Virus record (IMG/VR): IMGVR_UViG_3300049218_000123
Location: 1-31,002 of that record
Length of the DNA stretch: 31,002 nucleotides
From: a virus
Reading direction: 5' to 3' (one strand)
Of the stretch, positions 1 through 31,002 are shown one piece after another. Within the stretch, counting starts at the first letter, position 1. Each line of letters opens with the position of its first letter. The translations under genes were made by a program, and so were the position numbers. The notes below the pieces were generated by a model. That model did no database searches, had not been told where the DNA came from, and saw nothing but the letters and a program-made list of their open reading frames with translations.

Positions 1-198
1 TCTGGTATTTTTGGTAGCAATTTTCCCCAGGAGCTGCGGATGTTTACCTATGCCAGAACCATGCTCGCCCTTGATCGGCAAGGGCTGACCTTCGCCGGCA
101 CGGTGCTGCTGGCGAAGGGGCAGAAGGAACGCACGTCGGATATGGCCTCGCCGCAATCGGCGCAACGGCACTTCAATCGAAACTGGTCGGGTACATAG
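1..198 (+). CDS. C-terminal end of a phage structural (tail?) protein, partial
   Basis: Frame 1 is open from the window edge to a TAG at 196-198 and gives 65 residues ending in NRNWSGT. I do not recognise a domain. The stretch lies directly upstream of the lysis genes, where the last tail or fibre gene of such phages usually sits, and the late tail operon runs off the other end of the window. A tail-associated protein is therefore the likeliest identity, by inference from position only. It is 5'-truncated by the window edge and is followed by a strong terminator at 249-272. Confidence 0.5.
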   Translation, partial: SGIFGSNFPQELRMFTYARTMLALDRQGLTFAGTVLLAKGQKERTSDMASPQSAQRHFNRNWSGT

Positions 199-248
199 GG
201 CACTAAGGCTAGCCTTTGCAGATAGCCATGCGCTCGCGCTTAACACTC

Positions 249-272
249 AGCCGCCTCCTGGCGGCTTTTTTA
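249..272 (+). terminator. Rho-independent terminator after the tail operon
   Basis: A perfect 7-bp stem AGCCGCC/GGCGGCT closes a TCCT loop and is followed by five T. It ends the late structural transcript just before the lysis genes. Because it lies inside the longest open frame of the lysozyme (TTG at 216), it also shows that the real lysozyme start is downstream, at 285. Confidence 0.85.
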
Positions 273-284
273 TTGGGGATTCTC

Positions 285-1079
285 ATGACAAACACAATCA
301 ACGCGGCCACGCTGGCGCTTAACACTGCCGGCGAGGCTTGCGCGCAGGCATTTATCGACACGGACGGCGTTAAGAAATACCGCGCCTATGACGACAAGCA
401 TCCCGAAAAGGTACTGCGCCCAGGCGATGCTGTCGAGGGCACGCTCTCGATCGGCTACGGCCACACCGGCCCGGATGTCTATGTCGGCCTCGTCTGGACG
501 CAGCAGCAGGTAGACGATCAGCGCCTCACCGACATGCAGGTTGCCGAGAGTGCGGTCAACGACGCGCTGGCAAACGCAAGAAATGTCACGCTCACGAACA
601 ATCAGTTCGGCGCGATCGCAGATCTGGTGTTCAATATCGGCACGGGGAATTTCCTGAAATCCCGACTGCGCAGCCTGCTTGTATCGGGCAAGCTTTCCCT
701 GATCCCCGCTGAGTTTCCAAAATGGGTAAAGGCCAAGGGTGCCGTCGAGCCCGGTCTCCAACGGCGCCGCGCTATGGAAGTGCATCTTTATATGACGCCG
801 GATGTGGTGCCTGTCAGCTTTGCGCCGGCAGAGATAACTTCGCTCACGCCTGACCCCGTTAAGGAAAAGACACTGCTCACCTCAGCGACGGCGTGGGGAA
901 TCGCCACAGGTATGGCTGCGCCAGCTCTTGCACAACCCCTGCAGGACGCCGCAAGCCAGTTGTCGCCCTTCACCGAGCTTGGCCCATGGGTCCATAAGGC
1001 TGCGCTTTCACTGGGTTTCGGCGGCATGTGCTGCGCCATGATGGGCAAGTTCAAAACCATCAAGGAGCACGGCGTATGA
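285..1079 (+). CDS. Phage lysozyme (GH24 endolysin) with C-terminal membrane segments
   Basis: Peptidoglycan-cleaving endolysin. The GH24 fold is recognisable from the SIGYGHT beta-hairpin motif, the middle helix with QFGAIADLVFNIGTG, and the C-terminal PGLQRRRAMEVHLYM that matches the usual GLxRRRxAE signature. ATG 285 is chosen because GGGG lies just upstream and the longer frame would start before a terminator hairpin. By eye the catalytic Glu of the usual EG motif is Asp here (TDGVKKYRAYDD) and the T4 Thr26 position is Ser (LSIGYGH). About 14 residues are inserted between the first helix and the hairpin. After the enzyme domain come a linker and two hydrophobic stretches (near LLTSATAWGIATGMAAP and WVHKAALSLGFGGMCCAMM), so the enzyme may be membrane-tethered or carry a holin-like tail. 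The stop overlaps the next gene as ATGA. Confidence 0.85.
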   Translation: MTNTINAATLALNTAGEACAQAFIDTDGVKKYRAYDDKHPEKVLRPGDAVEGTLSIGYGHTGPDVYVGLVWTQQQVDDQRLTDMQVAESAVNDALANARNVTLTNNQFGAIADLVFNIGTGNFLKSRLRSLLVSGKLSLIPAEFPKWVKAKGAVEPGLQRRRAMEVHLYMTPDVVPVSFAPAEITSLTPDPVKEKTLLTSATAWGIATGMAAPALAQPLQDAASQLSPFTELGPWVHKAALSLGFGGMCCAMMGKFKTIKEHGV

Positions 1080-1330
1080 TCGCCGCCATAGCTAGTTTTT
1101 TCTCCGGTGCCTGGGCGAAGCTCGGGACATGGATCATTGGCATCGGAGCCATTCTCGCAGCCGTTGCCGGTGTTCTGCTGACCGTGCGTAATGCCGGGGA
1201 AGACGAGCAAAAAGAAGTCGACACGGCTGCGACCCTTAAATCAGTTACGGAGGCTAGCAATGTTGAAAATGAAGTGGCTGCCACGCCTGCTACTGCTCGC
1301 CGTGACGAGCTGCAGCAGTGGACAGAGTGA
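1076..1330 (+). CDS. Small lysis-cassette membrane protein, inner-membrane spanin-like (Rz-like)
   Basis: 84 residues starting at the ATG that overlaps the lysozyme stop (ATGA). A single transmembrane segment near the N-terminus (WIIGIGAILAAVAGVLLTV) is followed by a charged, Ala/Glu-rich tail ending in ARRDELQQWTE. This topology (N-terminal anchor, periplasmic helical domain) and its position after an endolysin fit an i-spanin. The next gene is embedded in the 3' part in another frame, as in Rz/Rz1 pairs. A small holin cannot be excluded, since no separate holin is visible. Length is short for Rz (usually about 150 residues). Confidence 0.6.
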   Translation: MIAAIASFFSGAWAKLGTWIIGIGAILAAVAGVLLTVRNAGEDEQKEVDTAATLKSVTEASNVENEVAATPATARRDELQQWTE

Positions 1331-1460
1331 CGGCTTCTGCGACATAGCGCGACCGATCTATCCTGCCAAGGCGGATGTGTCCGTCATTTCAGACGACCTT
1401 GTGCAGCAGATCTTGTCGCACGATAAAACCGGCCAACAGCTTTGCGGCTGGAAGAATTGA
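1260..1460 (+). CDS. Lipoprotein, outer-membrane spanin-like (Rz1-like), overlapping the previous gene
   Basis: 66 residues. ATG 1260 is chosen because a perfect GGAGG lies at 1249-1253. The N-terminus MLKMKWLPRLLLLAVTSC is a lipoprotein signal with lipobox VTSC, so Cys18 would be the lipidated residue. The mature part contains ARPIYPAKADVSV and QILSHDKTGQQLCGW, a pattern I associate with small proteins after phage endolysins in alphaproteobacteria. It overlaps the upstream spanin-like gene by 71 bases in a different frame, the classic embedded arrangement of Rz1 in Rz. It is not rich in proline, unlike lambda Rz1. Two further cysteines may form a disulfide. Confidence 0.65.
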   Translation: MLKMKWLPRLLLLAVTSCSSGQSDGFCDIARPIYPAKADVSVISDDLVQQILSHDKTGQQLCGWKN

Positions 1461-1473
1461 CAGATACTTGAGC

Positions 1474-1500
1474 GCCCCGGCTTCGGGCCGGGGCTTTTTT
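1474..1500 (+). terminator. Rho-independent terminator after the lysis genes
   Basis: GC-rich stem GCCCCGGC paired with GCCGGGGC (1474-1481 with 1487-1494) around a short TTCGG loop, then six T. It insulates the lysis operon from the convergent CDPS gene, whose stop lies four bases further on. On the minus strand the stem is not followed by a T tract, so it is probably one-directional. Confidence 0.85.
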
Positions 1501-1503
1501 GCT

Positions 1504-2241
1504 TTATACGGGTTGCCTATCAGTGCGCGGCAATGCGCGCATTTCGTCCGCAAAGTGCGGAGCGCGTTCGATCCTGATTTCAACCCGGCGCTGCGTCTCG
1601 AGGCCACGCGGGGCGTTTGGCACACGACCGGACTTTATGACCCGGAAAACCTCCGGTGTCGTGCCGGGATATATCTTTGCCGCGCTTGGAAATTGCTTGT
1701 GCAAAAGCGTATGCGCCGCCAACTCTTCAAAAATAAAATGCCTATTGTTATCGGCCAGCTTAGCCAATAGCGGCTCCGGCCCGGCGGAAAGCTTGCGCAA
1801 CATAAAACGGGCCACGCCCATATTGACCGCCGTCGTAAAAACACCATCGCTGCCATACAATTGAATGAACGCATCCTCGGTCTTCTTAAACTTTGGATGC
1901 CCCAACCAGTGATTCCAGCGGATGATTTCAGGCGTGATCCTTAACCCTATGAGAACGGATGCGTTCTCGCCAAGCCATTCATCGCCAAGGGCGCGCGCTT
2001 GGCTCCCCGCATCAGGCAAAAGATCGCCATGCTCATCTGTCAAGTTCCATGCATAGAGCGAATCCGACAGGTCGATGACGCAACGGGTAAAATTCGGCTG
2101 GGCGTTGATCCAATCCACAATCGCGCGCAGCTTGTCGCCCTTCGTGCCATCGTTGCCAAGGCTGACGGCAATAATCGCCGTCGAGCAATTTTTCCAATCG
2201 GCATCCGAAGCGGCTTTAACGCGCACCCTATAATCAGTCAT
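1504..2241 (-). CDS. Probable tRNA-dependent cyclodipeptide synthase (CDPS)
   Basis: CDPSs make cyclic dipeptides (diketopiperazines) in the cytoplasm from two aminoacyl-tRNAs, passing the first aminoacyl group to an active-site Ser. At 245 residues the protein has the family length. IIAVSLGN (residues 23-30) aligns with the ISxGN strand of AlbC and carries the nucleophile (Ser27) and the Asn equivalent to N40. Next comes the KLRAIVDWINAQ helix. Later, FIFEELA (169-175) aligns with YVLAEAP of AlbC, placing Glu173 at catalytic E182. KIYPG (Tyr191-Pro192) matches the Tyr202-Pro203 signature of the XYP subfamily. The position of Y178 is Phe169 in this by-eye alignment. The start codon overlaps the upstream XRE gene by 8 bases, so the two are translationally coupled. 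No tailoring enzyme (oxidase, P450, methyltransferase) is adjacent. The assignment rests on motif spacing, not a search. Confidence 0.75.
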   Translation of the reverse strand: MTDYRVRVKAASDADWKNCSTAIIAVSLGNDGTKGDKLRAIVDWINAQPNFTRCVIDLSDSLYAWNLTDEHGDLLPDAGSQARALGDEWLGENASVLIGLRITPEIIRWNHWLGHPKFKKTEDAFIQLYGSDGVFTTAVNMGVARFMLRKLSAGPEPLLAKLADNNRHFIFEELAAHTLLHKQFPSAAKIYPGTTPEVFRVIKSGRVPNAPRGLETQRRVEIRIERAPHFADEMRALPRTDRQPV

Positions 2242-2893
2242 ATGTTTTTTCCGCTATATTTTCTGTTGGCATTTTATGAGTTTCCCACAAGCGTTCGAAA
2301 ATACAGCGCATCGTCTGCGCGTTGGAGGCGCTGCGCGTGAGGTGACAGGTTTTTGCCGTGGGATCGCCGGACGGGTCGGCGATCATGATGCCTACTTTAT
2401 CGGCATAAATCAGGATCGAATTATTTTCAAAAGCGTGCGGTGGGATGCAGCGATACTCTACTAAAGGATAGAGGCAATAGGGATTCGCCTCACTGATCAG
2501 AGAGCGAAATTTGATCCCGTCATGGCGCATGCGCAGGTCGCTTTCGATCACCGCGTGGCTGCTCTTGCTGTTATCGACGTACATGAATAATAGCTCGCCG
2601 CCAGTGCCCCGCAGGGTCGCATAAGCGTCATCGAGCAGCTGCAGGTAGGCATTGGGGGCGGACAGGATGCGCAGAACGTCTTGGCGCTTGCGGACGCCGC
2701 TGGTGCCGATGAATTCAATGCCGGCGGCCTCAAAAGCGGCTTTAATCGCCTCAAAACTAGAAACGCGACCGTGACTGATTTCCTGTTCTATCCCTTGCAG
2801 CGTATTTTTGCTGATGCCGCTTTGTTTTGCCAGCTGGCCGAGGTTCCAGTTCAGCATGGCGCGGGCGGCGCGGATTTGCTCGGCAGTAATCAT
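2234..2893 (-). CDS. XRE-family regulator with a TrmB-like C-terminal domain
   Basis: 219 residues. Residues 1 to about 60 (ITAEQIRAARAMLNWNLGQL, then AKQSGISKNTLQGIEQ) form an XRE/Cro-type helix-turn-helix. The remaining 140 residues resemble the C-terminal, PLD-like sensor domain found in TrmB-type regulators: a basic helix DLRMRHDGIKFRSLI, then LVEYRCIPPHAF, a central ILIYADKVGIMIAD strand pair, and a terminal FERLWE helix. Such domains bind small ligands in known TrmB proteins; whether this one does is inference. It is the first gene of a two-gene operon with the CDPS and overlaps it by 8 bases. That suggests the regulator controls, or responds to, the synthase product. It is distinct from the CI-like repressor at 10613-11017. 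Confidence 0.7.
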   Translation of the reverse strand: MITAEQIRAARAMLNWNLGQLAKQSGISKNTLQGIEQEISHGRVSSFEAIKAAFEAAGIEFIGTSGVRKRQDVLRILSAPNAYLQLLDDAYATLRGTGGELLFMYVDNSKSSHAVIESDLRMRHDGIKFRSLISEANPYCLYPLVEYRCIPPHAFENNSILIYADKVGIMIADPSGDPTAKTCHLTRSASNAQTMRCIFERLWETHKMPTENIAEKTYD

Positions 2894-3018
2894 GTCCCGA
2901 GCTTAGCTGGAATATAATCACAAATAAACCTGAAAATTATCACCGTTAACCGTACCTATGAAGGCGTTGTTAATACTTTTCGCCTAAAAACGCATCTTCG
3001 CTCACCAACGGAGGCATT
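2894..3018. promoter_or_regulatory. Divergent promoter region between the XRE-CDPS operon and the 3019 gene
   Basis: AT-rich intergenic stretch between divergently transcribed genes. On the minus strand a TATATT at 2916-2911 is a plausible -10 for the XRE gene, with no good -35. The 11-mer TGGAATATAAT at 2908-2918 also occurs, in inverse orientation, at the cI/cro promoter (11088-11098). An AGGCG...CGCCT inverted repeat flanks an AT-rich centre near 2963-2987. The rightward gene has a strong ribosome site, ACGGAGG, at 3008-3014. Confidence 0.4.
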
Positions 3019-3171
3019 ATGCGTCATAACGATATCAACTTCGAGACTCTTGCACAACGTTATGGCGAACCGATTGCAGCTTTCGTCTTTAAGGAGATTG
3101 AGAAAGCCGAGCGCCTGAGCGCCAAGCTGATTCGCCCCAGCGGGGCCCGCGCAACCTCTTACAGCGCGTGA
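3019..3171 (+). CDS. Small hypothetical protein (50 aa)
   Basis: ATG preceded by a perfect ACGGAGG with optimal spacing, which supports a real gene despite its size. It encodes a charged, helical protein beginning MRHNDINFETLAQRYGEPIA. I do not recognise it. It is divergent from the XRE-CDPS operon and followed at once by another small gene, so the pair may be expressed together. Position between lysis genes and attP suggests an accessory or lysogenic gene. Confidence 0.6.
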   Translation: MRHNDINFETLAQRYGEPIAAFVFKEIEKAERLSAKLIRPSGARATSYSA

Positions 3172-3182
3172 GGGGCAGACCA

Positions 3183-3506
3183 ATGGATCAGCTGGATATC
3201 AATTTCAAAGTAAGCCGCTCAGCCCTCATTCGTGAAATTCTGGCGCGGCCTGGCAGGGCGATTGTCAGACTCGGCAATGTTCGCATGATCGGCACCGGTT
3301 ATGAGCCGCTGACCCAAAGCGAATTGCACGCCCTGATCACCGTCTCGCAGTATGTGGCTGCGAATGAAAACCTGCGCCCCGAAACCTTAGAGCAGGTAGT
3401 CGCGGCAGAGTTCAGGACGACCTCATTCGCTAACATTAATCGAGAGCAGTTTGCCGGTGCTGTCGCGTTCATGATCGAGCTGACGAAGGAGGAGGATGGG
3501 GATTGA
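3183..3506 (+). CDS. Hypothetical protein (107 aa) next to attP
   Basis: ATG 3183 is chosen for the AGGGG a few bases upstream; a GTG at 3168, overlapping the previous stop as GTGA, is the alternative and would add five residues. The product is a mixed alpha/beta, soluble protein (MDQLDINFKVSRSALIREIL at the start, FMIELTKEEDGD at the end). No family is recognised. It shares the DINF tetrapeptide with its upstream neighbour near the N-terminus, perhaps by chance. It is the last gene before the attachment site. Confidence 0.6.
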   Translation: MDQLDINFKVSRSALIREILARPGRAIVRLGNVRMIGTGYEPLTQSELHALITVSQYVAANENLRPETLEQVVAAEFRTTSFANINREQFAGAVAFMIELTKEEDGD

Positions 3507-3539
3507 TTTTATACTTTTCTCTTTTGTTCAAATGAACCC

Positions 3540-3596
3540 TTTTGCAAGAACGCAAACAGAACTGAAGCCATTTAGACACGGCTGAGCGTTTTGCAA
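3540..3596. repeat. Direct repeats TTTTGCAA, possible integrase arm sites
   Basis: The octamer TTTTGCAA occurs at 3540-3547 and 3589-3596, 49 bases apart, and the att core begins 47 bases after the second copy. Arm-type integrase sites often appear as short spaced repeats on one side of the core. This is only suggestive: two copies of an 8-mer in AT-rich DNA may be coincidence. Confidence 0.25.
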
Positions 3597-3635
3597 ATTG
3601 GCTATACTAAGCTATATTTGCGCCCTACCACGTCT

Positions 3636-3680
3636 TTCCTAATCCTGGGGTCGTGGGTTCAAATCCCGCCGGAAACGCCA
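3636..3680 (+). other. attP core: 3' half of a tRNA-Arg(CCT) gene
   Basis: The sequence reads as an anticodon loop TTCCTAA (anticodon CCT), anticodon-stem 3' arm TCCTG, variable loop, T-arm GTGGG-TTCAAAT-CCCGC, acceptor 3' strand and CCA. The 5' flank (CACGTC) cannot pair with the anticodon-stem 3' arm, and no D-arm or acceptor 5' strand precedes it, so this is not a functional tRNA gene. A tyrosine integrase ends two bases further on. Together this is the layout of a phage attachment core that restores the host tRNA 3' end on integration. Confidence 0.85.
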
Positions 3681-3681
3681 A

Positions 3682-4722
3682 TTATTTCATACGTTTATTT
3701 AACTTTTTATCCTTTTCTTTTGGGTTCCGTTGTACTCGATTTAGGTTAAGATGCAACGCTGCGGAGGCGCTTTTCAGATATTCAGGGCTGAACCTCGCAT
3801 AAACCGATTCCGTGATGCGCGTGCTGGAATGGCCGAGGTACTGACTGATTTCGGTCATCGGCACGCCGGCCTCAGCCATCCAGACAGCTGCCGTATGGCG
3901 CAGGACGTGCGGCGTTACCGTCGCCTTTCCTTTTTGGTCGACGAGACCCGCCGCCACTACGGCGGCATGGAAGCCTTTCTTGATAGAAATGATCTTCCGG
4001 CCGCCATGCTCGATGACAAAATCCGAGACCCTGGCTTCATGCAGCTCCTCTAATATCATTCGGGCGTCATCGGACATGGGAAGGATCGCGCGGCCCTTGT
4101 TGCCGGTTGAGCGACCGAGATTGATGATGCCCTTGTTGAAGTCGATATGCTTCCACGTCAGATCGAGGATGGCGGCGCTCCGCGCCCCCGTCGTGAGGGC
4201 GAGAACGATGAACCCCCGGACATGACGAACCTGCGCCGCCTCGATGAGCTGCTGCGCCTCATCGCGGGATAGAGAACGAAGCCGAGGGGGCGCTGCCGGC
4301 GGGAACTCAAATTGCGCCGGATGGCGTTTGTCGATCCAGTTCAGCGCGGCGCGCACGATGGTCAGGCGCTTTCTGATCGTCGCATTGGACAGCTTCTTTT
4401 TTTGCTCTTTAGCGATGTAGCTGCGGCACCAATAGCGGTCGATCTGATCGGGCCGCAAATGTCCTATGTCCGGCTGTATGGCGTTCCAGGCGTATTGTGC
4501 GTCCTTATGCGATGCCATAGCAGTCTTGTCGGCTAAATACTTCTCGACAATGCCATCGATCGTGTCTGCCTCTTTACCGGCGATCAACCTTTTAACATCT
4601 AGGATCGCGCGTTCGGCATCGTTGCGGCTTTTGACAGTTTTAGAGTCGAGAACGCGGCGCTTCGAGCGACCGTCCTCTCGCCAGTACGCATACCACTTTC
4701 CTCTGAATTTGACGGCTCGCAC
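3682..4722 (-). CDS. int: Tyrosine-type integrase
   Basis: Site-specific recombinase that would integrate and excise the phage at the tRNA-Arg(CCT) gene. All catalytic residues are visible: Arg181 in TTGARSAAILDLTW, His272 and Arg275 in PHVLRHT, His298 in YLGHSST and the nucleophile Tyr308 in ESVYARF. The N-terminal part holds an arm/core-binding SAM-like domain (about 55-135). A lysine-rich tail follows the tyrosine. The start is a GTG inside the excisionase-like frame, with AGGGAG upstream; no earlier in-frame start is possible because of a TGA. It is the last gene of the leftward operon and ends at the att core. Confidence 0.95.
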   Translation of the reverse strand: MRAVKFRGKWYAYWREDGRSKRRVLDSKTVKSRNDAERAILDVKRLIAGKEADTIDGIVEKYLADKTAMASHKDAQYAWNAIQPDIGHLRPDQIDRYWCRSYIAKEQKKKLSNATIRKRLTIVRAALNWIDKRHPAQFEFPPAAPPRLRSLSRDEAQQLIEAAQVRHVRGFIVLALTTGARSAAILDLTWKHIDFNKGIINLGRSTGNKGRAILPMSDDARMILEELHEARVSDFVIEHGGRKIISIKKGFHAAVVAAGLVDQKGKATVTPHVLRHTAAVWMAEAGVPMTEISQYLGHSSTRITESVYARFSPEYLKSASAALHLNLNRVQRNPKEKDKKLNKRMK

Positions 4723-4916
4723 GGTATACTCCCTTCATGTGCGGCCACCTCAGCCGCTCTTATTCGCCATAAACTTCCAAGCTTGAAGCCCTTTAACTCG
4801 CCGCGCGCGATCATGTCCCGGACGTGCTGATCAGAGCATCCCCACCGTTGGGCGAGCGACCTTGGCGTGAACGGGCACCCATTGTTCAATGGCGGTAATT
4901 CGATGATGTCTGTCAT
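4599..4916 (-). CDS. xis: Excisionase-like helix-turn-helix protein
   Basis: 105 residues. The first 60 hold a MerR/HTH_17-type winged helix (PFTPRSLAQRWGCSDQHVRD, then GELKGFKLGSLWRI), the domain used by phage excisionases to bind and bend att DNA. It starts on an ATGA overlap with the upstream gene and extends 124 bases into the integrase frame. The last 40 residues, in the overlap, are Ser/Arg-rich and look unstructured. The position just before int is the usual one for xis. The functional name is inferred from domain plus neighbour. Confidence 0.75.
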   Translation of the reverse strand: MTDIIELPPLNNGCPFTPRSLAQRWGCSDQHVRDMIARGELKGFKLGSLWRIRAAEVAAHEGSIPCEPSNSEESGMRTGERTVARSAAFSTLKLSKAATMPNARS

Positions 4917-5512
4917 CCCAATTCCTTCCTCGCCTCGTCGCGTGCAGTGTTAAGCGCCACAATGTCTTCATGTCCTCCACCTGTGTCTGTATGAAAACGT
5001 TTGGCTAGCAGCCGATAAGCTTCATCAACGTCAGTACTGTTACGGATGACATAGCCCCATTCAGAAAACCGCGTGCGCCAGCTTTTATTTGCTTCCGGCG
5101 CCGGCAAGGAAGTGAAGCCTGAAAAAGCCGCTTCCACCATGCTGCCGGTACCCCAACGTTCTACACCGCGCAGCGCGTCAATTGTTTTAGCAATTGCGTG
5201 TATATTATCGGCAATGCGATCCCAGCGATCGCAAGCGAAGGCCATTTGATGCAGCTTACCGTTCTTTCGAACCGTAAAATAAACCGCAGCACCCTGATCG
5301 CTTGGCTGACGCTGATTTGAATAAGGAAGACCATCCTTTCTCAATTCAAGATCTGTCGATATCACCGCGTTTGATCCGCCGATCAATCTTACCTCGTTCA
5401 AGACAGACTCAACGGCACGCCCGAGTGGCGTGTCAAAGCGAGCGCGTTTACGCTGATATGAAGGTGTGCGCGGACGCCCTTGCGGCCAGTGTAAAGGGAA
5501 CGATTGCGTCAC
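4913..5512 (-). CDS. Phage protein with a degenerate J-domain at the C-terminus
   Basis: 199 residues, starting at a GTG that overlaps the stop of an 18-codon ORF (GTGA). Residues 162-198 (DEAYRLLAKRFHTDTGGGHE, then an asparagine-containing helix) match a DnaJ J-domain in which the HPD tripeptide is HTD at 174-176. The asparagine-containing last helix matches LNxAxxEA of J-domains. The N-terminal 160 residues are not recognised. J-like proteins are frequent in phage early operons near recombination genes, where a role in remodelling replication complexes is supposed. The stop overlaps the xis start. Confidence 0.6.
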   Translation of the reverse strand: MTQSFPLHWPQGRPRTPSYQRKRARFDTPLGRAVESVLNEVRLIGGSNAVISTDLELRKDGLPYSNQRQPSDQGAAVYFTVRKNGKLHQMAFACDRWDRIADNIHAIAKTIDALRGVERWGTGSMVEAAFSGFTSLPAPEANKSWRTRFSEWGYVIRNSTDVDEAYRLLAKRFHTDTGGGHEDIVALNTARDEARKELG

Positions 5513-5565
5513 GCCGCCACCTCATCCGGTTTAAAAACTAGCTTTTCCGTCTCGATCGCCTGCAT
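5509..5565 (-). CDS. 18-residue coupling ORF
   Basis: A short frame MQAIETEKLVFKPDEVAA with one of the best ribosome sites of the operon (AGGAGAGAGGGAG upstream of the ATG) ends in a GTGA overlap with the start of the J-domain gene. It bridges the gap between the helicase stop (5588) and that weak GTG start. It may be a translated leader that delivers ribosomes to the next gene, or a genuine micropeptide. Confidence 0.45.
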   Translation of the reverse strand: MQAIETEKLVFKPDEVAA

Positions 5566-5587
5566 TCGATCTCCCTCTCTCCTGTGA

Positions 5588-6451
5588 TCATTGGTACAAA
5601 GTTAGCCTTTCAGCCGCGCGCGTGATTGCGGTATAAGCCCAGCGCCTACCGTCTTCCCTGAAAACGGATGATTCGTTGAAAATCACGATATCATCCCATT
5701 GTGAACCCTGCGCCTTATGGCAGGTCAGCACATAGCCGTAGGTAAATTCCTGCGTACCTTTTTTCTCTGTCCAGGGCAGATCGGCATCGCCGCCGGTAAA
5801 GAATTCCTGCCGCACCTGGACTTTGCGCGTATCGGCTTTTTCATCCTCTAAAGATTTAATCCGCATTTTAATGCGCGGCGCAATTTTGCACGAACCATAA
5901 TCACCATAATCGAGGCTTTCGCCGGCGCGTACCCGCATCGAGAGAGCAATGATCGGGTTGTCTTTGGCCTGCCGGTGCACCTCGGTCAGCATATAGTTAG
6001 GGTTGCCGACCGTGAAAAAGCCCGCGCCTTTGACCGGTGGGAGCTGTGCCGGATCGCCCAGAACCAGAATTTTCGTGCCGAAGCTAAGCAGATCCTTGCC
6101 GATTATCTCATCGACCATCGAACACTCATCGATGATGATAAGCTTTGCGTCCTTAACCTTGCTATCAGGATCCAGCTTGAACGTCGGCTGCAGGTCTCGG
6201 CGTTCCTCGATCATATAGATCATCGAGTGAATCGTGCTGGCATCCTCACAACCCTTGCGGCGCAGCACCGATGCCGCCTTTCCCGTGAAAGCGCCGAACA
6301 GCACGGTGCCCTTGACCTTCTCCGCGATTGCTTTGGCGAGCGTGGTTTTACCCGTGCCAGCGAAGCCGAAAAGCTTGAAAACGGGCTCGTTGGTCTTGAG
6401 CCAGTTTCCCACCTCGGCCAAGGCGACTTCCTGTTGGCTACTCCACGCCAT
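5588..6451 (-). CDS. RecD/Dda-like ATP-dependent DNA helicase, internally shortened
   Basis: Superfamily 1B helicase of the phage RecD-like type. Walker A GFAGTGKT is at residues 29-36, Walker B LIIIDEC at 105-111, motif III GDPAQLPPV at 132-140 and the HRQ arginine motif at 159-161. Motif V CHKAQGSQWDD is at 244-254 and motif VI TAITRAAERL at 274-283. Relatives have about 80-100 further residues between the HRQ region and the RIKSL segment, including the NxTR and GD(R/K)LVCLRN parts of domain 2A. Here GDYGSCKIAPR (183-193) joins RIKSLEDEK directly. The protein may thus be an in-frame deletion derivative. It starts on a TAATG overlap with a mini-ORF, downstream of recT, in a recombination/replication operon. 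Confidence 0.85.
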   Translation of the reverse strand: MAWSSQQEVALAEVGNWLKTNEPVFKLFGFAGTGKTTLAKAIAEKVKGTVLFGAFTGKAASVLRRKGCEDASTIHSMIYMIEERRDLQPTFKLDPDSKVKDAKLIIIDECSMVDEIIGKDLLSFGTKILVLGDPAQLPPVKGAGFFTVGNPNYMLTEVHRQAKDNPIIALSMRVRAGESLDYGDYGSCKIAPRIKMRIKSLEDEKADTRKVQVRQEFFTGGDADLPWTEKKGTQEFTYGYVLTCHKAQGSQWDDIVIFNESSVFREDGRRWAYTAITRAAERLTLYQ

Positions 6452-6507
6452 TAGCCAGCGCCACCCAAAAGTGCCGTTGCCACCTCGCGCACGTTGCGGC
6501 TACCCAT
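6451..6507 (-). CDS. 18-residue ORF bridging recT and the helicase
   Basis: The frame MGSRNVREVATALLGGAG starts at a TGATG overlap with the recT stop and ends at a TAATG overlap with the helicase start. It fills the gap exactly, so ribosomes could pass from recT to the helicase by termination-reinitiation. It has the same length (19 codons with stop) as the mini-ORF at 5509-5565. A conserved small protein is also possible. Confidence 0.45.
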   Translation of the reverse strand: MGSRNVREVATALLGGAG

Positions 6508-7532
6508 CAGTACATGCTCCCTTGCTCGGGAGCGGTCTTGTCCGCCGCTGGCGCGCTGGCCTTAGCTTCTGTGCGCACCGGGCGGTGCGCCTCGGTCGTG
6601 TCCCATTCCAGGCCCTCGCGATCGGAGGCCGTCAGCTGTTCAAGATTCTGGCTTTCCATAAAGCCGCTAACGGCTGGGCCACCATTGCGCGCCGCCGCAG
6701 CATGCTCTTTCCGGAAGTCCTTGATAAAATCCTCGTAAAGCTCGTAACCAAGTTCTTCTCCCTCGAGCGTGATGAGGAAAAACTTAGCCTCGCCAAGGCC
6801 AGTTTCGGACAGATCTCTTGTCTCAGTTGTAGCTACTACCGAACTAGAAACCGACAATTCCGGCCTTGCCTCAGTAGCAATATAATCACTGCGCCGCGGA
6901 CGGGGGGTGACATCTGTTGCCCTTTCAGCTGCGATGCGCTCTAAGTCATCTTCAGTTAATACCCCCAGCACGACTTCCGGGCACCAGCGACGGGCCCACT
7001 TTATCGATCCTGAATAGACCAATTTTTGATCTGGGTCTTTTGTCCACATGAAATTATCGGTCTTGGCGTCTTTAAGCACCAATTCCATTACTTTTGGTTC
7101 TGCTTCCCCCTTGAATGTCGCGGACACGATCACCTTTCGGTTATCACCGGAACCCTCAAATTTGTAATCAAGGCGCGCGCTAAGTCCTGCCCTAGCGTTC
7201 ACAACGGCCGCAACAAGTTTGCCTGAATAACCAAGCTTTCCGCCAACTTCATAGGTCTCTGGCGCAATGGCGAAAGGGTCCATATTCCAGCGAACGGCCT
7301 GATTGACCACAAGAAAACAGTTTCCGACAGTCTGCGCGTGAACGCGGCTAGGGTCATTGTCTTTTCCCTTTAGATGCTTTGGAATGAGCGATGCCGATGC
7401 CATGGCCGATGCAATGCGCTGCATGTGCTCAAAGCGCGCTGTATCCAGCAAATAAGATACCGCGCTGTTATCTTCAACAACGCGGACTTCTCTAGAGTTT
7501 GCTCGGGCAGGCATTGGTGATATTGCGTTCAT
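6507..7532 (-). CDS. recT: RecT-family single-strand annealing protein
   Basis: 341 residues. The RecT core is clear: NCFLVVNQAVRWNMDPFAIA, then KLGYSGKLVAAVVNARAGL, then WTKDPDQKLVYSGSIKWARR followed by WCPEVVLGVL (roughly residues 70-205). RecT proteins coat resected ssDNA and promote annealing and strand invasion in phage recombination. The C-terminal third is low-complexity, with Ser/Thr and Ala/Pro stretches, and may bind partners. A RecT normally works with a 5'-3' exonuclease (RecE or YqaJ type). None is evident in the neighbouring genes. Confidence 0.9.
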   Translation of the reverse strand: MNAISPMPARANSREVRVVEDNSAVSYLLDTARFEHMQRIASAMASASLIPKHLKGKDNDPSRVHAQTVGNCFLVVNQAVRWNMDPFAIAPETYEVGGKLGYSGKLVAAVVNARAGLSARLDYKFEGSGDNRKVIVSATFKGEAEPKVMELVLKDAKTDNFMWTKDPDQKLVYSGSIKWARRWCPEVVLGVLTEDDLERIAAERATDVTPRPRRSDYIATEARPELSVSSSVVATTETRDLSETGLGEAKFFLITLEGEELGYELYEDFIKDFRKEHAAAARNGGPAVSGFMESQNLEQLTASDREGLEWDTTEAHRPVRTEAKASAPAADKTAPEQGSMY

Positions 7533-7543
7533 GATCTTTCCTT

Positions 7544-8272
7544 TCAGCGGATAACGGTTTTGACGGTTTCGAAAATCTTGAGGCCCGGGATCTCGCGCAC
7601 ACCGGCCTTGAGCGCGGCTTTGACCGCGTCAGGGTTTAGCATCAGGTATTCGCGCGGCACCAAGGCGAGATCGACAAGCTCGTGCGACCATACGGTCCTG
7701 GCGGATGCTAGGGCGCCGGTATCAGTTCTGGTCCGCACCGGCTCGATCGGCGCCGCAGCGGCAGCTACCTTGCCGAGCGCCGCGACGGTCTGTTCCTCCG
7801 TCTTGGCCTCCTGGACAGCCTTGCGCGCTTCTTCTTCGGCTTTCGCCTTGCGCTCGCGTTCGTCTTTCAGCTTTTTCTGCTGGTAGGCGCCGAGCTTCTT
7901 GCGCACCGAGGTATCTGACGCGACCAGGATGGCGGTTTCGCCTTTGAAAAAGCCGTCAACCTTGCGGCCAGCGTCGAGAAAAGGCTTTTTCTCAGCTTCG
8001 CGCTTTTTCTCGAACGCGCCAAGCAACTCGCCTAATTTCTTTAGATAATTAGTAGCGGCTTCGGACTGATCATCATTATCGATTGTCGGGCGCTCTTTTT
8101 CCCAGCGTTCGGCAATCTTGATATATTTATCATCGCGGGTTGCGATGAGGTCGGCCACGCCCTCGCGCAACCGCTCGATCAGCGGGTCAACATCGGCAGG
8201 CGGATTGTTATGCCCGATCCCGGCGCGGGCGTTCACGAAATCATCCACAAACGTATCTTCTTCAACAGTCAT
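7544..8272 (-). CDS. Coiled-coil phage protein upstream of recT
   Basis: 242 residues. An N-terminal GIGHNNPP motif, often seen in alphaproteobacterial phage early proteins, is followed by a long charged coiled coil (about 45-165, including KKLKDERERKAKAEEEARKA). The C-terminal domain contains LVDLALVPREYLMLNPDAVK and GVREIPGLKIFE. I recognise that C-terminal pattern from proteins encoded beside RecT-type recombinases but know no biochemical function. The start overlaps the upstream stop (TGATG), and recT follows 11 bases after its stop. It may be an accessory recombination factor. Confidence 0.65.
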   Translation of the reverse strand: MTVEEDTFVDDFVNARAGIGHNNPPADVDPLIERLREGVADLIATRDDKYIKIAERWEKERPTIDNDDQSEAATNYLKKLGELLGAFEKKREAEKKPFLDAGRKVDGFFKGETAILVASDTSVRKKLGAYQQKKLKDERERKAKAEEEARKAVQEAKTEEQTVAALGKVAAAAAPIEPVRTRTDTGALASARTVWSHELVDLALVPREYLMLNPDAVKAALKAGVREIPGLKIFETVKTVIR

Positions 8273-8604
8273 CAGAACATCCTCGCTTCAGATTCGGAAA
8301 GTGGACGGCGCGGGTTTGCGGCGGGTTCGTCAGGCGAATACTGACAGCACCATTCGGCATGCCGGATCATGTAGTCGAACTCTGACTTGTCGATCACGCG
8401 CCATGGCCAGCCGGGCGGCATGTTCGGATCGACGCGCTCGCCGTTCACCTCGGCGAAATATTTTACATCGTCCTGCAGTTCGCCGGTTTCAGGATCGCGA
8501 TCCTCAACCGTCCACATGCGGCACGGCACGAACGGGCCACCCTTGACCAGGCGCGTCTTGAAATAGCCCGGCGAGGCGTCGAGCGGATCTGCGGGAACGC
8601 TCAT
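8272..8604 (-). CDS. Hypothetical early protein (110 aa)
   Basis: Soluble, acidic protein with many Pro, Trp and Cys residues (GGPFVPCRMWTVEDRDPETG; HAEWCCQYSPDEPA). It looks like a conserved phage early protein but I cannot name a family. Start and stop both overlap neighbouring genes by a few bases, so it is an integral cistron of the leftward operon. Confidence 0.65.
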   Translation of the reverse strand: MSVPADPLDASPGYFKTRLVKGGPFVPCRMWTVEDRDPETGELQDDVKYFAEVNGERVDPNMPPGWPWRVIDKSEFDYMIRHAEWCCQYSPDEPAANPRRPLSESEARMF

Positions 8605-8738
8605 GGCGTGAACCCTGCGGCGACATAGACTAGTGCTAGCAATCCGGGCAACACGATAAGCACACCGGCGGCGCCGAGAAACTCACCGGCGATCTGCCAA
8701 GGCGTCATGCCTTCGAGAAGGTCAAAAAAGTTTTTCAT
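8601..8738 (-). CDS. Small single-span membrane protein (45 aa)
   Basis: ATG 8738 overlaps the previous stop (TGATG), and an upstream start in the same frame would lie inside that gene. The product MKNFFDLLEGMTPWQIAGEF continues into one hydrophobic span (about residues 19-42). A tiny membrane protein in an early phage operon may affect superinfection or host membrane functions, but nothing specific can be inferred. Confidence 0.6.
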   Translation of the reverse strand: MKNFFDLLEGMTPWQIAGEFLGAAGVLIVLPGLLALVYVAAGFTP

Positions 8739-9247
8739 CACTTCACCCCGCAAGCGGCAAGGGCTTTCCTGCCAATGGTTTCGGGGCAATCATCTGCGCC
8801 ACAATCGCCAGTTAAGTATTCTGAAACGTAATCACGTCCGCAACGTTGGCAGATGCCGCCTTGGACTACAGGTTCGTCGCCTAACAGCGCCACTAACGCC
8901 TCAATCAGCAAGTCGCGCTGGCGGGCGGTTTCAGGGGCGGCGATAAAAAGCTCAACATAATCCAGCAGACTTGGATCAGTGCCGATTTGATATCCCGACA
9001 CAGTTATAATTGCGATCTCTTTTCCGTCCTGTTCACGACGAATCGCTGGGCGATAACTATGAACTTTTGATCGATCCATATCTTCGGTGGCGCAATACAA
9101 TTCTGGAAACGTTTTCGGCGTATGCTTCGCGGCGGTCCGCGAATCGTCATGCGGCACCAGCTTCATACCCATCTTTAGCGGATAACGCTGACGGGAATCG
9201 TTCGCACCGACCACTGCGTCCAGCGCTTTATCGAAGGGAATACTCAT
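8738..9247 (-). CDS. Hypothetical protein with C-terminal zinc-binding-like cysteines
   Basis: 169 residues. The N-terminal part is unrecognised. The C-terminal 40 residues contain CQRCGRDY...GDCGADDCPE...CGVK, a cysteine pattern suggesting a small zinc ribbon or knuckle. An acidic helical segment with RQRDLLIEALVALLGDEP precedes it. Both ends overlap neighbouring genes by a few bases. No function is known to me; zinc binding is inferred from the cysteine spacing. Confidence 0.6.
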   Translation of the reverse strand: MSIPFDKALDAVVGANDSRQRYPLKMGMKLVPHDDSRTAAKHTPKTFPELYCATEDMDRSKVHSYRPAIRREQDGKEIAIITVSGYQIGTDPSLLDYVELFIAAPETARQRDLLIEALVALLGDEPVVQGGICQRCGRDYVSEYLTGDCGADDCPETIGRKALAACGVK

Positions 9248-9627
9248 TGCGCACCTCCTAACCGCTTGAACCGGGCGAAACGCTCACGGAGCGCGGGCGA
9301 AATCGATATGACGCGCTGATCTTCGATGATCGGCTTACGCCCATTCTGGCGCTCATCTAGCACGGCCAGCGCCTTATCGCGCTCGGCACGGAGCTTGATC
9401 ACGCCCTCCGCGATCGCAGCGTCGACCATGGGCCCAAAGTCGAGCTTATGCTCGTCGATCAGCGCGCGTAGGTTGCGTGGGAGCTTGGCAAGGAACGTGA
9501 TGCGCTGGAAATACAGCCAGTTCTCAAGGTCGTCTCCGGTCTGGCTGAGCAGCTTGATTCTGATATCGAGCGCCTCGACTTGGATATCGACCGCGTTGGT
9601 CGTCATGGCGTTGTAGTCGATGGTCAT
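9244..9627 (-). CDS. Hypothetical early protein (127 aa)
   Basis: Mostly helical, soluble protein (VDIQVEALDIRIKLLSQTGD; AIAEGVIKLRAERDKALAVL). A downstream ATG (residue 8) is an alternative start. Four-base ATGA overlaps join it to the genes on both sides. No family recognised. Confidence 0.6.
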   Translation of the reverse strand: MTIDYNAMTTNAVDIQVEALDIRIKLLSQTGDDLENWLYFQRITFLAKLPRNLRALIDEHKLDFGPMVDAAIAEGVIKLRAERDKALAVLDERQNGRKPIIEDQRVISISPALRERFARFKRLGGAQ

Positions 9628-10103
9628 GCCGCCACCTGCATCGCCGCATTGGATTTAGCTTCGCCAAGGCGGATCAATTCCGCCATGATGCAGCGGCGGT
9701 ACAGGGCGATATCGCCGCGTTGGTGAATGCTGGGCCGATTTTTTGCGCGCTTCAGCTTCCGGGCGTAGAGCCGGATAAGCATGCGGCAGACCGTAATTTC
9801 CTCGGCTGGCGTCATCGAGCCGAGATAACCCGTATCGTAAATCATGCCCGTCTTGACGGCGCAGAATCTACGCCAGTCGCTCACGACCGATTGGTTGTGG
9901 GCCTTGAATACGAGCGGATGGAAATAAAGCTCGCCGAGGTACGATTGGGTCTCAAACTGACGGGGCAGCAACGCCGCCTTGCGCGCAATCCCCCAATCGG
10001 CGGCGCGGTTGTGGCGCTTAGCCTGCTCCGCCCATGATCCGACCGGCCCCGCGAATACGGCTTCGATCTTCTGTTGTTTGCTGAGTTCCAAAGCGGCCTC
10101 CAT
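9624..10103 (-). CDS. First gene of the leftward early operon, hypothetical (159 aa)
   Basis: Basic, helix-rich protein (KQQKIEAVFAGPVGSWAEQA; RMLIRLYARKLKRAKNRPS). I do not recognise it. It lies directly downstream of the operator-covered promoter at 10116-10171. It has no Shine-Dalgarno sequence, and the predicted transcript start is only about nine bases upstream of the ATG, so its translation may be nearly leaderless. Being the first cistron behind the CI-type operators, it is a candidate for an immediate-early function such as antitermination or host takeover, though no sequence feature proves this. Confidence 0.6.
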   Translation of the reverse strand: MEAALELSKQQKIEAVFAGPVGSWAEQAKRHNRAADWGIARKAALLPRQFETQSYLGELYFHPLVFKAHNQSVVSDWRRFCAVKTGMIYDTGYLGSMTPAEEITVCRMLIRLYARKLKRAKNRPSIHQRGDIALYRRCIMAELIRLGEAKSNAAMQVAA

Positions 10104-10115
10104 CTGTTGATGGAG

Positions 10116-10171
10116 TGGAATTTAATTCCATATATTCCACAAGTCAAGAGGAAAAGTGGAATTTATTTCCA
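10116..10171 (-). promoter_or_regulatory. Leftward early promoter with repressor operators
   Basis: On the minus strand TTGACT (10147-10142) and TAAATT (10124-10119) form a -35/-10 pair with 17-bp spacing. Palindrome TGGAATT-T-AATTCCA at 10116-10130 covers the -10; a half-site ATTCCAC lies at 10134-10140; a variant palindrome TGGAATTTATTTCCA at 10157-10171 lies upstream of the -35. The same arrangement recurs at the cI/cro promoter, so these are very probably binding sites of the CI-like repressor. Confidence 0.75.
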
Positions 10172-10187
10172 TATAATTATTAAGGGC

Positions 10188-10598
10188 TTATTGGCTTGAA
10201 GATTGCGTAACGGGCGTCCTGCTTGTCGGCACCCCAGAAGCAAGATTATTAGCCATACCCTGGCTAGTCGATCCTGATGTGTAATTCGTCAAAATGCCGT
10301 CCTTGTCGAAGTTCAAGGTTACGACATTGCTTGACGTATCGGAACCGCCAACAAGGCCACCGACAATAGGGATAAACGTGTCCGGCCTAGCTTGCGCGTG
10401 CGTATAAGAGTAAATGAAGGTTCGACCACCCGCCGAGCTTATGTAATTACCGGTTGGCTGCCCGAGGGCGTTGAGAACATCTGTAACAGTAGATTTTCCT
10501 ACTTGGAATTGCTGCAGGTCCGATTCGGTGACCTGATGGCCGGCTGACACACAGGCGACGATGGCGCAAAGCGGTAATAGATTTAACAGTTTTCTCAT
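10188..10598 (-). CDS. BamE/SmpA-like lipoprotein in the immunity region
   Basis: 136 residues. The signal peptide MRKLLNLLPLCAIVAC ends in lipobox IVAC, predicting a lipid-anchored periplasmic protein. The mature part has the SmpA/OmlA/BamE-type pattern: VGKSTVTDVLNALGQPT, then a beta strand FIYSYTHA, then VVTLNFDKDGILTNY. The C-terminus is Ser/Thr/Gln-rich and probably disordered. A good ribosome site (AGGCAGGGAAA) precedes the ATG. It lies 14 bases downstream of the repressor gene on the same strand, so it should be expressed in the lysogen. That suggests envelope modification or superinfection exclusion; this role is inferred. Confidence 0.75.
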   Translation of the reverse strand: MRKLLNLLPLCAIVACVSAGHQVTESDLQQFQVGKSTVTDVLNALGQPTGNYISSAGGRTFIYSYTHAQARPDTFIPIVGGLVGGSDTSSNVVTLNFDKDGILTNYTSGSTSQGMANNLASGVPTSRTPVTQSSSQ

Positions 10599-10612
10599 GA
10601 TTTCCCTGCCTT

Positions 10613-11017
10613 CTAGCCGTTATTGCGCTCATTCATCACAAAGCGCAAGCATCGCCTATACATCTCGGTTATGCCCAGTTCATCTAAGGTTGCGCCGATT
10701 TTATGCGCACGAAGCAATTTAAAAATATCAGCTGCTACCTCGTCATCCGTTTTTGCGGCAAGACTATTTTCTGCGCCCGTTATCTTGATCTCAGAAAAAT
10801 CCTGTAGTTTTTCACCAAGTCCATCGCGTAACCACAAAAAATTGACCTCCATAGCATCAGCAAGTTTAGGAATGATAAGGCCACGCGGTTGATCTACTTC
10901 ACCGCGAAAGTATTTTTGCACGCTTTCTTTTGACACACCAGATCGCCGCGCTAATTCAGGCGCACTCCAGCCAAGTTCTCTTGCCCTTTCAACGAGCCTA
11001 TCAGTCCAATGCTTCAT
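10613..11017 (-). CDS. CI-like phage repressor (XRE family)
   Basis: N-terminal helix-turn-helix: RLVERARELGWSAPELARRS and GVSKESVQKYFRGEVDQPRG match the repressor-type XRE fold. The C-terminal region (SLAAKTDDEVAADIFKLLRA and on) shows no S24/LexA-type peptidase motif, and the protein is short (134 residues from this start). Starts at 11071 or 11089 would add 18 or 24 residues. I prefer 11017 because the fold begins there and 11089 lies within the operator, upstream of the likely transcript start. On the minus strand a perfect TATAAT (11093-11088) could drive it. It is divergent from the Cro-like gene and followed by a lipoprotein. Confidence 0.8.
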   Translation of the reverse strand: MKHWTDRLVERARELGWSAPELARRSGVSKESVQKYFRGEVDQPRGLIIPKLADAMEVNFLWLRDGLGEKLQDFSEIKITGAENSLAAKTDDEVAADIFKLLRAHKIGATLDELGITEMYRRCLRFVMNERNNG

Positions 11018-11052
11018 GCGTCGAGTATGAACGCGACGAGAAATAATTTCCG

Positions 11053-11099
11053 TTGAATTATTTTCTTGCATAGTGGAATTTAATTCCATTATATTCCAC
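11053..11099. promoter_or_regulatory. cI/cro divergent promoter-operator
   Basis: Palindrome TGGAATT-T-AATTCCA at 11074-11088 plus half-site ATTCCAC at 11093-11099 form almost the same 26-27-base arrangement as at 10115-10140. On the plus strand TTGCAT (11066-11071) and TATATT (11090-11095) are a plausible promoter for the Cro-like gene, with the palindrome filling the spacer. The overlapping minus-strand TATAAT (11093-11088) could serve cI. The rightward transcript would begin at or next to the ATG at 11104, so the Cro-like message is probably leaderless. Confidence 0.7.
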
Positions 11100-11103
11100 G
11101 CCC

Positions 11104-11361
11104 ATGACCTACGTAGACACTGTCATCGACAAATTGGGCGGTCCTGATGTAACCGCAAGCAAGACCGGCGTTGGCTATTCAGCCATACGGAAATGGTCAA
11201 AAAACGGCATCCCGCCAAAATACTGGCCCCTGATCGTCTCCTGCACCGACGAGACTTTCTCAGCTCTTGAGCAGGCATACGCCGCACTCAACCCTGGCGC
11301 GATTTATCTGCCGACGGCCCGACGCAAGAAAAGCGCCTCTTCCCGGAAGCCACGGGCATGA
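11104..11361 (+). CDS. Cro/YdaS-like repressor
   Basis: 85 residues. DKLGGPDVTASKTGVGYSAI, then RKWSKNGIPPKYWPLIV, is the helix-turn-helix pattern of the YdaS/Cro-like family that faces CI genes in many prophages. It would bind the shared operators and favour lytic growth. The C-terminal tail is basic (ARRKKSASSRKPRA). No Shine-Dalgarno sequence is present upstream of the ATG, in keeping with a leaderless transcript. It heads the rightward early operon. Confidence 0.8.
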   Translation: MTYVDTVIDKLGGPDVTASKTGVGYSAIRKWSKNGIPPKYWPLIVSCTDETFSALEQAYAALNPGAIYLPTARRKKSASSRKPRA

Positions 11362-11570
11362 GCCGCGTTTCCACCAGCGCATCACCCTCGCTGTGCTCCA
11401 CCAGCACGAAGCCGGGATCGGCGGCGCGGTTGAACAGACTGACCCGCATCGTGATAGGGGCGCATTTTTTATCCTGCTTCATCATGCGGTCATCAAAGCA
11501 CAGACGCGCCGCGACATGTCTCAAAGTTTTTGCCGAAATTCTCATAGGAGTTGCCGCATGCCGAAGGTAA
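11358..11570 (+). CDS. Doubtful small ORF after the Cro-like gene
   Basis: A 70-codon frame starts on an ATGA overlap with the Cro-like stop and ends 12 bases inside the next gene. Its product is rich in Ser, Arg and Cys (MSRVSTSASPSLCSTSTKPG) with one hydrophobic patch, and resembles no family I know. A larger frame on the opposite strand covers the same DNA. It is kept only because the spacing suits the tightly packed operon; otherwise this 190-base stretch would be untranslated. Confidence 0.3.
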   Translation: MSRVSTSASPSLCSTSTKPGSAARLNRLTRIVIGAHFLSCFIMRSSKHRRAATCLKVFAEILIGVAACRR

Positions 11571-11830
11571 GCCCCGCCGCGATTCGCGACGAAATGCGCG
11601 AGGATATCGTTGTTGTCGGCGGTGGCCGGCAGATCGGGGAGAACTATCAAACCATGCTGCACCGCGCCTGCCGCGCCCTGGGCATCCCTTACAACCGCGC
11701 CTGGCAATACTGGTATGAGCGGATCAAGCGGCCGCCCGCCGATGAGTTTCTGGAATTCGAAACCTGCGCCGCCCAGCACGGGCGCAACTGCCACACCCTC
11801 CGCAACATCCTGAAAGGTACGCAAGCATGA
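11558..11830 (+). CDS. Hypothetical early protein, possible DNA-binding (90 aa)
   Basis: ATG 11558 is supported by AGGAG about eight bases upstream. The protein contains a helical core, NYQTMLHRACRALGIPYNRA followed by WQYWYERIKRPPADEF, that looks like a small regulator with a helix-turn-helix (residues about 27-55). It is followed on an ATGA overlap by the GapR-like gene. DNA binding is inferred from this pattern; no family name is certain. Confidence 0.6.
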   Translation: MPKVSPAAIRDEMREDIVVVGGGRQIGENYQTMLHRACRALGIPYNRAWQYWYERIKRPPADEFLEFETCAAQHGRNCHTLRNILKGTQA

Positions 11831-12090
11831 GCAACGAGAATGCCCGTCTTGTTAGCCTCATTGAGCGCATTGTGCGAATCCGGCAGGAAATCGCCGGTTT
11901 AAACAAGGATGTGGCGGACATTTACAAGGAAGCCAAGGATCTGGGCTACGACAAAAAGGCGCTTCAGATCTGCATCCGCTGGGTACTCAAAGATTGTCGC
12001 AGCGACGATGAAAATCTCAATACACAAGCCGAACTTTATTTCAGCCAATATAACACGCGCGCGGGCGTGCGCGCGCAGGAGGCCGCTTGA
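11827..12090 (+). CDS. GapR-like protein (DUF2312)
   Basis: 87 residues matching the DUF2312/UPF0335 pattern: LIERIVRIRQEIAGLNKDVA, then DIYKEAKDLGYDKKALQICI, then RWVLKD. In Caulobacter, GapR is an AT-rich and overtwisted-DNA-binding nucleoid protein needed for replication and transcription. The family is essentially alphaproteobacterial, which points to the host class. Phage copies may modulate host nucleoid structure or phage replication; that is inferred. The C-terminal extension (TQAELYFSQYNTRAGVRA) is longer than usual. It is coupled to its upstream neighbour by ATGA. Confidence 0.8.
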   Translation: MSNENARLVSLIERIVRIRQEIAGLNKDVADIYKEAKDLGYDKKALQICIRWVLKDCRSDDENLNTQAELYFSQYNTRAGVRAQEAA

Positions 12091-12092
12091 AC

Positions 12093-12260
12093 ATGGCGCC
12101 CCGCACGGCAAAGGGTCATCAACGCCGCATCGAGAAACTTAAGCTCAAATACAAGCGCGCCGAAAAAGGACGCCGCTTGCAGAGCTGGAAACAGCTCCGC
12201 GATGCTGCGACCGAAGAGCTTCAGTTCTTTATTCGCCAGCAAAAGAAGGCGGCGCACTGA
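12093..12260 (+). CDS. Small basic protein (55 aa)
   Basis: Very basic helical protein (MAPRTAKGHQRRIEKLKLKY, then KRAEKGRRLQSWKQL). AGGAGG at about 12077-12082 serves as the ribosome site, and the gene fills the space between its neighbours exactly, the next ATG following its stop with no gap. Nucleic-acid binding is plausible from charge alone. No family recognised. Confidence 0.6.
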   Translation: MAPRTAKGHQRRIEKLKLKYKRAEKGRRLQSWKQLRDAATEELQFFIRQQKKAAH

Positions 12261-12677
12261 ATGGATTACCCCCCCGAACGGCCTGCGACGGTTATTGAGC
12301 TGCGCCAGCAGGTCGCGCATTTACAGGCCCAGCTTGACGCCGCCAATGCACAGATTTCGGTTTTAAGGGAGGCGTCGGGCGCCACGTTAGACGCACCTCG
12401 ATGCCTGGGTTTGACCAAAAAAGAGGGCATCATTTTCGCCATGCTTCTGAAGCGTGATTTCGCCACAAGGGAATCTCTCATGCTAGCCATGTATAGCGAT
12501 CGCGCGCCTTCGGGAGTGCCGGACTCAAAGATCATAGACGTCTACATCTCCAGATTACGCCCGAAGTTGTCGCGGTACTGCATCACCATAGAAAACGTGT
12601 TCGGCACCGGCTATCGCATGCCGCCGGATAGTAAATCATTCGCGCGGCAGCTGTTCGAACGGGAAAGCGCGGCATGA
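12261..12677 (+). CDS. Orphan OmpR/CtrA-type winged-helix regulator
   Basis: 138 residues. The N-terminal 40 residues form a short coiled coil (ELRQQVAHLQAQLDAANAQI). Residues about 50-122 are a Trans_reg_C winged helix: LGLTKKEGIIFAMLLKRDFA, then DSKIIDVYISRLRPKLSRYC, then the wing FGTGYRM. No receiver domain is present, so it is not phosphorylated in the usual way; the coiled coil may dimerise it. Such CtrA-like DNA-binding proteins occur in alphaproteobacterial phages and may control late genes or mimic host cell-cycle regulators (inference). Its ATG follows the upstream stop directly. Confidence 0.75.
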   Translation: MDYPPERPATVIELRQQVAHLQAQLDAANAQISVLREASGATLDAPRCLGLTKKEGIIFAMLLKRDFATRESLMLAMYSDRAPSGVPDSKIIDVYISRLRPKLSRYCITIENVFGTGYRMPPDSKSFARQLFERESAA

Positions 12678-13237
12678 GCCTGTCTGGGACATCCGGCCAC
12701 TCGCGCCACAGCGGTTACGCGCGATCAGCGCATGACTGGTATCGTGAACCGCGCTGGTCAGTCGATGCGCTTCTGGATCGGGTGCGTTTCCGAGGACGCT
12801 CCTGGGACCCATGCTGCGGATCTGGTAATATTCCTGAAGCGATGAAGGAGCGCGGACTGTCCTGTCACGGCTCCGATCTGATCGACCGCGGATACGGCAA
12901 TCAGGTCGATTTCCTAACCGGTTTCTTCCCGGAAGAAATAGATAATATCGTCATGAATCCGCCCTTTAGGTTGGCACTCCCCTTCGCGCGCCGCGCGCTG
13001 GAATTGGCCGATGACAAGGTTGCAATCCTGCAACGAACCGCATGGCTGGAAAGCCGCGAGCGCCATGAGTTCTTCGAATCCTCGCCGTTGGCCATGGTGC
13101 TCCAGTTCAGTCGGCGCGTCAGCATGCCGCCTGGCGAGAATTACCAAGGCGGTGAGACCGGCGGTTCAATTCCGTTCGCTTGGTATGTCTGGGACAAGGA
13201 CCATCGCGGACCACCAACACTCGGATGGCTGGAATGA
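12674..13237 (+). CDS. Solitary phage DNA methyltransferase-like protein (class I, NPPF)
   Basis: 187 residues. The AdoMet-binding motif I is WDPCCGSGNIPEAM (about residues 44-57), an acidic motif II is CHGSDLIDRG, and the catalytic motif IV is IVMNPPF. This order fits N6-adenine methyltransferases of the small phage type. The C-terminal part includes a conserved-looking HEFFESSPLAMVLQFSRRVS and an IPFAWYVWDK strand. No restriction endonuclease is adjacent, so it likely protects phage DNA or marks replication/regulatory sites. Start and stop overlap its neighbours by four bases. Confidence 0.8.
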   Translation: MSLSGTSGHSRHSGYARSAHDWYREPRWSVDALLDRVRFRGRSWDPCCGSGNIPEAMKERGLSCHGSDLIDRGYGNQVDFLTGFFPEEIDNIVMNPPFRLALPFARRALELADDKVAILQRTAWLESRERHEFFESSPLAMVLQFSRRVSMPPGENYQGGETGGSIPFAWYVWDKDHRGPPTLGWLE

Positions 13238-14028
13238 GCGAATTGCCCGATCCACTCGTGCCGACACACGTCGACTGCACAGACCTCGACGGGTTTATGC
13301 TCAATGTCGAACGGTTAATGGCGAGCGAGCTGGTCGCATTGTCATCGCATGAAGTCGTCGCCGCCGGATTATTTTTATGGTGCCGGGCATGGAAGCAGAC
13401 GCCGGCGGCAAGCCTTCCCGACGATGACCGGGTCAACGCCGCTTTCTCACGATTGAGTCCGGCACGGTTCAAAAAGCTGAAGTCAGAAATCATGCGCGGC
13501 TTCATAAAATGCGCAGACGGGCGCCTTTATCACCGTGTCCTTGCTGAAGAAGCGCTGCGCGCCTTTGAAAAAAAGACCGCGTTTCGACGCAAGCGCGAAA
13601 CAGATAAAGAGCGCCTTAAGAAGTGGCGTGAAACGCAGGATGAAACGCGTTTCGAAACGAACCATGAAACGGAATTGAAACGCGTTTCGTCGCGGAAGGA
13701 CAGGGACGGGACGGGGACGGGACGGGACAGGGACCTACCAAACCAAGAATCAAGAAACTTAAAAACCAGTTCTAACTCTCCCGCGCGCGACCCTGTGGAT
13801 AATTCCGGGTCTGGTGGGTCTGGTTTTTTAAATGAAAATTCCGGTGGGGTTTTCGTGCCTACCGCTGCCACCTTGGACGAGATCGTACGGATCGCGCCAG
13901 GCTGGGACATCGTGAAGCTGCTCGCGCTCTACCGCCCTTGGGCCGCCAAACGCGGAGAGGCGAGAGACGAACAGCGCGCCTTCATCGGCTGGTTCAAAAA
14001 TTTCAGCAAGGGCAAGTCGCCAAAATGA
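13234..14028 (+). CDS. DUF1376 (YdaU-like) replication protein
   Basis: 264 residues starting on an ATGA overlap. The N-terminal domain (about 1-110) fits DUF1376/YdaU: DLDGFMLNVERLMASELVAL, then LFLWCRAWKQTPAASLPDDD, then GRLYHRVLAEEALRAFEKK. The middle (about 125-195) is a low-complexity linker rich in Glu-Thr, Arg, Gly and Asp. The C-terminal domain (DEIVRIAPGWDIVKLLALYR) resembles ends of phage replication initiators. YdaU-type genes hold the replication-initiator position in many prophages. The linker DNA carries iteron-like repeats, a G-quadruplex motif and a DnaA box, so the gene may contain its own origin, as lambda O does. Confidence 0.8.
   Translation: MSELPDPLVPTHVDCTDLDGFMLNVERLMASELVALSSHEVVAAGLFLWCRAWKQTPAASLPDDDRVNAAFSRLSPARFKKLKSEIMRGFIKCADGRLYHRVLAEEALRAFEKKTAFRRKRETDKERLKKWRETQDETRFETNHETELKRVSSRKDRDGTGTGRDRDLPNQESRNLKTSSNSPARDPVDNSGSGGSGFLNENSGGVFVPTAATLDEIVRIAPGWDIVKLLALYRPWAAKRGEARDEQRAFIGWFKNFSKGKSPK
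13630..13802. other. Putative phage replication origin inside the DUF1376 gene
   Basis: GAAACG recurs at 13630, 13642, 13654, 13666 and 13677, i.e. at steps of 12, 12, 12 and 11 bases. Two copies are expanded to the palindrome GAAACGCGTTTC (13642-13653, 13677-13688). A G-rich block follows at 13703-13732, then an A-rich stretch, then a perfect DnaA box TGTGGATAA at 13794-13802. This set of iterons, unwinding-prone DNA and a DnaA box in the linker of a replication-protein gene parallels lambda ori in gene O. Function is inferred. Confidence 0.55.
13703..13732 (+). other. Six-tract G-quadruplex motif
   Basis: Six runs of three or four G (13703, 13708, 13713, 13719, 13724 and 13730) are separated only by AC or ACA. 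That is well beyond the minimum G3+N1-7 pattern and predicts a stable parallel quadruplex on the coding strand and in the mRNA. It encodes the Asp/Gly/Thr/Arg-rich linker of the DUF1376 protein. Confidence 0.7.
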
Positions 14029-14597
14029 ACGACAGAGCAGACAACACAACGCGCGCGCGAGGGAAAATGCGGAAAAAGTACGGTGGTGCAGGCAACAGGT
14101 GCGGCGGCAAGGCGAAGGTTCCGCGAGAAAGCGTGGTCGGCCCGACGCCGGAACGCGCAGCCCAGCGCGCCGTGCTGACCCGTGGCGCCGATCCTACGCT
14201 GGCCGAAAGCCCGCTTGGTGTGTTGGTGGCACATCGCCTGATCGACAACGACCATTGGCGCATCGCCGAGCGCTATGCGGAGGCAAAACGCATCCGGTTC
14301 GGCTCGGGCCAGCCGCGGAGCATCAACCTCACTGCCAACACCGGCGGCCACGACAACGGCGACGATAGCGGCGAGCTTTGGGCGAAAGGCATCCTTGCCG
14401 ACGCGGAAGCTGTATTTCGCAACCGCCCACGCCAACTGCGCGACAGCTTCGACAACGCCGTCGTCTACAAGCGTTGGCCGTCGTGGTTCGGCGCGCGCGA
14501 GCTGTCACCGGCACGCATACCCGAGCTTGCCGCACTGATCGAGATGCTGGGCGACTTGGCGCGCGTGTTCGGAGCGACGCCCAGCAAAGCCAACTGA
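14025..14597 (+). CDS. Conserved-looking phage protein (190 aa), unknown function
   Basis: Starts on an ATGA overlap with the DUF1376 gene. The N-terminal 50 residues are strongly basic (RARGKMRKKYGGAGNRCGGK) and probably bind nucleic acid. The middle contains PLGVLVAHRLIDNDHWRIAE, a pattern I have seen in uncharacterised proteins before phage late genes. The C-terminal half is helical (FRNRPRQLRDSFDNAVVYKR). No catalytic motif is visible. A role in replication or late control is possible from position only. Confidence 0.6.
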   Translation: MNDRADNTTRARGKMRKKYGGAGNRCGGKAKVPRESVVGPTPERAAQRAVLTRGADPTLAESPLGVLVAHRLIDNDHWRIAERYAEAKRIRFGSGQPRSINLTANTGGHDNGDDSGELWAKGILADAEAVFRNRPRQLRDSFDNAVVYKRWPSWFGARELSPARIPELAALIEMLGDLARVFGATPSKAN

Positions 14598-14631
14598 GTA
14601 TTAAGCTTAACCTTTAACACGGAGAAAAACC

Positions 14632-15345
14632 ATGACCATGTTTCAAATCAAAAACCGCTACAATGGCGCGGTACAATTCGAGTGTGAGCTTTCGGCTGAA
14701 GTTAGCTCGGAGCACGTCGACATACAGCTTGGCTTTGCGATCAAGGCCGCGATCAAGGCAAATGCCAACCTGACCCGTGCCAACCTGATCCGTGCCAACC
14801 TGACCGGTGCCAACCTGATCCGTGCCAACCTGACCGGTGCCGACCTGACCGGTGCCAACCTGATCCGTGCCAACCTGACCCGTGCCGACCTGACCCTTGC
14901 CGACCTGCGCGATGCCAACCTGACCCTTGCCAACCTGCGCGGTGCCGACCTGACCCTTGCCGACCTGCGCGATGCCAACCTTAATAGCTTTAAACAAGAC
15001 TTGATCGCCGAAGTGCTTCGCGTACCTGGCGAAATCGACGGGCTTCGCCAAGCTTTAGTAGAAGGCCGTATCGATGGTTCGACCTACAGCGGAGTTTGTG
15101 CTTGTTTAGCCGGTACCGTGGCAAATCTCAAAGGAATTGAAGATTACAACGGACAGACCATCGAAGCCGGCGAAAAAGTGAAATTTACCGCCGACAGCAC
15201 CTCACCGCGCGAGGTATGGTTCATGGGCATAAGCGAGGGAGATACGCCAGAGACCAATCGAATGGCGGCAATCGCGCTGGACTGGATCGACGAAGCTATC
15301 GCCATCCGCGACAATATCCGCGCGACTGTGAAGGTGCAGCAATGA
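14632..15345 (+). CDS. Pentapeptide-repeat protein
   Basis: 237 residues; GGAG precedes the ATG by seven bases. An N-terminal 40-residue cap is followed by 15 consecutive A(N/D)LxX repeats (about 45-119), which should form a short right-handed quadrilateral beta-helix. The C-terminal domain ([20 protein letters not shown], then CLAGTVAN; later [20 protein letters not shown]) is typical of a phage-borne version of this family. Some pentapeptide-repeat proteins (MfpA, Qnr) mimic DNA and bind gyrase, but this repeat block is short and no such role is shown here. Its place in the early operon suggests interference with a host process; function unknown. Confidence 0.85.
14764..14988 (+). repeat. 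15-bp tandem repeats encoding the pentapeptide block
   Basis: About fifteen 15-base units of the type GCCAACCTGACCCGT follow one another. Many are identical at the DNA level apart from one or two bases (CGT/GGT/CTT; AAC/GAC). Such DNA-level identity suggests recent expansion by slippage or unequal recombination rather than selection on protein alone. Confidence 0.85.
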
Positions 15346-15914
15346 CCCACAATAAGCTGACAGAAGCTGAAAAAACTGCTAGGGCAAAAGTGTACGCCAC
15401 CGTGTCGAAAGACGATAAGATGATTGAGGCGCGGAACTATAAGCACATCTGGCTGGAGCCGCCCGAAGACTCTGCTTATGACGAGCGCTCATGGTGTCAT
15501 GATGATGCCTGGGGTAATGGCGTCAAGTATGTTCGGGACGACATCGCACGGAATCTGGCCGAGGCTTTGAGAAAACGCATTACTCACGGCACAAATTGTA
15601 GAAGAATTTACGATCCCGATCTTACGTGCGATTGCGGCTATGAAGACGGTAAAAAAGCACTCGCCGAATATCAAGGTGAGGCGGGCGGAAGAGTCCTGTG
15701 CGATAATTGTTTTGATGACTTGCATTCTAAACCAGAACCCAAAGCAGTCCGTGTGCGCATCGAAGTGGCTGTGGATGAGGATGGTTTATATGATGCAGCT
15801 AAACATAAAAACGGTCTATGCGTTGGTATTTTGAAAAAAGGATATTCCATACATTACATTGAAGCAGACGTTCCGCTGCCGGTGGCAGAGACAATCGAAG
15901 GGAAGGTGGTGTGA
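15342..15914 (+). CDS. Hypothetical protein with cysteine clusters (190 aa)
   Basis: Starts on an ATGA overlap with the pentapeptide gene. A helical N-terminus is followed by [20 protein letters not shown], a CRR...CDCGYEDG segment and a [14 protein letters not shown] segment, which together could bind zinc. The C-terminal 60 residues are beta-rich ([19 protein letters not shown]). I do not recognise the family. It begins a run of small, mostly unidentified early genes. Confidence 0.6.
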
Positions 15915-16096
15915 TGGATGCGAAGCGAGCTGCGGAAGCGCATAGCACTCTGAATACATTTGCTGCGATTATCGCTATTTTGGAGGGCGGATGCACAATT
16001 GCGGCAGATGCATATCCTACGGCAGAAAAAATTATAAAGCTTTGTAAAAGGGCGCAACGACATCAGCTTTATTATTATGATCGGAATTGTAAATGA
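15914..16096 (+). CDS. Small hypothetical protein (60 aa)
   Basis: ATG overlapping the upstream stop (TGATG); a GTG one codon earlier is the alternative. Helical product ([20 protein letters not shown]) with a modest hydrophobic patch. More A+T-rich than the structural genes. No family recognised. Confidence 0.5.
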   Translation: MDAKRAAEAHSTLNTFAAIIAILEGGCTIAADAYPTAEKIIKLCKRAQRHQLYYYDRNCK

Positions 16097-16152
16097 CCCC
16101 GCCCCCCTCGCCGATGGAGTGGCGCGATGTGTATGTTTTAGCTTGGAGGTGA
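16093..16152 (+). CDS. Possible 19-residue ORF
   Basis: A short frame MTPPPSPMEWRDVYVLAWR starts on an ATGA overlap with the previous stop. It ends within the GGAGGTGA ribosome site of the next gene. It fills an otherwise empty 60-base gap and may act by translational coupling. Evidence is weak. Confidence 0.3.
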   Translation: MTPPPSPMEWRDVYVLAWR

Positions 16153-16156
16153 AGTG

Positions 16157-16411
16157 ATGAGCCATGAAGACGATGTTAAGCGTGCGGCCATAGAATATAT
16201 ATCAGCATCAGATTTTGATATTCCCTCCTTGCGCTGTGCATTTCGTGAAGCGGCTTCAATTTGCGATGCCATCGAGAAAGACATTGTTGAAAAATATACA
16301 AAAAGTGGGCATTTAACAAAACAAGGGAAGGAATTATCTGCCGTTGTGCGTTACACGGCAAACTCCGTTTACGAGATGGTTGCCAAAGTGAATCGCAGGA
16401 GCACGCCATGA
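16157..16411 (+). CDS. Small hypothetical protein (84 aa)
   Basis: GGAGGTGA a few bases upstream supports ATG 16157 (a GTG one codon earlier is possible). Helical, soluble product (MSHEDDVKRAAIEYISASDF; FREAASICDAIEKDIVEKY). The stop overlaps the next start by ATGA. No family recognised. Confidence 0.6.
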   Translation: MSHEDDVKRAAIEYISASDFDIPSLRCAFREAASICDAIEKDIVEKYTKSGHLTKQGKELSAVVRYTANSVYEMVAKVNRRSTP

Positions 16412-16575
16412 TCTGCTGGGCTGTGAAAACGCCGGAAGGCGATATAATAAATTACACCATTGGCGATGAACGTAGAGAATCGATTAGAGCTATAAAAAAA
16501 TATTGGGGCGATTGGAAAAAATTATACAGTCAAGGATTCCGCTGCGTCAAAGTCCGCGTAGAGGAGGTAAGGTAA
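16408..16575 (+). CDS. Small hypothetical protein (55 aa)
   Basis: A 56-codon frame linked to both neighbours by overlaps (ATGA at its start, TAATG at its stop). The product begins MICWAVKTPEGDIINYTIGD and continues with a basic aromatic stretch KKYWGDWKKLY and a beta-like FRCVKVRVEEV end, suggesting a small folded domain. Unknown function. Confidence 0.55.
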   Translation: MICWAVKTPEGDIINYTIGDERRESIRAIKKYWGDWKKLYSQGFRCVKVRVEEVR

Positions 16576-16742
16576 TGGACGAAAAAGAGCAAGCGTGGTT
16601 GAGACTGAAGTGCTTTGAGATTGTGATAGATGCTAAGTATCAATGGGATAACTCCACAACAAAAACCATGGCAGACGATATAAACATTGCCGACCACCTT
16701 TACCGCTGGGCGACTACGGGAAAACGGAATGGTTGCGCTTAA
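16575..16742 (+). CDS. Small hypothetical protein (55 aa)
   Basis: ATG on a TAATG overlap, preceded by GAGGAGGTAAGG, a very strong ribosome site. Helical product (MDEKEQAWLRLKCFEIVIDA) with NIADHLYRWATTGK near the end, a pattern seen in tiny phage proteins that I cannot assign. It overlaps the start of the next gene by 14 bases. Confidence 0.55.
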   Translation: MDEKEQAWLRLKCFEIVIDAKYQWDNSTTKTMADDINIADHLYRWATTGKRNGCA

Positions 16743-17112
16743 TTTTCAGACTCGCTTTGCCGAAGATGTCGAGTACGGCAAGAAACGCCAAACGATCAGA
16801 AAGACCGCGCGGTGCAAACCTGGAACCCTGTTGCAGCTTTACACCGGCATGCGCACAAAGAATTGTCGCCTACTAGGAAAAGCAATTTGCACCCGCGTGA
16901 CGCCGGTAGAAATCTGCGCGACAGGAATGTTTTTAAACGGGAAGCGCCTATATGCTGGCCACGCATACCGAGGGGATATCGAGAATTACGATAGCGATTT
17001 CGCGCAAAAGGACGGCTTCGGAGACTTCATGGAAATGGCGGAATGGTTTCATAACAGATACGGGGAATTGCCGTTTGAGGGCTTTGTAATTGAATGGGAT
17101 GAGCCGCGATGA
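16729..17112 (+). CDS. ASCH-domain-like protein (127 aa)
   Basis: The pattern LNFQTRFAEDVEYGKKRQTI fits the opening of ASCH/PUA-like domains. KPGTLLQLYTGMRTKNCRLL and the closing KDGFGDFMEMAEWFHNRYGE fit the remainder, and the C-terminus is FEGFVIEW. ASCH domains are small beta-barrels thought to bind RNA or nucleotides; several act in RNA metabolism or nucleoside turnover. No such activity has been shown for phage versions that I know of. A start at 16687 is possible in the same frame but lacks support and would extend the overlap with the upstream gene. Confidence 0.65.
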   Translation: MVALNFQTRFAEDVEYGKKRQTIRKTARCKPGTLLQLYTGMRTKNCRLLGKAICTRVTPVEICATGMFLNGKRLYAGHAYRGDIENYDSDFAQKDGFGDFMEMAEWFHNRYGELPFEGFVIEWDEPR

Positions 17113-17324
17113 AATTTCCTAAGCGAACACACGCGCCGGAAATTCCCATCATGGATGAACCTTGCCAAAAATGTAAAGGTTTTGCTATTTCGTTGGTCTT
17201 GACACCACGCGAAGAAATGGGGCTAAATTGCCGTTATCTTGCAAACGAACCGTTCGCTTGCGAAACAAATGACGATTGTAATTGCTGCGCCAAATGTACG
17301 CAAGAATGCCCTAATTCATTTTAA
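17109..17324 (+). CDS. Cysteine-rich small protein (71 aa)
   Basis: Ten cysteines, including CQKC and a cluster at the C-terminus (CETNDDCNCCAKCTQECPNS). This suggests one or two zinc sites or, less likely, an iron-sulfur site. It starts on an ATGA overlap. Unknown function. Confidence 0.6.
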   Translation: MKFPKRTHAPEIPIMDEPCQKCKGFAISLVLTPREEMGLNCRYLANEPFACETNDDCNCCAKCTQECPNSF

Positions 17325-17343
17325 CCCCAACCGGAGAAACACC

Positions 17344-17541
17344 ATGATCGATAGAATGTCCCTTTTAAGCGACGAACAATGGGCCGAGCTTGAGCTGCTG
17401 GCGGTAAGGCGGCATACAATGCGAAAATTATTAAACGGCAGGCGAATGGGTGCTGTACTTTTTTACGTATATCTCCGCGACGAAGCCAACGCCGAAATAG
17501 CCTACAATGAAAAGCTGAATGAGATTATGGGGAGGGAATGA
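17344..17541 (+). CDS. Small hypothetical protein (65 aa)
   Basis: GGAG about nine bases upstream supports ATG 17344. Helical product (LSDEQWAELELLAVRRHTMR). The stop overlaps the next ATG. No family recognised. Confidence 0.55.
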   Translation: MIDRMSLLSDEQWAELELLAVRRHTMRKLLNGRRMGAVLFYVYLRDEANAEIAYNEKLNEIMGRE

Positions 17542-17717
17542 TGCAAAAAGAGATATTCAAAGCTTCAGGAGATTTTATCGCTTCTACACCCTTGGTAGGA
17601 ACGCGTGTAACTTTCATCGGGCAGGGGGGAATCGGCGCACCATCCTCTAAGCACCCGATACTGAACAGTCTTGCAAGATTGCTTTTAAGGTTAGCGGCTT
17701 ATCTGGATAAAAAATAA
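17538..17717 (+). CDS. Small hypothetical protein, last gene of the early operon (59 aa)
   Basis: Two adjacent ATG codons follow GGGGAGGGA, a strong ribosome site, and overlap the preceding stop. The product (MMQKEIFKASGDFIASTPLV) has a Gly-rich centre and a helical, Leu-rich end (LNSLARLLLRLAAYL). It may be amphipathic. Unknown function. Confidence 0.5.
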   Translation: MMQKEIFKASGDFIASTPLVGTRVTFIGQGGIGAPSSKHPILNSLARLLLRLAAYLDKK

Positions 17718-17786
17718 TTTCAAAATAGTTGTTGCTACAAACGATTCGAGTATGTCAAATATTGCAGTATCAGATGGTACGAAGTT

Positions 17787-17816
17787 GCGCCCGGAGCAGT
17801 CCGAGGCGCTTTTTTT
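17787..17816 (+). terminator. Terminator between early and late operons
   Basis: Stem GCGCC-CGGA / TCCG-A-GGCGC with a GCAG loop and one bulged A is followed by seven T. It separates the rightward early genes from the terminase operon. Late expression past it would need its own promoter downstream or antitermination. Confidence 0.75.
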
Positions 17817-17836
17817 ATGCCAAAACGGAGGCGCGC

Positions 17837-18232
17837 TTGGAAGATCCGCAAGACTGTCAACGTCTTTGGAAAGCGGTCATTTTACAAGCGTTTCACGATG
17901 CAATCACTGCCGGAACCACGCTCGGGGCATGGTCTCAGCGCGATATAGCCAGGGCATGGCTTTTGACCCGATCGCGCGAGTTATTCGATGTCTGCCATCT
18001 TGCAGGCGAGGATCTCGAGGATGTCATCGCTGCGGCGCATCGCCTGCAGGCAAAAGGATGGCCGATCGACGGCATAGAGAGACGCCACCGTTTCTATACG
18101 AAGAGGCGCACCAACCATGCCACAACAGACACTCGCGAAGCAGAAGGCGACTTTCGTCAAATTCCTGCGCATATCGCCCAACATCACATTGGCGGCGAAG
18201 GCAGCGGGCATCGGCCGGCAGCATTCGTATGA
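17837..18232 (+). CDS. Conserved phage protein upstream of the small terminase
   Basis: No ATG start fits, but TTG 17837 lies five bases after CGGAGG, so a TTG start (131 residues) is preferred. The first 85 residues (RLWKAVILQAFHDAITAGTT, then ARAWLLTRSRELFDVCHLAG, then EDLEDVIAAAHRL) match a small protein I have often seen before terminase genes in alphaproteobacterial phages; its function is unknown. The last 38 residues overlap the small terminase gene in another frame and look like read-through coding, so the conserved part ends before the overlap. Confidence 0.65.
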   Translation: MEDPQDCQRLWKAVILQAFHDAITAGTTLGAWSQRDIARAWLLTRSRELFDVCHLAGEDLEDVIAAAHRLQAKGWPIDGIERRHRFYTKRRTNHATTDTREAEGDFRQIPAHIAQHHIGGEGSGHRPAAFV

Positions 18233-18563
18233 CCTGCGCAAGAAAGACAAAGCCTTCGATGCGGCCTGTAATGAGGCCATTGAGAGCGCTGTGGATGCAC
18301 TTGAACAGGTCGCCTGGGACCGCGTCATGCAAGGCGATGAAGAATTTGTCGTTAGCCAAGGTCGCATCGTTAACGGGCCCGACAAAGAGCCACTCAAAGT
18401 ACGGAAACGGTCCGACCTTCTGACAATTACCCTTCTGAAGGCGCATCGCGCTGACAAATACCGCGATCGCCAAACTATAACGCACGAAGGCGGAATCGAC
18501 ACAACCGGCGCCAAGGACAAGCTTAGAAACCGGCTTGCAAAGCATGCCGGTGGAAGAAAATAA
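18117..18563 (+). CDS. Terminase small subunit-like protein
   Basis: 148 residues. The N-terminal region (FLRISPNITLAAKAAGIGRQ, then HSYDLRKKDKAFDAACNEAI) is a helix-turn-helix of the kind that recognises pac/cos DNA in small terminases. It is followed by a helical oligomerisation region, VDALEQVAWDRVMQG, and SDLLTITLLKAHRADKYRDR, which is common in this group. The gene directly precedes and overlaps the large terminase. Small subunits form rings that guide the motor to phage DNA. Confidence 0.8.
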   Translation: MPQQTLAKQKATFVKFLRISPNITLAAKAAGIGRQHSYDLRKKDKAFDAACNEAIESAVDALEQVAWDRVMQGDEEFVVSQGRIVNGPDKEPLKVRKRSDLLTITLLKAHRADKYRDRQTITHEGGIDTTGAKDKLRNRLAKHAGGRK

Positions 18564-19896
18564 TTTATCGCTGGCAGCGCAACTCGCCGCACTTCCCGAA
18601 GACGAGCTCGAAGATTATCTAAGCAGCCTGACCGATGATGAGGCGGCGGCGCTAGAGTATGATTGGGAATTTCTGGCGCGTCCTAACCAGATCGCACCGG
18701 ACGGCGAGTGGTCTGGTTGGCTGGTGCTGGCGGGCCGCGGCTTCGGTAAGACCCGCACCGGCGCTGAATGGGTACGCCAGATCAAGGACACGATACCGCG
18801 CATCGGCATGATCGCGCCCACCGCCGCTGACGTGCGTGACGTTATGGTCGAGGGCGAATCCGGCATCATGGCGATATCGCCGCCGTGGGACAAACCGCTT
18901 TACGAGCCATCAAAACGACGCCTGACCTGGGATAACGGCGCGCAAGCCGCACTTTACAGCGCCGATGAACCGGAACGCCTGCGCGGACCTCAGCACGGTG
19001 CCTTGTGGGCCGATGAGATTGCCGCTTGGCGCTATCCCGAAACATGGGACATGGCGCAGATGGGCCTGCGCCTTGGCACACACCCGCGTTTCATCGTCAC
19101 CACAACGCCGAAACCGATCAAGATTGTGCGCGAGTTGCTGAGCGATCCGTCCGTGATCGTCACGCGTGGCACGACCTACGATAACCAAGCTAATCTGGCG
19201 CCGAGCTTCCTCTCAACCATAGTCAAAAAATACGAAGGAACACGCCTCGGTCGCCAGGAACTAAACGCGGAAGTTCTGGAAGATACGCCCGGCGCACTGT
19301 GGAACCGCACCCAGATCGACAAGCTGCGCGTCAATGTCATGCCGACAGATCTGGAGCGCATCGTCGTTTCCATCGATCCCGCCGTCACCAGCGGCGAGAA
19401 TGCCGATGAAACGGGCATTACCGCGCAAGGCATAAAAGGCGATCACGTATTCGTCCTCGACGATAAATCAGGACGTTACCAGCCTGATGAATGGGCGCGC
19501 AAAGCGATCGACCTTTATGATACGCTGAAAGCCGATGCGATTATCGCCGAGGCCAATAACGGCGGCGACATGGTCAAGCATACGATCCGTATCGTCGACC
19601 AGAACGTGCGCGTCATTCTTGTCCATGCCAGCCGCGGCAAGGTCACGCGCGCCGAGCCGATTTCAGCGCTTTATGAACAGGGTCGCGTGCATCACGTAGG
19701 CTCATTCCCGACGCTCGAAGACCAGATGTGCGGCTTTACCACGGATTTTGACCGCAAGCTGATGGGCTATTCGCCGGATCGCCTCGATGCGCTGGTCTGG
19801 GGCATCTCGCAGCTGATCCCCGCCGAATCCACGACCGGCATGCTCGAATACTTACGCGCCCAAGCGAGAAACCAGAAAGAGATACCAGAGAAATGA
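18544..19896 (+). CDS. terL: Terminase large subunit
   Basis: DNA-packaging motor with N-terminal ATPase and C-terminal nuclease. Walker A GRGFGKT lies at about residues 64-70, Walker B LWADEIAAW at about 153-161, and the coupling motif TTTPK follows. The RNase H-like nuclease domain shows SIDPAVTSG, AEANNGG and DRLDALVWG with the expected acidic residues. The type resembles the GTA/HK97-like terminases of alphaproteobacterial phages. ATG 18544 is used; a TTG at 18535 would add three residues. It overlaps the small subunit by 20 bases. Confidence 0.95.
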   Translation: MPVEENNLSLAAQLAALPEDELEDYLSSLTDDEAAALEYDWEFLARPNQIAPDGEWSGWLVLAGRGFGKTRTGAEWVRQIKDTIPRIGMIAPTAADVRDVMVEGESGIMAISPPWDKPLYEPSKRRLTWDNGAQAALYSADEPERLRGPQHGALWADEIAAWRYPETWDMAQMGLRLGTHPRFIVTTTPKPIKIVRELLSDPSVIVTRGTTYDNQANLAPSFLSTIVKKYEGTRLGRQELNAEVLEDTPGALWNRTQIDKLRVNVMPTDLERIVVSIDPAVTSGENADETGITAQGIKGDHVFVLDDKSGRYQPDEWARKAIDLYDTLKADAIIAEANNGGDMVKHTIRIVDQNVRVILVHASRGKVTRAEPISALYEQGRVHHVGSFPTLEDQMCGFTTDFDRKLMGYSPDRLDALVWGISQLIPAESTTGMLEYLRAQARNQKEIPEK

Positions 19897-20183
19897 CAGC
19901 CAGCGCTACGATCAAAGCCCAGTTTCCCGCCGGGATCAGCACCTTCACCGCGAATGACGGCACGCTCTATCAGATCGGTAGCGATGGCACCGTAACGCTC
20001 TCTTCACACCATTTGGCAGCGGCAAACGATGCCGGCGCACTGCAAATCATCACCAGCGGCACAACTGCGGCCCGGCCAATCATCTGCGGTATCGGGTTTC
20101 AGTATTTCGATACAACGCTCGGAAAGCCGGTGTGGCGCAAGACAGCGACGATTTGGTGCGACGCAACGGGCGCAACGGCTTAG
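19893..20183 (+). CDS. Small structural or accessory head protein
   Basis: 96 residues, coupled to the terminase stop by ATGA. The C-terminal half, ARPIICGIGFQYFDTTLGKP followed by VWRKTATIW, is a motif found at the ends of many phage structural and fibre proteins. The N-terminal half is beta-rich with DGTLYQIGSDGTV. A virion decoration or fibre-tip-like role is possible; location between terminase and portal gives no further hint. Confidence 0.6.
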   Translation: MTASATIKAQFPAGISTFTANDGTLYQIGSDGTVTLSSHHLAAANDAGALQIITSGTTAARPIICGIGFQYFDTTLGKPVWRKTATIWCDATGATA

Positions 20184-20189
20184 TGTGCC

Positions 20190-22481
20190 ATGCCTGATAT
20201 CAGCCAGGCCGCAAAGGTAACGCCGCTAGACCAAGGGTTTGTTTCGCGTGTGGCGCAGGGAATCCGCTATGTCATTCGCGGCGTTGCGCCCGATAGCTGG
20301 TTTGGGCCTAATCAGCCGCTTACACCTGAAGCGCAGCAAGTCGCTGGCAGGCAGTTCGATTATCCCGTCGGCGTTAACCTGCAGCTGCAACCGCGCACCT
20401 ACGAGGCGATCGGATATCACCAGTTGCGAGGTCTTGCCGATGGCTATGACCTGTTGCGCCTAGTGATCGAGACCAGAAAGGATCAGATCGCGCGGCTGGA
20501 ATGGAATATCAAGCCGCGTGTGGACGTCACCGTCAAAAAGAACGATCCGCGCATACAGAAGCTCGAAAAGTTTTTCCGTTCTCCCGATCAGCAGCATACC
20601 TGGGCTGAATGGCTGCGCATGCTTATCGAGGATCTGCTCGTCATCGATGCGCCGACGCTTTACCGCCGCAAAACAAAGGGGGGCGATCCATACGCCTATG
20701 AGGTGATCGACGGCGCCACCATCAAGCGCCTGATCGACGATACCGGGCGCACGCCGCTGCCGCCCGATCCCGCCTATCAGCAGATTTTGAAGGGCGTTCC
20801 GGCTGTCGATTACACGCAGAACGAGTTGCTTTATCTGCCGCGTAATCTGCGGCCAAACAAGATTTACGGCTTTTCTCCGGTCGAGCAGATCGTGATGACC
20901 GTCAACATCGCGCTGCGCCGTCAGATAACGCAGCTCGCCTATTACACGCAAGGCAATGTCCCGGAAGCGCTGATCGGCGTCCCGGAAAACTGGTCACCGA
21001 ACCAGATCAAGGAATTTCAGGAATACTGGGACGCGATTATCTCGGGCGATTTAGCTGCCAAACGGAAGGCTAAATTCATCCCTGGCGGCCTCAAATATCA
21101 GCCGACGCGCGAAGCCACGCTTAAGGACGATTACGACGAATGGCTTGCCCGCGTCGTTTGCTTTGCCTTTTCGATCTCGCCGACTGCTTTTACTAAGCAG
21201 GTCAACCGCGCGACCGCTGAAACGCAAAAGGAAGCCGCTGCCGAGGAAGGTCTCGCGCCACTGCAGCAATGGGTCAAGGACACGATTGATCGTATCCTGT
21301 TGCTCGATTTCGGCATCGACGATCTGGAATTCTCCTGGCGTGACGATACGCAGCAGGATCCGCTGGTTCAGGCGCAAATCAAAAAGATTTACGTCGGCTC
21401 CGGCATCATGACGATCAACGAGGCGCGCAGCGATCTCGGCCTTGATCCTATAGGTCCTGACGGTGACAAACTACTTATTGAGACGGCGACCGGTGCGACG
21501 TTGCTTGAAGATATCATCAATCCACCCGATCCGCCGCCAATGATGCCGATGGGCAACGGTATGATGGAGCATGGCGCTCCGAATGCGCCCGGTGCAAATC
21601 AGACGCCGACCGGCAAGCAACCGGGAAAACAGTTAGAAGCCAATCCGGAAACCAAAGACTCAAAAAAAAACTTTGAAAAACGGGCATACGGCGTAAATCG
21701 TATCGACCGTGACAGGGCGGCGCGACAAAAGGCCATATCCGATCTGACCGGCGTCCTTGCGCCGTTCCTCGCCAGCAAAGCGCCGGGCATCGCGCAACAG
21801 GTCGCTGCCGCCTATAAGGCGAAGGTCGGTAAGGCTGACAGCGACGGTAACAGCAATGCCGATGATATCCTTTCCCAGATCGATATCGATTGGGACGATA
21901 TCTTCGATAAGGTCGACGAGAAGCTTAAAGAATTTCTGCAGGACGCAGCCCAGGAAGGGTTAGCCCAGGTTAACGTTACCGATGAGGATATTACCTCACA
22001 GGTCAACGATCAGGCGATAGAATGGGCCAAAAACCGCGCCGCCAGTATGGTTGGCCGGAAACTGGTAGACGGCGAACTGGTCGATAATCCCGACCCGAAT
22101 ATGGCGATCACCGAGAGCACGCGCACCATGCTGCGCGATCTGGTCACCAAGGCAGAACAGGAAGGCTGGTCCGGCGACAAGCTCGCCAATGAAATCGTTT
22201 CTGATTACGCCTTCAGTCCCGCGCGCGCCGCGACGATTGCCCGCACGGAAGCGGCTATGGCCGATACCGCCGGCAACATGATCGCGTGGAAGAAATCCGG
22301 CGTTGTGCAGGGCAAGAAATGGCTTCTGTCGAACGATCACCCGCAGGCCGACGAGTGTAACGATAACGCAGATGCGGGCGTGATCGCGCTCGACGACGCA
22401 TTTCCCAGTGGCGCGCTGGCGCCGCCGGATCACCCGAACTGCGAATGCGACGTCATCCCAGTCAGGAACATGCAAGAATAG
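20190..22481 (+). CDS. Portal protein fused to a MuF-type head morphogenesis domain
   Basis: 763 residues. The N-terminal 430 are an HK97/GTA-type portal: TYEAIGYHQLRGLADGYDLL, then ETRKDQIARLEWNI, then the core YLPRNLRPNKIYGFSPVEQI. The portal is the dodecameric head vertex through which DNA enters. A Pro/Met/Gly-rich linker (about 445-500) leads to a C-terminal Mu F/SPP1 gp7-like domain, ARAATIARTEAAMADTAGNM, ending in HPNCECDVIPV with the family Cys pattern. In many phages these are separate genes; here they form one chain, which fixes a 1:1 ratio. Confidence 0.9.
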   Translation: MPDISQAAKVTPLDQGFVSRVAQGIRYVIRGVAPDSWFGPNQPLTPEAQQVAGRQFDYPVGVNLQLQPRTYEAIGYHQLRGLADGYDLLRLVIETRKDQIARLEWNIKPRVDVTVKKNDPRIQKLEKFFRSPDQQHTWAEWLRMLIEDLLVIDAPTLYRRKTKGGDPYAYEVIDGATIKRLIDDTGRTPLPPDPAYQQILKGVPAVDYTQNELLYLPRNLRPNKIYGFSPVEQIVMTVNIALRRQITQLAYYTQGNVPEALIGVPENWSPNQIKEFQEYWDAIISGDLAAKRKAKFIPGGLKYQPTREATLKDDYDEWLARVVCFAFSISPTAFTKQVNRATAETQKEAAAEEGLAPLQQWVKDTIDRILLLDFGIDDLEFSWRDDTQQDPLVQAQIKKIYVGSGIMTINEARSDLGLDPIGPDGDKLLIETATGATLLEDIINPPDPPPMMPMGNGMMEHGAPNAPGANQTPTGKQPGKQLEANPETKDSKKNFEKRAYGVNRIDRDRAARQKAISDLTGVLAPFLASKAPGIAQQVAAAYKAKVGKADSDGNSNADDILSQIDIDWDDIFDKVDEKLKEFLQDAAQEGLAQVNVTDEDITSQVNDQAIEWAKNRAASMVGRKLVDGELVDNPDPNMAITESTRTMLRDLVTKAEQEGWSGDKLANEIVSDYAFSPARAATIARTEAAMADTAGNMIAWKKSGVVQGKKWLLSNDHPQADECNDNADAGVIALDDAFPSGALAPPDHPNCECDVIPVRNMQE

Positions 22482-22491
22482 GAAACCTGCC

Positions 22492-23625
22492 ATGCGGCAA
22501 TTTTGGGAAATCACCAAGGTCGATGAAGAGCAACGCATCGTCAGCGGCTACGCCTCAACCGAGGCGATGGACAGCCAGAAAGAAATCGTCACCAAGGACG
22601 CAATACAGGCGGCCCTGCCGGAATATCTGAAATTCGGCAATGTGCGGGAGATGCACCAGAATTCAGCGGTGGGAATCGCCGTTGGGGCCGAGATGGACGA
22701 AAAAGGGTTGCGCCTTGACGCGCATATCGTCGATGAAAACGCCTGGAAAAAAGTCAAGGCCAAAGTCTACAAGGGCTTCTCAATAGGGGGCCGCGCCACC
22801 GCGCGCGATCCGGATAACCGCGCCAAAATCACCGGCCTCGATCTTACCGAGATCAGCTTGGTCGATCGTCCGGCTAACCCCGAGGCGCTGATCGATATTT
22901 TCAAGCTGGACGATGGCAATACCACCGACATCGTGCCGCTGGAAGAAACTACTGAAAAGCGCGATTTCGATGCCGCTGACCGCAAGCAAATGGCCGAAAG
23001 CGGCGAAGCGATGCCCGACGGCTCGTTTCCGATCAAGACCAAGCAAGACGTTGAGAACGCAATCCATCTTGCGGGTAAAGCCAAGGATCCGGAAAAGGCA
23101 AAAGCGCACATCAAGGCGCGAGCAAAAGCGCTCGGCGCCGAAGATCTCATCCCCGACACATGGAAGGCAGATATGGACACCGATATTAGCAAGACTGAGG
23201 CCAAGATCGATGAGGTCGAAAAGGCCGGTCGCCGCAACAGCGCCAAAGATCAGGATCTCTTGCAAGCTGTGCACGATCATTCCTGCGCGCTGGGCGCCAA
23301 CTGCCCGAGTGAGGATGCCGCAAAAGCCGCAATCAGCGACGACATTCAGAAAATGGCGTCAGAGGTCGATAACCTCAAGAAAGCGCTCGGCGAGAAAACG
23401 CTTGCCCATGACGAGCTGCAAAAGGCGCATGACACGCTGAAAACCGAGCATGAGGCGCTGAAGAAAGAGCACGAGACTTTGAAGGCCGAGCCTAAGCCGG
23501 CGAAAGCGGCTATAACCGCCGTTTCCAAAGAAGCTGATGGTGGAACCGCAAAGGTCGATAAAGAGCCGGAAACGGCCTTCGAAGCCATCAAGAAAGCTCA
23601 ACAGAATCCGATGATCCTTCGCTGA
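22492..23625 (+). CDS. Prohead protease fused to a coiled-coil scaffold
   Basis: 377 residues. The N-terminal 165 fit the XkdF/HK97-type prohead serine protease: GYASTEAMDSQKEIV, then VREMHQNSAVGIAVGA (His), then KGFSIGGRA (Ser), then the conserved ITGLDLTEISLVDRPANPEA. A middle DUF-type module (SFPIKTKQDVENAIHLAGKA, then GAEDLIPDTW) follows. The last 130 residues are a long coiled coil (DELQKAHDTLKTEHEALKKE) like a scaffold or delta domain. Fused protease-scaffolds direct capsid assembly and are removed by self-cleavage. ATG 22492 is preferred to in-frame starts within the portal gene. Confidence 0.85.
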   Translation: MRQFWEITKVDEEQRIVSGYASTEAMDSQKEIVTKDAIQAALPEYLKFGNVREMHQNSAVGIAVGAEMDEKGLRLDAHIVDENAWKKVKAKVYKGFSIGGRATARDPDNRAKITGLDLTEISLVDRPANPEALIDIFKLDDGNTTDIVPLEETTEKRDFDAADRKQMAESGEAMPDGSFPIKTKQDVENAIHLAGKAKDPEKAKAHIKARAKALGAEDLIPDTWKADMDTDISKTEAKIDEVEKAGRRNSAKDQDLLQAVHDHSCALGANCPSEDAAKAAISDDIQKMASEVDNLKKALGEKTLAHDELQKAHDTLKTEHEALKKEHETLKAEPKPAKAAITAVSKEADGGTAKVDKEPETAFEAIKKAQQNPMILR

Positions 23626-23650
23626 ACAGAGCGAACCTACCCTTAACCAG

Positions 23651-23674
23651 CCCGCCTTGCGCGGGATTTTTTTT
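23651..23674 (+). terminator. Weak terminator-like hairpin before the capsid gene
   Basis: A 5-bp stem CCCGC/GCGGG with a CTTGC loop is followed by A and eight T. It lies in the only sizeable gap of the head operon. It may be a partial terminator or an mRNA-processing or stability element that lets the capsid message differ in level from the protease message. Confidence 0.55.
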
Positions 23675-23705
23675 GACTCGAACATCAACTAAAGGACCGC
23701 ACGAC

Positions 23706-25166
23706 ATGAACGTCTCCCAGGAAACCCTCGACATCGTTAAAAACGCCCAGAGCGTACAGAATGAGATTGCCAAATCGATCACCCAGGCAACGGGCCTGGT
23801 CGCTTACGACCTTCAGGCTGGCGCGAAAAAGCTTTTCCCGGTCATTACCCCGTTGCGCAACATGCTTCCGCGTATTGCCGGCGCAGGCGGTACGGCGACC
23901 AACTGGAAGTCGATCACCGGTATCAACGTCGGCAATACCGGCGCAGGGGTTTCGGAAGGCAACCGCGGCGCTGCCACCACCACGACGGTGATTAACCAGG
24001 TCGCAGCCTATAAAGGCATCGGCCTTGAAGATTACGTCACCTTTGAAGCCGATTATGCCGCGACTGGGTTTGATGACGCCAAAGCCATTGCAACCACCGA
24101 TCTCCTTTATTCGCTCATGATCGCCGAGGAATTGATGATTCTTGGTGGCAATTCCGGCACATTGGTATCGCTTGCTCAAACGCCGACGCCGACCCTCTCG
24201 GCCGTCGCCGGTGGCGGCAGCCTGTCCAACGCAGCCTATACCGTGCAGTGCGTTGCGCTGACCCTCGATGGCCTTAACCGTTCTTCGGTTTCTGGAGGAG
24301 TCCCGACCTCGGTCGTCAAGACGAATACCGACGGCTCGACCGATACCTTCGGCGGTGGTTCTGCACAGATCTCGGCAACGGCGACCGTTACCCCCGCAGC
24401 CAACGGCACGATCATCGCCAGCGTCGCGCCGGTGAAAGGCGCCGTTGCTTATGCCTGGTATTGGGGCTTGGCTGGCGCTCCCGTTCTGGGCGCGATCACC
24501 ACGCTTGCCACCACCACCATCACGGCAGCGGCTACGGGTACGCAGACGGCATCTTCGATGGGCTCTACGGATAATTCGCCTAACGCACTCGCCTTCGACG
24601 GTATTATACCGCAGATTTGCCAGTCCGGCAGCGGCGCGTACTACGCGGCTCTTGCCAACGGAACGACAGGTGTCGGCTCTACCTTGACGCCGGATGGTGC
24701 AGGCGGCGTCGTCGAAATCGGCACAGCGCTGCAATCCTTCTGGGATAACTACCGCCTTAGCCCCGACACATTGTGGGTATCCAGCCAAGAGATTCTAAAC
24801 ATCTCCAAAAAGGTTATCGCCGGCGGCGGTGCGCCTCTCTTCCGCTTTGTTGAAGACGGTGGCGGCAAGGTTGTCATGGGTGGTGGCGTGATCGGGAATT
24901 ACCTGAACCCGTTCACTCAACAGATGCTGGATGTTAAAATCCATCCGAACGTACCGAAAGGCACGATCCTGTTCACATCGAGCCGCGTGCCTTACAAGGT
25001 TTCCGATGTCGGCAGCTTGCTCGCGGTCAAGACGCGCCGCGATTACTATCAGCTGGAATGGCCGCTGCGCACGCGCAAATACGAGTACGGCGTCTATGCG
25101 GACGAGTTGTTGCAAAACTACTTCCCGCCAGCGTTCGGCATGATCACCAACATCGCCAACGGTTAA
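23706..25166 (+). CDS. Major capsid protein with an Ig/FN3-like insertion
   Basis: 486 residues from ATG 23706. The N-terminal part (LRNMLPRIAGAGGTATNWKS; GLEDYVTFEADYAATGFDDA) and the C-terminal part (YRLSPDTLWVSSQEILNISK; YYQLEWPLRTRKYEYGVYAD) fit the HK97-fold capsid of the group following portal-MuF and XkdF genes. Between them, about residues 158-290 form a Ser/Thr/Ala/Gly-rich beta domain with AAYTVQCVALTLDGLNR and GAVAYAWYWG, as in Ig/FN3-like capsid insertions that project from the shell. No N-terminal scaffold is present; that function lies in the upstream protease gene. Confidence 0.9.
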   Translation: MNVSQETLDIVKNAQSVQNEIAKSITQATGLVAYDLQAGAKKLFPVITPLRNMLPRIAGAGGTATNWKSITGINVGNTGAGVSEGNRGAATTTTVINQVAAYKGIGLEDYVTFEADYAATGFDDAKAIATTDLLYSLMIAEELMILGGNSGTLVSLAQTPTPTLSAVAGGGSLSNAAYTVQCVALTLDGLNRSSVSGGVPTSVVKTNTDGSTDTFGGGSAQISATATVTPAANGTIIASVAPVKGAVAYAWYWGLAGAPVLGAITTLATTTITAAATGTQTASSMGSTDNSPNALAFDGIIPQICQSGSGAYYAALANGTTGVGSTLTPDGAGGVVEIGTALQSFWDNYRLSPDTLWVSSQEILNISKKVIAGGGAPLFRFVEDGGGKVVMGGGVIGNYLNPFTQQMLDVKIHPNVPKGTILFTSSRVPYKVSDVGSLLAVKTRRDYYQLEWPLRTRKYEYGVYADELLQNYFPPAFGMITNIANG

Positions 25167-25170
25167 GCTT

Positions 25171-25368
25171 ATGCCTAAATTCGAAGTCTCCAAGTCAACG
25201 ACCGCAATGTCGATCGGCGGCAAGGAATACGTGACCGAAAACGGTGTCTTGGACATTGACGACGATCATGTCCAAGGCATCAAGGCCGCGCATCATATGG
25301 GATTGCGTTTATTGCAGGATGAGGAAGGCGAGAAAAAGCCCACCAAAGCCGCCAAAAAAGCGGATTAA
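25171..25368 (+). CDS. Small head-operon protein (65 aa)
   Basis: Short acidic protein with a Lys-rich tail (EGEKKPTKAAKKAD). Position between capsid and connector genes suggests a minor head or assembly protein. The ATG follows the capsid stop by four bases. No family recognised. Confidence 0.65.
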   Translation: MPKFEVSKSTTAMSIGGKEYVTENGVLDIDDDHVQGIKAAHHMGLRLLQDEEGEKKPTKAAKKAD

Positions 25369-25374
25369 GAAGCC

Positions 25375-25938
25375 ATGGCGGCCGGTGATCTGACGGTACT
25401 GGCAAATGTCAAGGCGTGGCTCGGGATAACCGCGACCACCGACGATGCGACGCTGACGCGCCTTATCTCGGCGGCCTCGACGCTTGTGCAGAATTATCTC
25501 AACCGCACTATAGCCGCAACAGAGTATGAAGAGACGCACAACGGCAATGGGCGTCAGATATTGATGCTGTCGAACGCGCCGATTGTGTCGGTGCAATCAC
25601 TTATGATCGGCACCGCTGCAATTGCGGCTTTTGCAAGCTCCGGCAATAATACCGGTTACTGGTTCGATCAAAATGGCAGCGGGCTTCATCTCGCCGGTTA
25701 TTGCTTCGAGCATGGCATTCAGAACGTCAACATAGCTTATACCGCCGGTTATGCCACAACCCCGCTCGATATAGAGCAGGCGACGATCGAGCTGATTGCC
25801 TTGCGCTACCGCGAGCGCGACCGGATCGGGCAAATATCGAAAGGTCTTGCTGGCGAAACGACGACGTTCACGCAAGCCGATATGACGCAGTCGATCAAAA
25901 CGCAGCTGGCACCCTACAGACGGACATTTGCGCCATGA
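25375..25938 (+). CDS. Head-tail connector protein (HK97 gp6-like)
   Basis: 187 residues. LANVKAWLGITATTDDATLT, then RLISAASTLVQNYLNR is the typical N-terminal pattern of gp6/gp15-type adaptor proteins that form a ring beneath the portal. The C-terminal part (PLDIEQATIELIALRYRERD, then GETTTFTQADM) is also typical. It lies after the capsid and before the gp10-like gene, in the canonical order. ATGA overlap with the next gene. Confidence 0.85.
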   Translation: MAAGDLTVLANVKAWLGITATTDDATLTRLISAASTLVQNYLNRTIAATEYEETHNGNGRQILMLSNAPIVSVQSLMIGTAAIAAFASSGNNTGYWFDQNGSGLHLAGYCFEHGIQNVNIAYTAGYATTPLDIEQATIELIALRYRERDRIGQISKGLAGETTTFTQADMTQSIKTQLAPYRRTFAP

Positions 25939-26423
25939 TCAACGGCGAAATAACCGGTGCCGAGGAATTACGGGTCAAGTTCGGGGCACTGCCAGGCGCG
26001 ATCCTCAGCAAGCTCGTTATCGTCATGAACGCAGCTATGATCGATCTGCAGGCGAAGGTCAAAAACGACAAGCTATCCGGCCAAGTTCTCAGTCGGCGGA
26101 CGGGGCGGTTGTCTCGCTCGATTAACGAGAAAGTGACACAGGACGGGACGCTTATAAAGGGCAGTGTCGGTACTAATGTCGTTTACGCCGCAGCACATGA
26201 ATATGGCTTTCAGGGCGCAGTCACGGTGCGTGAACATGTTCAGATGCGCACACAGGCTTTCGGAAAACCGATCAAGAATGGCCCTATCGCAGTTACGATC
26301 CGCGCGCATGCCATGAAAATGAATTTACCGGAACGGTCATTCCTACGCTCATCGCTGGCCGAAAGCGCATCCTCGATTCGGGCACAGCTCAATAATGCTG
26401 TCGCAGAAGCGGTATCGGCATGA
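25935..26423 (+). CDS. HK97 gp10-like neck/tail-completion protein
   Basis: 162 residues. The pattern SRRTGRLSRSINEKV, then VVYAAAHEYGFQGAVTVREH, then LPERSFLRSSLAE matches the HK97 gp10-like family of proteins at the head-tail junction. ATGA overlaps tie it to both neighbours. An upstream start in the same frame (25701) would lie wholly inside the connector gene and is not used. Confidence 0.85.
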   Translation: MINGEITGAEELRVKFGALPGAILSKLVIVMNAAMIDLQAKVKNDKLSGQVLSRRTGRLSRSINEKVTQDGTLIKGSVGTNVVYAAAHEYGFQGAVTVREHVQMRTQAFGKPIKNGPIAVTIRAHAMKMNLPERSFLRSSLAESASSIRAQLNNAVAEAVSA

Positions 26424-26842
26424 GCCGCGAAGCGATCTACGAAGCGTTATTCACCCTCGCTAGCGGCGCGGCAAGTTTCGTCACCGCCTCACGCCGTTGG
26501 AAGCACTGGGGCGATGTGGACGCCGCCTCCCAGCCCGCGCTGTATCAGAACCAGAAGGCGGAAGTCACGGTCGCTGTCAACGGCTTGCCGCCCAAGCGCA
26601 AACTGATGGTCGATCTGTGCATTTATGCGACCAGCGGCGATCCAAACCAGGCATCGTCTTCGCTTCTCAATCCTTTGCTCGATGCCGTTGAAGCTGCGTT
26701 GGCACCCAGCCCAGTGACCGAACGCCAGACGCTCGGCGGTTTGGTCAGTCACGCCTTCATTAACGGCAATACCGAAATTTACGAAGGCGTTCTCGGCGCC
26801 CAGGCCGTCGCCATCATCCCTGTAGAAATCCTAATCCCTTAA
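26420..26842 (+). CDS. Tail terminator-like protein
   Basis: 140 residues. REAIYEALFTLASGAASFVT at the start, the beta strand KRKLMVDLCIYATSG and LLNPLLDAVEAALAP fit small phage proteins that cap the tail tube at the neck. Position between gp10-like and tail-tube genes is canonical. The family assignment is from order and pattern only. Confidence 0.7.
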   Translation: MSREAIYEALFTLASGAASFVTASRRWKHWGDVDAASQPALYQNQKAEVTVAVNGLPPKRKLMVDLCIYATSGDPNQASSSLLNPLLDAVEAALAPSPVTERQTLGGLVSHAFINGNTEIYEGVLGAQAVAIIPVEILIP

Positions 26843-26856
26843 CCAACGAGGACACT

Positions 26857-27240
26857 ATGACCGATACCACTGAAGCTGCAGAAACCCCTGCGCCCGAAAC
26901 CGCTGCGCCCGCTGCGGAAACCGAGTCTCCGGCTACTGAAACTGCTGCCGCTGAAACACCTGCACCCGAAGCTGAGACAACCTCGGCAGTAGCTGAAACA
27001 CCCGCTGCGGAGCCGGCGACTAGCACCAGCACGGCAGATATCGACGGTGAGCCGTCTAAGTTGCCGCCGGCAGCGCCAGGCGCATCTTTGAGGCCGCCAC
27101 CGGCTGTTGTCGCGCTCGACAAGTTCAACGAAGACCATATTCAAAACAGCGTCTACAGCTTGGATACGGAACTTCACAACAAAATCCACCACATTATGCA
27201 AGCGCTCCGTGCGTTATTGCACCTGAAAGCGGAGGCTTAA
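26857..27240 (+). CDS. Ala/Glu/Thr/Pro-rich protein before the tail tube
   Basis: 127 residues. The first 75 are low-complexity (ETPAPETAAPAAETESPATE and similar) and certainly disordered. The last 45 (ALDKFNEDHIQNSVYSLDTE, then LHNKIHHIMQALRALL) form a compact helical region that is probably the functional part. CAACGAGGA lies upstream of the ATG. It may be a tail assembly factor or minor virion protein; I do not know a family. Confidence 0.65.
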   Translation: MTDTTEAAETPAPETAAPAAETESPATETAAAETPAPEAETTSAVAETPAAEPATSTSTADIDGEPSKLPPAAPGASLRPPPAVVALDKFNEDHIQNSVYSLDTELHNKIHHIMQALRALLHLKAEA

Positions 27241-27243
27241 TCC

Positions 27244-27981
27244 ATGTTCATTTTCGGCTCAGGCAACGTCTATGGCGTGCGCACCGATATTTCCAATCCG
27301 ACGCCGGTGCAGTTCGGCACGCTGCAGGAAGTCAGCGTCGATTTCGAATTCAGCCAGAAGGATCTGACCGGCCAGTATCAGTTCCCGGTTGCCAGCGCGC
27401 GCACCGGCGGCAAGATCACCGGCAAGGCGAAAGCGGCCACGATTACGATGGAGACGTTCAACAACTTCTACTTCGGCCAGACCATCGTGACAGGCTCCTC
27501 AAATCGCGTTTCCGCCGGTGAAGCAGCGATGGTCGCGGCTTCAAGCCCTTACACGGCAACTGCAGCTAATTCGGCCACGTTTACGCAGGATCTCGGCGTC
27601 ACCTACGCCAGTTCAGGCGCGCGCCTGACCCGCGTCGCCAGCGCACCCACCGTCGGTCAATACACCGTCGCTGCAGGGGTTTACACGTTCTCTGCCGCCG
27701 ACGAAGGCGCGGCGATCCTGCTGAATTACGAATATACCTCCGCAACGACAGGTAACAAAATCATCGGCGCCAACCAGCTGATGGGCACGCAGCCGGTGTT
27801 CAAGGTGGTGCTGAATGAGGTCTATCTCGGCAAGGCGCTGACGCTCGAGCTTAACCAGTGTATCTCGACCAAGCTATCGCTCGACTTCAAGAATGAAGAC
27901 TGGACGATCCCCGAGTTCGACTTCGGCGCTTTCGCCGATTCCTCGAACAATGTCTACACCATCAGCCTCGACGATCTATGA
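27244..27981 (+). CDS. Major tail (tube) protein
   Basis: 245 residues. The opening MFIFGSGNVYGVRTDISNPT and LQEVSVDFEFSQKDLTGQYQ, and the end LSLDFKNEDWTIPEFDFGAF fit siphovirus tail-tube proteins of this lineage. Hexameric rings stack to form the DNA conduit. The central, Ala/Thr/Ser-rich beta region (about 85-165) is probably a loop or surface domain. Position directly upstream of the frameshifted tail chaperones and tape measure supports the assignment. Confidence 0.85.
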   Translation: MFIFGSGNVYGVRTDISNPTPVQFGTLQEVSVDFEFSQKDLTGQYQFPVASARTGGKITGKAKAATITMETFNNFYFGQTIVTGSSNRVSAGEAAMVAASSPYTATAANSATFTQDLGVTYASSGARLTRVASAPTVGQYTVAAGVYTFSAADEGAAILLNYEYTSATTGNKIIGANQLMGTQPVFKVVLNEVYLGKALTLELNQCISTKLSLDFKNEDWTIPEFDFGAFADSSNNVYTISLDDL

Positions 27982-28328
27982 TGCCTAAAGCTAAAGAAGC
28001 GATCCTTCCCGGCGTTGAGGTCACCATCGGCGGCCAGCAATATACCGCTGCGCCGCTTAATTTTGCGGGCCTACGTGCCGTATTACCGCTCATGGCAAAA
28101 GTCACCAGCGGCAAGATCGAGGAAACGCACACATTTATCGAATCGACGTTACGTAATTCACTACGCCGCAATTATGACGGCGTCGATCAGATATGGCTTG
28201 AAAACACGATGGAAGCTTCTGAATTCGAAGGTTGCGCCAAGGCAGCAGGTGAAATTCTCGCGGTCAGTGGCATTGTCAAGCGTCCGGACGGTGCCTCGGG
28301 GGAAGAGCAAGCGAGCCGTTCGGTCTAA
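27978..28328 (+). CDS. Tail assembly chaperone, upstream frame (gpG-like)
   Basis: 116 residues, starting at one of two adjacent ATG codons overlapping the tail-tube stop. LPGVEVTIGGQQYTAAPLNF at the N-terminus is typical of tail assembly chaperones with a GTA-like tail. A second open frame, offset by -1 and lacking any usual start codon, overlaps its 3' end and continues to 28573. The arrangement is that of lambda G/GT, where a fraction of ribosomes slip to make an extended chaperone that recruits the tape measure. Confidence 0.8.
   Translation: MMPKAKEAILPGVEVTIGGQQYTAAPLNFAGLRAVLPLMAKVTSGKIEETHTFIESTLRNSLRRNYDGVDQIWLENTMEASEFEGCAKAAGEILAVSGIVKRPDGASGEEQASRSV
28298..28304 (+). other. Candidate -1 frameshift site in the tail chaperone
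   Basis: The stretch TCG GGG GAA contains five G across the codon boundary, so the Gly-tRNA in the P site can re-pair perfectly after a one-base backward slip, while the A-site Glu codon cannot. It lies between the last -1-frame stop (TGA, 28250-28252) and the zero-frame stop (28326-28328), as a slip site must. It differs from the lambda GGGAAAG heptamer. Confidence 0.5.
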
Positions 28329-28573
28329 ACGACATTTACGGGCTGCTCGCCACCGCCTGCGGTTATACCATTGCGGAGATCGATGCGCTGACAATGGACG
28401 ATTTCATGATGCTCAGCGGTTACTGGGCAAAGTACCCGCCAGTGCACGTCATGGTTCGCGCTTACATGGGCGTCGGCAAAGGATCTCAAGCAAAGAAAGA
28501 TCTTGGCGAGTTGATCAGCATGTCGGGCCTCGATCTCTCAAAAAGCGGCCGCATCTCTAAGACGATGCATTAA
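28299..28573 (+). CDS. Tail assembly chaperone extension (-1 frame, gpT-like)
   Basis: In the -1 frame the DNA encodes ASEPFGLNDIYGLLATACGY, then TIAEIDALTMDDFMMLSGYW, and runs to a TAA at 28571. The frame is open from 28253. No ATG, GTG or TTG occurs in it until the ATG of MDDFMM, well inside the conserved part, so normal initiation would miss the domain. It should be made as a fusion to the upstream chaperone by programmed -1 frameshifting. The tape measure follows after eight bases. Confidence 0.75.
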
Positions 28574-28581
28574 GGTGAAAA

Positions 28582-30876
28582 ATGGCCTCAGATGACGAAA
28601 TTAATGTAAAAGTCACAGCTGACACCAGCGATATTAAATCAGGCATGTCCGATGCTAGCGATAGCGTTAATGGACTCCAAAAGGTAGCCGATAGTGCGTT
28701 CGAAGGCGTTGGAGAATCTTTAAAAGGCCTTCTGCAACCTTTGCATAGCCTTGTAGATGGGCTTGGTGGCTTGCATGCCGCGTTTGAAGACATCACGGGC
28801 TATGAAATTCTTAAAACGGCACTTTCTGATATTCAGGAGCCGCTGGAGAAAATCCAGCAGCTTTCGGAAACCGCGATTAAGGAAAACGTCAACGCAGCTG
28901 TTTTCGGGCAAGAGCTCGGCGTAACCGCTAACCAAGCACAGGCGCTTTCCGCAGCATTGAGCGGCGTCGGTTCTTCATCGAGCGAATATGCGCAGATGGC
29001 GCTGAAGCTTGATCGCCAAGTAAAAAGCAACGAGGATAGTCTCAACGCCTTAGGCTTGGTCACCCGCGATCAAAACGGCAATTTGCTTGATCAAATTACG
29101 TTGATGAACAATGCGTTCACGACGTTGCAAGAATATAAAGCGGGAACAGATCAAAATTCCGTTGCTATGCAGCTATTCGGAAGGTCGGCGCAGGATGTGT
29201 ACACCATTATGCGCGCGACGCCGGAAGTGGTCGACGCGGTCACAGAGGAAATTCAAAGCCAGAACGCCGCAGTTACGCAGTGGAGCGAAGACGGCGCGAA
29301 AAAGGCAGAAGATGCCTCAATCCTTCTTACCGGCGCGTTTCATAATTTTGCCGTTGGCATTGGCAATGATCTTAACCCTACACTAGCCGATCTAGAAAAT
29401 ACGCTTACCAGCGCGCTCATTCCGTCTCTGAACGTTATTCGGGATATTCTCGATGTCTTAATTGCCACTGTTGACACGATCGCAACGGGGTTCAAATTAC
29501 TCTTCACGGTAATTAAGGACGGCGCCGAAGAAGCTACAGTTTCAACATTAGCCTTGGCCCGCGTCACGACCGATCTTGCTACCGGTAATTTTACTGACGC
29601 GAAGTCCACAATAAATGCAAATCTTGATGGCATTACGGATAGCGTTAAAGCGCACGCCGCAGAAATCGCACAAATCGGGCAGCAATATAATCAGCGTATC
29701 TCTGGTCTTTTTGGAACGAACGACAGCGCTAAAACGCCCGTTCAACCGCAAAGTGGGACTAAGTCAGCCCCGACCGACGCAAATGACGAAGGCGATAATA
29801 CTGCAAAAGCGCCAAAGCGCGACAATTCAGATGAGCAATTTCAGCGCATGCTGGATCAGGAAGCCAAGGCAGGGGAAAAGTTCGATGACGACCAGATTAA
29901 AAGTAAAGAGCGGGTTGCCCTTGAGACACTGAAAACAGCGCAGGAAGAAGCTAATGGCGAAATTGGCATTCAGGAAAATCTAGCGGCACAAGAATACGCG
30001 ATTCGGGCCAAGGCTTCGGAAGACGAGTTGGCAGCGGCAAGTCGCGCTGGTGATAATGCGGGCATGAGTAAAGCCCTCGATGATATGAAGCTAGAGTATC
30101 AAAAATATTTGCAGGATATTGATAAGCTCGAAAAACAGGCGGCTCAGCAAAAGCAGGAGGCATGGGAGAAAACCGTCGCGCCCGTCAAACGCGCGTTGGA
30201 CCAGACCGTCGACGGCGTACTGCAAGGAACGCAGTCGATGAGCCAGGCTATGGCTAAGCTGGGTCAGAATATTACGCTATCCATCATCAACCAAGGTTTG
30301 GATAAAATTATTGATACGTTGCCAGACGTTCTTACCAAGTGGCTGTTCAACGAAGACGCTATGACTGCTGCGACACAAGCTGAAAATGCGATCCGAAGCG
30401 CGTTAGGGCTGGCTGCCGATGAGACATCGCAAATTGCGACTCTCACGGCCGCACAAGCAGCAATTCAGGCTTACGCCGCAGAAGCAGCCGCGGCTGCCTT
30501 CGCTTCAACCGCAGCTATTCCAATGGTCGGCCCAGAGTTGGCGCCAGCTGCTGCGGCATCGGCCTATGGTGAGGTTATGTCCTTTAGCGTAGCCTCTGCA
30601 GCCGGCGGCTGGGTTGTGCCGTCGGACCAGCTGGCAATGGTGCATGAAAACGAAATGATCCTGCCCGCTCGCTATACGTCCATGTTCAACAACATGGCCA
30701 GCAACGGTGCTGGATCGACCTCTTCGGGCGATACGCACATTCACTTTAATGTGAATGCTATGGATCAGAATTCGGTGTCTCAATTTTTCGCTAATAATGG
30801 CAAGCATATTGCTAATGCGGTTAGCCAGCAAGTTCGTAACGGCAACCAAGTACTTCGCCGCGCTGCGGGTGGCTAA
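28582..30876 (+). CDS. Tail tape measure protein
   Basis: 764 residues, the longest gene here and in the tape-measure position. It starts with NVKVTADTSDIKSGMSDASD, typical of tape measures, followed by long helical segments. Two hydrophobic stretches (about 300-345 and 650-700) and a coiled coil around residues 420-535 are visible. The C-terminus contains GGWVVPSDQLAMVHENEMIL, then THIHFNVNAMDQ, the usual end of lambda-like tape measures. At roughly 1.5 angstrom per residue the tail would be about 110 nm, a siphovirus. Its stop overlaps the next start (TAATG). Confidence 0.9.
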   Translation: MASDDEINVKVTADTSDIKSGMSDASDSVNGLQKVADSAFEGVGESLKGLLQPLHSLVDGLGGLHAAFEDITGYEILKTALSDIQEPLEKIQQLSETAIKENVNAAVFGQELGVTANQAQALSAALSGVGSSSSEYAQMALKLDRQVKSNEDSLNALGLVTRDQNGNLLDQITLMNNAFTTLQEYKAGTDQNSVAMQLFGRSAQDVYTIMRATPEVVDAVTEEIQSQNAAVTQWSEDGAKKAEDASILLTGAFHNFAVGIGNDLNPTLADLENTLTSALIPSLNVIRDILDVLIATVDTIATGFKLLFTVIKDGAEEATVSTLALARVTTDLATGNFTDAKSTINANLDGITDSVKAHAAEIAQIGQQYNQRISGLFGTNDSAKTPVQPQSGTKSAPTDANDEGDNTAKAPKRDNSDEQFQRMLDQEAKAGEKFDDDQIKSKERVALETLKTAQEEANGEIGIQENLAAQEYAIRAKASEDELAAASRAGDNAGMSKALDDMKLEYQKYLQDIDKLEKQAAQQKQEAWEKTVAPVKRALDQTVDGVLQGTQSMSQAMAKLGQNITLSIINQGLDKIIDTLPDVLTKWLFNEDAMTAATQAENAIRSALGLAADETSQIATLTAAQAAIQAYAAEAAAAAFASTAAIPMVGPELAPAAAASAYGEVMSFSVASAAGGWVVPSDQLAMVHENEMILPARYTSMFNNMASNGAGSTSSGDTHIHFNVNAMDQNSVSQFFANNGKHIANAVSQQVRNGNQVLRRAAGG

Positions 30877-31002
30877 TGAGCAACGCGGTTTTCCCTTCGC
30901 TGCCGGGCCTCGATTGGGATGTCATCAAGACGCCGATTTTTTCGACCGATGTGCAGACCAGCGTGTCGGGCAGGGAGACGCGCAACGCCAACTGGCTGTA
31001 TC
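30876..31002 (+). CDS. DUF2460 distal tail protein, 5' part only
   Basis: The first 42 residues (FPSLPGLDWDVIKTPIFSTD, then VQTSVSGRETRNANWLY) match DUF2460, the GTA-like distal tail protein that links the tail tube to the baseplate. The window ends within the gene. It confirms the GTA-type tail module and implies that further tail genes (DUF2163, hub and fibre types) lie beyond, rejoining the structural end at position 1 if the genome is circular. Confidence 0.85.
   Translation, partial: MSNAVFPSLPGLDWDVIKTPIFSTDVQTSVSGRETRNANWLY

Follow-up and report, generated by a model that had tools for sequence, protein, structure and literature searches.

A cyclodipeptide synthase homologue and an XRE regulator in a temperate phage: candidate mobile copy of a chromosomal regulator-enzyme module

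INTRODUCTION

Does a temperate phage carry a small-molecule synthase together with its own receptor? The question is raised by a gene pair in the window analyzed here, i.e., the whole stretch of 31,002 nucleotides of the IMG/VR virus record IMGVR_UViG_3300049218_000123. A first-pass annotation of this DNA had read positions 1504 to 2893 as a cyclodipeptide synthase (CDPS) gene in an operon with a ligand-sensor-type XRE regulator, and had suggested a communication or lysogen-state sensor, a metabolite cargo, or a defense that drains charged tRNA. If the sensor reading is true, the locus would be a phage-borne synthase/receptor pair based on tRNA-dependent chemistry. It would also expose a family of regulator-enzyme modules, one small genome having at least 27 of the regulators, in which each signal's chemistry is predicted by the enzyme. 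Pairs of receptor and ligand would become open to direct testing, and some orphan CDPSs would gain a candidate role in biology.

RESULTS

Organization of the locus

Both open reading frames were present as annotated, with 8 nt (2234 to 2241) in common. The pair is flanked by a lysozyme gene and overlapping small lysis-type ORFs on one side and by an integrase gene on the other, which agrees with the proposed position between lysis genes and attP. The following features were assigned:

216-1079: phage lysozyme (Pfam match)
1504-2241, minus strand: CDPS-family protein, 245 aa, ATG start; assigned by sequence and predicted fold, XYP-like
2234-2893, minus strand: XRE regulator, 219 aa, ATG start; helix-turn-helix (HTH) in residues 1-70, PLD/TrmB fold in residues 71-212
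2894-3018, no strand: divergent intergenic region with a palindrome at 2942-2953 (ACCGTTAACCGT); proposed operator/promoter
3019-3171, plus strand: small ORF Y, 50 aa, with an "RYG" motif; weak similarity
3168-3506, plus strand: gene X, 112 aa (or ATG start at 3183); profile match
3653-3680, plus strand: attP-like core; match to a tRNA-Arg(CCT) 3' end with 2 mismatches
3682-4722: integrase (family matches)
10613-11089, minus strand: HTH repressor-like gene
11104-11361, plus strand: small divergent ORF adjoining the repressor-like gene

The source record is an IMG/VR virus contig, and the carrier of the gene pair is a temperate phage. Its 28-nt attP-like core resembles the tRNA-Arg(CCT) 3' end from one genome of the alphaproteobacterial class; no complete tRNA gene was found in the whole record.

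A profile built from chromosomal X genes only, with the window left out, recovered gene X at an E value of 3.3e-8 among 4191 ORFs. Its homologues are small divergent genes at chromosomal XRE and XRE-CDPS loci. At XRE loci in chromosomes, small divergent ORFs occupy the position of ORF Y, which gave a weak match (E 0.024 among 8376 ORFs). Since the divergent gene X belongs to the locus, the module spans about 1504 to 3506 and is wider than the first-pass annotation had drawn it.

The XRE gene was also considered as the phage's own immunity repressor; this assignment was set aside in view of the separate HTH repressor-like gene and its divergent ORF (10613 to 11361). Given the same repressor-like gene on the minus strand, control of lysis and lysogeny by the pair was likewise without support. 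Elsewhere in the window, a 15-nt tandem repeat (14718 to 15017) encodes pentapeptide (A[N/D]LTx) repeats within the ORF at 14632 to 15345.

The CDPS homologue

The profile search that had been recommended, against PF16715, came out negative: the 245-aa protein had no Pfam match at E<=1, this family included. The NCBIfam model TIGR04539 matched at E 6.7e-6 with 25.8 bits against a cutoff of 45 bits, so that the protein falls short of the curated sequence profile for CDPSs. Homology stands despite this score, because a phmmer search against PDB sequences retrieved Nbra-CDPS from Nocardia brasiliensis (E 2.4e-18), Fdum-CDPS from Fluoribacter (4e-8) and Rgry-CDPS from Rickettsiella (6e-5). Nine of the 15 members of alignment A4 match PF16715 at E<=0.01. 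The AF2 model (pLDDT 90) gave the same identity: all 47 PDB chains found by Foldseek at E<=1e-3 were CDPSs. Structural Z scores were 25.5 to 9j61, 24.7 to Nbra-CDPS and 17.0 to AlbC (4q24), the comparison that the first-pass annotation had asked for. Class-I TyrRS came after the CDPSs in this ranking, at Z of about 13, which places the predicted fold among the CDPSs, a fold with kinship to class-I aminoacyl-tRNA synthetases.

All residues of the motif set had been read correctly: S27-x-G29-N30, with S27 as the putative nucleophile, E173 and Y191-P192 are present. Ser27, Glu173 and Tyr191-Pro192 occupy AlbC positions 37, 182 and 202-203, i.e., the catalytic residues are in place, and N30 lies at position 40. 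The equivalent of the catalytic helper Tyr178, which is conserved well in CDPSs, not strictly, is Phe169. In AlbC, the exchange Y178F substantially impaired acyl-enzyme formation and activity (PMC5935735). Phe also occurs here in six other coupled copies, and several chromosomal partners with this Phe keep Ser and Glu. In addition, the Arg-His of the family (positions 64-65), in which the Arg is near-invariant, is Ala-Trp in the phage protein and the HEG and QRH motifs are lost, while Glu172-Glu173 is kept. The protein sits on a long branch and is only about 30% identical to its nearest relatives. Its activity is uncertain because the Tyr178 helper is replaced by Phe; from sequence and model, we regard the product as a CDPS homologue whose catalysis is predicted at most, with a likelihood lowered by Phe169.

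Several relatives showed peculiarities of their own. Among coupled CDPSs, Cys replaces the Ser nucleophile (Ser37) at locus L172 (9390-10127) and Tyr202 at L170 (10607-11350). At L173 (8439-10319; G462:C66), the CDPS is fused to a C-terminal extension of ∼380 aa without a Pfam family. Similar small membrane-type ORFs lie immediately 3' of the CDPS at L168 (4305-4595) and L171 (1845-2129). The renieramycin plasmid p-ren of "Ca. Endohaliclona renieramycinifaciens" (L002, 3878-4690) carries a CDPS homologue annotated just as a hypothetical protein.

The XRE regulator and candidate operators

The 219-aa XRE protein matched HTH_3 at the Pfam cutoff, and its model had a pLDDT of 95. Residues 1-70 resemble C.Kpn2I, a restriction controller (Z 12.6). 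For residues 71-212, the predicted fold is the PLD fold also seen in NucT, Nuc, TrmBL2 and TrmB (Z 13.5 to 11.6); the earlier description of an XRE HTH with a "TrmB-like" C-terminal domain is thus borne out at the level of fold. The catalytic motif HxKxxxxD is absent from the phage XRE and was present in 2 of 141 relatives. An HTH joined to a PLD-like domain without the HKD motif is the composition of a PLD/TrmB-type sensor regulator. Since the motif is missing, a role of the domain in sensing or dimerization appears likelier than a nuclease function; the modeled PLD fold is in itself no proof of ligand sensing.

Upstream of the XRE genes, the inverted repeat TACC-N7-GGTA occurred exactly 25 times, at 20 of 142 loci, compared to 0.84 occurrences expected from base-composition shuffles (gaps of 6 and 7 were scanned); as the motif had been spotted in some of these sequences before counting, the enrichment is not independent. 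Allowing one mismatch, 16 successive pairs of sites were 21 bp apart, a spacing that had not been put in. The motif was found at six CDPS pairs. None was found in the window or at several other CDPS pairs, and the palindrome in the phage intergenic region differs from the chromosomal motif.

Occurrence in phages and bacteria

Among phages, no CDPS was found in INPHARED and no close relative of either protein in IMG/VR (single-protein patterns; alignments A1/A6). The open-access full-text literature in PMC yielded no phage CDPS, and two CDPS censuses (PMC5816076, PMC5767969) make no mention of phages or of such regulators. Both genes were missing from 43 terminase-related phage records, many of them fragments, and a phage-lineage system was rejected on these grounds.

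In bacteria, a scan of genome contigs for CDPSs returned Nocardia, Actinomadura and Tatlockia only. Long matches to the XRE protein (covering residues 1-100 or beyond) came from essentially one genome, G417, among 398 Pseudomonadota genomes. The order of G417 was placed in the Alphaproteobacteria because the 16S sequence of one member is 88% identical to Azospirillum. Full-length XRE relatives occur in 32 of its 33 genomes, with up to 27 in one genome at E<=1e-10, and tandem arrangement is common. With a CDPS profile, 7 of the 33 genomes were found to hold 11 CDPSs in all, and nine of these CDPSs lie directly downstream of a same-strand XRE of the phage XRE's family. The 385 genomes of the class contributed 6 further coupled pairs, along with two unpaired CDPSs and several more at contig ends. 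Across the 9 + 6 coupled loci, the position of the CDPS start relative to the XRE end ranges from 52 nt before it to 19 nt after it, and the exact 8-nt overlap of the phage recurs at three chromosomal loci. Two CDPSs without an XRE (L175, L215) belong to a type other than the paired one; those of L174 and L209 are kin of the paired type, yet unpaired.

The expectation that the two genes are conserved together thus failed for the related phage records, many of them fragmentary, and held for bacterial chromosomes. Because the pair is absent from these records and strongly conserved in bacterial chromosomes, sequence comparison points to a moron with relatives in a family of chromosomal modules. 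A similar arrangement was found in two near-identical IMG/VR records (L277, L278), in which XRE2-X-X is divergent from XRE1 and an EgtD-like enzyme gene. This is the layout of the phage XRE-CDPS locus with a different enzyme, and neighboring genes gave family matches to phage-type ParB, primase and DNA methyltransferase.

The kinship of XRE and gene X suggests an alphaproteobacterial host. A search for attB in the 33 genomes of the order of G417 found none. The large terminase (18535-19896) has ∼50% identity to genes present once each in 29 of these 33 genomes; as these are probably gene-transfer-agent terminases, the matches were left out as host evidence.

Coinheritance and the wider XRE-PLD family

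For ten pairs, the identity matrix of the XREs was correlated with that of the CDPSs (Mantel r 0.72, p 5e-5), and the CDPS-paired XREs fell within one 26-leaf clade (support 0.97) in which 16 leaves are paired. Both results show the coinheritance expected of a receptor and synthase in LuxI/LuxR-like signaling.

The survey comprised 141 unique full-length XRE-PLD ORFs. A CDPS is the coupled partner of 15 of them and a further XRE that of 7, while 44 are coupled to some other single gene, in most cases one for a small-molecule enzyme. In the remainder, the neighbor is convergent or distant or the contig ends; about half of all XREs lack a coupled partner. The surveyed loci were drawn from the best XRE matches, and these tallies describe an uneven sample of genomes. 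Pfam families of 42 of the 44 non-CDPS partners included LPG_synthase_C (9) and EgtD-like Methyltransf_33 (8). Among 34 non-coupled neighbors, neither of these two families reached two members. Further partners were other methyltransferases, GNATs, 2-hydroxyacid dehydrogenases (2), aminotransferases (2), a D-glutamate cyclase-like protein, a PLP decarboxylase and a metallo-beta-lactamase; about ten had no family.

The XRE phylogeny follows partner type almost perfectly: 60 partnered leaves with 21 types required 21 changes (minimum, 20), compared to a mean of 41 and a lowest value of 35 for shuffled labels. Given this difference, every subfamily of XREs goes with a single type of enzyme. Modules of a regulator and a small-molecule enzyme apparently form a large, undescribed family in small-genome alphaproteobacteria. 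One array (L176, G474:C2:1-20000, positions 1492-8587) contains about nine XRE-PLD paralogues in tandem, distributed over both strands; most have no coupled enzyme, and the members are possible solo sensors.

DISCUSSION

The interpretation in the first-pass annotation was partly supported. Our leading reading, to which we give a little less than an even chance, is a self-regulating synthase/sensor module in a mobile copy, with the product of the paired CDPS as the signal. It builds on computed homologies, folds, gene order, coupling, the divergent gene in common, the clustering of paired XREs and the correlation with CDPS divergence, together with the enzyme-specific XRE subfamilies and the operator enrichment. 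The phage module would be a copy of an alphaproteobacterial one, in which gene X, and possibly Y, is divergent from an XRE-CDPS operon with translational coupling. XRE may act as a one-component regulator that uses its controller-type HTH to bind operators within the divergent promoter; in the chromosomal relatives these would be the tandem TACC-N7-GGTA sites spaced by 21 bp. Its PLD/TrmB-fold domain would sense a small molecule. The CDPS would take two aminoacyl groups off charged tRNAs and convert them to a cyclic dipeptide or a related amino acid derivative. This product would be the likely XRE ligand, so that synthase and receptor could provide a cell-to-cell or lysogen-state signal. Enzymatic activity, product identity, ligand binding, diffusion and the phage's gain are what we infer here.

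As a proposal from sequence comparison, the communication or sensor idea appears strengthened, because each XRE subfamily tracks one small-molecule enzyme. Against signaling stand Phe at the Tyr178 position, the loss of the family Arg and of HEG, the absence of the operator motif from the phage and from several CDPS pairs, and the lack of a coupled partner in about half of the XREs. No transporter or target genes were identified for the module.

A metabolite cargo, which we consider unlikely though with a real chance, would have the CDPS make a bioactive cyclodipeptide, such as an antibiotic, a metal-binding precursor or a host-interaction factor, in a dose set by XRE in response to another cue and with no self-sensing. 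CDPSs are mostly natural-product enzymes (PMC5816076). The partner enzymes of XRE paralogues modify amino acids, and operator sites are equally expected from simple autoregulation. However, no obvious tailoring enzymes adjoin the CDPS in the window or in most chromosomal pairs, and the match between XRE subfamily and enzyme is more easily explained if the sensor domain recognizes the substrate or product of the enzyme.

A toxin-antitoxin or abortive infection system is distinctly improbable. The CDPS would then drain or modify charged tRNA and stop growth or the phage, with XRE as antitoxin or repressor, and an HTH gene in first place that overlaps the gene of the effector is indeed the arrangement of type II operons. 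The moron position and the many paralogues, some near integrases, fit as well, and the LPG_synthase_C partners likewise belong to an aminoacyl-tRNA-using family. The partners are, however, aminotransferases, EgtD-like methyltransferases and hydroxyacid dehydrogenases rather than known toxin folds; an RNase toxin family was matched by 0 of 42 partners and PADLOC gave no match beyond the HTH. Many XRE copies are also unpaired, and the family carries a domain of the sensor type. Just as doubtful is a degenerate or chemically altered phage CDPS serving as co-regulator or decoy, for instance by aminoacyl-tRNA binding, hydrolysis or acyl transfer to another acceptor. The long branch, F169 and A64-W65 in place of Arg-His would fit such decay, as would the Cys exchanges at L170 and L172. 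Still, Ser27, Glu172-Glu173 and Tyr191-Pro192 are kept at ∼30% identity to the nearest relatives, and the six other coupled copies share the Phe.

The synthase/sensor reading could extend further. It is conceivable, if rather doubtful, that XRE-PLD proteins with clade-specific one-step enzymes constitute an undescribed multichannel signaling system of alphaproteobacteria, and that the phage copies (CDPS here; EgtD-like in the two IMG/VR records) serve to sense or address lysogens and hosts by means of signals derived from amino acids.

Parts of the module resemble known systems. The XYP-subfamily enzymes Nbra-, Rgry- and Fdum-CDPS share its fold, Ser nucleophile and Glu182 and Tyr202-Pro203 equivalents, and Nbra-CDPS is about 26-31% identical to the phage CDPS. 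In contrast to them, the phage protein has Phe at position 178 and Asn at 40, has lost QRH and HEG, is phage-borne and XRE-coupled, and is missed by the Pfam CDPS family. The controller (C) proteins of restriction-modification systems, represented by C.Kpn2I, have the HTH fold of the phage XRE over 70 residues, and tandem palindromic operator-like sites also occur at its chromosomal relatives. Unlike C proteins, XRE has an extra PLD-fold domain and is partnered by a small-molecule enzyme instead of a restriction enzyme. The archaeal regulators TrmB and TrmBL2 likewise combine an HTH with a PLD-like domain (Z 11.6-12.9, about 10% identity); their HTH is a winged helix, whereas the protein of bacterial/phage origin has an XRE-type HTH. 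With arbitrium (AimR-AimP), the locus shares the idea of a phage-borne regulator and a phage-made signal. AimP is a peptide with a different receptor family, whereas the XRE-CDPS pair has an enzyme and no link to a lysis-lysogeny switch. LuxI/LuxR provides the parallel of an adjacent putative synthase and receptor-regulator with many solo receptors, as in the XRE modules, but the protein families are unrelated and the XRE-CDPS signal is a proposed one. Phage-encoded LuxR receptors have been reported, and one uncharacterized member of the Myoviridae carries a LuxI-type ORF adjoining LuxR (PMC6456758).

Follow-up and report, generated by a model that had tools for sequence, protein, structure and literature searches.

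Does the low-complexity, linker-coding part of a phage gene also serve, as DNA, to start replication of the genome that carries it? The question is raised by a DUF1376 gene in a window of 31,002 bases, the whole of an IMG/VR virus record, whose integrase, RecT, repressor-like, terminase and portal genes mark it as a temperate tailed phage. The initial annotation had placed an origin of replication inside this gene, built of GAAACG repeats, a G-rich block, an A-rich stretch and a DnaA box. From comparison with related genes, we consider it very probable that the segment is a theta-type replication origin, situated where the phage's own initiator gene encodes its linker.

The DUF1376 gene and its embedded repeats

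The Pfam DUF1376 domain covers residues 23-106 of the encoded protein, which passes the PF07120 gathering threshold with 32.2 bits (34.3 in a second run) against a cut-off of 30.1. Its PHROG matches are 22470 and 3992 (replication/primosomal protein); O-like families, which some of its relatives also match, are absent among them. The features of the locus are as follows.

13234-14028, plus strand: DUF1376 (YdaU-like) gene, probable replication initiator, 264 aa (PF07120, E=1.5e-07; PHROG 22470 'replication protein', E=3.6e-26)
13300-13551, plus strand: DUF1376 domain, predicted winged-helix (Pfam; AlphaFold2 pLDDT mostly >90 over residues 1-140)
13580-13585, minus strand: outlying iteron core CGTTTC (motif search)
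13597-13602, plus strand: degenerate outlying GAAACA, 33 nt 5' of the first perfect copy (sequence; equivalent codons in relatives)
13630-13635, plus strand: iteron 1, GAAACG (motif search)
13642-13653, no strand assigned: iteron 2, palindrome GAAACGCGTTTC (codon phase 0, ETRF)
13654-13659, plus strand: iteron 3, GAAACG (motif search)
13666-13671, plus strand: iteron 4, GAAACG (motif search)
13677-13688, no strand assigned: iteron 5, palindrome GAAACGCGTTTC (codon phase 2, LKRVS)
13698-13734, plus strand: G block of GGACA/GGGAC/GGGACA repeats, GGACAGGGACGGGACGGGGACGGGACGGGACAGGGAC (G-quadruplex-type motif on the coding strand; family-wide arrays)
13737-13775 (approximate), plus strand: A-rich tract, presumed unwinding element (sequence; AT island past the G block in 103 genes)
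13794-13802, minus strand: perfect DnaA box TTATCCACA (not conserved in the family)
13864-14007, plus strand: C-terminal helical domain, residues 211-258, presumed partner-binding (AlphaFold2 model)

The five GAAACG copies start at 13630, 13642, 13654, 13666 and 13677, at steps of 12, 12, 12 and 11 nt, exactly as first annotated, two of them being palindromes; the outlying CGTTTC at 13580 and GAAACA at 13597 are additional to that description. The G-rich block, the A-rich stretch and the perfect DnaA box, which reads TGTGGATAA 60 nt past the G block, likewise lie within the gene where they had been reported. Seven GAAACG or CGTTTC motifs fall inside 64 nt, the biggest cluster in 400 first-order Markov simulations being 3, and the clustering is far beyond chance. 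Perfect copies of GAAACGCGTTTC number two in the array and zero elsewhere in the window, and none of 100 shuffles held two even with one mismatch allowed. The ET codons of the linker are written GAAACG in 32 of 36 cases, against 27% elsewhere. Folding of the strand gives a stable hairpin between both palindromes (z=-2.7), as they are inverted repeats. A blastn search with the repeat core returned no matches among phage records.

The AlphaFold2 model (58 sequences) predicts an N-terminal winged-helix-type domain, a long helix (101-146), disorder from about 147 to 210 and a three-helix C-terminal domain. All putative origin signals lie 3' of the codons of the DUF1376 domain, where the prediction gives helix up to residue 146 and disorder beyond; the iterons and G block code for the final part of the long helix and for the disordered residues that follow. 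Iteron initiators share the arrangement predicted here, of a winged helix, a signal-encoded disordered linker and C-terminal helices. Foldseek ranks the plasmid replication initiator domain 4pta first (E=0.059), with 4pql and 5kbj among those next; by VIA-align, 4pql, 4pt7 and 5kbj score Z of about 4.2-4.4, tied with other winged-helix proteins, and the best Z (5.1) belongs to a different winged-helix-like protein. We take 4pta, 4pql, 4pt7 and 5kbj, also from their entry titles, to be RepA_N initiators of staphylococcal multiresistance plasmids. This structural match is weak and suggestive only; a sequence search of solved structures gave no relevant match and no RepA_N chain, and the window protein has no match to Pfam RepA_N.

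Helicase-loader and/or helicase genes are found just downstream of the DUF1376 gene in sequenced Pseudomonas phages; the window itself shows no recognisable DnaB- or DnaC-type gene in the vicinity of the locus. The winged-helix N-terminus and these downstream genes in relatives fit an initiator role for DUF1376. Just 3' of the initiator region lies a pentapeptide-repeat protein gene (PF00805, 14632-15345) that holds a long near-perfect tandem DNA repeat.

Recurrence of the module in related genes

Arrays of GGGACA, GGACA, GGGAC or GGGAGA occur in 105 of 148 distinct DUF1376 genes, a proportion inflated by the inclusion of genes found by the repeat itself; in the first, protein-found gene set, a long GGGACA array is present in 39 of 106. 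A viral scan for (GGGACA)4, made with no reference to the protein, gave at least 119 loci, at least 87 of them with a DUF1376 ORF over the repeat (87/119 among the matches listed), and several of the other loci are truncated copies of DUF1376 genes. The array is on the coding strand in 86 of the 87 DUF1376 genes among the matches listed. The control repeat (GGGCAA)4, also able to spell GQ, fell in DUF1376 genes at 0 of 72 loci. At loci found through the protein, the gene itself (108 kb) holds 25 arrays and the sequence outside it (534 kb) one, apparently in a broken DUF1376 gene (L091, Lichenifustis, 3811-4600) whose frame stops early while the G array persists downstream. Scans of genome contigs yielded no relatives in the first and two in the second.

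The check for repeats in homologous genes that the initial annotation had called for gave a positive answer: the linkers repeatedly show iterons at helical-turn spacing, then a G array, then an AT island, in this fixed order. The iteron core differs by branch, GAAACG in the clade of the window and GTCACG, CGTAAC, GTAGAC, GATGCA or TGTCCC in others, while the G block, 12-95 nt long, is much alike across branches. The element that is constant across the family is the G block and not the GAAACG core. Past it, AT content is 70% in the first 10 nt, 49% in the next 10 and 32-34% beyond 20 nt, compared with 37% overall.

The G block is nevertheless not strictly required family-wide, as about 30% of the sampled genes lack it or have other arrays in its place. 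Genes without GGGACA often carry purine-rich arrays of a different kind, with a period of 5 or 7 (for example GGAGA, AAGAC and GGGGACA), and no GGGACA array was found in canonical DUF1376 genes far from the branch of the window (L103-L126). A strict family-wide need for four runs of three G, as in a canonical G-quadruplex, is ruled out, since in some genes GGACA, AAGAC and GGAGA arrays take the place of GGGACA.

Several variants deserve description in their own right. The only DUF1376 gene with an antisense array is that of L152 (3387-4376, minus strand), where (TGTCCC)4 spells VPVPVP and the iterons ACGGTCACCGT remain upstream. An extreme form in L061 (4001-5101; also in L183) consists of a long 12-nt repeat array (QRDV/QRDD) followed by (GGGACA)15. 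In L017 (4001-5101) an HNH-endonuclease-like segment (CLTCGSIDDLHCDHIRPL...LCRSCH) seems to have been inserted into the linker, ahead of the G block. The gene at 1731-2396 of L144 (minus strand), with zero Pfam or PHROG matches, carries (GGGACA)7 flanked on either side by GTTGGAAC/GGTTCCAAC-like repeats, with TTGTGGATAAG nearby; an unrelated gene may here have the same module.

The DnaA box fared differently from the repeats. A perfect copy is indeed present in the window, yet it recurs only in L060 and L066, 41 nt past their G blocks, so that 3 of 105 family genes have a box and its part as a general origin component is ruled out. The locus could be imagined as an origin opened by host DnaA at TGTGGATAA, the repeats being auxiliary, which would still be an origin and differ in its opener. 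The perfect box of the window and the same box in L060 and L066 agree with such an arrangement, as do three boxes observed against a shuffled expectation of 0.04, a figure in which L060 and L066 are near copies. The remaining 102 of the 105 genes do without it, and in the window TTWTNCACA has 2 matches against 1.55 expected, about the chance count, so the box alone is not significant. We regard dependence on DnaA as unlikely and retain an origin opened through the repeats.

DNA retained while the reading frame changes

Six close IMG/VR relatives (L002-L006 and L010) and a Rhodocyclaceae contig (L090) carry the same series of GAAACG repeats, mostly at 12-nt steps, followed by GAAACGCGTTTCGTnnnGGAA and GGACAG repeats, always read as ETRFV.EGQGQGQ. 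The 31 nt at 13677-13707, comprising the second palindrome and the start of the G block, are identical in L002, L003, L005 and L010, where they are read in phase 0 as ETRFVAEGQGQ; in the window they are read one frame over, as LKRVSSRKDRD. The frame moved because the 11-nt step precedes the last palindrome, so that of the two palindromes in the window the first keeps the old frame and the second is shifted. Over these 31 nt the DNA is retained and the peptide is not.

The same holds on a larger scale. Arrays of the GGGACA type are found in all three frames, spelling GQ in 52 genes, GT in 31 and RD in 5 for the hexamer arrays, and each dipeptide repeat is nearly always written with one hexamer although many synonymous spellings are possible (GQ as GGACAG, 167/172; GT as GGGACA, 109/112; RD as AGGGAC, 16/17). 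A tree built from 103 domains requires the frame label to change 21 times, and its well-supported branches force the label GQ or GT to be gained or lost 9-10 times; these counts are approximate, given a short alignment and a quick tree method. Upstream of the G block, autocorrelation peaks at 11, 12, 22 and 24 nt and dips at 9, 15 and 18; lags of 11 and 22 cannot stem from a periodicity of the protein.

These observations bear directly on the possibility that selection acts on the ET, GQ, GT and RD repeats as a hydrophilic, flexible linker, the DNA repeats being a by-product. The predicted disorder of the segment is what such a linker would show, and the arrays do keep the frame with both domains. 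Identical DNA read in three frames gives unrelated peptides, however, and the essentially single synonymous encoding, the 11- and 22-nt periods and the arrays with a period of 5 or 7 nt, which pass through all frames, all speak against it. Frame switching and codon choice lead us to reject a protein-level explanation of the repeats, which we hold to be extremely improbable. Repeat conservation independent of frame, which a protein linker would not require, implies that the signals are kept as DNA.

The arrays might also be functionless microsatellites, generated by replication slippage in a tolerant linker. In favour of this, repeat number varies widely, with blocks of 12-95 nt, and near-identical phage genes (L165, L196 and L207) differ by whole hexamers. 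Against a mere mutational by-product stand the survival of unit identity through many frame changes, the absence from these genes of another G-rich hexamer repeat, (GGGCAA)4, the fixed order of iterons, G block and AT island, and the 86:1 strand bias among the matches listed. We find this account very unlikely and return to a selected DNA signal.

A candidate in-gene origin and its possible operation

Iteron-type theta origins combine tandem direct repeats spaced at about one helical turn with an adjoining AT-rich element. Both are found here: repeats at 12/12/12/11 nt in the window and 11/12/22/24 nt in the family, and an AT island of 10-20 nt, represented in the window by the A-rich sequence at 13737-13775. 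A DnaA box near the iterons, common but not universal in such origins, is present in the window and absent from nearly all relatives. The GC-skew minimum, a check proposed at the outset, lies at 15009, near the locus, but is confounded by a switch in gene direction at about 11.1 kb and was set aside as proof of an origin. The proposed in-gene origin has gained from the recurrence of its elements in the family and their conservation across frames, and has lost the DnaA box as a general part.

In phage λ and Stx phages, iterons followed by an AT-rich region lie inside the initiator coding sequence, and transcription crosses the origin (PMC7466680, PMC3985674). The λ ori in gene O resembles the window in having both elements within the initiator gene, but has four 19-bp iterons where the window has cores of about 6 nt at 11-12 nt steps, and in the window, unlike λ, iterons and AT island are parted by a G block. 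Pfam places λ O in a family other than DUF1376. λ ori is not known to carry a GGGACA-type array. In plasmid pSK41 (RepA_N), the N-terminal winged helix binds Rep boxes central in rep, the origin encodes the linker, which is reported to be dispensable as protein, and the C-terminal domain is thought to be host-specific (PMC5703833). The predicted layout of the window resembles that of staphylococcal RepA_N plasmids, whose presumed initiator structures 4pta, 4pql and 5kbj are among the top Foldseek matches, but the window is a phage and not a plasmid, has no detectable sequence similarity to them and possesses the additional G block. In repABC plasmids, oriV is inside repC and silent recoding of an A+T-rich region abolishes replication (PMC3155836); the origin is again in initiator coding sequence, but it lacks iterons, and its A+T region is large where the island here is short.

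Operators and centromere-like sites typically contain palindromic iterons as well, and the segment might instead be another cis element (an autoregulation operator, for example, or a partition-like or packaging site) to which DUF1376 or some other protein of the phage binds. The classification of the gene as a replication protein, the position of the site upstream of helicase genes in sequenced relatives, the AT island adjoining the array and a layout matching the λ O and pSK41 rep origins (PMC7466680, PMC5703833) render such a role improbable, and we continue with the origin.

Because the order and polarity of the window (iterons, then putative melting site, in a transcribed initiator gene) match those of the λ, Stx, pSK41 and repABC in-gene origins, we propose that the N-terminal domain binds the iterons. 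The winged-helix domain of DUF1376 would contact GAAACG copies about one helical turn apart on one face of the DNA, and the bound protein would form an oligomeric complex that wraps or bends it. Strain released beside the array would melt the short AT island past the G block, where the replicative helicase may then be loaded. The linker itself is proposed to be dispensable as protein, by analogy with pSK41.

The G block, whose coding (non-template) strand is rich in purines, would most likely aid opening during transcription of the gene: its RNA may stay paired to the template strand as an R-loop and keep the site single-stranded, with a possible G-quadruplex in the displaced strand. The strand bias and purine content of the block favour such an RNA-DNA hybrid. 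In human mtDNA, a transcription-dependent R-loop at conserved sequence blocks of the heavy-strand origin feeds initiation (PMC6317783); the likeness is limited to the G block, as an analogy, since that origin has no iterons and uses RNA-primed initiation by the mitochondrial polymerase. Action through an R-loop is offered as a tentative possibility, and we lend just as tentative a weight to a binding site for a conserved protein or a priming site, a sequence-specific partner conserved among hosts being an equal alternative. One group has an iteron core, TGTCCC, that is the complement of the G-block unit, which would allow the block itself to be a series of weak sites for the initiator. On the minus strand at 5588-6451, adjoining RecT, the window encodes an AAA_30/UvrD_C_2 (Pif1/RecD-like) helicase, with a possible link to the G block. 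Pif1/RecD-like helicases can unwind G-quadruplexes.

We found nothing on GGGACA at phage origins in the open-access literature searched, and no report of DUF1376 at origins in the open literature searched. The chances appear evenly balanced that the GGGACA-type G block is an origin element new to the literature searched, shared by very different phages irrespective of reading frame and promoting initiation through a transcription-dependent R-loop or G-quadruplex or through a widely conserved host replication protein that it binds, while the iterons diversify by clade. A G-rich element is thereby named whose role at origins is directly testable. DUF1376, listed in Pfam as a 'protein of unknown function', acquires a probable initiator role and many temperate phages a recognisable origin signature, and the DUF1376 linker offers a natural experiment on a DNA signal that persists through changes of reading frame.
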